From a virus, in IMG/VR virus record IMGVR_UViG_3300021142_000082, positions 1 through 38,250 of that record: a stretch of DNA of 38,250 nt. One strand, 5' to 3'. A model generated the notes under the pieces. It was given only the letters and a program-made list of their open reading frames with translations, had not been told where the DNA came from and did not search any database. Every line of letters starts with the position of its first letter. Within the stretch, counting starts at the first letter, position 1. This document shows positions 1 to 38,250 of the stretch, one piece after another. The translations under genes were made by a program, and so were the position numbers.

Positions 1-252
1 TTAATAAAATCACTTCCTGTATTACTATTCCACTTGATTGTCTTAATTGCTTTACATAGTGCTTCAAAGTTTTTATTATTTGAACCCATATAGAATTTAC
101 AAGCAGTGAGGTCAGCACGAGTGAGGTTAGCACGAGTGAGGTCAGCACCAGTGAGGTTAGCACGAGTGAGGTTAGCACGAGTGAGGTTAGCACCAGTGAG
201 GTTAGCACGAGTGAGGTCAGCACCAGTGAGGTCAGCACCAGTGAGGTTAGCA
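1..252. repeat. Terminal direct repeat (left copy)
   Basis: Matches 38014-38250 base for base except for one extra 15-bp unit here (the second tandem unit). Such end overlap is typical of an assembled circular or circularly permuted phage genome. Counting one copy, the genome is about 38,013 bp. Confidence 0.9.
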
Positions 253-539
253 CCAGTGAGGTTAGCACGAGTGAGGTCAGCATCAGTGAGGTCAGCACCA
301 GTGAGGTTAGCACGAGTGAGGTTAGCACGAGTTTCATTTTTCCTTGCTTCATCAATAGCTTCCAATACTGCATCTTTATAAGTAGTCTTTGTAGATTGAA
401 AGATAATACTTCCTGTAAATCTATTTTTAATAGCAATACCTACTTTCTTTTCTTCTACTGGTTTACTATTTTGTTTTACAATCTCTGCAACTTCTTCTTC
501 TGATAATTCTATTTCTTTATTTTTTAGTGTGTATTTCAT
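1..539 (-). CDS. Pentapeptide-repeat protein (3' end continues across the circular junction)
   Basis: Read leftward from ATG 539. The N-terminal ~65 residues (start [20 protein letters not shown]) are charged. They are followed by 15 consecutive A(N/D)LT(R/G/D) pentapeptides (bases 106-330) and a C-terminal tail ([12 protein letters not shown]...) that runs off base 1. In the circle it finishes FIN-stop using 38010-38013, giving about 177 aa. The A(D/N)LXX family folds as a right-handed quadrilateral beta-helix; 15 repeats make just under four coils. Some members (Qnr, MfpA) mimic DNA and bind gyrase, but many have no known function, so a DNA-mimic role is only a possibility. It overlaps the preceding 59-aa gene by 23 bp and lies in the leftward accessory operon. 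Confidence 0.85.
106..330. repeat. 15 x 15-bp tandem repeat encoding pentapeptides
   Basis: Fifteen units of GTGAGGTYAGCACSA on the plus strand, with one CATCA variant unit. The minus strand reads GCT-(AAC/GAC)-CTC-ACT-(CGT/GGT/GAT). The units are nearly identical in DNA, so they have expanded recently or are homogenised by slippage. The other copy of this region (38119-38250) lacks one unit. Confidence 0.95.
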
Positions 540-696
540 TTTGTTTATTAGTTATTAGTAATTCTCTTTTAAATAAATAGTTGTTGCCACCTCTAACATA
601 AACTAATTCCCAACCCTCTTGCCCTTTTTCATTAGCAATCTCAATAAGTTTTTTTGTTGATATGTTCCTATATTCTAGGTATTCAAATTGTTTCAT
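517..696 (-). CDS. Small DUF4177-like protein (59 aa)
   Basis: Too short to be obvious, but intact: starts ATG 696 inside the ATGA overlap with the preceding 84-aa gene and ends TAA 517-519. It contains [20 protein letters not shown] followed by LFKRE. This matches the DUF4177 pattern (GxEGWELV followed by a basic FKR end), a small beta-strand family common in phages and of unknown role. The assignment rests on motif resemblance only. Confidence 0.7.
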
Positions 697-947
697 ATAT
701 TATTTATTAGTAATTTAATGTCTTCTAGGGCTTTATCATATGTCTGTAAAACACCCAACTCAAATTGTCCCCACCCATCTTCTTTATTTGGATTTTGTTT
801 CATCTCCTCTAATTTCTTCAATAGTAGAGCGTCACGTTCGGCAAGTCTTGATATCCACCAGTTGGCAACTTCACTACTTATAATAGCTAAAGACATATTC
901 TTATTTGCCCATTTTAAATATTCTTCTTTTAATGTTTCGTTTGTCAT
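693..947 (-). CDS. Hypothetical protein (84 aa)
   Basis: I do not recognise this protein. It is helical and charged, with a tryptophan cluster (ANWWISRLAERDALLLKKLEE) and a C-terminal hydrophobic stretch ([12 protein letters not shown]). No Cys or metal motif is seen. It follows the 126-aa gene by 5 bp and its TGA overlaps the next ATG (ATGA), so it is translationally coupled in the leftward accessory operon. Confidence 0.65.
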   Translation of the reverse strand: MTNETLKEEYLKWANKNMSLAIISSEVANWWISRLAERDALLLKKLEEMKQNPNKEDGWGQFELGVLQTYDKALEDIKLLINNI

Positions 948-952
948 ATATT

Positions 953-1333
953 CTAATTAAACATTTGTATTAAACAATACCCCACGACTATGATAATATA
1001 TATCCACATTATTACAAAAGCACGAAACTTTATACGCTGGTATTGTTCTTTTCTTTTACGATACTCACCGATAGTAGGTTTGATAACTTTTTCAACTAAT
1101 TCTACTTCTTCTATTAATTCCTGATTATCAATATCAGCTTTCATTCTATTAAGATCCCATTTGCGAGATATAATTTTTGCTGTATGTTCTGGTTCAGTAA
1201 TTACATTTTTTGCTGGCTTGTAGGACATATCACAACGACATCTATATGCATCACATAACCCTAGCTTATTCTCACACTTTGCTTTCTTAGTATACTTTCT
1301 CTTTGGTTTTAGTTTTTTATAGATTGGGTTCAT
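953..1333 (-). CDS. Cys-rich protein with C-terminal membrane anchor (126 aa)
   Basis: The basic N-terminus (KPKRKYTKKAK) leads to a cysteine cluster C-x6-C-x4-C-x-C (CENKLGLCDAYRCRC), suggesting a small metal-binding knuckle. A charged helical middle follows. The last ~25 residues are hydrophobic (FVIMWIYIIIVVGYCLI), a single transmembrane helix that would leave the Cys module in the cytoplasm if the positive-inside rule applies. Start ATG 1333 overlaps the upstream stop (ATGA). I know no family for it. Confidence 0.7.
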   Translation of the reverse strand: MNPIYKKLKPKRKYTKKAKCENKLGLCDAYRCRCDMSYKPAKNVITEPEHTAKIISRKWDLNRMKADIDNQELIEEVELVEKVIKPTIGEYRKRKEQYQRIKFRAFVIMWIYIIIVVGYCLIQMFN

Positions 1334-1506
1334 AGTTCTATATTTGTTCTAATCTTTTTACAATTGAAACAGATCTGAGTTAAAGCATTATGGAATGTTG
1401 AATAAATTGCTTGTTGAGTATGTCGACCTTCACATCTTACTATATGATTTCTCACATCTTCTTGAGTTGGTAAATGCTCATATTCAAATGTTATTTTTTT
1501 ATCCAT
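1330..1506 (-). CDS. Small CxxC protein (58 aa)
   Basis: Starts ATG 1506, one base beyond the preceding stop (TAATATG junction). It ends TGA 1330-1332, overlapping the next gene's ATG. Sequence features: PTQEDVRNHIVRCEGRHTQQ, then LTQICFNCKK near the end, giving a possible C...C-x2-C zinc site. Function unknown. A short DNA stretch resembling its C-terminal ICFNC coding occurs again at 35846-35875. Confidence 0.65.
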   Translation of the reverse strand: MDKKITFEYEHLPTQEDVRNHIVRCEGRHTQQAIYSTFHNALTQICFNCKKIRTNIEL

Positions 1507-1507
1507 A

Positions 1508-1883
1508 TTATTTTTGTTCTATAAATTCACTATTAATAAGTTTATACCAAGTATTTTCTTTAATTACTTCACCATCTATTTGTATAGATTTTACGCATAT
1601 TGGTTTATTATCTTTATATTCAGCAAGAGTAATCCAAGAACCTTTTATACCTTTTATCATTCCATTTACTCCTATGTTAGCACCTATTGAATATTTACCA
1701 TTTATTTTGAGCTGGCTGGAATTTCCACTTGTTTTCTTGTTTAATATTTGTTTATTTTTATCTAATATAGTTTTATGTCCAATATTTTCAAAAAGAAAAT
1801 CAACTGATAATTTAATAAATGTAGATAAATCTATTTTTGCTCCTATTTTTATATGCCTTGTAACCTTTGATTGTTTTTTTCAT
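1508..1883 (-). pseudogene. Frameshifted hypothetical gene (~124 aa if repaired)
   Basis: ATG 1883 opens MKKTIKGYKAYK... but this frame stops after 23 codons. The long downstream frame (IGAKIDLSTFIKLSVDFLFE, then ...NSEFIEQK, stop 1508-1510) has no start of its own. Removing one A from the A7 run just after the ATG, or from the A5 run around 1845, joins the two frames into one ~124-aa protein. The body has a GKYSIGANIGVNGMIKGIKG strand-rich section. Sequencing or assembly error, true decay, or slippage on the A-run cannot be separated here. Neighbour spacing (TAATATG to the next gene) fits a real gene. Confidence 0.6.
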
Positions 1884-1888
1884 AGTTT

Positions 1889-1984
1889 TTACATTAATGG
1901 TAATACAAAATCTGCTTTATAACCGCAATACAAACCTATTATTAATATTAATGAGAACCCGATAACTAATATATATTTATTCAT
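1889..1984 (-). CDS. Tiny membrane protein (31 aa)
   Basis: ATG 1984 to TAA 1889. MNKYILVIGFSLILIIGLYC is a single hydrophobic helix, followed by GYKADFVLPLM. It is the first gene after the leftward promoter with -10 at 2016-2011, 26 bp upstream. Short single-span peptides at the head of phage early operons are often toxic or anti-host, but no function can be assigned. Confidence 0.55.
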   Translation of the reverse strand: MNKYILVIGFSLILIIGLYCGYKADFVLPLM

Positions 1985-2010
1985 ACTTATATTATATAAA
2001 AGTGTCGGAC

Positions 2011-2038
2011 ATTATACAAGTTTACTAACTGTGGATAA
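2011..2038 (-). promoter_or_regulatory. Leftward promoter with TTATCCACAG box
   Basis: On the minus strand: -10 TATAAT (2016-2011) preceded by TTG. There is no good TTGACA; TTATCCACAG (2038-2029) starts 22 bp upstream of the -10 and covers the -35 position. GTCGGAC in plus-strand reading (2004-2010) abuts the -10. It drives the accessory operon starting at 1984. The box lies inside the last codons of the ribbon-helix-helix gene. Confidence 0.55.
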
Positions 2039-2153
2039 CTTTATTGCGGATATAATCACTTTTATTATGTCCTTTACTTTCTTTATTAATTTTTTTAATT
2101 TCTTCTTCTGTAAATCTTACAGTAATTCTTATACTTCTTGTTTCTTTTTTCAT
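2025..2153 (-). CDS. Ribbon-helix-helix DNA-binding protein (42 aa)
   Basis: ATG 2153 (ATGA overlap with the nuclease gene) to TAG 2025-2027. The sequence TRSIRITVRFTEEEIKKINK followed by ESKGHNKSDYIRNKVI is a classic Arc/MetJ/MobC-type ribbon-helix-helix: a short beta-strand (IRITVRF), helix A (TEEEIKKINK) and helix B (SDYIRNKVI). Such dimers repress transcription. The gene is last in its operon and lies directly over the next leftward promoter, so it may autoregulate or control that promoter. Operator unknown; the GTC(A/G)GAC repeats at 2004-2010 and 3754-3767 are candidates. Confidence 0.75.
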   Translation of the reverse strand: MKKETRSIRITVRFTEEEIKKINKESKGHNKSDYIRNKVIHS

Positions 2154-2752
2154 ATTTGTTCTTCTAGCCATTGTTTATAATATTCACTTATTTCATTTGC
2201 GACTTTTACTATTTCTTTTTCAAAACGATCTAATTCCCTTTTATCAAATGTTCTTTTAAATGATTCCACTCTACCAGTTACCTTTATGGTATCACTGTTG
2301 TGTAGAGCTTTCTTCTCCTGCTTATCGTCTACGGTTTCAATCCAATCCACATAACAATCCTTTGGCATTATTCCATGCTTTGCTCGGATTGCACAAGCGT
2401 ACATAAGGAACTGATCACTTTTTTGTAGTTTCGCTTGCGTCCACGCTGTCTTGCCTGTTTTATCATCACGAAAAGAGGTAAAATCGGCTTTACAAGAATC
2501 AAGGTAACATAATACGGGGACACCTGCTATCTCGGTACGTATTTCGTATTCGTGCAGCTCGTAGACGACTAGAGAGGGCAATAACTGCTTATAGCGGTCT
2601 TCTTCTATCATTTTAGCTATCCCTTTACCGAAGACTAAATACTTCGTTGTTAGTTTATCTGCCTTCTCAAAGTACTCCCGCTTAAAACGTTCCTTGCTTG
2701 ATTTAAAGCATTGCATAGCACTATAAGAGATGTAGCCACGAGGGAGAAGCAT
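2150..2752 (-). CDS. PD-(D/E)XK nuclease, RecB/Cas4-like (200 aa)
   Basis: The N-terminal YISYSAMQCFKSSKERFKRE matches the PDDEXK_1/RecB-like lead motif. The core is LCYLDSC (Asp85), FRDDKTGK (Asp96-x-Lys98) and QFLMY (Gln114-x3-Tyr118), giving the full D...DxK...QxxxY active-site set. It probably acts on DNA ends or single strands during replication or recombination, as is usual for RecB-family phage exonucleases. It sits 1 bp after the 166-aa gene and overlaps the ribbon-helix-helix gene by 4 bp. Confidence 0.85.
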   Translation of the reverse strand: MLLPRGYISYSAMQCFKSSKERFKREYFEKADKLTTKYLVFGKGIAKMIEEDRYKQLLPSLVVYELHEYEIRTEIAGVPVLCYLDSCKADFTSFRDDKTGKTAWTQAKLQKSDQFLMYACAIRAKHGIMPKDCYVDWIETVDDKQEKKALHNSDTIKVTGRVESFKRTFDKRELDRFEKEIVKVANEISEYYKQWLEEQI

Positions 2753-2753
2753 A

Positions 2754-3254
2754 TTACTTATTGTTACAACTAATTTCAGTTGATTTTGCGATTAGGTTGA
2801 AGTTTAGAGCTAACTTCTCTTTTTCTGTAAGCTTAGTAGATTTAGCTATACGATCTTCTATCAGTTTTAATGCTTCAAGAGAATAGCAGCTTGCGATAGT
2901 TTTTTCTGCTGCTTTAAAGGCTTCAGTTTCTTCTTTTATTGTAATATTCATTTCTGGTTCTTTTTTATTGGTTACCACATTAATAGGAGTAATAGTCTGT
3001 GTTATTTTCACTGATGGTTTTATCTCTACTTTATTTTCAAGATACCCTGTGTATTGCTTGAACATATCTTCTATAATAGGCATACAGTAACTTCTAGCTT
3101 CTTCAATAGTCTCACTGTAGACTGTTATCTCTGGACAGATGTTTGAGTATGCTCCTGTTGCAATAGTTGCTTTCACAGTGAAAGAGGTTAACTGAACGGG
3201 CTTCTTATCTTCTTTAATTACTTTTTCTTTTTTGATAGTTGTTTTTGTTTTCAT
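2754..3254 (-). CDS. Hypothetical replication-region protein (166 aa)
   Basis: Lys-rich N-terminus, then FTVKATIATGAYSNICPEIT and VYSETIEEARSYCMPIIEDMF, a beta-hairpin plus helix module. I associate this type (VKAxIxTGxYxNIxPEI) with conserved phage proteins beside exonuclease or annealing genes, but I know no established function. The C-terminal half is helical (KAAEKTIASCYSLEALKLIE). Its position next to the PD-(D/E)XK nuclease suggests a recombination partner; that is inference. Confidence 0.7.
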   Translation of the reverse strand: MKTKTTIKKEKVIKEDKKPVQLTSFTVKATIATGAYSNICPEITVYSETIEEARSYCMPIIEDMFKQYTGYLENKVEIKPSVKITQTITPINVVTNKKEPEMNITIKEETEAFKAAEKTIASCYSLEALKLIEDRIAKSTKLTEKEKLALNFNLIAKSTEISCNNK

Positions 3255-3266
3255 AAATGTTTTGTT

Positions 3267-3572
3267 CTAAAATAATTCTTTTAATGTAAATCTTAGTGAT
3301 GGTTCTTCTGTATATGTAGCTGTTTCTGTAGACTGCTCTTTTGCTTTTGCTGCCTTAAGTTTGTCTTCCATAGCTACTACTTTATCACTGTACTTCCATT
3401 TTTTTAAATAACTGACAGTGAATTTACCTTCGTCGTGATCTTCTGATACTACTTCACGAGTTGTCATATCTTTTAGTATAGTATCTCTCATTTTATTTTT
3501 TAGTAGAGTAATTTCTTTTTCTTGTTCTACTAACTGCATATACTCTTTGTAGAGTGATTGTATTTTAGTCAT
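3267..3572 (-). CDS. Coiled-coil hypothetical protein (101 aa)
   Basis: An N-terminal helix (YKEYMQLVEQEKEITLLKNK) leads to a small beta section (EGKFTVSYLKKWKYSDKV), a second helix (AMEDKLKAAKAKEQ), and an end with SLRFTLKELF. The KWKYS-helix-YTEEPSLRF arrangement recurs in small phage replication-region proteins as I remember them; function unknown. It follows the 25-aa gene by 3 bp and precedes the 166-aa gene by 12 bp. Confidence 0.65.
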   Translation of the reverse strand: MTKIQSLYKEYMQLVEQEKEITLLKNKMRDTILKDMTTREVVSEDHDEGKFTVSYLKKWKYSDKVVAMEDKLKAAKAKEQSTETATYTEEPSLRFTLKELF

Positions 3573-3575
3573 ATG

Positions 3576-3653
3576 TTATTCTTCGTTAGTTTCTTCACTT
3601 ATATCGACCATTCTATCTTCGCAGTAATCGCACATACATGTATCGTTTTTCAT
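3576..3653 (-). CDS. Tiny Cys-rich peptide (25 aa)
   Basis: ATG 3653 to TAA 3576. MKNDTCMCDYCEDRMVDISE carries C-x-C-x2-C and an acidic tail, possibly a metal-binding knuckle. First gene of the leftward operon behind the promoter with -10 at 3752-3747. Too short for certainty, but its spacing (3 bp to the next ATG) fits the genome's tight packing. Confidence 0.5.
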   Translation of the reverse strand: MKNDTCMCDYCEDRMVDISEETNEE

Positions 3654-3687
3654 ATTTGATATTAATTATTTTGATAATAGGTTTCGG

Positions 3688-3728
3688 CATACACGATAGG
3701 AGCAGTAGTAACCATTCCGTCGTGTATG
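3688..3728 (-). promoter_or_regulatory. Hairpin in the 5' leader of the leftward operon
   Basis: CATACACGA (3688-3696) and TCGTGTATG (3720-3728) form a perfect 9-bp stem with a 23-nt loop. With transcription starting near 3740, this hairpin sits about 12 nt from the 5' end of a ~87-nt untranslated leader. There is no U-tract, so it is not a simple terminator. It may be an RNA stability or translational control element, or an operator. Confidence 0.45.
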
Positions 3729-3746
3729 TTGTCCTAACCTGTACAT

Positions 3747-3795
3747 ATTATATGTCAGACGTCAGACAAATGCAAGTTATCTTACTGTGGATAAC
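3747..3795 (-). promoter_or_regulatory. Leftward sigma70-like promoter with TTATCCACAG box
   Basis: Minus strand: -35 TTGCAT (3775-3770), 17-bp spacer, -10 TATAAT (3752-3747). The spacer holds two tandem GTCAGAC repeats (plus 3754-3760 and 3761-3767). TTATCCACAG starts at 3794, 42 bp upstream of the -10, within the last codons of the small nuclease gene. It drives the operon 3653 down to 2025. Confidence 0.7.
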
Positions 3796-4109
3796 TTTAT
3801 CTTTAAAATATGTCCATCATTTAACCTTGTACAAGTACAATCGTTACCATCTACTACGCATACGAAAGCGTCTGCGTCTTTGAGTACAAAGAAGTCAAAG
3901 GGATTACGTCTACCTAGATCTGGTATTTTAAATCCAAAAATACCTGCAACTACTTTCATAAGTGCGGCGTACTGATGAGTAAGTACACTATTACCTTTTA
4001 TCTTAACTTCCACAGCTACTGATTTTTTATAATTTAGAATAAACCATTCTAAAACTTTATCATCTACTTTAGATTCTCTTCTATTATATTTTATTGGTAA
4101 TTTTTGCAT
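3777..4109 (-). CDS. Small nuclease-like protein, ExK motif (110 aa)
   Basis: Chosen start ATG 4109 (MQKLPIKYNRRESKVDDKVL). An in-frame extension to 4187 would lie almost wholly inside the HNH gene and is less likely. VAVEVKIKG carries Glu34-x-Lys36 on a strand, preceded by helical acidic residues, and followed by HQYAALMKVVAGIFGFKIPD and GRRNPFDFF. This resembles PD-(D/E)XK resolvase or VRR-NUC-like minimal nucleases, so a Holliday-junction or flap nuclease is plausible. The family is not certain. Overlaps the 3' end of the HNH gene by 26 bp. Confidence 0.6.
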   Translation of the reverse strand: MQKLPIKYNRRESKVDDKVLEWFILNYKKSVAVEVKIKGNSVLTHQYAALMKVVAGIFGFKIPDLGRRNPFDFFVLKDADAFVCVVDGNDCTCTRLNDGHILKIKLSTVR

Positions 4110-4662
4110 TTTGTTTTTTATAAAGAAATATTTTACCCATGTATGTATCTGTCTTTGAGTGACATACAATGCATAAAGTTCTTCCATTATTAATATCTAA
4201 CCTTAATTCTGCGTATAATGAAAATGGTTTTATGTGATCTGCATGTAATTTACCTCCAACCTGTCCACACCATATACATGTCCAATTATCTCTTTCAAAA
4301 ACAGATTTTCTCCAAAGTTTATATTCCATTGAATATCTAATTTTTTTATTTATAGATGTTATCCCTCCACGCCAATTAGAATTTTTATCCCCACCTCTTT
4401 GTCTTCTATAAAGATTACGAGTTTCTTCACTACACACTTGAACCCCCTTTTTACCTTTGTTCCATGGAACTCTTCCTAGTCTTTGTCCTTTTTGGACCAA
4501 AGACATTCTATGTTTAGATTCTTCTGATCTTTTTTTACCAAAATTAGCTTTTCGACATTTTTCAATAGATTCTTCTGATCTTTTTTTACCAAGATTAAAT
4601 TCTCGTAATTTTTTACGAGTTTCTTCTGAAACAGAGTGACCAAATAATCTTCCTGCTGGCAT
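4084..4662 (-). CDS. HNH homing endonuclease with NUMOD3 repeats (192 aa)
   Basis: The start at 4662 (MPAGRLFGHSVSEETRKKLR) is preferred over ATG 4671 because the latter lies inside the -10 box. Tandem NUMOD3 modules (KKRSEESIEKCRKAN, KKRSEESKHRMS, CSEETRNLYRRQ) bind DNA. The C-terminal HNH has CIWCG, LHADHIKP, NNGRTLCIVCH: Cys2-Cys2 zinc plus catalytic His-Asn-His. A free-standing homing endonuclease like this nicks DNA at a target site and spreads itself. It has its own promoter and overlaps the neighbouring nuclease gene, as expected for an insertion between replication genes. Confidence 0.88.
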   Translation of the reverse strand: MPAGRLFGHSVSEETRKKLREFNLGKKRSEESIEKCRKANFGKKRSEESKHRMSLVQKGQRLGRVPWNKGKKGVQVCSEETRNLYRRQRGGDKNSNWRGGITSINKKIRYSMEYKLWRKSVFERDNWTCIWCGQVGGKLHADHIKPFSLYAELRLDINNGRTLCIVCHSKTDTYMGKIFLYKKQNAKITNKI

Positions 4663-4669
4663 AATATAC

Positions 4670-4698
4670 ATTATATAACATAAGACAATCTATTGCAA
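4670..4698 (-). promoter_or_regulatory. Private promoter of the HNH gene, leaderless arrangement
   Basis: Minus strand: TTGCAA (4698-4693), exactly 17 bp, TATAAT (4675-4670). The ATG at 4662 begins 8 nt after the -10, where transcription should start. The mRNA would therefore be leaderless or nearly so. Confidence 0.65.
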
Positions 4699-4712
4699 AG
4701 GATTTAGGATAA

Positions 4713-5870
4713 TTATCGCACCAAACTAATATCAAAGTCTTCTCCCATTTTTAATCTATCTATAACAGCTTTGTCTTTCGACCCTCCTATTAAATATACA
4801 TATTGATTTCTATGTAGGTTGTGGATTCTATTTATACGAGCCTCCATCTGCACCTTGTTCACATAACTCCAATCCATACTAGCAAATATCATAATAGAGA
4901 AACTATCAAGGTCATAACCAGCACTTACTTGTGATTGTACTATTAGATAACATTCTGGACTGTCTTGTGCGTCTTGTATAATTTGTCCTTGATCTTTTGT
5001 ACTACCAGTAAGTTTAAATACTTCTCTATCCTTAAGAACTTCTGCGTAGTAGTCAATCTGTTCTCTGTACTTACAGACTATAACTATCTTAGGATGTCCT
5101 ACACTGTACTCCTTTATCCATTCTAATTTTTCTTCCCCATTCTCTAGTCTATTCTCTGCGTACCACAATTTAGTTGCTTCCCATTCTTGTCCTTTTAAGT
5201 CCTTTATAGCCTGTTGTGTCTTTTTAGTCAGTGGTATCTCTATATATTGATACTCGTGTACAGGAACATCTATGCAATCAACCATTCTCGCTATGTGACA
5301 ATGTTTATTTATAATAGGTGGCATCTTCTTTTGCCAGCCTTTTATCGGTTCATAAAATGGTCTAGGGTTGTATGGTCTACGAACTAAGTTATAGAAATAG
5401 TCTTGCCACTTGCTCCATTTTATCTCTATCCCTGCAAAAGTTAATATAGTATGTAAGTTAGCGGGATTACTTCTTACTGGTGTCGCTGTAAGTAATAATC
5501 TATCTGGATTATACTTGTCTATATATTTGTACAGTGCTTCTGATAATTGAGATCGAAGTTTAGCCACAAATAGAGGAGATGCAAAGTTGTGTACTTCGTC
5601 TACTACAAGAAGATCTCTGGCTACATCCGAACTCTTAAACTCCTCTTTAGTAATGACTGTACACTCATTTTTACATTCCCATTTTACTAAATCATCTTGC
5701 CATTTCTTTTTTATACTTTTAGGGACAACAATAAGAACTGACTTATTAGGTCTTAATTTAATCCACTCTATCGCCGCTAAAGTTTTTCCAGTGCCAGCTT
5801 CCCAACATAAGATTGCTCGTGATGGGTTTTTTTTAATAAAACTTTCTTGATGTTTATAAAGTTGAATCAT
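4713..5870 (-). CDS. SF2 DNA helicase, SNF2/DEAD-like (385 aa)
   Basis: Motif I WEAGTGKT (residues 23-30), motif Ia VLIVVPKS, motif II DEVH (91-94), motif III LTATPVR (127-133), motif V-like QVSAGYDLD, and motif VI QMEARINRIHN near residue 350. This is the full two-RecA-lobe helicase/translocase core without extra domains, as in phage UvsW/SNF2-like proteins. It probably remodels forks or recombination intermediates. Its start overlaps the end of the 75-aa gene by 17 bp, and it follows PrimPol in the leftward replication operon. Confidence 0.9.
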   Translation of the reverse strand: MIQLYKHQESFIKKNPSRAILCWEAGTGKTLAAIEWIKLRPNKSVLIVVPKSIKKKWQDDLVKWECKNECTVITKEEFKSSDVARDLLVVDEVHNFASPLFVAKLRSQLSEALYKYIDKYNPDRLLLTATPVRSNPANLHTILTFAGIEIKWSKWQDYFYNLVRRPYNPRPFYEPIKGWQKKMPPIINKHCHIARMVDCIDVPVHEYQYIEIPLTKKTQQAIKDLKGQEWEATKLWYAENRLENGEEKLEWIKEYSVGHPKIVIVCKYREQIDYYAEVLKDREVFKLTGSTKDQGQIIQDAQDSPECYLIVQSQVSAGYDLDSFSIMIFASMDWSYVNKVQMEARINRIHNLHRNQYVYLIGGSKDKAVIDRLKMGEDFDISLVR

Positions 5871-6081
5871 ATAATATTTTTTCGTATTCTTCTAAACTAA
5901 CATTCTGATACATTTTATTTTCTCTAGTTTTATAAAACAAAACCAATATTGTCATAGTAGTGAAGTATACATTTATATGTATATCTTTTTCTTTATTGAC
6001 AAAAGATATCATATAGGGGTTTTTAGATTCTGTTTTATCAAATCCTAACTTGTTTGATATTTCAATAATTTGTTTTTTCAT
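5854..6081 (-). CDS. Hypothetical protein (75 aa)
   Basis: An alpha/beta protein with no recognised family: helix EISNKLGF, then alternating strands (YMISFVNKEKDIHINVYFTT, MTILVLFYK) and a C-terminal helix (VSLEEYEKILYD). It lies 2 bp after the PrimPol stop and overlaps the helicase start, so it is coupled to both. A small accessory factor of the replication proteins is a reasonable guess only. Confidence 0.65.
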   Translation of the reverse strand: MKKQIIEISNKLGFDKTESKNPYMISFVNKEKDIHINVYFTTMTILVLFYKTRENKMYQNVSLEEYEKILYDSTL

Positions 6082-6083
6082 AA

Positions 6084-8255
6084 TTAAAAGTCTTCCATTA
6101 CTAATTGCTTATCTTCGACTTTAAATTCACTCTCTATCATTCCAACTGGGTACCAACGAATCTTACGAATACCATCTACTGATGTCTGTTTTTTTTCTAA
6201 CTTCAATATGTTCTTAAGCACATTAGCGATGTTCATTTCGTCGTACTTTGATATAGGTTTCGATATAGAACCAAACCCACCTGTAAATAATGCAAAGTAT
6301 ATATCTGTAACAGTTATACCTTCGTTTTTCTCGTAACTGCTTTTCTTTAAATACCAATCAACAATAAGGTCTTCGTTAGCATCTGATATTCGTCTTTTGC
6401 TTTGTTCTTCTCTAGTCTCCACATCTGGGAATTCCCACGTTGTCTCTTTACTGACTATTACTCTCTGATAAGCTTCTGCAAATAATTGGTCCCTGTTTGC
6501 TTCAAGCCATTCTAGGTTAGCACGAGGAAGAAGGGTCTTTACGGGTAACCAACGGCGATTTCCCGTCTCGTCTTTTAAGTATTCGTCCGTATTGGTAGTC
6601 ATAGCGAAAACGCAACGGCGGGGATGGTCAAGCGATATCTTACCATAAGGCATACGGTACTTGTCTTGTTGTGTAGTTATAATAGCTTTTAGTTTCTTAA
6701 CATCTGTACGAGATAGCGTCTCTCCTTCTGAAAACTCCACAATGGCTTTGCTTGAGAATTGCATAAAGAAATCCTTAGTATCTGGTGACATCGTCGTCTC
6801 AACGTGCCAATCTCTACCTAGTGTCGCTAGTGATGATGATTTTTTTGTCCCCTGTTCACCTTCCAAAACTAACACATAGTCAAACTTGCATCCTGGTTGC
6901 ATTATTCTCTTAACTAAACCTTTCATCCAGTTACTCCCTACTGCTCTATGATATAGGTTATCTTCTACGCCATAGGTATTACATAGCCATTGATCTAAAC
7001 GGGGTATCTTATCCCATACAACACTTCTTAAGTAATCTTTTGCACTATCTATCTCGTTCTCTTTTCCTACGGTTAGTACAGCGTCGTATATCATTTCTTT
7101 TTTTACTGTCTGAAATTCGGTAAATATCTCAGCTATCCTAGACTGCAATTTTAAGATATCAACGTCCTCAAAATCTATCCATTTCTTCCCGTCGTATAAT
7201 TCATACTTCCCTTTAAAGTCATCAAGTCTGTATTTACCCTTAAACTCCGGATGCTTTCTTAATACCCTGCATATATTCTCTGTACACAATGTTACGACTT
7301 TAGTCTTCTCTTTCCCTTTAAGTGTAAATAGAAAATCAAAATCAATATCAATATATTCATCTTCATTTATAGCCACCTGCACTTTGCTCTTTGGCATAGG
7401 TGGTTCGTACACAGTATCGCAGTTTTCTATCGCAAAAGTTATAGTCCTTGTACGATAGTCCTCCCGTTCTTGAGTTTTTGCCCTCGCTCCTAAAGGTGAG
7501 TTTATCCATATCCTCTCCATCTGCTCCGCATCCTTTCGTGTCCAGAACGCTAACATTGACACTAACGCCATATCCGCTGTCGACATATCGTCTCCGTAAG
7601 CTTTTGTATCACCATTATATAGTGACTGTATTTTCTTCCCATTTTTAGCATTGAACATCTTTTTAATAATATCCGTATCATTGATGTTTATATGTATCGG
7701 CGTATTTATTGTTACCGCCATACTCTTTTTCTCTTTTCCCCAAGGATAACCTACCACAGATAAGATGTCTAACGCTTCTTTCGCTGTTATTGTTCTGACG
7801 TTCTTTTCTTTCCCGTAACTGTTACCTGTCACAGTGAAGAAACGTAAAGATGAATAACACTCATACGGTGCTTTTTTATTCGCTTCAAGTTCTAATGGTT
7901 CAGTCAATTCAAAATACAAATGTACTCCCGTTCCAGACGGTGACAGTTCCATATATGTATCCGCTTTCTTTATTAGTTCTATAATATTATCTCTTTCTGA
8001 ATGTTCTATTCTGTTCGTCTGAGGATTAACACAATGGTCAATATCTATCCCTAGAAATTTCTTATCTAACCCAAACATTATGCCAACTCTGCTCTGATCT
8101 TTTATCTCAGAAAGTGTATGCCAGGTACTTGGATCGTTCGATTTTCCGAGAGGTATTTTTGACATTTTTTTATCACCATTTCTTTCGATGATTTCTTTCG
8201 GTTGCCAAGATATCCATCTTTTTTGTTCCCCAAATTTCTCAAATAATTTATTCAT
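6084..8255 (-). CDS. PrimPol / VirE-type helicase-primase (723 aa)
   Basis: N-terminal AEP/PrimPol domain: GIDID (69-73), MELSPSGTGVHLYF (102-115) and SSLRFFTVTG (135-144). A linker of ~250 aa follows. The C-terminal VirE/D5-type SF3-like ATPase has Walker A GEQGTKKS (466-473), Walker B AIVEFSEGE (504-512) and sensor region VFAMTTNTDEYLKDETGNRR. The Walker A has TKKS where GKS/GKT is usual, but the P-loop Lys and Ser are kept. It primes and unwinds DNA. As no polymerase A/B is encoded, elongation should rely on the host replicase or on PrimPol itself. It is first in the leftward operon next to the putative origin. Confidence 0.9.
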   Translation of the reverse strand: MNKLFEKFGEQKRWISWQPKEIIERNGDKKMSKIPLGKSNDPSTWHTLSEIKDQSRVGIMFGLDKKFLGIDIDHCVNPQTNRIEHSERDNIIELIKKADTYMELSPSGTGVHLYFELTEPLELEANKKAPYECYSSLRFFTVTGNSYGKEKNVRTITAKEALDILSVVGYPWGKEKKSMAVTINTPIHININDTDIIKKMFNAKNGKKIQSLYNGDTKAYGDDMSTADMALVSMLAFWTRKDAEQMERIWINSPLGARAKTQEREDYRTRTITFAIENCDTVYEPPMPKSKVQVAINEDEYIDIDFDFLFTLKGKEKTKVVTLCTENICRVLRKHPEFKGKYRLDDFKGKYELYDGKKWIDFEDVDILKLQSRIAEIFTEFQTVKKEMIYDAVLTVGKENEIDSAKDYLRSVVWDKIPRLDQWLCNTYGVEDNLYHRAVGSNWMKGLVKRIMQPGCKFDYVLVLEGEQGTKKSSSLATLGRDWHVETTMSPDTKDFFMQFSSKAIVEFSEGETLSRTDVKKLKAIITTQQDKYRMPYGKISLDHPRRCVFAMTTNTDEYLKDETGNRRWLPVKTLLPRANLEWLEANRDQLFAEAYQRVIVSKETTWEFPDVETREEQSKRRISDANEDLIVDWYLKKSSYEKNEGITVTDIYFALFTGGFGSISKPISKYDEMNIANVLKNILKLEKKQTSVDGIRKIRWYPVGMIESEFKVEDKQLVMEDF

Positions 8256-8289
8256 TTTATTTTTGATAATATTTACTTAATATTCGTTT

Positions 8290-8329
8290 ATTATACACCA
8301 GGTGTGGCAGGGAAGGTAACTGTGCATAA
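8290..8329 (-). promoter_or_regulatory. Leftward promoter of the replication operon
   Basis: Minus strand: -10 TATAAT (8295-8290), 35 bp before the PrimPol ATG, and a DnaA-box-like TTATGCACAG (8329-8320) starting 34 bp upstream of the -10. The -35 is poor (TACCTT or TTACCT). The inverted repeat ACACC-A-GGTGT (8295-8305) overlaps the upstream edge of the -10 and could be a repressor site. Confidence 0.5.
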
Positions 8330-8574
8330 GTCATTATGACACGACTTTTTTGACAAGTAAAAGAAAGTAAAAAATAGGGGGGTGTTGCATAGGGTATTGC
8401 ATAGGTGTTGCATAGCAGGAAAACTCCTTATATTATATATATATTATTATACTACTATACCTTACTATACCTTTTTAATAATAATAATAAAATAAATATA
8501 AAATAAATATATTATTTATATAGCATATATAGGGGGTCGTGTTTAGGTGTGGAGTGTTGCACTTATCTCTTTTA

Positions 8575-8602
8575 TTGTGTTTTTTCTTACAAGTGATATA
8601 AT
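8575..8602 (+). promoter_or_regulatory. Rightward promoter for the SSB-like gene
   Basis: TTGTGT (8575-8580), 16 bp, extended -10 TGATATAAT (8594-8602). The leader is ~48 nt. A weak TTATCTCTTTT (8563-8573) starts 34 bp upstream of the -10, reminiscent of the late TTATCCCCCTTT box. Confidence 0.6.
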
Positions 8603-8656
8603 TATTTTAGGTCTAAATTATTATTATCAAACGATGGTGGTAGTCCACTAAAATTT

Positions 8657-9253
8657 ATGTCAGGTTTAAACAATCGTGAGGGAGGAAAGTTTATTACAAT
8701 TTATCAGGGGAAGTTTTGCATCAGAGTTCCAGAGGGAACGGAAGGTTCATTCTCTCGTGTTAATAAAATTGGGAAAGAAGTTAATGAGTTGTTTTACGAT
8801 TCATTTACAGGAGTGTTAAAAAATATAAAAGTTAAGGATAGTCCAGACTATGGTAAAAACTGGGAATTTGTTTTCGAAGCGGATGGTCAAAAGTATACAT
8901 TGCAGTTATCTTATTCAAATAGTTTTGCAACAGCATTGTTAAAGATGTTACCCAACATTGATGTAAGTAAGGAATTTACTTTATCACCATCAATGAAGTT
9001 GGTGGAAGGAAAAAATCAAAGTTCACTATTTGTGAATCAAGACGGTAAAAGTATTAAGCACGCTTACACAAAGGATAATCCTAATGGATTACCAGATATG
9101 TTAAAGATTAAGGTTAAGGGTCAGGATACTTGGGATGATAGCGATCGTTTAATATTCTTAACTGAAATGATTAACAGAGATATTCTACCTAAACTAGGAC
9201 AAGAGGAAGAATATAAAGGGACAAAGGAGAGTGACGACGTTGAACCATTTTAA
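8657..9253 (+). CDS. Putative single-stranded DNA-binding protein (198 aa)
   Basis: The N-terminus (GGKFITIYQGKFCIRVPEGT) and the beta-rich middle (WEFVFEADGQKYTLQLSYSN) fit an OB-like fold. The last six residues, DDVEPF, copy the acidic SSB tip (E. coli DDDIPF) that recruits partner proteins. I recall homologous proteins in other environmental phages without a named family. It is first in the rightward arm next to the origin, followed by a strong terminator, so it is expressed alone. Function inferred from the tip motif and position. Confidence 0.6.
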   Translation: MSGLNNREGGKFITIYQGKFCIRVPEGTEGSFSRVNKIGKEVNELFYDSFTGVLKNIKVKDSPDYGKNWEFVFEADGQKYTLQLSYSNSFATALLKMLPNIDVSKEFTLSPSMKLVEGKNQSSLFVNQDGKSIKHAYTKDNPNGLPDMLKIKVKGQDTWDDSDRLIFLTEMINRDILPKLGQEEEYKGTKESDDVEPF

Positions 9254-9262
9254 TAAAAAAAG

Positions 9263-9287
9263 AATACACCGAAAGGTGTATTTTTTT
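9263..9287 (+). terminator. Rho-independent terminator after the SSB-like gene
   Basis: AATACACC-GAAA-GGTGTATT: a perfect 8-bp stem with a GNRA tetraloop and a following T-tract to 9287. Confidence 0.9.
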
Positions 9288-9324
9288 ATCCACAGTTGCG
9301 TAATTATTAATATGGTTGTATAAT
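9286..9324 (+). promoter_or_regulatory. Rightward promoter of the chaperonin/terminase operon, with TTATCCACAG box
   Basis: TTATCCACAG (9286-9295), then TTGCGT (9296-9301), 17 bp, TATAAT (9319-9324). The box starts 33 bp upstream of the -10 and directly abuts the -35. It sits immediately after the SSB terminator. Leader to ATG 9357 is ~26 nt. Confidence 0.75.
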
Positions 9325-9356
9325 AATAATATTAATAAAGTAACTAAATATAAAAC

Positions 9357-9557
9357 ATGTCAAATCAACAAATTGATTTAAGCCAAAAAACAGACATTGA
9401 ACTTAAAGCTTTAGGTTATGATGAGCAAGTTAAAAAAAACTTAGCTGAAAATAACTTGAATATGATTAATGCAGCTTTAGTAAATTTTTATAAGAAAACT
9501 ATAACACCAGAACCAACACAAGAAGTTGATCTAGAATTAACCGGGGAAGTTATTTAA
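9357..9557 (+). CDS. Hypothetical protein (66 aa)
   Basis: Begins MSNQQIDLSQKTDIELKALG with a helical, charged body (YDEQVKKNLAENNLNMINAA) and an acidic tail ending TGEVI. Small proteins with the pattern DLSxKTDxELKALxYDxxxxxxxxxxNLxxI occur near structural genes of other phages as I remember them; role unknown. First gene of the chaperonin operon. Confidence 0.65.
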   Translation: MSNQQIDLSQKTDIELKALGYDEQVKKNLAENNLNMINAALVNFYKKTITPEPTQEVDLELTGEVI

Positions 9558-9565
9558 TAATCATT

Positions 9566-9754
9566 ATGTCATTTATTTATTTTATCTTAGGAGTAATACT
9601 TGGTTTATTGATTAGAGAAATCAAAGTAAAAACTCTTAATGAAGTTGAAGAGATAAAACATAATAGCGAAAATAAAGGTCATGCTCAATTCTTTGAAAGT
9701 GTATCTTTTAAAGAAAAATTTAATAAGTCTAATAATATAAGTGAAATTCTATGA
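9566..9754 (+). CDS. Small membrane protein (62 aa)
   Basis: The N-terminal hydrophobic helix (SFIYFILGVILGLLI) is followed by a basic stop-transfer (REIKVKTL) and a charged cytoplasmic tail. Single-pass, N-out topology expected. Its TGA overlaps the groEL ATG (ATGA), so the two are translationally coupled. Function unknown; coupling to the chaperonin is suggestive only. Confidence 0.65.
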   Translation: MSFIYFILGVILGLLIREIKVKTLNEVEEIKHNSENKGHAQFFESVSFKEKFNKSNNISEIL

Positions 9755-11262
9755 GTAAACAAGTTCATTCTGGTAAAGAAGCAATGTCAAAAGTTTTAAT
9801 TGGTTTAAATAAGTGTGCTGACACTGTCGGATCAACACTCGGACCTTGCGGTAAAAATATATTTATTGATGGTGGTATCCCTAAAATAACAAATGATGGT
9901 GCTACTATCGCTAACGAAATTGTTTTAGAAGATAAGTTAGAAAATGCAGGAAGTTATACTGTTAGAAATGTTTCAGCTCAAACTAATGATGATGCAGGAG
10001 ATGGTACTACTACAACTTCTGTGTTATTCCAGTCTATCGTTAATGAATCTTTAAAGAGACCAGAGAATGCAATGGCAATAAAAAGTTCTTTGAAGGAAGC
10101 AGGTAACAAAATATTAAAGATACTTGCTAAAAAGTCTGTTAAGATTGATAAAAATGATATTGAAAAAGTAGCTTTTATTTCTGCTGAAAATAAGGAATTG
10201 GCAAAGTTAATTTCTCAGATTATTGATAAATTAGGAGATAAGGCTGTTATTAATGTGGAAGATTCTCGCACATTTTTTACTGAATATGAAATTGTTGAAG
10301 GCTATGAGGCTAATGTAGGATTTATGTCATCAGATTTTATAACTGATAAACGTCAATCAAAAGCAGTTTATAGTGATATACCAGTTTTATGTTCTGAAAA
10401 GAAAATAAGTAATATATCTGATATTTCTCCAATTTTTGAAATGTTTAAGAAAGAAAATATCGGTTCATGCGTAATAGTATGTGATGATATAGACGATGGT
10501 TTGCTTGGTATGTTTGTTGCTAATAATAAAATGGGAACATTTAAAACCATTATTATTAAAGCTTCAAGTTTATTGCTTGAAGATATTGCAGGAACAGTCG
10601 GATCAACTATCATTTCTAATAGCACAGGTGTTAGTTTCCATAATTTTGATAAGGTGCATTTAGGTTATGCTAAAAAGGTTATTAGTGACGCTAATAAAAC
10701 TTTATTTATCGGTGATGGAGTAGCTTCAAAGGTATATGCTAAAGATTTGGAAGCGAGAGCAAATGGTGAACCTAATATGTACACAGCTCGTAATATGCAT
10801 CAGAGAGTCGCTAAATTAAAGGGAGGCATAGCACAGTTAAAGATTGGTGCTTCCACTGATTTTGAAAGAGAATATTTAAAGGATAAAGCTGTTGATGCTG
10901 TTAAAGCTGTTCAGTCAGCGTTAGAAGAAGGAATTGTTGAAGGTGGCGGAATGACATTGTGGAAGATTGCATCAGAGATGAAACCTAAAACAGTTGGTGA
11001 AGAAATATTAAAGAAAGCTTTAACATCTCCATTAAGGAAAATAATTGAAAATGCTGGAAAGGATTATGCAGAGATAATTAGAAACTTACCTAAAGATATG
11101 GGATATGATGCTAAAAATGATAAATATGTTGATATGATAAAAGCAGGTATTATTGATCCAAGCAAGGTTGAGCGTTGTGCTTTGGAAAATTCTGTATCTT
11201 CAGCTTCTACGTTTATTACAACGGAATCATTTATCACTGATTATGTAAAAGAAAATGAGTAA
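9751..11262 (+). CDS. groEL: Phage GroEL-like chaperonin (503 aa)
   Basis: Group I chaperonin with all ATPase residues: LGPCGKN (30-36), ITNDG with Asp49 (E. coli Asp52), GDGTTT (83-88), Asp382 (Asp398) and EEGIVEGGG (392-400). The apical region is divergent: GFMSSDF replaces GYLSPYF (losing one of the aromatic substrate/GroES contacts), and the KAPGFGDRRKA segment is shortened to KASSLLL, about six residues missing. The C-terminus ends DYVKENE with no GGM tail; total 503 versus ~548 aa. It likely makes a ring that folds phage structural proteins with the GroES encoded just downstream. Coupled to genes on both sides by ATGA overlaps. Confidence 0.95.
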   Translation: MSKQVHSGKEAMSKVLIGLNKCADTVGSTLGPCGKNIFIDGGIPKITNDGATIANEIVLEDKLENAGSYTVRNVSAQTNDDAGDGTTTTSVLFQSIVNESLKRPENAMAIKSSLKEAGNKILKILAKKSVKIDKNDIEKVAFISAENKELAKLISQIIDKLGDKAVINVEDSRTFFTEYEIVEGYEANVGFMSSDFITDKRQSKAVYSDIPVLCSEKKISNISDISPIFEMFKKENIGSCVIVCDDIDDGLLGMFVANNKMGTFKTIIIKASSLLLEDIAGTVGSTIISNSTGVSFHNFDKVHLGYAKKVISDANKTLFIGDGVASKVYAKDLEARANGEPNMYTARNMHQRVAKLKGGIAQLKIGASTDFEREYLKDKAVDAVKAVQSALEEGIVEGGGMTLWKIASEMKPKTVGEEILKKALTSPLRKIIENAGKDYAEIIRNLPKDMGYDAKNDKYVDMIKAGIIDPSKVERCALENSVSSASTFITTESFITDYVKENE

Positions 11263-11449
11263 ACAAGAAATTAAAGTACCAGAAAAAGTTTCAGTATTTG
11301 AAGATAAAAAAAGTGGAGTTAATACTGTTGCATTTCCTATTGTATTTCCAGATTTTACACAAGGAGCTTTGATGGTAACGCATTTAAAAAAAGGAGCTTG
11401 GAATCCTGGTGCAGATATTAAAAGTATAACTATTGAATTTTATGATTAA
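11255..11449 (+). CDS. Hypothetical protein between groEL and groES (64 aa)
   Basis: Starts inside the groEL stop (ATGA) and ends overlapping the groES ATG. MSKQEIKVPEKVSVFEDKKS then VNTVAFPIVFPDFTQGALMV: a small, strand-rich protein with no recognised domain. Its insertion between the two chaperonin genes with double translational coupling suggests co-function, for example an adaptor or substrate, but this is inference. Confidence 0.65.
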   Translation: MSKQEIKVPEKVSVFEDKKSGVNTVAFPIVFPDFTQGALMVTHLKKGAWNPGADIKSITIEFYD

Positions 11450-11699
11450 AATAAAACCATTGAATAATATTGTTCAGCTTAAGATACAAGAAGCAAAAGC
11501 TGGTGTTCTTGATACTTCAAGTAAAAAATCAGCAGTTGAGTTTGGTGAGGTTGTAAACTTTGGAGAAAATGTTAAAGGATTTAAGAAAGGTGATAAGGTA
11601 TTCTTTAAAGCTTGGGCAACAGATATTATAAGCCACGAAGGAGAAACTTATTATTTTATTAATATTGAAACTAATGCTATCCTTGCGTTAGTAGGTTAA
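11442..11699 (+). CDS. groES: GroES-like co-chaperonin (85 aa)
   Basis: Start ATG 11442 is preferred to the upstream TTG 11433 because it aligns with the family (MIKIKPLNNIVQLK versus MNIRPLHDRVIVK) and overlaps the previous stop. Features: mobile loop with AGVLDT (E. coli GGIVLT), EFGEVVNFGENVKGFKKGDKV (barrel core), and the C-terminal ILALVG typical of GroES (ILAIVE). About ten residues shorter than E. coli GroES, including the roof hairpin. It should cap the phage GroEL ring, whose divergent apical contacts may have co-evolved with this loop. Confidence 0.88.
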   Translation: MIKIKPLNNIVQLKIQEAKAGVLDTSSKKSAVEFGEVVNFGENVKGFKKGDKVFFKAWATDIISHEGETYYFINIETNAILALVG

Positions 11700-11702
11700 A
11701 AT

Positions 11703-11927
11703 ATGATTTGTAATAATATTTCACATTGTCATAATCTGCAAACTATTGATGACACTGACGCTCAAAGAGTAATTTGTGATCAATGTAAACATGTATTTAT
11801 TATCAGAAAAGAACCGATTAAAAATGTTCCAGAAAAGCGTTTGTACGCTAAGATATTTAAAAAAGATATTTTACAGGGTAAAGACAATCTTTTTTATAAA
11901 TATCATCCAGAGTATTTAAGTCATTAA
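11703..11927 (+). CDS. Zinc-ribbon-like hypothetical protein (74 aa)
   Basis: The Cys/His pattern MICNNISHCHNLQ...VICDQCKHVF gives C3, H8/C9/H10 and a C-x2-C pair, a small zinc ribbon. The second half (RLYAKIFKKDILQGKDNLFY then KYHPEYL) is basic and aromatic, perhaps nucleic-acid binding. Not recognised beyond this. It lies 3 bp after groES in the same operon. Confidence 0.65.
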   Translation: MICNNISHCHNLQTIDDTDAQRVICDQCKHVFIIRKEPIKNVPEKRLYAKIFKKDILQGKDNLFYKYHPEYLSH

Positions 11928-11932
11928 AATAT

Positions 11933-12250
11933 ATGAATGTTACTAAAAAATATAAAGAAAATTTAACTAAATTTGAGAAGTTAGCTCTATGGATAAATAC
12001 ATACATAGGGACTATTGAATTTACTGTATTTTGTTTTGTATTAGTAACCATTCCTATTTTTAGACCAGAAACTCAAACTGTTATATTTTATATTTCATCG
12101 GGATACTTACAGTTGATATTATTGCCACTCATAATTATGGGAGGTAATTTGCAAACGAAACATCATGAAATTGTTGCAGAGGAACAATTCGAAAAATTAT
12201 TAAAAAATGAACAGAAAATAGAGAAGATATTGTCTCTATTAGAAAAATAA
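11933..12250 (+). CDS. Two-span membrane protein, DUF1003-like topology (105 aa)
   Basis: A cytoplasmic basic lead is followed by TM1 (IEFTVFCFVLVTIPIF) and TM2 (FYISSGYLQLILLPLIIMGG), then a charged helix/coiled coil (EEQFEKLLKNEQKIEKILSLLEK). The WINTYIGTIEFT...LPLIIMGGNLQTKHHE layout resembles the DUF1003 or low-affinity Fe/Cu permease-like small proteins. A holin-like role is possible but its position before the terminase argues for something earlier. Stop and next ATG overlap (TAATG). Confidence 0.65.
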   Translation: MNVTKKYKENLTKFEKLALWINTYIGTIEFTVFCFVLVTIPIFRPETQTVIFYISSGYLQLILLPLIIMGGNLQTKHHEIVAEEQFEKLLKNEQKIEKILSLLEK

Positions 12251-12672
12251 TGTTAAATAATAATCTTACAAGAAAAGAAAAAGGATTTATAAAAGATTAC
12301 ATAGAAACTGGTAATGGTACTCAATCTGCTTTAAAAAATTATGATATCAGAGGAAAAAATCCAGAAAAGATAGCTAGCGTTATCGCTGTGGAAAACCTAG
12401 CCAAACCTAGGATATACAATGCGATTGCAGAAGCAATACCAGATACACTTTTAGCAGAGAAACATTTAGCTTTATTAAATAAACTAGATGAACAAGGGAA
12501 TATAGATGTTCAGGCAGTTAAAGCAGGATTGGATATGGGATATAAAATAAAAGGTTCTTATGCTCCCGAGAAAAAAGATATTACAACAGATGGTGACAAA
12601 ATAACTACTGATACAGACCTTGATATGTTGGCAGAATTGATGACTAATAAATTAAAGGAAAAGAAATTATGA
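12250..12672 (+). CDS. terS: Terminase small subunit (140 aa)
   Basis: The N-terminal DNA-binding helix-turn-helix has the family pattern LTRKEKGFIKDYIETGNGTQ followed by SALKNYD and VIAVENLAKPRIYNAI (Terminase_2-like). A central helix hairpin is followed by LDMGYKIKGSYAPEK, the usual oligomerisation end. It recognises the packaging site and regulates TerL. Encoded just upstream of terL with a 36-aa gene between; ATGA overlap with that gene. Confidence 0.85.
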   Translation: MLNNNLTRKEKGFIKDYIETGNGTQSALKNYDIRGKNPEKIASVIAVENLAKPRIYNAIAEAIPDTLLAEKHLALLNKLDEQGNIDVQAVKAGLDMGYKIKGSYAPEKKDITTDGDKITTDTDLDMLAELMTNKLKEKKL

Positions 12673-12779
12673 GTGAAGAAATAGAAAAACTTGAAGAATA
12701 TTACGAATCATTAGAAGATAAAGACAAAGCTTTTTTAAATTTAACTTTAGAAGATATAGAAGAAATTATTAATAAATAA
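12669..12779 (+). CDS. Tiny acidic protein (36 aa)
   Basis: ATG 12669 overlaps the terS stop (ATGA) and TAA 12777-12779 lies 2 bp before terL. MSEEIEKLEEYYESLEDKDK then AFLNLTLEDIEEIINK: a single acidic amphipathic helix. Function unknown; the coupling places it with the packaging genes. Confidence 0.55.
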   Translation: MSEEIEKLEEYYESLEDKDKAFLNLTLEDIEEIINK

Positions 12780-12781
12780 AT

Positions 12782-14344
12782 ATGCCTTCTCCTCTCATTA
12801 CACAATTATCCGAACGCAATATCCATATCTTTAATGAAGCGTATCAAATAACAAATGATCAAGGGGAAGTACTGGACTTTAAAGACCACGCGTATTTATG
12901 GGATATATATTCTGACTTAACTCCACATCAAGCAGTATTGAAAGCTGCTCAGATTGGTCTTTCAACATTGGTAAATATTAAAGCATTATGGTTGGCTAAA
13001 ACACATAATATGGATATTATTTATTCTATGCCATCTTCTGCTGATGTTAAACAAATAGTGTCTGCAAAAACAAATCGTTTGATTGCTAATAATCCTATTT
13101 TCCAAGAATGGACAAATGACAAAGATAGTATCGAACAAAAGAGAGTAGGCAAAGCTGTTATCTATTATCGTGGTACTTGGACAGAAACAGCAGCGTTGGC
13201 TATCCCAGCAGACTTGTATATCTCTGATGAAACAGATAGAAGTAAGCAGGATATCGTAACTCAATACAAAACACGTTTGCAGCACAGTAATTATGGCTGG
13301 GAATGGTATTTGTCTAACCCTAGTGCTTCAGGTGTTGGAGTAGATAAGCACTGGGAGATGAGCGACCAAAAGCATTGGTTTATAAAATGTTCTAATCCAG
13401 ATTGTGAACACGAATGGTATTTGACAATGGACAACATTATGTATGACACTACAGGTAAAGCTTACTTTGGTTGTTTGAAATGCAAGCAAGAGTTAGATAG
13501 ACATAAAGGGAGATGGATTGCTAAGTATAAAGATAGAAAGATATCAGGCTATTGGATACCTTTGTTGATTGTTCCTCGTTATTCAGCACAGTATATTTTA
13601 GATAAGAAAAAAGAATATAGCGAAGAACAGTTTGCAAATTATGTTTTAGGTTTACCTTATGTTGGCAGAGGTAACAAGTTAACTAAACCAATGTTTCTAC
13701 AGAATTTGGTAGATGGGGTTAATCCTAGAGATTGTCCTATGGTAATTGGTGTTGATACTGGCAAAGGTATTAACTTCGTATTGGGTAATAAGTACGGAAT
13801 GTTTTATTATGATAAGGTTGAAAGTTACGAGCCACTAAAAAAGTTAATGAGAGAGAACCCAACAGCTTTGATGGTGATAGACCAGGGAGGAGATATTATA
13901 GGACCGCGAGAGTTGCGAGAGATGTTCCCTAATCGTGTCTTTTTATGTTTCTTCCGTTCAGACCAAAAGAATGACAAAATTATAACTTGGAATGAAGATG
14001 AGGGAACTGTAACGGCTGATAGAAATAAATTATTGCAGTTAGTAATTGACGAGATGATGAGTAAACGTTTTCCTATTTATGGGACTGAAGCTGATTGGTG
14101 GGAATTCTGGCTTGAATGGGCAGGAATGTATCGTACAGAAGAAGAAAGCACTTTAGGTACTCCGATATTCAGATGGAACAAACCTAGCACAGGTAGGTGC
14201 GATTATCCTTTTGCTCAAGTATATTTAAGAATCGGTTTAGAGAAGATAATGGATATGCAAAGCTCTTTCCACGAACCAGATAGAAGGTCTTATGCTTCTG
14301 TTGGTTTAGATGTAAAACCAAACAATACATCTTTCCTTTTTTAA
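12782..14344 (+). CDS. terL: Terminase large subunit, GpA-like (520 aa)
   Basis: ATPase: KAAQIGLST (54-62) is the deviant Walker A of GpA terminases; ADLYISDE (143-150) is Walker B plus catalytic Glu. A zinc module C203-x4-C208...C231-x2-C234 sits between the domains, as in lambda gpA relatives. The RNase H-like nuclease has GVDTGKG (323-329), LMVIDQGGD, and a C-terminal CDYPFAQVY. It translocates and cuts phage DNA at the portal. Length and order fit the family. Followed immediately by the TTATCCCCCTTTT element. Confidence 0.92.
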   Translation: MPSPLITQLSERNIHIFNEAYQITNDQGEVLDFKDHAYLWDIYSDLTPHQAVLKAAQIGLSTLVNIKALWLAKTHNMDIIYSMPSSADVKQIVSAKTNRLIANNPIFQEWTNDKDSIEQKRVGKAVIYYRGTWTETAALAIPADLYISDETDRSKQDIVTQYKTRLQHSNYGWEWYLSNPSASGVGVDKHWEMSDQKHWFIKCSNPDCEHEWYLTMDNIMYDTTGKAYFGCLKCKQELDRHKGRWIAKYKDRKISGYWIPLLIVPRYSAQYILDKKKEYSEEQFANYVLGLPYVGRGNKLTKPMFLQNLVDGVNPRDCPMVIGVDTGKGINFVLGNKYGMFYYDKVESYEPLKKLMRENPTALMVIDQGGDIIGPRELREMFPNRVFLCFFRSDQKNDKIITWNEDEGTVTADRNKLLQLVIDEMMSKRFPIYGTEADWWEFWLEWAGMYRTEEESTLGTPIFRWNKPSTGRCDYPFAQVYLRIGLEKIMDMQSSFHEPDRRSYASVGLDVKPNNTSFLF

Positions 14345-14381
14345 TTATCCCCCTTTTAAAAATGTCATTTGAAATTATAAT
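14345..14381 (+). promoter_or_regulatory. Late promoter candidate with TTATCCCCCTTTT box (portal)
   Basis: TTATCCCCCTTTTAAA (14345-14360) starts right after the terL stop; TATAAT (14376-14381) lies 31 bp downstream of the box start, and ATG 14388 comes 6 nt after the -10. The box occupies the -35 position in place of TTGACA. Four more copies occur at 16287, 22336, 27903 and 32396. Confidence 0.55.
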
Positions 14382-14387
14382 GAGTTA

Positions 14388-16286
14388 ATGTCATTATCTA
14401 CAAATCCCGAACAATCCAGAGGAGTATTTGGAGCCATACAAGGAGCTTTAGATATATTTTCTGATATTAATAAATCAACTGGTGTTAGTGAAAACACCAA
14501 TCCACAGCCAGAAGATGTTTACACTTCTAAAATGGATGATACGGAAATTATAGGTTTAGTTTCTGAATGGAAAAAAACTTATGCAGTTTATTATTCTCCT
14601 ATTGAAAAGTCTCAACAGCTTTGTTTTGAATATTGGATAGGTAAACACAAGAATGATGCTTTAGGTGAATCTGATATGATAGATAACCTTATCTTTGAAG
14701 CAGTTGAAACGTTTCTACCTATTGCGACAAGAGCAAATCCTGATCCGCTAGTTACAGCAGACCCTAGCGATATAGGACAAAGAATTGCTAATGACATTAA
14801 GTGTGCTTTAGTAGACCTATCAGACCAAAACAAATTAAGACGAAAGCTTTCTAAAATTACCCGTCATTGGGTTATTTACCGTATTGGAGTAGCTAAGGTT
14901 ACTTGGGATTTTAAAACAAAGTGTATCAAGACAGAAGTTATTAATCCTAAGAGAATGATATTTGATAAGGACGGATATATCGATGAAGGTGGTATCTTTG
15001 TGGGTGAATATCTAGGTGAAAAGAAAAAGGCTAGTGCTGACAATCTTTCAAAAATGTTTCCAACTCAAAAGGAATTTATTATGCGTAAAGCTGGTGGTAA
15101 GAAAGGTACTAAATTAGAATACTTTGAATGGTGGTATCATAATACCGATTTGTTCTTTACTCTTGATGATGAAGTATTGGGTAAGTTTAAAAATCCAACC
15201 TGGAATTATGATGGAGTAGTTCAGGACAAAGACCCTATAACTGGCGAAGTTGTTAATTCAGAAATACAAGGAACTAATCATCTTAAAGAGCCAACAGCTC
15301 CTTATCGTTTCTTAACTGTGTTTAATACAGGAATACAGCCACATGACGAAACTTCTCTTATACTTCAAAATATACCAGTACAAGACCAAATCAATCGTCG
15401 TGAGAGACAAATAGATAAAAATGTTGAAGGAATGAACAATGGTCTTATTGTTTCAGGTAAGGCATTTACAGAAGACCAGGCAAGTCAAGCAGCGTCTGCA
15501 TTACGCAGAGGTGTTGCTATTCGTGTACCTAACGGAGATGTTAGAGAAGCTGTCAACCGTTTTCCAGCAAATGCTATTCCTGGTGATGTCTTTAGTTCAT
15601 TACAAGATACTCGTTCAGAATTGAAAAATCTCTTTGGTACTTCAGGTTCAACTCCTCAAGGATTAAAGAGTACTGATACAGTAAGAGGTAAAGTGTTGAT
15701 AAATCAAATGGACAGTTCTCGTATTGGTGGCGGAGTAACAGAACAAATCGAACAACTTGCTGATAGTATTTATAATCTATGGGTTCAGTTTATGTTCGTC
15801 TACTATGATGAAGAGCATTTTATAACAACAGCAGGGACAGTATCCGGCACAGAACTTATAACATTAAAGAATCAAGACTTCCCATTATTGAAATCATTAT
15901 CTGTGACTGTCAAGGAAGGTTCTCTTGTTCCAAAAGACCCATTGACACAAAGGAATGAAGCTGTTGATTTATGGAGCCAGAACGCTATTGACCCATTGAC
16001 ACTGTTTAAGAAATTAGATTATCCAGATCCAGTGCAAGCGACTAATCAACTTATCTTGTGGCAAATGTTACAGAAAGGACAAATTCAACCACAAATGTAT
16101 CTACCAACATTTGCAGTAGCAGGACAAGGTGGGTTAGGACAATCTCAAGGGACAGGTGGACCAGCAATAAATCAACCACCAGCAGGACAAGAAACACCAC
16201 CTCAAGCCCCAGCTCCTCAGTCAACTCAAGCGGTCGGAGCAGAGGAACAACAACTAGGTGGAGCAGTAAAGTTACCTAATGCTTAA
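14388..16286 (+). CDS. Portal protein (632 aa)
   Basis: Podovirus-type portal. An N-terminal section has TDEIIGLVSEWKK-like helices (DDTEIIGLVSEWKKTYAVYY). The middle wing/clip region (RANPDPLVTADPSD, RMIFDKDGYIDEGGIFVGEY) leads to the crown-side helical part (DSIYNLWVQFMFVYYD). The C-terminal tail is rich in Gln/Pro (QPPAGQETPPQAPAPQ). It forms the dodecameric ring through which DNA is packaged. It lies directly after terL, before scaffold and capsid. The assignment rests on length, position and overall pattern rather than a single signature. Confidence 0.85.
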   Translation: MSLSTNPEQSRGVFGAIQGALDIFSDINKSTGVSENTNPQPEDVYTSKMDDTEIIGLVSEWKKTYAVYYSPIEKSQQLCFEYWIGKHKNDALGESDMIDNLIFEAVETFLPIATRANPDPLVTADPSDIGQRIANDIKCALVDLSDQNKLRRKLSKITRHWVIYRIGVAKVTWDFKTKCIKTEVINPKRMIFDKDGYIDEGGIFVGEYLGEKKKASADNLSKMFPTQKEFIMRKAGGKKGTKLEYFEWWYHNTDLFFTLDDEVLGKFKNPTWNYDGVVQDKDPITGEVVNSEIQGTNHLKEPTAPYRFLTVFNTGIQPHDETSLILQNIPVQDQINRRERQIDKNVEGMNNGLIVSGKAFTEDQASQAASALRRGVAIRVPNGDVREAVNRFPANAIPGDVFSSLQDTRSELKNLFGTSGSTPQGLKSTDTVRGKVLINQMDSSRIGGGVTEQIEQLADSIYNLWVQFMFVYYDEEHFITTAGTVSGTELITLKNQDFPLLKSLSVTVKEGSLVPKDPLTQRNEAVDLWSQNAIDPLTLFKKLDYPDPVQATNQLILWQMLQKGQIQPQMYLPTFAVAGQGGLGQSQGTGGPAINQPPAGQETPPQAPAPQSTQAVGAEEQQLGGAVKLPNA

Positions 16287-16323
16287 TTATCCCCCTTTTA
16301 TTTAATAAAAAATAATTTAATAT
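16287..16323 (+). promoter_or_regulatory. Late promoter candidate with TTATCCCCCTTTT box (16331 cluster)
   Basis: TTATCCCCCTTTTA (16287-16300) starts right after the portal stop. TAATAT (16318-16323) lies 31 bp from the box start and is a 4/6 match to the -10; TATAAA follows at 16321. ATG 16331 is 7 nt after 16323. Confidence 0.4.
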
Positions 16324-16330
16324 AAATAGT

Positions 16331-16597
16331 ATGAATAAAATAGAATCTAAAAAACTTTCAATGGCAGATAAAATGTACAAACAAGTAGGTGCAGGTGGGA
16401 AAAATGCATCTCCTAAATTTAAAATGATTGGTAAAAATACTGGCAAGAAAGGTGGCGAAGGCTACCCTATGACTGGTAAAGGAACAACACAAGGTGGTGG
16501 AGAGAAATATCCACAATCAAACGTTAAAGGTTCAGTAGTCGGAAAATATAATCAGTCAAACAAGGCTGGTTCAATATCAGGTAAATATAATCAATAA
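16331..16597 (+). CDS. Lys/Gly-rich small protein (88 aa)
   Basis: Low-complexity and basic: KKLSMADKMYKQVGAGGKN, then repeated GKxxxxGGEGYP / GGGEKYPQSN and a twice-repeated GSxxGKYNQ. No globular domain; likely disordered. It is the first of a run of small basic proteins between portal and scaffold, a place where internal or head-associated proteins are common. Function unknown; DNA binding inside the head is one option. Confidence 0.65.
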   Translation: MNKIESKKLSMADKMYKQVGAGGKNASPKFKMIGKNTGKKGGEGYPMTGKGTTQGGGEKYPQSNVKGSVVGKYNQSNKAGSISGKYNQ

Positions 16598-16598
16598 T

Positions 16599-16745
16599 AT
16601 GAAAAAGAAAGATATTGCAATGAAAATGATTAACGGTAAGTCTTTTCCAAAACAAAAAGGTAAAGCTTCTCTTAATAAGCCAGTAGGTGAAAAGAATATG
16701 GGAGAGAAAATGTATCTAGGGAAAGATGAACATAATAGAGCTTAA
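16599..16745 (+). CDS. Lys-rich small protein (48 aa)
   Basis: ATG 16599 to TAA 16743-16745. MKKKDIAMKMINGKSFPKQK followed by GKASLNKPVGEKNMGEKMYL. Basic, Met-rich, apparently disordered. It shares the (K)KKxIAxKM element with its neighbours and the GEKMY/ADKMY element with the 88-aa protein. Confidence 0.6.
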   Translation: MKKKDIAMKMINGKSFPKQKGKASLNKPVGEKNMGEKMYLGKDEHNRA

Positions 16746-16748
16746 TAT

Positions 16749-16907
16749 ATGCCAGTACAATTAGAGAAAAAACTAAAGAAAGAGTATCCTAATAATCCTG
16801 GTGCAGTTTATGGCACTATGAATAAATTAGGTTATATGAAAGGTAATAAAGAAACTTCTAAAGGTAAAGCTCTCGATAAAAAGAAAGCAATGGCTAAAAA
16901 GATGTAA
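16749..16907 (+). CDS. Lys-rich small protein with DKKKxxAKKM end (52 aa)
   Basis: ATG 16749 to TAA 16905-16907. MPVQLEKKLKKEYPNNPGAV then YGTMNKLGYMKGNKETSKGK and the C-terminal LDKKKAMAKKM. The K-x-YPNNPGAVYGTMNKLG part looks like a short helix with a conserved fold found in small phage proteins. Stop overlaps the next start (TAATG). Confidence 0.6.
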   Translation: MPVQLEKKLKKEYPNNPGAVYGTMNKLGYMKGNKETSKGKALDKKKAMAKKM

Positions 16908-17509
16908 TGAATAATTTAATGGATAAAAAGAAAAACATAGCAAAGAAAATGCCTAATACTGAAATAGTCATCATAAGACATGGTTCAACCAAATTAAATA
17001 ATGCAAATAAGATAAGAGGTTGGATAGATGTACCGCTTGATGAAAAAGGAAAACAAGAGGCAAAAGATGCAGCTAAGTTAGTAAAGAAAGAAGGTTTAAC
17101 AGGGCTCATTGCTTCAGACCTTGATCGCACTCAAGAAACCGCAGCTATCATTTCTAAATATTCAGGTGTTCCACTTATTAAAGTTTCAAAAGATTTCAGA
17201 CCCTGGCACGTTGGTATACATTCAGGACACGACGCTGATAAGGTTCACAAGATATTAGCTGATATGGTTGAAAATGAACCAGACAAACAGATAGACGGCG
17301 GAGAAAGTTTTAATGAATTTAAAGACAGATTCATTGAAGGTATAAAGAAAGTTAGAAAGAGTTATAAAGGAAAGATTGGTATCGTAACTCATTATCGTGG
17401 TGACAGAATATATTGTGCTTGGAAAGCTAAAGGTTTTCCAGACAATAATGAGGTCGATATAAAAGAATTTAATAAGCTTGGTATAGACCCAGGTAAACTA
17501 AATAAATAA
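16907..17509 (+). CDS. Histidine phosphatase superfamily protein (200 aa)
   Basis: Phosphoglycerate-mutase-like fold: IIRHGSTKLN with RHG at 24-26 (phospho-His25), SDLDRTQET (Arg74), GGESFNEF (131-138) and VTHYRGDR (His162). Thus the catalytic His-Arg-His set is complete. The substrate is unknown. The N-terminal 15 residues (MDKKKNIAKKMP) precede the enzyme core and match a motif in the flanking small basic proteins, suggesting a shared targeting tag, possibly for packaging in the head. Phosphatases of this fold between portal and capsid are unusual but I recall some in environmental phages. Confidence 0.85.
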   Translation: MNNLMDKKKNIAKKMPNTEIVIIRHGSTKLNNANKIRGWIDVPLDEKGKQEAKDAAKLVKKEGLTGLIASDLDRTQETAAIISKYSGVPLIKVSKDFRPWHVGIHSGHDADKVHKILADMVENEPDKQIDGGESFNEFKDRFIEGIKKVRKSYKGKIGIVTHYRGDRIYCAWKAKGFPDNNEVDIKEFNKLGIDPGKLNK

Positions 17510-17512
17510 TAT

Positions 17513-17665
17513 ATGGATAAAAAAATAGGAAAAATGGTAAAAGATACAATGGCTCAAGGTGAAAAGATTGCTCCCGTTAAAGCTATTAAACTAAAAGTAA
17601 AATTTCAAAAAGTAGCAGGTTCAGTTGAAGATAAGAAAAAAGAAATTGCAAAGAAGATGAAATAA
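17513..17665 (+). CDS. Lys-rich small protein with DKKKxxAKKM end (50 aa)
   Basis: ATG 17513 to TAA 17663-17665. MDKKIGKMVKDTMAQGEKIA at the start, VKFQKVAGSVEDKKKEIAKK at the end, finishing MK. Strongly basic, helical. Ends with the same ten-residue pattern as the 52-aa protein and the phosphatase N-terminus. Confidence 0.6.
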   Translation: MDKKIGKMVKDTMAQGEKIAPVKAIKLKVKFQKVAGSVEDKKKEIAKKMK

Positions 17666-17688
17666 TTATTAGTTAATTTAAAAACATT

Positions 17689-17781
17689 ATGGAAAACGAA
17701 GAAAATGTAGTTGTTGCTGAAGAAGTAACATCAGAAGTAATAGAAGAAAGTGCACCAGTTTCAGAAGAAGTTGTTGCATAA
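17689..17781 (+). CDS. Acidic mini-protein (30 aa)
   Basis: ATG 17689 to TAA 17779-17781. MENEENVVVAEEVTSEVIEE then SAPVSEEVVA: nearly all Glu/Val. Its composition is the opposite of the basic proteins just upstream, and it directly precedes the acidic scaffold. Possibly real as a small assembly factor; low certainty because of its size. Confidence 0.45.
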   Translation: MENEENVVVAEEVTSEVIEESAPVSEEVVA

Positions 17782-17836
17782 TTATTAAAATTACAGGTCT
17801 AGGGATAACCTTTCGTAAGATAAACCCCGTAACAAT

Positions 17837-18634
17837 ATGTTAGACACAACAAAAATAGATCTTAACAAGCCAGCCTTCGGTGCAGGTTCACAATCATTAG
17901 AAGAATTAATGAATGACCGCACATCAGATTCAGCACCAGTCGGTAGCGAATCCGAGGAAGAAACTGTTGAGGTAGAGAATAAGGAAAAAGAATCTTCAGT
18001 TGAAGAAACTAAAGTACCTTACTCAAGATTCAAGAAATATCATGACGAAGCTAAACAATACCAGGCGGAAGCTGAAGAATTGAAAGCTAGAATTGAGAAA
18101 CTTGAATTAGGTAGATTTGAAACTAAAGATGATTCACAGAGTTTGCCAGATTACTGGGTTGAACTTTATGGAGATTCAGAAGCTTCAGAAAAAGCCTACA
18201 AGATACAACAAAGACGTGAACAGCAATTAAAAGATGAAGCTCGTCTAGAAGCAATTGAAGCGATTAGAAATGAACGCTATCAAGAACAAGAGAACCTAAA
18301 CAGTAATCTTGAAAGTATAGATGACAATCTTGAAAACTTAAGCGACTTCGTTGGTAGACAAATTACAGAAAAAGAAGAATCAGCAATCTTAGATATAGTT
18401 GACGATTATACTCCAAAGGACGAAAACGGCAATTATATGGGAGCATTATTACCTTTTGAGAAAGCTTGGGACATCTATCAGATGAAACAGCAAGTAACAA
18501 CAGGAGTAAGAGCCAAAACCAGAGATTCTATTGCTTCTTTGAGTAATGAGAATACACAAGGAGATACCAATATAGAGGAAAAGAATAAATCTTTTAATCC
18601 TTTAGATTGGAACGCTTATAAGAGACGATTATAA
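17837..18634 (+). CDS. Capsid scaffolding protein (265 aa)
   Basis: Acidic N-terminal third (ESEEETVEVENKEKESSVEE), central coiled coil (YHDEAKQYQAEAEELKARIE), further helices and a basic C-terminus (FNPLDWNAYKRRL). That profile, and placement immediately before the major capsid gene, is typical of phage scaffolds, whose basic C-terminus binds capsid subunits. No protease domain is seen, so scaffold removal should follow the exit mode. Upstream 55 bp (17782-17836) hold no clear promoter. Confidence 0.8.
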   Translation: MLDTTKIDLNKPAFGAGSQSLEELMNDRTSDSAPVGSESEEETVEVENKEKESSVEETKVPYSRFKKYHDEAKQYQAEAEELKARIEKLELGRFETKDDSQSLPDYWVELYGDSEASEKAYKIQQRREQQLKDEARLEAIEAIRNERYQEQENLNSNLESIDDNLENLSDFVGRQITEKEESAILDIVDDYTPKDENGNYMGALLPFEKAWDIYQMKQQVTTGVRAKTRDSIASLSNENTQGDTNIEEKNKSFNPLDWNAYKRRL

Positions 18635-18666
18635 GTAATTATTAACATTAAAATTATAAAATATAT

Positions 18667-19695
18667 ATGGCTTTTAACAATGTCGTAGACACAATCACAC
18701 TTGAAGAAATAATGCCAAGAGTAGTAGACACTGTTTTGCGTGCGAATACTTTCGCAACAAAAATGCTTTCTAAAACAAAGCGTTTCGGTGCTGCAACAAT
18801 TGACTTCCCAATCAAGTACCAAATTGGTACAGCTATCCAATCTTTCTTAGGATTTGATGCCCTACCAACATCATTCACAGATACTCGTGTTCTTTTGAAA
18901 TATAACCCTAAGTTTTCTGCTGCTAACGTAGCACTTGCTGGTACAGATTTGATTTCAAACAATACTGCTGCTAAGGTTCTTGACCTTACAAGAGTAGAAA
19001 TGCAATCTCGTGCTCAAGACTTATCTGATGCAGTTGGAACACAACTATGGTCAGATGGTACAGGCAACAACAGTAAAGACTTTTTGGGTCTTACAGCAAT
19101 CGTTGACAATGGTAACTCTGTTGCAACTATTGGTGGTCTTTCTCGTTCAACTTATACAACACTTCAAAGTACAGTTACAGCTGCTACAACTTTGTCTCTT
19201 GCAACAATGCGTACACTATACAACGCAATTGCAGATGCAACAGTAGCTCCAACTCGTGCTTATACAGATTATCCAACATGGGCTTTATACGAACAATTAT
19301 TACAACCTCAAGAGAAAATCTTTAAGGAAGTAAATATCGTTCCTAACTATAAAGGTTATGAAGGTTTTTCAGGTCTTATGTTCGCAGGTATGGAAATAGT
19401 ACCAGATCGTAAAGCAACTTCAGGTGCAATGGTCTTCTTAAATGAAAACTTTATTGATTTCTATGGTTTGGATACAGACCTAGAACAATTTGAAGGTGCT
19501 AAAAAGGTTGATGTCGCTGGTAAATTATTTGCTGGTAACTCTTACAACGAAATATCTAACTTAGGTTTCTACTGGACAGGATTTATTAAGGTAAACACAC
19601 AATTTGCTTTCAATTCATTCATAATCCTTGCAGGTAACCTAGTTACAGATAACCCTCGTCGTCATGGTAAATTGACAGGTGTAACTGGTATTTAA
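18667..19695 (+). CDS. Major capsid protein, HK97-like (342 aa)
   Basis: Features of HK97-fold capsids: an N-terminal arm (ITLEEIMPRVVDTVLRANTF), an E-loop/P-domain section (AATIDFPIKYQIGTA; RVEMQSRAQDLSDAVGTQLW spine helix), an A-domain with WALYEQLLQPQEKIFKEVNI, and GLMFAGMEIVPDR towards the end. Codon usage is rich in optimal-looking codons (GGT, GCT, CTT, GTA), as expected for the most expressed protein. Preceded by scaffold and followed by decoration-type proteins. Confidence 0.88.
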   Translation: MAFNNVVDTITLEEIMPRVVDTVLRANTFATKMLSKTKRFGAATIDFPIKYQIGTAIQSFLGFDALPTSFTDTRVLLKYNPKFSAANVALAGTDLISNNTAAKVLDLTRVEMQSRAQDLSDAVGTQLWSDGTGNNSKDFLGLTAIVDNGNSVATIGGLSRSTYTTLQSTVTAATTLSLATMRTLYNAIADATVAPTRAYTDYPTWALYEQLLQPQEKIFKEVNIVPNYKGYEGFSGLMFAGMEIVPDRKATSGAMVFLNENFIDFYGLDTDLEQFEGAKKVDVAGKLFAGNSYNEISNLGFYWTGFIKVNTQFAFNSFIILAGNLVTDNPRRHGKLTGVTGI

Positions 19696-19726
19696 GTTCT
19701 CATTATCAGTTAATCTTTAAACTTCT

Positions 19727-20239
19727 ATGTCAATATTAGCAGAAAACACAATCAATGAAATAGCTTATGCAGGAGGATACTACTCTAATAAGCCTATTAG
19801 TACTACAAGTACTATTACTGGTGCTTCATCAGTAATTTCAGGACAAGGTGCAACTGTATCACTTACAACAGCTCAATCAGGTTCATTGTTACTATTTGAT
19901 AGAGCAGCAGGTATAACTTATACCTTGCCTTCTCCATCAGCAGGAACTTACTATACTTTTATGGTAACAGTTTCAGTAACTTCAAACTCTGATAAGATTG
20001 TAACAAACACAGCTTCACAGTATTTGATGGGTTCTCTTACAAACATAAAAACAGACCTTACTTCATTATTCAGTATTACAGACGGTACAAGTATTCGTTC
20101 AATCACAATGAATGGTACAACTACAGGTGCATTGCTAGGAAGTATTTTTTATTTTTATGCTGTAAACAGTACTCAATGGTTAGTAGATGGTACAAACTTA
20201 GCAAGTGGTACAATCGCAACTCCATTCGCAACTTCATAG
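19727..20239 (+). CDS. Virion surface/decoration-type protein (170 aa)
   Basis: Thr/Ser-rich beta protein. The core SLLLFDRAAGITYTLPSPSA followed by GTYYTFMVTVSVTSNSDKIV is a recurring phage module of strands seen after capsid genes and in fibres; the NSTQWLVDG end supports a beta-sandwich. Likely a head decoration or fibre-like protein; exact place in the virion unknown. Confidence 0.6.
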   Translation: MSILAENTINEIAYAGGYYSNKPISTTSTITGASSVISGQGATVSLTTAQSGSLLLFDRAAGITYTLPSPSAGTYYTFMVTVSVTSNSDKIVTNTASQYLMGSLTNIKTDLTSLFSITDGTSIRSITMNGTTTGALLGSIFYFYAVNSTQWLVDGTNLASGTIATPFATS

Positions 20240-20273
20240 CATTTATTATTATTAATTTTAATTAAAACAAATT

Positions 20274-21002
20274 ATGTCAACATTAAAAGCAAATCTTTTA
20301 GTTACACCCGCAGACTTGTTTACATCATCAACTACTCAAGGTACTGATATTGGTGCACAAGCAACTACAGGTGATGGAAGATATTTCCGTTATTTCTTAA
20401 ACGGTGCAGTAGCCGCAGTACCTGGACAAGTCTATCAAGGACCAGCTCAGGATACTACAAACTATAACCCATCAGGAGGTTTGGCAGTAGCAGCCGCAGC
20501 CATAGGTACAAACACAGTTACATTGACAGGTTCACTTACAATTGCAGCTAATGCTCTTGCTGGTGCATTTATGTCAGTAGCAGTTACACCAGGTCAGGGT
20601 TACCTTTACAAAGTAAAGTCAAACTCTGCTGTTTCAGCAGCAGCTAACTGTGTTATCACATTAGAAGATAACATACAAGTTGCTCTTACAACAGCTTCAA
20701 AAGTTGTATTCCAGCAAAACCCTTACAACGGTTGTATCGTTACTCCTGCAACTATGACAGCTTCAGTAGCTGGCGTACCTATCTACGCAGTTGCAGCATC
20801 TGCTTATGGTTGGATGCAAGTATTCGGTATGGCTTCTTGTCTACAAACAGGTACAGGTACAGTTGGTACAGCTCTTGGAGTTCTTCAAGGAGGTACTATT
20901 GGTTCTCTTGCACCAGCGATCGCAGGAACACCTATCGTAGCTTGGGCAGCTAACACAAACATAACTGGTCAATACGGAAACGTATATCTAGTTATCGCTT
21001 AG
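20274..21002 (+). CDS. Putative capsid decoration protein (242 aa)
   Basis: Ala/Gly/Thr-rich beta protein beginning STLKANLLVTPADLFTSST with DGRYFRYFLNGAVAAVPGQV, then regular strands. Ends at the strong terminator at 21020. Similar Ala-rich proteins follow the capsid in other phages and are often abundant in virions. Assignment by position and composition. Confidence 0.6.
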   Translation: MSTLKANLLVTPADLFTSSTTQGTDIGAQATTGDGRYFRYFLNGAVAAVPGQVYQGPAQDTTNYNPSGGLAVAAAAIGTNTVTLTGSLTIAANALAGAFMSVAVTPGQGYLYKVKSNSAVSAAANCVITLEDNIQVALTTASKVVFQQNPYNGCIVTPATMTASVAGVPIYAVAASAYGWMQVFGMASCLQTGTGTVGTALGVLQGGTIGSLAPAIAGTPIVAWAANTNITGQYGNVYLVIA

Positions 21003-21059
21003 TTATCCACAGAAAAGTAGACCGCATTAACTTGCGGTCTTTTTTCTATATGGTATAAT
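21003..21059 (+). promoter_or_regulatory. Rightward promoter with TTATCCACAG box, embedding the terminator
   Basis: TTATCCACAG (21003-21012) is upstream of the terminator. The promoter TTGCGG (21032-21037, within the terminator stem), 16 bp, TATAAT (21054-21059) follows. The box starts 51 bp upstream of the -10. It serves genes from 21109. Confidence 0.6.
21020..21045 (+). terminator. Rho-independent terminator closing the capsid unit
   Basis: GACCGCA-TTAACT-TGCGGTC: perfect 7-bp stem followed by a run of six Ts. Confidence 0.92.
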
Positions 21060-21108
21060 ATGTTTAACTAAGAGACATATTAGCTCTCTTAAACTAATTT
21101 TTAAAAAA

Positions 21109-21633
21109 ATGTCAAAAGATAATATTTTGAATCCAGAAGGTTTGTTTGATCCATCATTAAGATTTGCATTTACAAACATTACGGAAGAAGAATTTGTTTC
21201 ACATTGGAACGGTAGCCCTATTAAAATAAAACCTGGTGATACTATTGAGTTATCCCATCACTTGGCTGTTAAGTTAACTAAAGAATTAGTTGACAGTATT
21301 ATGATAGGTAATGCAAAACTAGATGAATTGGCTAAAAATCAACCTTATTACCGTTCACCTATGGGTTCTTCTCTTGGTGTTCCCGCTGCTCGTAAAGTAT
21401 GGGAAGATAAAATTTGTCGTCAATTAGAAGTAAACGAAGAAAGTCCAGAAATGCAAATTATGAGAGCAAAGATTCGTGAAGAAATTATGAGTGATTTACA
21501 AGCAGAACCAACAGGAGGTACTCCTTTGTCTGTGGCTCCTGGTAGTATAGCTGAGTTTTCAGACTTGAATAATGCAAGAAAAGAAGATAAAGAAAAAGAA
21601 GAAATCAAAGTTAAGAAAATAAAAGTCAAATAA
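21109..21633 (+). CDS. Hypothetical structural-region protein (174 aa)
   Basis: The N-terminal part FAFTNITEEEFVSHWNGSPI followed by IKIKPGDTIELSHHLAVKLT and KELVDSIM is a conserved module I have seen in phage structural regions without a named function. The C-terminal part is charged and disordered, ending in a KEEIKVKKIKVK tail. First gene of its transcription unit. Confidence 0.7.
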   Translation: MSKDNILNPEGLFDPSLRFAFTNITEEEFVSHWNGSPIKIKPGDTIELSHHLAVKLTKELVDSIMIGNAKLDELAKNQPYYRSPMGSSLGVPAARKVWEDKICRQLEVNEESPEMQIMRAKIREEIMSDLQAEPTGGTPLSVAPGSIAEFSDLNNARKEDKEKEEIKVKKIKVK

Positions 21634-21636
21634 TAT

Positions 21637-22353
21637 ATGGGAATGTCCTTACTCAAACCTAGTCAAGTTAAGGATTTGAGAAATGAAGAATTAAATAAAA
21701 CAATTTTTAGAACTCAAGAAGTAACTCGAGCTTTAAATGATGCAAATATTAGATTAGCAAAAGTTGAATTAGATTTTAATAATACTTTAATAAAGAATCG
21801 TATAAAATGGGAGGAAGAAGAAAAAGAACACAGTGAAAGACTTTTAGAAATGAAAGAGGAAGTTAAAATACTTGAAGATAGAAAAAGGCAAGCTCTTATA
21901 CCTATACAAATGTACAAAGACCAAGCAGATCTTTTACTCAATGATGCTAAACTTATCAAAGAAGAATGGGAAATAAAAAATCATAAAATAGATGAATTAC
22001 AGGAACAATTGGAAGATAAATTAGATAGTTTATCTTCTCGTGAATCTGATGTTTTAGAATCCGAAAAGAAGTTAAACAATCGCAAAAAGGGTATAGACCA
22101 GCAAGCAGAAAATACTGCTTTAAATGCAGAACAATTAACTCTTAAGATGATTGACTTCAGCGAATATCAAAAGAAAGAAGAAGAAAAATTAAAAGAACGT
22201 AAAAAACTTACTGATATTATAGAAATTAATATTCAAGCCAAACTAGATAAAATAGCAAGAGATATAGAAGCCATAAGAGTTGAAAAAATAAAACTGGCTG
22301 ATATGAGAGGTGTTTTGGAAACAGAATTAAATAAATTATCCCCCTTTAAATAG
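21637..22353 (+). CDS. Long coiled-coil protein (238 aa)
   Basis: Almost entirely heptad-like charged helix (LRNEELNKTIFRTQEVTRAL; EEEEKEHSERLLEMKEEVKI; LQEQLEDKLDSLSSRESDVL). No globular domain. Its last codons (LSPFK-stop) lie in the TTATCCCCCTTT element and terminator. A structural or assembly role is likely given its position between capsid and tail genes. Confidence 0.75.
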   Translation: MGMSLLKPSQVKDLRNEELNKTIFRTQEVTRALNDANIRLAKVELDFNNTLIKNRIKWEEEEKEHSERLLEMKEEVKILEDRKRQALIPIQMYKDQADLLLNDAKLIKEEWEIKNHKIDELQEQLEDKLDSLSSRESDVLESEKKLNNRKKGIDQQAENTALNAEQLTLKMIDFSEYQKKEEEKLKERKKLTDIIEINIQAKLDKIARDIEAIRVEKIKLADMRGVLETELNKLSPFK

Positions 22354-22371
22354 GGGGATTTTTTGTATACC
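22336..22371 (+). promoter_or_regulatory. Late promoter candidate with TTATCCCCCTTT box (tail fibre genes)
   Basis: TTATCCCCCTTTAAA (22336-22350) with TATACC (22366-22371) 30 bp downstream of the box start and ATG 22380 8 nt later. The overlap with the terminator makes this a terminator-promoter hinge. Confidence 0.35.
22338..22364 (+). terminator. Rho-independent terminator overlapping a stop codon
   Basis: ATCCCCCT-TTAAAT-AGGGGGAT, an 8-bp stem with six-nt loop, then a T-tract. The TAG stop (22351-22353) lies in the loop/stem. It is the only one of the five TTATCCCCC copies with a complementary second arm. Confidence 0.9.
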
Positions 22372-22379
22372 ATAAGTAT

Positions 22380-22655
22380 ATGGCAATTTCTGCTCCAAGA
22401 GACAATAACCGTAAACCAGTTATGATAGCGACATTAAACACTGATGGGGTAACCCCAGCTTTGGTATATGTTAATCCAGTAAATAACGCTATTATGGCGA
22501 TAGATTCTATCACTGGTACAAGTTACCCTTCTGTAAATGCTCAAAAAGATGCTAACCGTATATCAACAGTTTGGGGAGTGTCTAGTGCTGATGGCATTAC
22601 TCCTATCCCTATCTATTGTGATTCATCAGGTAATTTATTAATAAAATCAACATAA
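22380..22655 (+). CDS. Small repeat-module virion protein (91 aa)
   Basis: Two degenerate copies of one ~40-residue module: PRDNNRKPVMIATLNTDGVT with VYVNP, and KDANRISTVWGVSSADGITP with IPIYCD. The same module starts the next protein (PRDNNRIAVIGGTSSTDGIT with IYVDP). Likely a beta-strand domain of tail appendages. Function unknown. Confidence 0.65.
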   Translation: MAISAPRDNNRKPVMIATLNTDGVTPALVYVNPVNNAIMAIDSITGTSYPSVNAQKDANRISTVWGVSSADGITPIPIYCDSSGNLLIKST

Positions 22656-22658
22656 TTT

Positions 22659-24065
22659 ATGACAAATATTTCGTTCCCTAGAGATAATAACAGAATAGCA
22701 GTTATAGGTGGTACATCATCAACTGATGGTATTACACCAACAACAATATATGTAGACCCAACAACTCACAGAATGTTGGTTAATTCAACAGGTAGCAGTT
22801 CTATTGTTCTAGGTACTACAACTATCACAGGTGGGACAACTGGACAGCTTTTATACGATAACGGTGGTGTTGTCGGAGAATTAGCAGTAGCAACATATCC
22901 ATCACTTACAGAATTATCTTATGTAAAAGGAGTTACCTCTGCTATCCAAACTCAATTAAACAACAAACAAGCTTCTGGTACTTATGTTACGGCTATTGGT
23001 GTAACAACAGCTAACGGTGTTAGTGGTTCTTCTTCTGGCGGTACTACTCCTAACTTAACAATGACTTTAGGAGCAATAACACCAACAAGTGTTACTATCG
23101 GTACTCTTGGATATTCTGATACGAATATTCTTATTTCAGGACAGGCGAATGTAAACACTTATGATCAGTTTATTATCCAAAACACCAACTCGGGTGCAGC
23201 AGCTTCAGCCGATTTCGTTGTGTCTAATAATAATAGTACATCAACAACATACTACGGTAATTTTGGAATGAACTCTTCGGGTTTTTCAGGAAGTGGTGCG
23301 TTAAATGGTGTTAATAATGTATATCTAACTGCAACAACAGGAGATCTAGTAGTTGGTACAACTACATCAAATGCGATTCATTTCGTAATAAATGGAGGAA
23401 CAACTGATGCAATGACAATAAATACTGCAAATATTGTATCAATTCCAAACTTAGCAGTAGGTTGGACTTCAACAGCAACTGTCGCAGGAACTACTACACT
23501 TACTGTAGCAAGTAACTATCAACAATATTTTACAGGTACTTCAACTCAAACAGTTTTACTTCCAACAACATCAATAGTAGCAGGGCAACAATACTCAATT
23601 ACGAATCAATCAACAGGAAGTGTTACAGTTCAATCTTCAGGAGCAAATACCATTATTGTACTAGGGGCAGGACAATCAGCAGTATTCACAGCTTTAACTG
23701 CAACTCCTACAACTGCAGCAAACTGGGCATTTTCTTTAATTGATTATTTTGGAATAACAAACGCAATTACAGCTTCAGGTAATGCGGCAACAATTAATCT
23801 TGCATATAAAACAAATGTAGTAACAAATAATTCTGCAGCAACTCTTACAGTAACAATTCCAACTGCTGGTGCAGTAGATAAAGAAATGAGAGTTGTATCG
23901 ATAGTAGACTTTAGTGCAGTAGCTCAAACTTTAGCTTGGGTAAATACAGAAAATTCAACAGTAACAGCACCAGTACTCACAAACGGGTCGACGACCTTAC
24001 CACTAACGGTAGGATTCCAATATAACGCGGCAACTTCAAAATGGAGATGCATAGCGTCAGCATAA
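22659..24065 (+). CDS. Tail fibre-like protein (468 aa)
   Basis: The N-terminal RDNNR module (residues 6-45) is followed by long Thr/Ser/Gly-rich beta stretches typical of trimeric fibre shafts (QLNNKQASGTYVTAIGVTTA, LTVASNYQQYFTGTSTQTVL) and a C-terminal domain (NNSAATLTVTIPTAGAVDKE; VGFQYNAATSKWRCIASA). It probably forms an adhesin or fibre contacting the host. The DNA becomes more GC-rich in the last ~100 bp. Confidence 0.75.
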   Translation: MTNISFPRDNNRIAVIGGTSSTDGITPTTIYVDPTTHRMLVNSTGSSSIVLGTTTITGGTTGQLLYDNGGVVGELAVATYPSLTELSYVKGVTSAIQTQLNNKQASGTYVTAIGVTTANGVSGSSSGGTTPNLTMTLGAITPTSVTIGTLGYSDTNILISGQANVNTYDQFIIQNTNSGAAASADFVVSNNNSTSTTYYGNFGMNSSGFSGSGALNGVNNVYLTATTGDLVVGTTTSNAIHFVINGGTTDAMTINTANIVSIPNLAVGWTSTATVAGTTTLTVASNYQQYFTGTSTQTVLLPTTSIVAGQQYSITNQSTGSVTVQSSGANTIIVLGAGQSAVFTALTATPTTAANWAFSLIDYFGITNAITASGNAATINLAYKTNVVTNNSAATLTVTIPTAGAVDKEMRVVSIVDFSAVAQTLAWVNTENSTVTAPVLTNGSTTLPLTVGFQYNAATSKWRCIASA

Positions 24066-24069
24066 ATAT

Positions 24070-24357
24070 ATGGCACACTTCGCAGAAATAGACAAAAACA
24101 ATATTGTGCTTCGAACGATCGTCGCAGAACAGGATTTTATAGATTCTGGCGCTGTTGGCGACCCAAAGAATTGGATACAAACCTCATACAATACCTATGG
24201 CGGAAAACACGAAAAAGGCGGAACTCCACTCCGTGGCAACTATGGTGGACCCGGCATGATATACGACAGGGAAATGGACGCTTTTATATATCCGAAGCCA
24301 AATCCAGATGCAGTGTTAAATAAGAAAACCTTCCTTTGGGAAACAAAGGAGAATTAA
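24070..24357 (+). CDS. Conserved phage protein of the MAHFAEI type (95 aa)
   Basis: MAHFAEIDKNNIVLRTIVAE, then WIQTSYNTYGGKHEKGGTPL, RGNYGGPGMIYDREMDAFIY and LWETKEN. This is a widespread small protein in cyanophages and other aquatic phages (pattern VxxVIVAEQDFI...SYNT...LRGNYAGIGxxYD...FxxPKP). Its role is not established; it may be virion-associated. Codons are clearly more GC-rich than neighbours, suggesting recent acquisition with the next gene. Confidence 0.8.
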   Translation: MAHFAEIDKNNIVLRTIVAEQDFIDSGAVGDPKNWIQTSYNTYGGKHEKGGTPLRGNYGGPGMIYDREMDAFIYPKPNPDAVLNKKTFLWETKEN

Positions 24358-24360
24358 TAT

Positions 24361-25170
24361 ATGGCAACCATCAATTTATTAGTAGTCGCCGGAGGCGGAT
24401 CAGGAGGAGAAGGAAATAACCCAAACATGGGCGGTGGTGGTGGTGCGGGTGGATACATCAGCAATACTTCTTTTACTGTGACTCCTCAAGCATACACGGT
24501 GACTGTTGGTGCAGGAGGTGGAAGAACTCTAAACGGAAATAACTCAGTCTTTAATACTCAAACTGCACACGGAGGAGGTACGGGAGGCGGACTCTCAGGA
24601 ACTGGCGTAAAAAACGGTGCGAATGGCGGATCGGGCGGCGGAGGTGCTGCCCAAAGCGGAACAGGTGGAACGGCGACCGAAGGAAATGCCGGAGGTACGG
24701 GAGATACCAGCGCAAACTCAGGAGGAGGTGGCGGAGGCGCGGGGGCAGTCGGAACAAACGGATCAGGCAACGGAGGTGGAAACGGAGGCGTCGGACTTTC
24801 AAACTCAATTTCAGGTTCTGCTACATTTTACGCAGGTGGAGGAGGTGCGGCAACTGTAAACAATAGCGCCCCAGGCGGAAACGGTGGAGGAGGTACTGGA
24901 GGTGCATTTAACGTATCAGGAACCGCAGGAACAGCCAATACTGGTGGTGGAGGCGGAGGAAGCGACAATACTGGAGTCGGCGGAGTCGGTGGCTCAGGAA
25001 TAGTTATAATTGCATATCACACAGACGGAAGCGACGGCGTGTCAACATCTTCAACTGGTGGTACAATAACAACATCAGGCTCCTTCACGATTCACACATT
25101 CACAACATCAAGCACGTGGACAATGGTCGCAGCGGCCACGGCAAAAGGTAGATTCTTAGTATTCATGTAA
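24361..25170 (+). CDS. Glycine-rich tail adhesin-like protein (269 aa)
   Basis: INLLVVAGGGSGGEGN leads into dense poly-Gly repeats (GGGGGAGGY; GGGGAAQSGTGGT; GGGGGGSDNTG), then SGIVIIAYHTDG and a strand-rich end (GSFTIHTFTTSSTWTMV). Gly-rich bundles of this kind (phage S16 gp38-like polyglycine sandwiches and glycine-rich domain proteins) form fibre tips that bind receptors and vary quickly. Base composition is much richer in GC than the rest of the genome. Confidence 0.8.
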   Translation: MATINLLVVAGGGSGGEGNNPNMGGGGGAGGYISNTSFTVTPQAYTVTVGAGGGRTLNGNNSVFNTQTAHGGGTGGGLSGTGVKNGANGGSGGGGAAQSGTGGTATEGNAGGTGDTSANSGGGGGGAGAVGTNGSGNGGGNGGVGLSNSISGSATFYAGGGGAATVNNSAPGGNGGGGTGGAFNVSGTAGTANTGGGGGGSDNTGVGGVGGSGIVIIAYHTDGSDGVSTSSTGGTITTSGSFTIHTFTTSSTWTMVAAATAKGRFLVFM

Positions 25171-25178
25171 AATAATAT

Positions 25179-27365
25179 ATGGCATATAGATACGAAAACA
25201 ACGATATAGTAATTGACGGATGGGAAAAAGGAATACAACCTTCTCCTCATTCTGGTTTAGGCAGCATAAAATGTGCTAACGTCTCTACTGAAACAGATGT
25301 AATAATGTGTAATTATTCCAGAAAGCAATTGACACAAAACTACACTGTAACTGCTACTCTTACAGAACAGGTAACTCCTAGTCAGGATATTCTGTATACT
25401 TCAAGTGATAACAGCTACATACTTGCAGGTTCGTGGGTTACTATCTCAAGCTCGACAATGCCACAAGTGCCTAATGGTACTTATTGGATAGCTTATTCTT
25501 ATCAATCTGGAACAAAAAAATTAGGCTTAGCTTATACCTACAATGGTACAGCTATTACTTTAAATAGTGGGGTGGCACATACTGCAAATCTTACTTTCTT
25601 AGCAAATGCAAGTGCAGTGGGAGGAATAATGGCTACTCCCGTACAATCAGCAACAGAATTTTACAATGATTCATCTGGCAATTTACAGAATAGATATTAT
25701 ATTTTAGATTCAGAAGGGCACGTTTGGGTAAATGATACAGCTGTTGCGACAGCTGGTATGACTTGGGCACAAATAGATACAGCAACAGCGAGGTCTTCCG
25801 CTTCCTTAACTACAACAGCGAAAGCGACAGGTTTGGCGGTGTACAATGGTTGGTTATTCTTATTTATCCAGGATACCATATTGTGTAAATTTACCGCTGA
25901 ATTAGGGATTAATATAACCGCTTTAACTATTACTTATGGCTCAACACCAACAGGTACAGGGTGGGTTAAAACGGGGGGAATACAATCATTAAATACTCCA
26001 ACAGGAATAAATAACCCACACTTTGCTTATACTAGTAAAGCAGGGGCTTTGTATTGGGTAGATGGTTCATTCGTTGGTTCATTGTTTGCAACAGCTGGTA
26101 CTCCAAACTTATGGTCATCTGCAAGTTACGTGTTTTCTACAACAACATTAACAGTTTCTACTTTGATAAATGGTGTAAAACCTTACGGCGGTATGCCGAT
26201 TGATTTCTTTTCTAATGCAGGAACAAGTAATGTGCCAACAGGAGTAACCGCTGGAGCAACGTATTATGTTAAAGTTGGTTCAGTTACGGTGAACAGCGGG
26301 AACATACAATTCCAAGTAGCGGCAACTCCAACAGGGTCAGCAATAAGTTTAAGTGGGGGAAGTGGGACACAGTATTTTACAACTTTTGATCCGACAAACA
26401 CCTCAACTTATATTTTCTCACCTCAAGCTTTGACAATTCCTCAACAACAAGATATAGCTCAATGTTTGACAGAGATAGGAAGTAATATTTTAATAGGCTG
26501 TAAGTCCAATACTGTTTATTTCTGGGATGGTTTTTCAACAACACCTAATGGCTTCTTATTTTTGCCAGAACAAAATGTAACAAATATGATTACTGTTAAC
26601 AATATGGCTTATGTTTTTGCAGGTTCTCGTGGAAATATTTATATCACAAACGGAAATACTTCTTCTCTTGTGGTTACTGTACCAGATTATATTACTGGAC
26701 AAATTACTCCGTATTTTACTTGGGGTGGAGTGATGTATTCAGGGGGTAAAGTATGGTTCTCTATAAATGACGAAAATGCCGTACACTCAGGTACTTGTGG
26801 TGGTATATGGTCATTTACACCAACTCAAAATTTGTTTATAGGACAAGACACTGGATTAGCTTTAAAACTTGAGAATCAATCATCTTATGGTACATATAAC
26901 GGAGTAGCTAATGTTTTGATACATCAATACAATCAGAACGCTTTAGGGTCACAATATTATAGTGCTTGGACATCTGATTCAGTTTCAGGTGCTACTTATG
27001 GCATAGATGGTTCAAGTCAAACGCCTTATACTTCAGGACAGACTGTAATAGAAACAGATATGATACCAGTCGGTGATTATTTAGATAAAGGGAATTTTAC
27101 TTCTGTTAATACAAAATACAGTGCTAAATTGGTTTCAGGGGAAAGCGTACAACTAAAATGGCGTACATCTTTAACTGATAGTTGGAATGCATTTACTGAC
27201 ACAAAAAGTGGAACTGATAGTGTTATTGGTAGTTTAGGAAATACTTTTGAAATACCTTTCTCAAATATAATGATGATACAATTTCAGATTATATTAACTT
27301 CTACATCTTCTTCCCCTAGTTTTGTGAGATTAAAAGAATTACGTTTAAGAAAAATAAAAAAATAA
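25179..27365 (+). CDS. Large tail protein, tail tubular B/stabilisation-like (728 aa)
   Basis: Beta-propeller-like repeats with NILIGCKSNTVYFWDG, MAYVFAGSRGNIYITNG, YPLS-free strands and aromatic blades (GALYWVDGSFVG; GKVWFSINDEN). Ends in a separate beta domain (SVQLKWRTSLTDSW) with basic tail LRLRKIKK. Large propeller-like proteins beside the head-tail adaptor are the nozzle proteins of podoviruses (T7 gp12-like). Identification by size, architecture and context. Confidence 0.65.
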   Translation: MAYRYENNDIVIDGWEKGIQPSPHSGLGSIKCANVSTETDVIMCNYSRKQLTQNYTVTATLTEQVTPSQDILYTSSDNSYILAGSWVTISSSTMPQVPNGTYWIAYSYQSGTKKLGLAYTYNGTAITLNSGVAHTANLTFLANASAVGGIMATPVQSATEFYNDSSGNLQNRYYILDSEGHVWVNDTAVATAGMTWAQIDTATARSSASLTTTAKATGLAVYNGWLFLFIQDTILCKFTAELGINITALTITYGSTPTGTGWVKTGGIQSLNTPTGINNPHFAYTSKAGALYWVDGSFVGSLFATAGTPNLWSSASYVFSTTTLTVSTLINGVKPYGGMPIDFFSNAGTSNVPTGVTAGATYYVKVGSVTVNSGNIQFQVAATPTGSAISLSGGSGTQYFTTFDPTNTSTYIFSPQALTIPQQQDIAQCLTEIGSNILIGCKSNTVYFWDGFSTTPNGFLFLPEQNVTNMITVNNMAYVFAGSRGNIYITNGNTSSLVVTVPDYITGQITPYFTWGGVMYSGGKVWFSINDENAVHSGTCGGIWSFTPTQNLFIGQDTGLALKLENQSSYGTYNGVANVLIHQYNQNALGSQYYSAWTSDSVSGATYGIDGSSQTPYTSGQTVIETDMIPVGDYLDKGNFTSVNTKYSAKLVSGESVQLKWRTSLTDSWNAFTDTKSGTDSVIGSLGNTFEIPFSNIMMIQFQIILTSTSSSPSFVRLKELRLRKIKK

Positions 27366-27368
27366 TTT

Positions 27369-27902
27369 ATGACGAATCAAAGTTTTGATGATAAGGTAAC
27401 TGGAATATCGCAAGACAATTATAATGAAAATTCTGGGATAAACCAATTTGCTTTAACCCAAACACCTTATCACGTACACAATGGATTAGATACACCGAAT
27501 GTATCTTTCCTAAATATAACGAACAGAAGCGAAGTTTTGCATTTAATTGTACCTGGAACACTAGCTGCTACTTCTGGTAATTATGGTGTATTCTTTATTG
27601 CACCTTATAAATGTGTTTTTAAAGCAGCGACTGAAGTACATTCAGGATTAGGAACGGATTCAGGGGCTGTAACTTTAAATGTTGAAAAACTAACTGGAAC
27701 AGCAGCTACTGGCGGGGGTACGTCATTACTTGCTACTGGTTTCAATCTAAAAGCCACAATAAATACGGTACAAAAAGGTACATTAAAAACAATAGCTAAT
27801 ACTAATTTTAATCTAGCTATTGGTGATCGTCTAGGTTTAGTATTGACAGGTACTCCAACTAGTGTAAATCACGTAGTTGTTATGGTTACTTTAAGTTATT
27901 AG
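27369..27902 (+). CDS. Virion protein with HxHNG motif (177 aa)
   Basis: The N-terminal helix (DKVTGISQDNYNENSGINQF) is followed by TPYHVHNGLDTPNV, a recurring fibre/tail metal-binding-like motif (HxHNG), and a beta jelly-roll-like C-terminus (SVNHVVVMVTLSY). Likely a small tail or fibre component. Stop followed at once by the TTATCCCCCTTT element. Confidence 0.6.
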   Translation: MTNQSFDDKVTGISQDNYNENSGINQFALTQTPYHVHNGLDTPNVSFLNITNRSEVLHLIVPGTLAATSGNYGVFFIAPYKCVFKAATEVHSGLGTDSGAVTLNVEKLTGTAATGGGTSLLATGFNLKATINTVQKGTLKTIANTNFNLAIGDRLGLVLTGTPTSVNHVVVMVTLSY

Positions 27903-27939
27903 TTATCCCCCTTTAAAAATCGTTAATTTAATATATATT
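27903..27939 (+). promoter_or_regulatory. Late promoter candidate with TTATCCCCCTTT box (adaptor)
   Basis: TTATCCCCCTTTAAAAA (27903-27919) right after a stop; TATATT (27934-27939) 31 bp downstream of the box start (5/6 match to -10). ATG 27948 comes 8 nt later. Confidence 0.45.
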
Positions 27940-27947
27940 ATATAAAT

Positions 27948-28865
27948 ATGAGAACTTATAGCGGATATTTGTTAGATATACCAAGATACATAAACAATAC
28001 AGATTCTGATAATGTTACTTGGGCAATGGAAGAAATTAATCAATCATTACGATACTTAACAAGCCGTTATTATTTTAATGAACGCAGTTATATTGTTCCA
28101 GGAGGCACTGTTGCTCAACAGACTTTTTACAATCTCCCTCCACAAGTTAAAAAACTTATAAACGTTACGGTCACTATCGGCGGTGTTCTTTGGTCTGTTA
28201 AAGAGTGTCCTTCTCGTGAATATTGGGATAATTTAAATACGGTTACTTTCTACCAAGACTTCCCTTCTTTCTTTTTTGTTTACAACAATAAAGTAGGCAT
28301 TTTCCCAACACCAGCATCAAACGGTAATGTCATAACTATGAACTATAAAACCCGTATTGTTGATTTGTCTCAAGCTGACGTTACTCAAACAACAAACGCA
28401 ACTACTGTGTCAATAACAACTAATACTGCTACAGTTACTGCTTCAGGAAGTACATTCACTAATTCAATGGCAGGTCAATGGTTACGAATACCTTTTTCAA
28501 CAACTAACGCTTCTTGCGGAGATAATCAGTGGTATCAAATAGACACGATAACAAGTGCAACGGTATTGACTTTAAAAAACAACTATACAGGAGCGACAGT
28601 TGCAGGAGCTAACTTTACGATCGGTGAAGAGCCTTTATTGCCAGAAGATTATCAAGACTTGCCATTATTCAGAATGGCAGAAATATACTATACAACGAGA
28701 TTCCCTGATGCTACCAGAGCGAAACTGTATGCGGATAAATATGCGGAAGGATATGCAGCTTTAGATGAGGAATACGGTTCTAAATCAACTAATGTGATTC
28801 TAACAGATACAAGTCAACAAATTAATAATATGAACCTATTTCAAAGGTCAGTAAGCCAAAATTAA
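27948..28865 (+). CDS. Head-tail adaptor / tail tubular A-like protein (305 aa)
   Basis: Helical beginning (NVTWAMEEINQSLRYLTSRY), beta section (PPQVKKLINVTVTIGGVLWS), an inserted strand-rich Thr domain (residues ~140-215), then EEPLLPEDYQDLPLFRMAEI and YYTTRFPDATRAKLYADKYA, the helical end typical of podovirus gatekeepers (T7 gp11-like, LLPEDxxxLL...A). It closes the portal and connects the nozzle. Position next to the large tail protein supports this. Confidence 0.7.
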   Translation: MRTYSGYLLDIPRYINNTDSDNVTWAMEEINQSLRYLTSRYYFNERSYIVPGGTVAQQTFYNLPPQVKKLINVTVTIGGVLWSVKECPSREYWDNLNTVTFYQDFPSFFFVYNNKVGIFPTPASNGNVITMNYKTRIVDLSQADVTQTTNATTVSITTNTATVTASGSTFTNSMAGQWLRIPFSTTNASCGDNQWYQIDTITSATVLTLKNNYTGATVAGANFTIGEEPLLPEDYQDLPLFRMAEIYYTTRFPDATRAKLYADKYAEGYAALDEEYGSKSTNVILTDTSQQINNMNLFQRSVSQN

Positions 28866-28868
28866 TAT

Positions 28869-30290
28869 ATGAATCCACTACAACAATCAGCATTATATGG
28901 TAACTATACTCAACCACCAGCAAGTGTGGGTGTTCAAGCAAAATCACCAGTTACGCCAGCAAGTACAAACTTATTGCCATCTAATCAAGTAAAAAAAACA
29001 ACACCAGTTTCTTCTACAAAAAGCACTACAAATGGTACTTCAGGTAGTAATTCTGGTTTACCAAATGGTTTTAGTTTGTCAACTTTACAAACTCAAAAAG
29101 CCCTTAACGCTAAAGGAGCAGGTCTTACAGAAGACGGTCTTATGGGTCCAAAAACTCAAGCAGCTATAGCAAAATATAGTACACCAGCTGCTTCAACAAA
29201 CACGTCTACTGTTTCAACACCATCAACGACAACAGCTCAAACAGCACCAACAGGTTATACTCCTAATGCTGGATTGTATGGTCAATTAATTACAGGAGCA
29301 GCTAATACAGCTGCTGGAAGTCAAGCTGTTGGTCAACAAGCACAAGACATTGCAGCTAAAGCAGGACAGCAAATATCTGATATCGGCAAACAAGCTGCAC
29401 AAACAGAAGGAGAATACAACACAGGGATTATATCTCCTCGTGCTCAAGGTCTCAATCAAATTGTGGCTCAAACAGCAGCTGGTCAACAGCAAGCAGTCGC
29501 TCAAGGTGCTTCACAGGCTTTGCAAGGTACTTCTCAAGCTCTTACTGGACAATCTCAAGCACAAAATGCATTGCAGAGTGCTGGTAATGCAGCAGCACCT
29601 CAACTTGCTTCTTATAGTCAACAAGCATTTAATCCAGTTACTGGTTCGTTTAGCGGAGGGACTACTGGTGGTTCATTAAATGATGCTGTTAGTAATGTTA
29701 TTCAAAAGCTTACATCTGGACAAATGACTTATGACCAAGCAACACAGGCTTTATCTGGATATGGTCAAGGAGGAATAGATGCTTTGCAAAAAGCATTACC
29801 ATCAGGATATAGTGCTTCTCAATCTAGTACCTTATCTGCTCAACAAGGTTCAATCAAACCAGCTTATGATTATGCTACAAAAGCGGTTTCTAATCTTGAA
29901 ACAACATTAGGTAATTTAGGTTTTTTACAAAGCACAAATATACCAGCAGTAAATGCGGGAGCTAACTGGTTTTCTAAAACATTTGGTGTTAATTCTGATG
30001 CAACTCGTGCTTATACTGGTGCTGTTGCAGAAGCTCGCAGTGCTATACAGAAACTTCTTGCAAGTACACAAGGTGGAACTCCTACTGATTATGTAGGACA
30101 ATCAAATGCACTTCTTCCTGATGAACCAACTCCAAATGATATTGCAGCAGCAAAACAAACTCTTGAAAAATTGGGTGGAGCTAAAGTTAATATTTATGGC
30201 AATCCTGGAACATCAAATAGTACTTCAGGCAGTCAGACTGAAGGTAGTACAATAACAACACCTTATGGATCAATCAACCCAAATCTCTAA
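28869..30290 (+). CDS. Internal virion protein with PG-binding-like motif (473 aa)
   Basis: After a disordered Ser/Thr/Pro lead, residues ~75-110 read LQTQKALNAKGAGLTEDGLM followed by GPKTQAAIAKY, a peptidoglycan-binding_1 motif. A long Ala/Gln helical middle follows (QQAQDIAAKAGQQISDIGKQ), then another domain (LEKLGGAKVNIYG). Ala/Gln-rich helices are usual for ejection proteins released into the cell. Overlaps the next gene by 26 bp. Confidence 0.65.
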   Translation: MNPLQQSALYGNYTQPPASVGVQAKSPVTPASTNLLPSNQVKKTTPVSSTKSTTNGTSGSNSGLPNGFSLSTLQTQKALNAKGAGLTEDGLMGPKTQAAIAKYSTPAASTNTSTVSTPSTTTAQTAPTGYTPNAGLYGQLITGAANTAAGSQAVGQQAQDIAAKAGQQISDIGKQAAQTEGEYNTGIISPRAQGLNQIVAQTAAGQQQAVAQGASQALQGTSQALTGQSQAQNALQSAGNAAAPQLASYSQQAFNPVTGSFSGGTTGGSLNDAVSNVIQKLTSGQMTYDQATQALSGYGQGGIDALQKALPSGYSASQSSTLSAQQGSIKPAYDYATKAVSNLETTLGNLGFLQSTNIPAVNAGANWFSKTFGVNSDATRAYTGAVAEARSAIQKLLASTQGGTPTDYVGQSNALLPDEPTPNDIAAAKQTLEKLGGAKVNIYGNPGTSNSTSGSQTEGSTITTPYGSINPNL

Positions 30291-32007
30291 TAACCAAACG
30301 TCAAATTATGATGACTCAGCAATAGCAGAACAAGCTAAGAATCTTACTAAGGCTATTTTTCAACACGAAAGTAATACAGATTACAATTCTACTGGTGATG
30401 CGGGTACCTCAAAAGGAGCAGGACAGTGGCAATCAGCAACCTGGAAAGCACAAGCGAAAGATGTTTTAGGTGATGAAAATGCACCAATGACACCAGAAAA
30501 TCAATCAGTTGTGGCTCAAGGTACTATAAGAAAACTTATAAAAAGTGGTAAAAATGCTGCTCAAATTGCTGCTATATGGAATAGTGGAACTGATAAAAAT
30601 TGGCAGTCTAAAGTAGGAACAACTACTATAAACGGTCAACAAATAAAATATAACGTCCCTCAGTACGTCAAATCTGTAACTGATTTATATCAACAATATA
30701 AAAACAATCCAACAAGTCAAAGTACACAACAAAGTACCGCTCAACAACCTAAACAAGACAATAGAGATTTTTTACAAAAAGCAAGTGATATTGTCGGTTC
30801 AATATTTCCAGGACAACAAGTTGGTAAAGCTATCGGTACTTTAGGTGGATACGGTCTTACAGCAGGTGAGGAAGCTTTAGGGTTAGCTCCTAAAGGTTCA
30901 ACAGCGGCTTATGATTTATCTGCCCCTACACCACTTCAAACAGCTGGTGATGTCGCACAGGGAGCTTTAACTATTGGAGCTGGATTACCAGAAGCAGGAG
31001 CAACTAGTGAAGCAGGACAGAGTTTATTAGGAGCTACAAAGGGTTTTGCAACAAAAACAGGAGTATTAGGTAAAGTAGTACAAGGAGCTAAACTTGGAGG
31101 CTTATTGGGGGCTACAGGAGCAATAGCTGGTGGTTCAACAGATGTTGGAGATATTGCTAAACAGGGTCTTGTCGGTTCAGTAGTTGGTGGAGGAATTAAT
31201 ACTGTTGGTTCAGTATTAGAAAAAGCCGGTCAATCATTACCTAGTAGATTAATCAAAAGTTATATTCCAAAAATAAATGATGAAACAGCTGCATACGCCA
31301 TACAAAAAGGGTTAGCTTCTCCGTCTAAAATGTTAGAAGATAGTAATGCTTCCATAAAAAGTTTAGGTGGTCAACTCGGTTCCATTTTAAATAAACCAGA
31401 TTATGAAGGTATAACTGTGTCTGGGAAAGATATATATCAAAGATTTTTACAAAAAAATCCAGATACAGATATACAACCAGATAAATTCTTTTCTGAAATT
31501 AAAAAACTATCAGGATTAAAAGGTAATCTTGTTTATAAATTAGCAACCCCAGAAGGATTATCTTTGGCAGATTTACAAAAATTAAATTCAGAGATAGGAG
31601 GAAATACTTTTAAATTTTCTGAATTAGATACTCCCGAAGTTAAAACAGGTAAACAATTAGGTTCTAGTGTTTATCGTTCTATGAGTGACGCAATTAAAAG
31701 TGTAGCTAAAGAATCAGAACCTATTTACAATGATTTATCAAAAGAATACCAATTAAAAAATGGATTACAAAGAGCTGTATCAAAAGAAGGAAGATCAAAA
31801 TTGATCAATTTAAGAGATTTAGTTGCTATTACTTCCGCTGGTGTTCCTGGTTATATTGTTTCTAAAGCATTAGAAAATCCAGCTGTTGGTTTAAAAACAG
31901 CAGGTTTAATAAGTCAATTAGCTACTCCAACCACAAAACAAGTAACGCGAGGGGCATTACCTTATTTATTAAAAGCGACAGGAGTTTCTAGAAGTACTGG
32001 GAAATAA
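30265..32007 (+). CDS. Internal virion protein with lytic transglycosylase domain (580 aa)
   Basis: Residues 20-145 form a lysozyme/SLT-like domain: IFQHESNTDYNSTGDAGTSK (Glu35 as catalytic acid, ES-x-DYN...G), GAGQWQSATW, and IAAIWNSG. The rest contains long Gly/Ala hydrophobic segments (GKAIGTLGGYGLTAGEEAL, GLLGATGAIAGGSTDVG) that could insert in membranes, plus charged helices. This matches podovirus ejection proteins (T7 gp16-like) that cut the wall and help form a DNA channel. Start ATG 30265 overlaps the previous gene. Confidence 0.75.
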   Translation: MDQSTQISNNQTSNYDDSAIAEQAKNLTKAIFQHESNTDYNSTGDAGTSKGAGQWQSATWKAQAKDVLGDENAPMTPENQSVVAQGTIRKLIKSGKNAAQIAAIWNSGTDKNWQSKVGTTTINGQQIKYNVPQYVKSVTDLYQQYKNNPTSQSTQQSTAQQPKQDNRDFLQKASDIVGSIFPGQQVGKAIGTLGGYGLTAGEEALGLAPKGSTAAYDLSAPTPLQTAGDVAQGALTIGAGLPEAGATSEAGQSLLGATKGFATKTGVLGKVVQGAKLGGLLGATGAIAGGSTDVGDIAKQGLVGSVVGGGINTVGSVLEKAGQSLPSRLIKSYIPKINDETAAYAIQKGLASPSKMLEDSNASIKSLGGQLGSILNKPDYEGITVSGKDIYQRFLQKNPDTDIQPDKFFSEIKKLSGLKGNLVYKLATPEGLSLADLQKLNSEIGGNTFKFSELDTPEVKTGKQLGSSVYRSMSDAIKSVAKESEPIYNDLSKEYQLKNGLQRAVSKEGRSKLINLRDLVAITSAGVPGYIVSKALENPAVGLKTAGLISQLATPTTKQVTRGALPYLLKATGVSRSTGK

Positions 32008-32060
32008 TTAAAAATACAATTAATCCAAAAGTTGATAGTTGAATCATATCTAAATTATAC

Positions 32061-32092
32061 CACTTGCTTTATTATAGGCAAGTGTTTATAAT
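32061..32092 (+). promoter_or_regulatory. Promoter overlapping an inverted repeat, leaderless HTH gene
   Basis: TTGCTT (32064-32069), 17 bp, TATAAT (32087-32092). The repeat CACTTGC (32061-32067) / GCAAGTG (32078-32084) spans -35 and spacer and is a likely operator, perhaps also a weak terminator for the gene before. ATG 32099 begins 6 nt after the -10, so the transcript should be leaderless. Confidence 0.6.
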
Positions 32093-32098
32093 AATATT

Positions 32099-32395
32099 AT
32101 GCGTAATAGAAGTTATTTAGTCAAACACCCTAAAGAGCTTTACGAAATACTATTATTAAGACAAAATGGTTGGAGCTTTAATGCTCTTGCTGAATTATAT
32201 AACATAGACCGAACAAGTATCCGAGAACACGCAAGAAAGTATTTTATTATACCTCTCTCTCCTTGTGTTTTTAATCCACAGAATGTATCAGAAAAAATAA
32301 TAATCAAAATAATACCTAAAGACAATAAAGAAAAAAGTTACGAGGAATTAGTCAAAGAAAAATATCCAGATAGAAAAAAAATATCTTACTGGTAA
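32099..32395 (+). CDS. HTH domain protein (98 aa)
   Basis: LLLRQNGWSFNALAELYNID followed by RTSIREHARKY is a homeodomain-like helix-turn-helix (as in small terminase, resolvase and regulator families). The C-terminus is basic and charged (KDNKEKSYEELVKEKYPDRK). It has its own promoter overlapping an inverted repeat, which fits an autoregulated transcription factor embedded in the late region. DNA target unknown. Confidence 0.7.
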   Translation: MRNRSYLVKHPKELYEILLLRQNGWSFNALAELYNIDRTSIREHARKYFIIPLSPCVFNPQNVSEKIIIKIIPKDNKEKSYEELVKEKYPDRKKISYW

Positions 32396-32432
32396 TTATC
32401 CCCCTTTTAAATATCACTAATCGTGTTATTGT
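32396..32432 (+). promoter_or_regulatory. TTATCCCCCTTTT element after the HTH gene
   Basis: TTATCCCCCTTTTAAAT (32396-32412) right after the stop. TATTGT (32427-32432) lies 31 bp from the box start, a weak -10. The next ATG (32467) is 34 nt further, unlike the other four copies. Confidence 0.3.
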
Positions 32433-32466
32433 ATTTATATATTAATAAACTTAAATATATTTAATT

Positions 32467-32775
32467 ATGGCAGATACACGATCAATTATAGGAGGTAGAA
32501 GTAATATAAATACCCCCTCAATAGCTTCAAGTACAACCGCTTTGAATAATAACCCAGCCAGATCAGCTTGGAATATTCAAAATGTAGGTACCAATGTTTT
32601 GTATGTTAACTTAGGAGGTACAGCTTCAACTACTGTTTTTCATCAAGCTTTAAAAGCAGGAACAGGAGCAAGTGATGGTACTGGTGGAACATGGGGTCAA
32701 TCCACAGGTACTGTATTTACTGGACCAATAACTATTGCTGGTACTTCACCACAATATGTTGTAATGGAAATATAA
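32467..32775 (+). CDS. Small virion beta protein (102 aa)
   Basis: Ser/Thr/Asn-rich: NNPARSAWNIQNVGTNVLYV then NLGGTASTTVFHQALKAG and ISYV-type ending (SPQYVVMEI). The RxxWxIQNxGTxxLYVxxGxxAS pattern is a common small phage tail/decoration protein fold. Exact location in the virion unknown. Confidence 0.6.
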   Translation: MADTRSIIGGRSNINTPSIASSTTALNNNPARSAWNIQNVGTNVLYVNLGGTASTTVFHQALKAGTGASDGTGGTWGQSTGTVFTGPITIAGTSPQYVVMEI

Positions 32776-32780
32776 AATAT

Positions 32781-33116
32781 ATGGATAATATAAATATTGA
32801 TAATATAGAAATAAAAGGGGAAAATGATGTTGTTATTACAACACCTATTTCAGCTGTTGATTTTATAAATTCTCAACAAGCTATCATAGATGATGCAACA
32901 AATGATACTAATAAGCGTCAAGGTTATATAGCTCAAAGACTAGAAGATAATGCTTCAGACACTAATATTATAAACAATAACCAGGTTATAATTAATGACG
33001 CTCAGGCTAAAATTGATAAAGTTAGACCAGCATTGCCGGTAGACCCAACACCAGTAGTTGATACTACTACACCAGATATAACTCCTTTAACAGATACAAC
33101 AGTAGCATCTAACTAA
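32781..33116 (+). CDS. Hypothetical coiled-coil spacer protein (111 aa)
   Basis: Start ATG 32781 fits the TAA-AATAT-ATG junction; an upstream in-frame extension would overlap the previous gene. INIDNIEIKGENDVVITTPI then VDFINSQQAIIDDATNDTNK form a short strand region and helix, ending in a Pro/Thr tail (LPVDPTPVVDTTTPDITPLT). It resembles small chaperone or spanin-like proteins only loosely; function unknown. Confidence 0.6.
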   Translation: MDNINIDNIEIKGENDVVITTPISAVDFINSQQAIIDDATNDTNKRQGYIAQRLEDNASDTNIINNNQVIINDAQAKIDKVRPALPVDPTPVVDTTTPDITPLTDTTVASN

Positions 33117-33119
33117 ATT

Positions 33120-33446
33120 ATGTCAGAGCAAGAGAAACAAGAATTTAAAGACTTTATTTTTCAAGCTGTACAATCAGGTAAACAGGAAACTTCAGGTTTG
33201 GTTGATGATATTATACACAGGGTAGATAATTCTATCGGTGTAGCTGTTGAAAAACATGTCAATGGAAAGATAAGGAATTTAACTGCTATTGTTTCTGATC
33301 ATATAGAACACGATAAAGAATGGAAAAACAAAGCAGATGAAAAGTTGGAAGTTATAACAAATATAAAAGGTTTTGGCAAAGTAACCGCTTACATAATGGG
33401 TGTCGTATTAGCAATAGCAACAGCCTGGACGGCTATAAAAAAATAA
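33120..33446 (+). CDS. Holin-like protein with C-terminal TM (108 aa)
   Basis: A long charged helix (residues 1-80, with MSEQEKQEFKDFIFQAVQSG and DHIEHDKEWKNKADEKLEVI) is followed by one hydrophobic span (VTAYIMGVVLAIATAWTAI) and a KK tail. The layout (N-terminal coiled coil plus single TM and short basic end) matches XhlA-type and class III holin partners. It lies directly before the endolysin. Holin role inferred. Confidence 0.6.
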   Translation: MSEQEKQEFKDFIFQAVQSGKQETSGLVDDIIHRVDNSIGVAVEKHVNGKIRNLTAIVSDHIEHDKEWKNKADEKLEVITNIKGFGKVTAYIMGVVLAIATAWTAIKK

Positions 33447-33450
33447 ACAT

Positions 33451-34398
33451 ATGGAAGAAATAAATTTTAACGGAGCTATAGAAGAAATACCAACAGGACA
33501 AGAAGCCCTTATTGGTTCTTTTGCTCCAACAACAAGACCAGATACTTATATGGTAGATTTTGCAGGTACTATTGAAATGCAAAAACAAACACCTTCTTGT
33601 GGTGCTCACGCTGGACAATCTTTAAAACAAGTACTTGAAGACTTTAGAGGTTCACCAGAGTATCTTTGGAAAAAGATAAGACAATCAGATGGCTTGTCTC
33701 CAAATGAAGGTTCAAATATGAGTACTATTATGAAAGTTTTACAGAAAATCGGTATTTGTAATTTTAATCTATTACCTAACAATCCAGTAAACAATGCAAG
33801 TTATGCTGACCCATCAACTTTAACACCAGAAATGGATACAGATGCATCTTCACATAAAATAGATACTTATGCTTTTGAATTTAACCCAACTTTTGAGCAA
33901 ATTAAGCAAGCAATATATGACCATAAGGGAGTAGTAATGTTATTAAAAGTAGGTGCTGAATGGTGGACAAAAGCAGACGGTTCGGGTAACTCTTGGGCTG
34001 AAAAAGATATATTGCCATTACGAACAAATGTACCGATAACTTCAGGGCATTTTGTAACAGCTTTTGCGTATGATGAAAACTATATTTATTTTATAAATGA
34101 ATGGAGTAGTGCGTGGGGTCGTGCTGGTATTGGTTACTTCGGATCAGATTATGCACCACGATGTGTACAAATAGGAACAGCTGTAAATACTACAATTAAT
34201 AAATATATATTCACAAAAGTACTTCAATATGGTTCTAAAGGTTATGACGTAAAGCAATTACAAACAAAACTAGGTATTCCAGCAGATGGAATATTTGGCA
34301 ATCAAACAAAACAAGCAGTTATAACATTTCAACTATTACACAATCTTGTCGAAGATGGTATAGTTGGAATATTAACAAATAATTTATTAAATCAATAA
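33451..34398 (+). CDS. Endolysin candidate: papain-like peptidase with PG-binding domain (315 aa)
   Basis: The C1 (papain-like) peptidase domain has QKQTPSCGAHA (oxyanion Gln46, catalytic Cys50), SGHFVTAFAYDEN (His200) and FINEWSSAWGRAG (Asn216), in the order Q-C-H-N. Residues ~258-315 are a PG_binding_1 domain (YGSKGYDVKQLQTKLGIPA, then DGIFGNQTKQAVITFQ). It is placed between two holin-like genes, so cell-wall peptide cleavage at lysis is likely. Papain-family endopeptidases are rare as endolysins; CHAP or amidase domains are usual. No signal peptide is seen. Confidence 0.82.
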   Translation: MEEINFNGAIEEIPTGQEALIGSFAPTTRPDTYMVDFAGTIEMQKQTPSCGAHAGQSLKQVLEDFRGSPEYLWKKIRQSDGLSPNEGSNMSTIMKVLQKIGICNFNLLPNNPVNNASYADPSTLTPEMDTDASSHKIDTYAFEFNPTFEQIKQAIYDHKGVVMLLKVGAEWWTKADGSGNSWAEKDILPLRTNVPITSGHFVTAFAYDENYIYFINEWSSAWGRAGIGYFGSDYAPRCVQIGTAVNTTINKYIFTKVLQYGSKGYDVKQLQTKLGIPADGIFGNQTKQAVITFQLLHNLVEDGIVGILTNNLLNQ

Positions 34399-34399
34399 T

Positions 34400-34657
34400 A
34401 TGCAAAATAAAACAATCGGTTTTTTACAAATTGAGTGGAGTGGTTTTAAAAGAGTATTAATTCACACAGGATTAATAGCTTTTGCAACATTAGTAACATA
34501 TATCTTTTCAAGAATAGATAGTTATAATTTTGGTTCTTATCAAGCTATTATGACAGTAGTTATGGGTTTTGTTGCTACTTTTTTAGAGAAATGGTTTAGC
34601 AATTATGATGTTACAGTTACAATACCATCAGTTCCAGATAGCACTACGGTAAGTTAA
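34400..34657 (+). CDS. Holin candidate (85 aa)
   Basis: Two hydrophobic spans (HTGLIAFATLVTYIFSRI and YQAIMTVVMGFVATFLEKWF) with a polar C-tail (DVTVTIPSVPDSTTVS). Size and topology are those of class II holins, and it directly follows the endolysin as the last gene before the terminators. Confidence 0.7.
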   Translation: MQNKTIGFLQIEWSGFKRVLIHTGLIAFATLVTYIFSRIDSYNFGSYQAIMTVVMGFVATFLEKWFSNYDVTVTIPSVPDSTTVS

Positions 34658-34703
34658 TATGCTATAATATAAATAATCATAGAAGCCCCGACCTCTTTTA
34701 TAA

Positions 34704-34752
34704 TTACCCTTCTCGGGTAAAAATCCCCATCTCATCACTATGGGGATTTTTT
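34704..34752 (+). terminator. Strong bidirectional terminator ending the late operon
   Basis: AAAATCCCCAT (34720-34730), loop, ATGGGGATTTT (34740-34750) followed by TT; the reverse strand also has a T-tract. A smaller hairpin TTACCC-TTCTC-GGGTAA (34704-34720) precedes it. Confidence 0.92.
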
Positions 34753-34771
34753 GTATCTAAAATAGACGAAC

Positions 34772-34805
34772 GAACCCCAACTATAGAAATAGTCAGGGTT
34801 CTTTT
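34772..34805 (+). terminator. Second rightward terminator
   Basis: GAACCC-CA-ACTAT-AGAA-ATAGT-CA-GGGTTC then TTTT: a two-part stem with symmetric CA/CA internal loop and T-tract. A tandem back-up to the first terminator before the convergent leftward gene. Confidence 0.85.
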
Positions 34806-34812
34806 GTGGGGA

Positions 34813-35133
34813 TTACCAATACCTCCACTTTAACATTTTTTTCATCTTATGTACTCTTTTTAACAAAGCTAAACATTCATCTGGTGTCTTATTACCGAAT
34901 ACTTCACGCCATTGTGGTCGTTGGTGGTAGAAACGGAATAAGTGCCAGTTCTGTATAATCGCATTGATTGTGAATAGCCCAAATATCTGATGCCACGCCA
35001 TATGTCTTTTAAACCATAAGCGTAGTATGTTTTGTGGGACACTTTGTCCACCATTACGTCTGGGGATGATATGATGTTTAGTAAGATAGTTGTCTTTGTC
35101 AAAAGGGTGAGGATGACAGGGTTTTGTTTTCAT
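34813..35133 (-). CDS. Small HNH-like endonuclease protein (106 aa)
   Basis: DNYLTKHHIIPRRNGGQSVP then QNILRLWFKRHMAWHQIFG: HH-I-I-P-R...N-I-L-x-L...H-x3-WH, a compact HNH pattern with His39-type catalytic pair, Asn and distal His. I recall similar proteins from Patescibacteria genomes, which is at most weak host evidence. It sits alone between the bidirectional terminator at 35306 and the late terminators. A candidate -10 (35195-35190) precedes it on the minus strand. Confidence 0.7.
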   Translation of the reverse strand: MKTKPCHPHPFDKDNYLTKHHIIPRRNGGQSVPQNILRLWFKRHMAWHQIFGLFTINAIIQNWHLFRFYHQRPQWREVFGNKTPDECLALLKRVHKMKKMLKWRYW

Positions 35134-35168
35134 AAAAAAGAATTTTGATTTACTTTAATTGTATACCC

Positions 35169-35197
35169 TTGTATTTTAAAATACTAGGTATTATAAT
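35169..35197 (+). promoter_or_regulatory. Rightward promoter for a candidate small RNA
   Basis: TTGTAT (35169-35174), 17 bp, TATAAT (35192-35197), pointing away from the small HNH gene towards the terminator at 35306. No coding start lies between. Confidence 0.5.
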
Positions 35198-35203
35198 ATA
35201 AAC

Positions 35204-35351
35204 AAGATTACCCGTACGTTCGAGAGATAAGAAAACAACATATTTTTGGACAAATATCATTACAATTTCTTTGATACGGCGATACAAGTTATCTTATTGT
35301 TTTACAAAAAGCTCCTCAAGAACAGAACTTTCTATCTTGCAGGAGCTTTTT
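35204..35351 (+). ncRNA. Candidate ~148-nt phage small RNA
   Basis: A consensus-like promoter, about 100 nt with no ATG, and a strong terminator (35306-35351) on the plus strand, opposite to all nearby genes. The last ~20 nt are antisense to the 3' end of the 48-aa gene (35332-35478). Internal parts include CGTACG and a GATACGGCGATAC stretch. Function unknown; it could be a regulatory or decoy RNA. Confidence 0.4.
35306..35351 (+). terminator. Bidirectional terminator
   Basis: AAAAAGCTCCT (35306-35316) pairs with AGGAGCTTTTT (35341-35351); the stem extends with CAAGA/TCTTG around a one-base bulge. A/T tracts on both sides allow termination in both directions. It also covers the last codons of the leftward 48-aa gene. 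Confidence 0.88.
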
Positions 35352-35478
35352 GCTTAAATGATTTAGATCCGTCTATCTTACCTTTCTTATAAATCTCCTT
35401 AACTATTTTATCTATCTCTCTACGTTTTAACATAGGAAAAGACATTAATTTATTTGTATAGTCTCGAATTTTTATCAT
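35332..35478 (-). CDS. Small basic protein (48 aa)
   Basis: ATG 35478 overlaps the upstream stop (ATGA); TAG at 35332-35334. MIKIRDYTNKLMSFPMLKRR then EIDKIVKEIYKKGKIDGSKS and QKAPAR. Strongly basic, helical. Its 3' end forms one side of the bidirectional terminator. Function unknown. Confidence 0.55.
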   Translation of the reverse strand: MIKIRDYTNKLMSFPMLKRREIDKIVKEIYKKGKIDGSKSFKQKAPAR

Positions 35479-35837
35479 TTGAATTTAGTATATTTAACAC
35501 CACTACCTTGTCTCTTATCTATTGGTGTATCAATAATTTGTTTAACTTGATAATTTGTCATTTTAGTATAAGAGATATTAGGATAAATTTCATTTTTTTG
35601 ATATCTTAAATCGCAATCTAAACACCATAGGCTCTCTGGTTCGGTACTATTAACCCAACCCATCATTCTGTGAATATTATGTCTTTTAAGATAGGATTTT
35701 TCTAAACCAAAACTATAAAATTTACTACCAAAACACTTTTTAATATACCATTTCCAATTAGCACTACATCCCCATTCGTGATCTGTCCAGCCGTATTTTA
35801 TAGATTCATATATAACTTTAAAAAAATTAGGTTTCAT
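35475..35837 (-). CDS. Hypothetical protein with WCLDC (120 aa)
   Basis: ATG 35837 (MKPNFFKVIYESIKYGWTDH) is preferred to an upstream TTG at 35852. It is rich in Trp, Tyr and Lys, with LWCLDCDLRY as a single C-x2-C pair and another Cys at GCSANWKW and KKCFG, possibly one zinc site. Not recognised. Part of the leftward accessory operon. Confidence 0.6.
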   Translation of the reverse strand: MKPNFFKVIYESIKYGWTDHEWGCSANWKWYIKKCFGSKFYSFGLEKSYLKRHNIHRMMGWVNSTEPESLWCLDCDLRYQKNEIYPNISYTKMTNYQVKQIIDTPIDKRQGSGVKYTKFK

Positions 35838-35889
35838 ATTATTTTTTAACAATTAAAACAAATATCTGTGTTGTGTCATAAATTTATAT

Positions 35890-36036
35890 TTATTCAATTA
35901 ATAATACTATTATACAACAAGCAACATATCCTGCAATCCACCCACAAATAAATAATGGGAATTCTAAATTAAACATAAGTCCAATTATAAACAAACCAGA
36001 CCCAATTAAAATTATTAATTTTTCTTTTAAGTTCAT
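35890..36036 (-). CDS. Small two-span membrane protein (48 aa)
   Basis: ATG 36036 to TAA 35890-35892. MNLKEKLIILIGSGLFIIGL then MFNLEFPLFICGWIAGYVAC and CIIVLLIE: two transmembrane helices with a short loop. Function unknown. Confidence 0.6.
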   Translation of the reverse strand: MNLKEKLIILIGSGLFIIGLMFNLEFPLFICGWIAGYVACCIIVLLIE

Positions 36037-36039
36037 ATA

Positions 36040-36429
36040 TTATTTTCTCCATTTAAAGCTAATATCTGCGTGGCAAGTAGGGCAAACTTTATCTAATTTT
36101 TTATGTTTAGGAATAAACTCATTAACAATTACATAACCATACTCTCTTGTTAAGTAGAATTTATAACCCTCCGGAACTTTTAAAATATGTCTTATTATTG
36201 GGTTTTTATTGCTAATTGATTTACTTTTAGCAGTTGGTTGTTTATTACTTGTCAATCTCGTCTTGTTTGGTTTACAATTATATATCTCTGGGTAGCATTT
36301 CTCACAGAAAAATTCTTTATGCGTATGGTTTCTAGTGCAGTTTTCTGCACAGCTAATTTCTTTACAATCACAATCAACTTGTAAGGATTTCTTACAAGTT
36401 GGAACCTTCTTTTGTTTAGGTGTTTTCAT
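36040..36429 (-). CDS. Cys/His-rich zinc protein (129 aa)
   Basis: The N-terminal half has a dense cluster C-x7... (VPTCKKSLQVDCDCKEISCA then ENCTRNHTHKEFFCEKCYPE), enough for two zinc knuckles. Residues 78-105 form strands (HILKVPEGYKFYLTREYGYV). The C-terminal KVCPTCHADISFKWRK is a third CxxC half-site. Likely a small zinc-finger protein binding nucleic acid or protein; target unknown. Confidence 0.65.
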   Translation of the reverse strand: MKTPKQKKVPTCKKSLQVDCDCKEISCAENCTRNHTHKEFFCEKCYPEIYNCKPNKTRLTSNKQPTAKSKSISNKNPIIRHILKVPEGYKFYLTREYGYVIVNEFIPKHKKLDKVCPTCHADISFKWRK

Positions 36430-36433
36430 AGGG

Positions 36434-36573
36434 TTAATTCTTTAATTCATTTATGCACTCTTGATAATGATTTATTTCTATTCTTGCAACATCTCTTAAT
36501 TCTCTTTTGCTTTTCTTAAAATATCTAAATTGCCACCGCCAAATCTTCCAATTCTCCAACAAACATTTTTCAT
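36434..36573 (-). pseudogene. Small gene with a one-base homopolymer shift (46 aa if repaired)
   Basis: ATG 36573 follows a stop by the usual TAATATG junction, but after ATG-A5 the coding continues only if the run is A6. The repaired protein reads MKK then CLLENWKIWRWQFRYFKKSK, RELRDVARIEINHYQECINE and LKN, a natural-looking basic amphipathic protein. As written, the frame can also be read from TTG 36562. An overlapping 34-residue frame (36496-36600) exists and could be the real product instead. Confidence 0.4.
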
Positions 36574-36574
36574 A

Positions 36575-36662
36575 TTAACTTTTTTTGTTTTCTTCTTCAT
36601 TGTTTTCTTCTATCCTAATTACTAATAAAGGGTTAAAATAATTGTTTAATATATTCTCTCAT
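36575..36662 (-). pseudogene. Small gene with a one-base shift (28 aa if repaired)
   Basis: ATG 36662 (MREYIKQLF) stops after nine codons. Removing one base of the T4 run (plus 36635 region) joins it to NPLLVIRIEENNEEENKKS and the TAA at 36575. An AGAGGA sequence lies upstream, one of the few Shine-Dalgarno-like sites in this genome. Too short to be sure it is a gene. Confidence 0.3.
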
Positions 36663-36811
36663 ATCCTATTCCTCTTTAGAGTTGTTAGTTGATAACTGAG
36701 GTAAGTTAGGCTTATTAGATACCCGATAGCCCTTGGTATCAAGAATCGTTATTTTACTTAATAGTTATCATTATTAGATAACACTCACAAGCAACTTTCT
36801 GATGACTATGG
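36663..36811. other. Noncoding stretch with hairpins beside the tRNA-like element
   Basis: No convincing gene. Hairpins: GATACC (36718-36723) / GGTATC (36735-36740); GTTATC (36764-36769) / GATAAC (36777-36782); and AGTT-GAT-AACT near 36690. Together with the element at 36812-36921 and the ~90 bp downstream, this makes the longest gene-poor stretch of the accessory arm. It may be part of one structured transcript. Confidence 0.4.
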
Positions 36812-36921
36812 GTATGATGTACAAAGCAGGGATTGCTCTACCAGACTGAGCTATACGAGACTACGCTAGCCACGCAATAGGATTTGAACCTATGACCTAT
36901 CCCCTGCTTTGTACATCATAC
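36812..36921 (-). ncRNA. Circularly permuted tRNA-like RNA with extended anticodon stem
   Basis: Read on the minus strand, the 3' half of a tRNA comes first. Anticodon-stem strand GGGAT (36903-36899), variable AGGTC, T arm ATAGG-TTCAAAT-CCTAT (36893-36877), acceptor TGCGTGG (36876-36870). Then a 9-nt linker CTAGCGTAG, then the 5' half: acceptor TCTCGTA (36860-36854), T8-A9, D arm GCTC-AGTCTGGTA-GAGC (36851-36835), A26, ATCCC (36833-36829). All canonical positions are kept (T8, A14, G15-C48, G18G19, T54T55C56, A58). The acceptor pairs at 4 Watson-Crick and 2 G-U positions with one U-U mismatch. ATCCC/GGGAT continues as a ~17-bp helix (arms 36812-36833 and 36899-36921) with one bulged G instead of an anticodon loop. 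No CCA is encoded. Confidence 0.75.
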
Positions 36922-36932
36922 TTGTTAATGTA

Positions 36933-37310
36933 CTAACATTTTAACTTTGCTAATTCTTCTTGTATTTCTCTAATTCTTGTAAAATCCTTTACTGAACAAT
37001 CTGTTCTTTCTTTTAATTCCTTATCGAGTTTTTCTTGTTTCTCTTTCTTGCTTTTTTCTTGGAATTTTATAAATTCTTTTTTTGTTTTGTCTACTACTTT
37101 TAAAGGGATTTCTTCTATTAAGAAAGTTTTTAATCCGTAACGATAATAAGTGTCAATATCTTGTCTTTTCTTTGATTCTATTTCTTCTAATTCATTTACT
37201 AAAAACTCAGCTTCTTCCATTGATAAACAAAAACAAATAGGGTTATTATAATCACCAATAAAATTACTTACTGAACTTTTTACTAAAAACATTTTTGTTT
37301 CATTATTCAT
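36933..37310 (-). CDS. Hypothetical protein (125 aa)
   Basis: The N-terminal alpha/beta part (MFLVKSSVSNFIGDYNNPIC, FCLSMEEAEFLVNELEEIE) resembles small single-domain phage proteins that look like DUF-type ferredoxin folds, but I do not recognise it. The C-terminal half is a charged helix (KKEFIKFQEKSKKEKQEKLD). It ends 11 bp before the tRNA-like element, which is probably co-transcribed. Confidence 0.6.
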   Translation of the reverse strand: MNNETKMFLVKSSVSNFIGDYNNPICFCLSMEEAEFLVNELEEIESKKRQDIDTYYRYGLKTFLIEEIPLKVVDKTKKEFIKFQEKSKKEKQEKLDKELKERTDCSVKDFTRIREIQEELAKLKC

Positions 37311-37313
37311 ATT

Positions 37314-37787
37314 TTATTTCTTTATCTTAATATCTTTTACATCTCGACCATACTTCTTTGCTATTTCATCAAGGGTTAATTCTAGGATAGGTTCTGGGGT
37401 GGGTTGTTGGTAGACAGTCCAGCCACCATTTATTAGTTCCTGCTTAGTGTAAAAACTACTATATGCTATATCAAAATCATCAACAGCACTTCTAGTAATA
37501 AGAGAATCTGAAACAGATAATACTTTAATTTTATTTCCACCTATATTTGCCAATATATCCCCCACTTCTAACGTCTCCCAAGTCTTAGGTGCTGGTTCTA
37601 GGTCTGAATCTCGCCAAGTGTCGTATTGTGCGTCATAATCTTGTCTTACTAATAATGACTTTACATAATCCTTTACCAATACCCCATCTACTTCAATACT
37701 ATAGTTTCCATCTTCGTAGACTTCAGCTATTTTACCTATTCTTCCATCTCTCTTTATTTTAACGTAATTTCCTTTTTTGTAGTTCAT
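37314..37787 (-). CDS. KOW-like / SH3-fold hypothetical protein (157 aa)
   Basis: The N-terminus YKKGNYVKIKRDGRIGKIAE followed by VYEDGNYSIEVDG looks like a KOW/SH3 barrel. The second half WETLEVGDILANIGGNKIKV followed by LSVSDSLITRS and FYTKQELINGGWTVYQQP matches a recurrent phage protein type (WxxLxVGDxL...VLxV...GW). The tail holds a short helix (LTLDEIAKKYGRDVKDIKI). Function unknown; nucleic-acid or protein binding is typical for such barrels. Confidence 0.65.
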   Translation of the reverse strand: MNYKKGNYVKIKRDGRIGKIAEVYEDGNYSIEVDGVLVKDYVKSLLVRQDYDAQYDTWRDSDLEPAPKTWETLEVGDILANIGGNKIKVLSVSDSLITRSAVDDFDIAYSSFYTKQELINGGWTVYQQPTPEPILELTLDEIAKKYGRDVKDIKIKK

Positions 37788-37823
37788 AATTATTTAATAT
37801 TTCTTACTACCCATTTACTCTGA

Positions 37824-37994
37824 CTAAGAGGTGGGGGATTGTTTTGTTTCTTTTAAAATTCTAGTTAATTCACTTTTAGCTTTTCTGTATTCAAATAAAT
37901 TAAAGTGTCTGTGGTATCCAATATTTTCATTAATATCACCAAATACACACCATTTAAATACTAAAAACATAAACTTTATTCTTGGTTTTCCCAT
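37824..37994 (-). CDS. Hypothetical protein (56 aa)
   Basis: ATG 37994 to TAG 37824-37826. MGKPRIKFMFLVFKWCVFGD then INENIGYHRHFNLFEYRKAK and SELTRILKETKQSPTS: a hydrophobic/aromatic start and a charged helix. It lies 15 bp after the pentapeptide gene in the circular map. Function unknown. Confidence 0.55.
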   Translation of the reverse strand: MGKPRIKFMFLVFKWCVFGDINENIGYHRHFNLFEYRKAKSELTRILKETKQSPTS

Positions 37995-38009
37995 ACTTTT
38001 ATTCTTTAA

Positions 38010-38250
38010 TTAGTTAATAAAATCACTTCCTGTATTACTATTCCACTTGATTGTCTTAATTGCTTTACATAGTGCTTCAAAGTTTTTATTATTTGAACCC
38101 ATATAGAATTTACAAGCAGTGAGGTCAGCACGAGTGAGGTCAGCACCAGTGAGGTTAGCACGAGTGAGGTTAGCACGAGTGAGGTTAGCACCAGTGAGGT
38201 TAGCACGAGTGAGGTCAGCACCAGTGAGGTCAGCACCAGTGAGGTTAGCA
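38010..38250 (-). CDS. Pentapeptide-repeat protein, second copy of the 3' part
   Basis: The C-terminal portion of the gene at 1-539, repeated by the end overlap. It enters from base 38250 inside the repeats, shows 8 complete A(N/D)LT(R/G) units plus one partial, and ends with the tail ...NTGSDFIN and TAA (38010-38012). One pentapeptide is missing relative to the left copy. The 5' end lies outside the window; in the circle it is bases 1-539. Confidence 0.85.
38014..38250. repeat. Terminal direct repeat (right copy)
   Basis: 237 bp identical to 1-252 except for one 15-bp unit absent here. Includes tandem units from 38119 on. Confidence 0.9.

Follow-up and report, generated by a model that had tools for sequence, protein, structure and literature searches.

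Locus and architecture of the element

The DNA analysed here, referred to as the window, is the whole of a virus record of 38,250 bases that encodes a terminase, a portal, a capsid, a primase-helicase and a GroEL; its carrier is a tailed phage, in which the element described below is an accessory gene. The two ends of the window (1-238 and 38013-38250) match almost completely, their only differences falling within an array of 15-bp repeats, and the genome is probably complete, with assembly uncertainty in the 15-bp repeat. A GroEL-type chaperonin (Cpn60) is encoded at 9751-11262, upstream of the terminase, in a synteny kept in several kin of the phage, while the primase-helicase at 6084-8255 combines a VapE-like domain with an NrS-1 phage primase-polymerase domain (PF22763).

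Between the stop codon of a 125-residue ORF (36933-37310) and small same-strand ORFs, the minus strand carries at 36921-36812 three tRNA-type arms in permuted order (T, acceptor-like, D), and this three-arm module is closed by a 20-bp perfect inverted repeat. Read from 36921, the 5' part of the element is GTATGATGTACAAAGCA-GGGGAT-AGGTC-ATAGG-TTCAAAT-CCTAT-TGCGTGGCTA-GCG-TAGTCTCGTA, after which the 3' part continues as TA-GCTC-AGTCTGGTA-GAGC-A-ATCCC-TGCTTTGTACATCATAC and ends at 36812. The individual features, all on the minus strand, are:

36812-36921, minus: whole Y RNA-like element (the RF02553 alignment spans 36807-36923, the hit of model R1 36828-36907)
36902-36921, minus: basal stem, 5' strand GTATGATGTACAAAGCAGGG, one half of the 20-nt, 100% complementary inverted repeat
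36812-36831, minus: basal stem, 3' strand CCCTGCTTTGTACATCATAC, pairing with 36902-36921
36899-36903, minus: anticodon-stem-like 3' strand GGGAT (from the sequence; helix 1 of the viral alignment)
36894-36898, minus: variable region AGGTC, directly after the GGGAT strand
36829-36833, minus: anticodon-stem-like 5' strand ATCCC (from the sequence; helix 1 of the viral alignment)
36877-36893, minus: T arm ATAGG-TTCAAAT-CCTAT (from the fold; helix 2 of the viral alignment)
36854-36876, minus: acceptor-like closed hairpin TGCGTGGCTA-GCG-TAGTCTCGTA, containing 36861-36869 (from the fold; covarying helix in viral relatives)
36835-36851, minus: D arm GCTC-AGTCTGGTA-GAGC, preceded by TA at tRNA positions 8-9 (from the fold; helix 4)
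36915-36944, minus: weak promoter-like match TTAAAA-18-TATGAT at chance level, overlapping the start of the element

The minimum-energy fold places the 20-bp closing stem around the three arms at -53.8 kcal/mol, compared with -32.3 +/- 3.6 kcal/mol for shuffled sequences (z = -6.0), none of the 200 shuffles being as stable. The two repeat strands (36812-36831 and 36902-36921) enclose a spacer of 70 nt, and in tRNA register the basal stem consists of five anticodon-stem pairs, one bulged G and 17 further pairs. The acceptor-like stem folds into a closed hairpin of nine pairs and one U-U mismatch, in the order TGCG, U-U mismatch, GGCTA, GCG loop, TAGTC and CGTA. The letters of the T and D loops are conserved, and in such a fold the two loops should form a tRNA elbow.

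A preliminary description of this DNA had given the sequence and arm lengths as we find them. Fold and sequence bear out its T-then-D tRNA elbow in which a long helix stands where an anticodon loop would be expected, and the inverted repeat agrees with its account of anticodon-stem strands extended by about 17 further pairs with a single bulge. The 9-nt stretch CTAGCGTAG (36861-36869), which it had read as a free linker, is the tip of the acceptor-like hairpin, with CTA and TAG paired around the GCG loop.

A promoter scan of the region gave six sites against 4.6 expected, no better than chance; no terminator-like site was found in the element region, and the window genome holds no further copies of the element. 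ARAGORN found no tRNA gene in the whole window and Rfam at gathering scores returned no match in it, so that routine annotation misses the element.

Family assignment and covariation of the acceptor-like hairpin

In a low-threshold Rfam scan the element matched YrlA (RF02553) over the full model (1-114 of 114) with 43.5 bits and an E value of 1.3e-8, which lies below the curated cut-off (gathering score) of 69 bits; the other Rfam hits (tRNA, Yfr10, snoR66 and others) had E values above 1 and are due to chance. None of the 30 viral Y RNA records described below reaches 69 bits, from which it follows that the RF02553 cut-off excludes viral members generally. Control genomes likewise gave RF02553 matches below the cut-off, which we take to be neighbouring tRNA genes, and tandem phage tRNAs used as controls scored 28.6, 29.5 and 33.6 bits, viral Y RNAs mostly 34-58 bits. 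A covariance model of the tRNA-like module alone (R1), built from 24 viral Y RNAs with the window excluded, found the module at 36828-36907 with 69.3 bits (E = 1.6e-20), within the 64-79 bits of other viral Y RNAs outside the training set. As R1 scores some tandem tRNA pairs as high as 63.1 bits, the module score alone does not separate the two cleanly; the element is set apart from tandem tRNAs by its closed hairpin, its basal stem and the absence of tRNA genes.

Two features of YrlA were found in the element, namely D, T and closed acceptor-like arms that make up a tRNA-like module (fold, alignment and covariation) and a long stem in which the 5' end pairs with the 3' end, here 20 bp and perfect. 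YrlA RNAs of Salmonella, Deinococcus and others share with it the order of T arm, closed acceptor-like hairpin and D arm, the basal stem made from the two ends and the mimicry of tRNA, as well as a similar length (about 110 nt for the element, 90-150 nt in PMC8394870). The element differs from YrlA in that its stem is one unbroken 20-bp helix, whereas YrlA helices contain internal loops, in that no Ro60/TROVE gene was detected in the window genome, and in its score below the curated cut-off. Taken together, these findings leave us highly confident that the element is an RNA of the Y RNA (YrlA) class. The preliminary idea of a tRNA mimic is thereby upheld through the RF02553 match, since the layout is that of a YrlA-type Y RNA, whose acceptor-like arm is likewise a closed hairpin (review PMC8394870), while the proposal of a new kind of permuted tRNA gives way to a known class in an unusual form, Y RNAs of this kind being already known in phages. 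In short, that description had the anatomy right, left the family unrecognised and misread the linker.

Two-piece tmRNAs are also permuted, with a long helix occupying the position of the anticodon arm, but the element has a full D stem. No RF00023 match was obtained in 36700-37050 at E values up to 10, and a tmRNA was rejected.

Compensatory changes in viral relatives, which the preliminary description had proposed to look for, were evident in the acceptor-like hairpin. Across 52 distinct viral segments the six junction-side pairs were formed in 5.08 of 6 cases on average, compared with 2.76 +/- 0.17 with shuffled partners, a figure biased upward by the preselection of these segments for hairpin energy. 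In an alignment of 25 viral sequences, themselves drawn from the preselected set, the acceptor-like helix was paired to 93.5% and showed changes on both sides of each of its seven pairs. The whole structure had 92.5% of its cells paired in this alignment, against 65.0 +/- 1.5% after shuffling, and sliding the partner columns lowered the paired cells to 31-46% (by one column, from 92.5% to about 40%).

These data bear on the proposal that the element is a permuted tRNA-like precursor whose 9-nt linker is cut by RNase P/Z to yield a two-piece mimic with a free acceptor end. The T-half precedes the D-half, as in permuted tRNA genes of algae and archaea, and the spacing of the arms is canonical. 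In the window, however, the two anticodon-stem strands run on into a helix with no anticodon loop, a single bulged G is found in place of a bulge-helix-bulge, and the acceptor hairpin is closed. Neither a CCA nor an anticodon is present, the supposed linker is the tip of a closed hairpin that covaries in 25 viral relatives, and the tips of some relatives, with hairpins of 16 nt in L021, L036 and L122, are too short to provide two free ends. Cleavage into two pieces is thus unsupported, and we regard such a precursor as very improbable.

Even less credible is a functionless remnant of two adjacent tRNA genes joined by deletion. Tandem phage tRNAs do partly match the same models, but chance would have to produce both the perfect 20-bp helix and the closed hairpin of nine pairs; ARAGORN recognised no tRNA gene, flanking or otherwise, and 30 virus records share the arrangement, for the most part next to a TROVE gene. 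The long perfect palindrome, for which neither promoter nor terminator was recognised, could also act at the level of DNA, as a cruciform or protein-binding site in which the RNA-like part is incidental. The spacer of this palindrome, however, holds the full tRNA-mimic module known from an RNA family, and no other copies occur in the genome, which makes a DNA-level element improbable.

Viral relatives, the Ro60 partner and the basal stem

Relatives were collected by a pattern search of IMG/VR from which tandem tRNAs were removed and to which further patterns then added more members. At least 30 IMG/VR virus records carry Y RNA-like elements of the same layout. A TROVE (Ro60) match at E <= 0.001 was present in 20 of 30 records, 18 of them above the curated cut-off, and the TROVE gene is in most cases encoded on the strand of the Y RNA, no more than about 1 kb away; no TROVE was detected in the other 10 of the 30. 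Four proteins from ORFs near Y RNAs combine TROVE with a vWA-type domain, as in Ro60, and both TROVE/vWA proteins scanned matched phrog_850 (2/2). Both the RNA and the Ro protein have precedents in phages: Y RNAs in mycobacteriophages are cited in PMC12282133, a Ro60 relative has been described in a Vibrio jumbo phage (PMC7765460), and TROVE occurs in some jumbo phages (PMC7824862).

Compared with these viral Ro-Y cassettes (TROVE/vWA, phrog_850), the window carries the same tRNA-mimic module, as reflected in its R1 score, but has no detected TROVE partner, lacks the GGYTAY motif and has a perfect stem. Neither a TROVE match in the window nor a Ro-sized ORF near the element was found. At 20 bp, the uninterrupted Watson-Crick basal helix of the window exceeds that of every other member of the 63 viral hits, of which the next has 13 bp and most have 5-9 bp, and this helix starts directly at the tRNA-like module. 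In the relative with the 13-bp stem (L177), no TROVE was found in the two large ORFs of the short stretch examined. The basal stem is the part of known Y RNAs to which Rsr/Ro60 binds. Within 75 bases upstream of the T arm, the motif GGYTAY is found in 15 of the 20 records with TROVE but in only one of the 10 that have none (Fisher p = 0.0014, or 0.011 once four near-identical records are collapsed); as it was noticed and tested in the same data, this is an association with TROVE, and a contact with Ro is putative. The motif is absent upstream of the T arm in the window. On sequence alone, the stem in which a Ro60/Rsr-binding site would be expected is unbroken in the window, and the TROVE-associated motif is missing.

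Distribution, candidate host and possible role

A search with TerL as single query yielded no kin of the phage; kin were found via GroEL and then by TerL alignment. Neither an exact search of IMG/VR with a portion of the element nor a distant BLAST against phage records returned anything. The closest kin, L284 (TerL 66%, capsid 82%), sits on a contig that was binned into a genome of about 1.0 Mb. No Y RNA was found in 25 kin records, many of them fragments, or in the genome of L284, and these kin contain no relatives of the early genes next to the element. By its distribution the element therefore looks like a sporadic accessory gene, and as the nearest kin lack it, nothing points to selection on it in this lineage of phages.

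The L284 bin is the only cellular genome bin with a close relative of the window phage (1/397), and genomes of its group measure about 0.4-1.1 Mb. In this bin and its relatives (G058-G118), TROVE and the PNPase domain PF03726 were each detected in 0 of 61 genomes, while control genomes were positive. The single-bin link to this group as host of the window phage is weak; if the group is the host, the known machine of Rsr, Y RNA and PNPase would not be available to the element.

This matters for the question whether the element is an ordinary Y RNA, loaded onto a host Rsr/Ro60, that tethers PNPase and tunes the access to Rsr like its Deinococcus counterpart. Its family identity (RF02553) would fit, as would the existence of further viral Y RNAs with no detected TROVE, and most Ro-Y phage records keep the pair together. 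The unbroken stem, the missing motif of TROVE-bearing relatives and the lack of TROVE and PF03726 in the candidate host group, itself assigned through a single bin, speak against it, and we consider an ordinary Y RNA unlikely.

The best explanation overall, and one we hold to be modestly probable, is a duplex-stabilised tRNA-mimic Y RNA that acts independently of Ro and is carried as a phage accessory gene. The unbroken stem, the absence of the TROVE-associated motif and the lack of a detectable Ro gene make Ro-independent action the likeliest mode, a mechanism that we put forward tentatively. The fold, the kinship with the Y RNA family, a stem unmatched among the sampled relatives and the lack of a detectable Ro gene are established by the data; we infer transcription, stability, Ro independence and target of the element. 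One end of the RNA would present the tRNA-like module of T arm, D arm and closed acceptor-like hairpin, while the other would consist of an uninterrupted duplex, about 20 bp long, where a tRNA has its anticodon arm. The perfect basal stem would protect both RNA ends, and the module may engage host proteins that recognise the tRNA elbow, such as modification enzymes, nucleases or RNA-decay factors, so that the RNA would either compete with real tRNAs for these proteins or tether something to them.

Studied examples offer counterparts for parts of this scheme. The Deinococcus Y RNA tethers Rsr to PNPase, and YrlA is modified by the tRNA enzymes DusA and TruB (PMC8394870). According to PMC7790460, the tRNA-like domain of YrlA escapes cutting by an anticodon nuclease and may inhibit that nuclease by competition, a published counterpart to the decoy role that the preliminary description had proposed for the element. 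A broader proposal, which we offer as speculation and consider doubtful, is that phages may dispense with Ro60 and PNPase when they use the tRNA-mimic module. A perfect duplex would then stand in for the stem that Ro binds, and the RNA would serve by itself as a decoy or adaptor for host enzymes that target tRNAs, perhaps in a host group that has neither Ro60 nor PNPase. If true, a Y RNA with neither Ro features nor a Ro gene would separate the two modules naturally and would test the value of tRNA mimicry alone. To our knowledge, work on bacterial Y RNAs has covered very few species and has dealt with the RNAs in conjunction with Ro60. Among uncultured phages, Ro-Y cassettes are common and, because they score below the Rfam cut-off, are left unannotated, which bears on what phages gain from Y RNAs.

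Several further viral elements depart from the usual form. Tandem double Y RNA-like modules with deviating basal stems occur in phages with no detected TROVE at L072:6626-6746, L103:7315-7431 and L095:626-699. In the A3 and L121 elements (e.g. L032, L122, L121), the letters before the anticodon-stem-like strand resemble the 3' half of an anticodon loop (CTAA, TTAA), suggesting an origin from permuted tRNAs; in L121, the stretch CTTGGTAAG presumably resembles tRNA-Thr. Within a large phage tRNA cluster, L079 carries two Y RNA-like elements at 5506-5583 and 6207-6281 (R1 73.5 and 65 bits); the acceptor hairpin of the first is closed, a hint at interconversion of Y RNAs and tRNAs in phages. At L012:482-518, an abiF RNA (RF03085) scoring above its cut-off lies next to a phage tRNA cluster.
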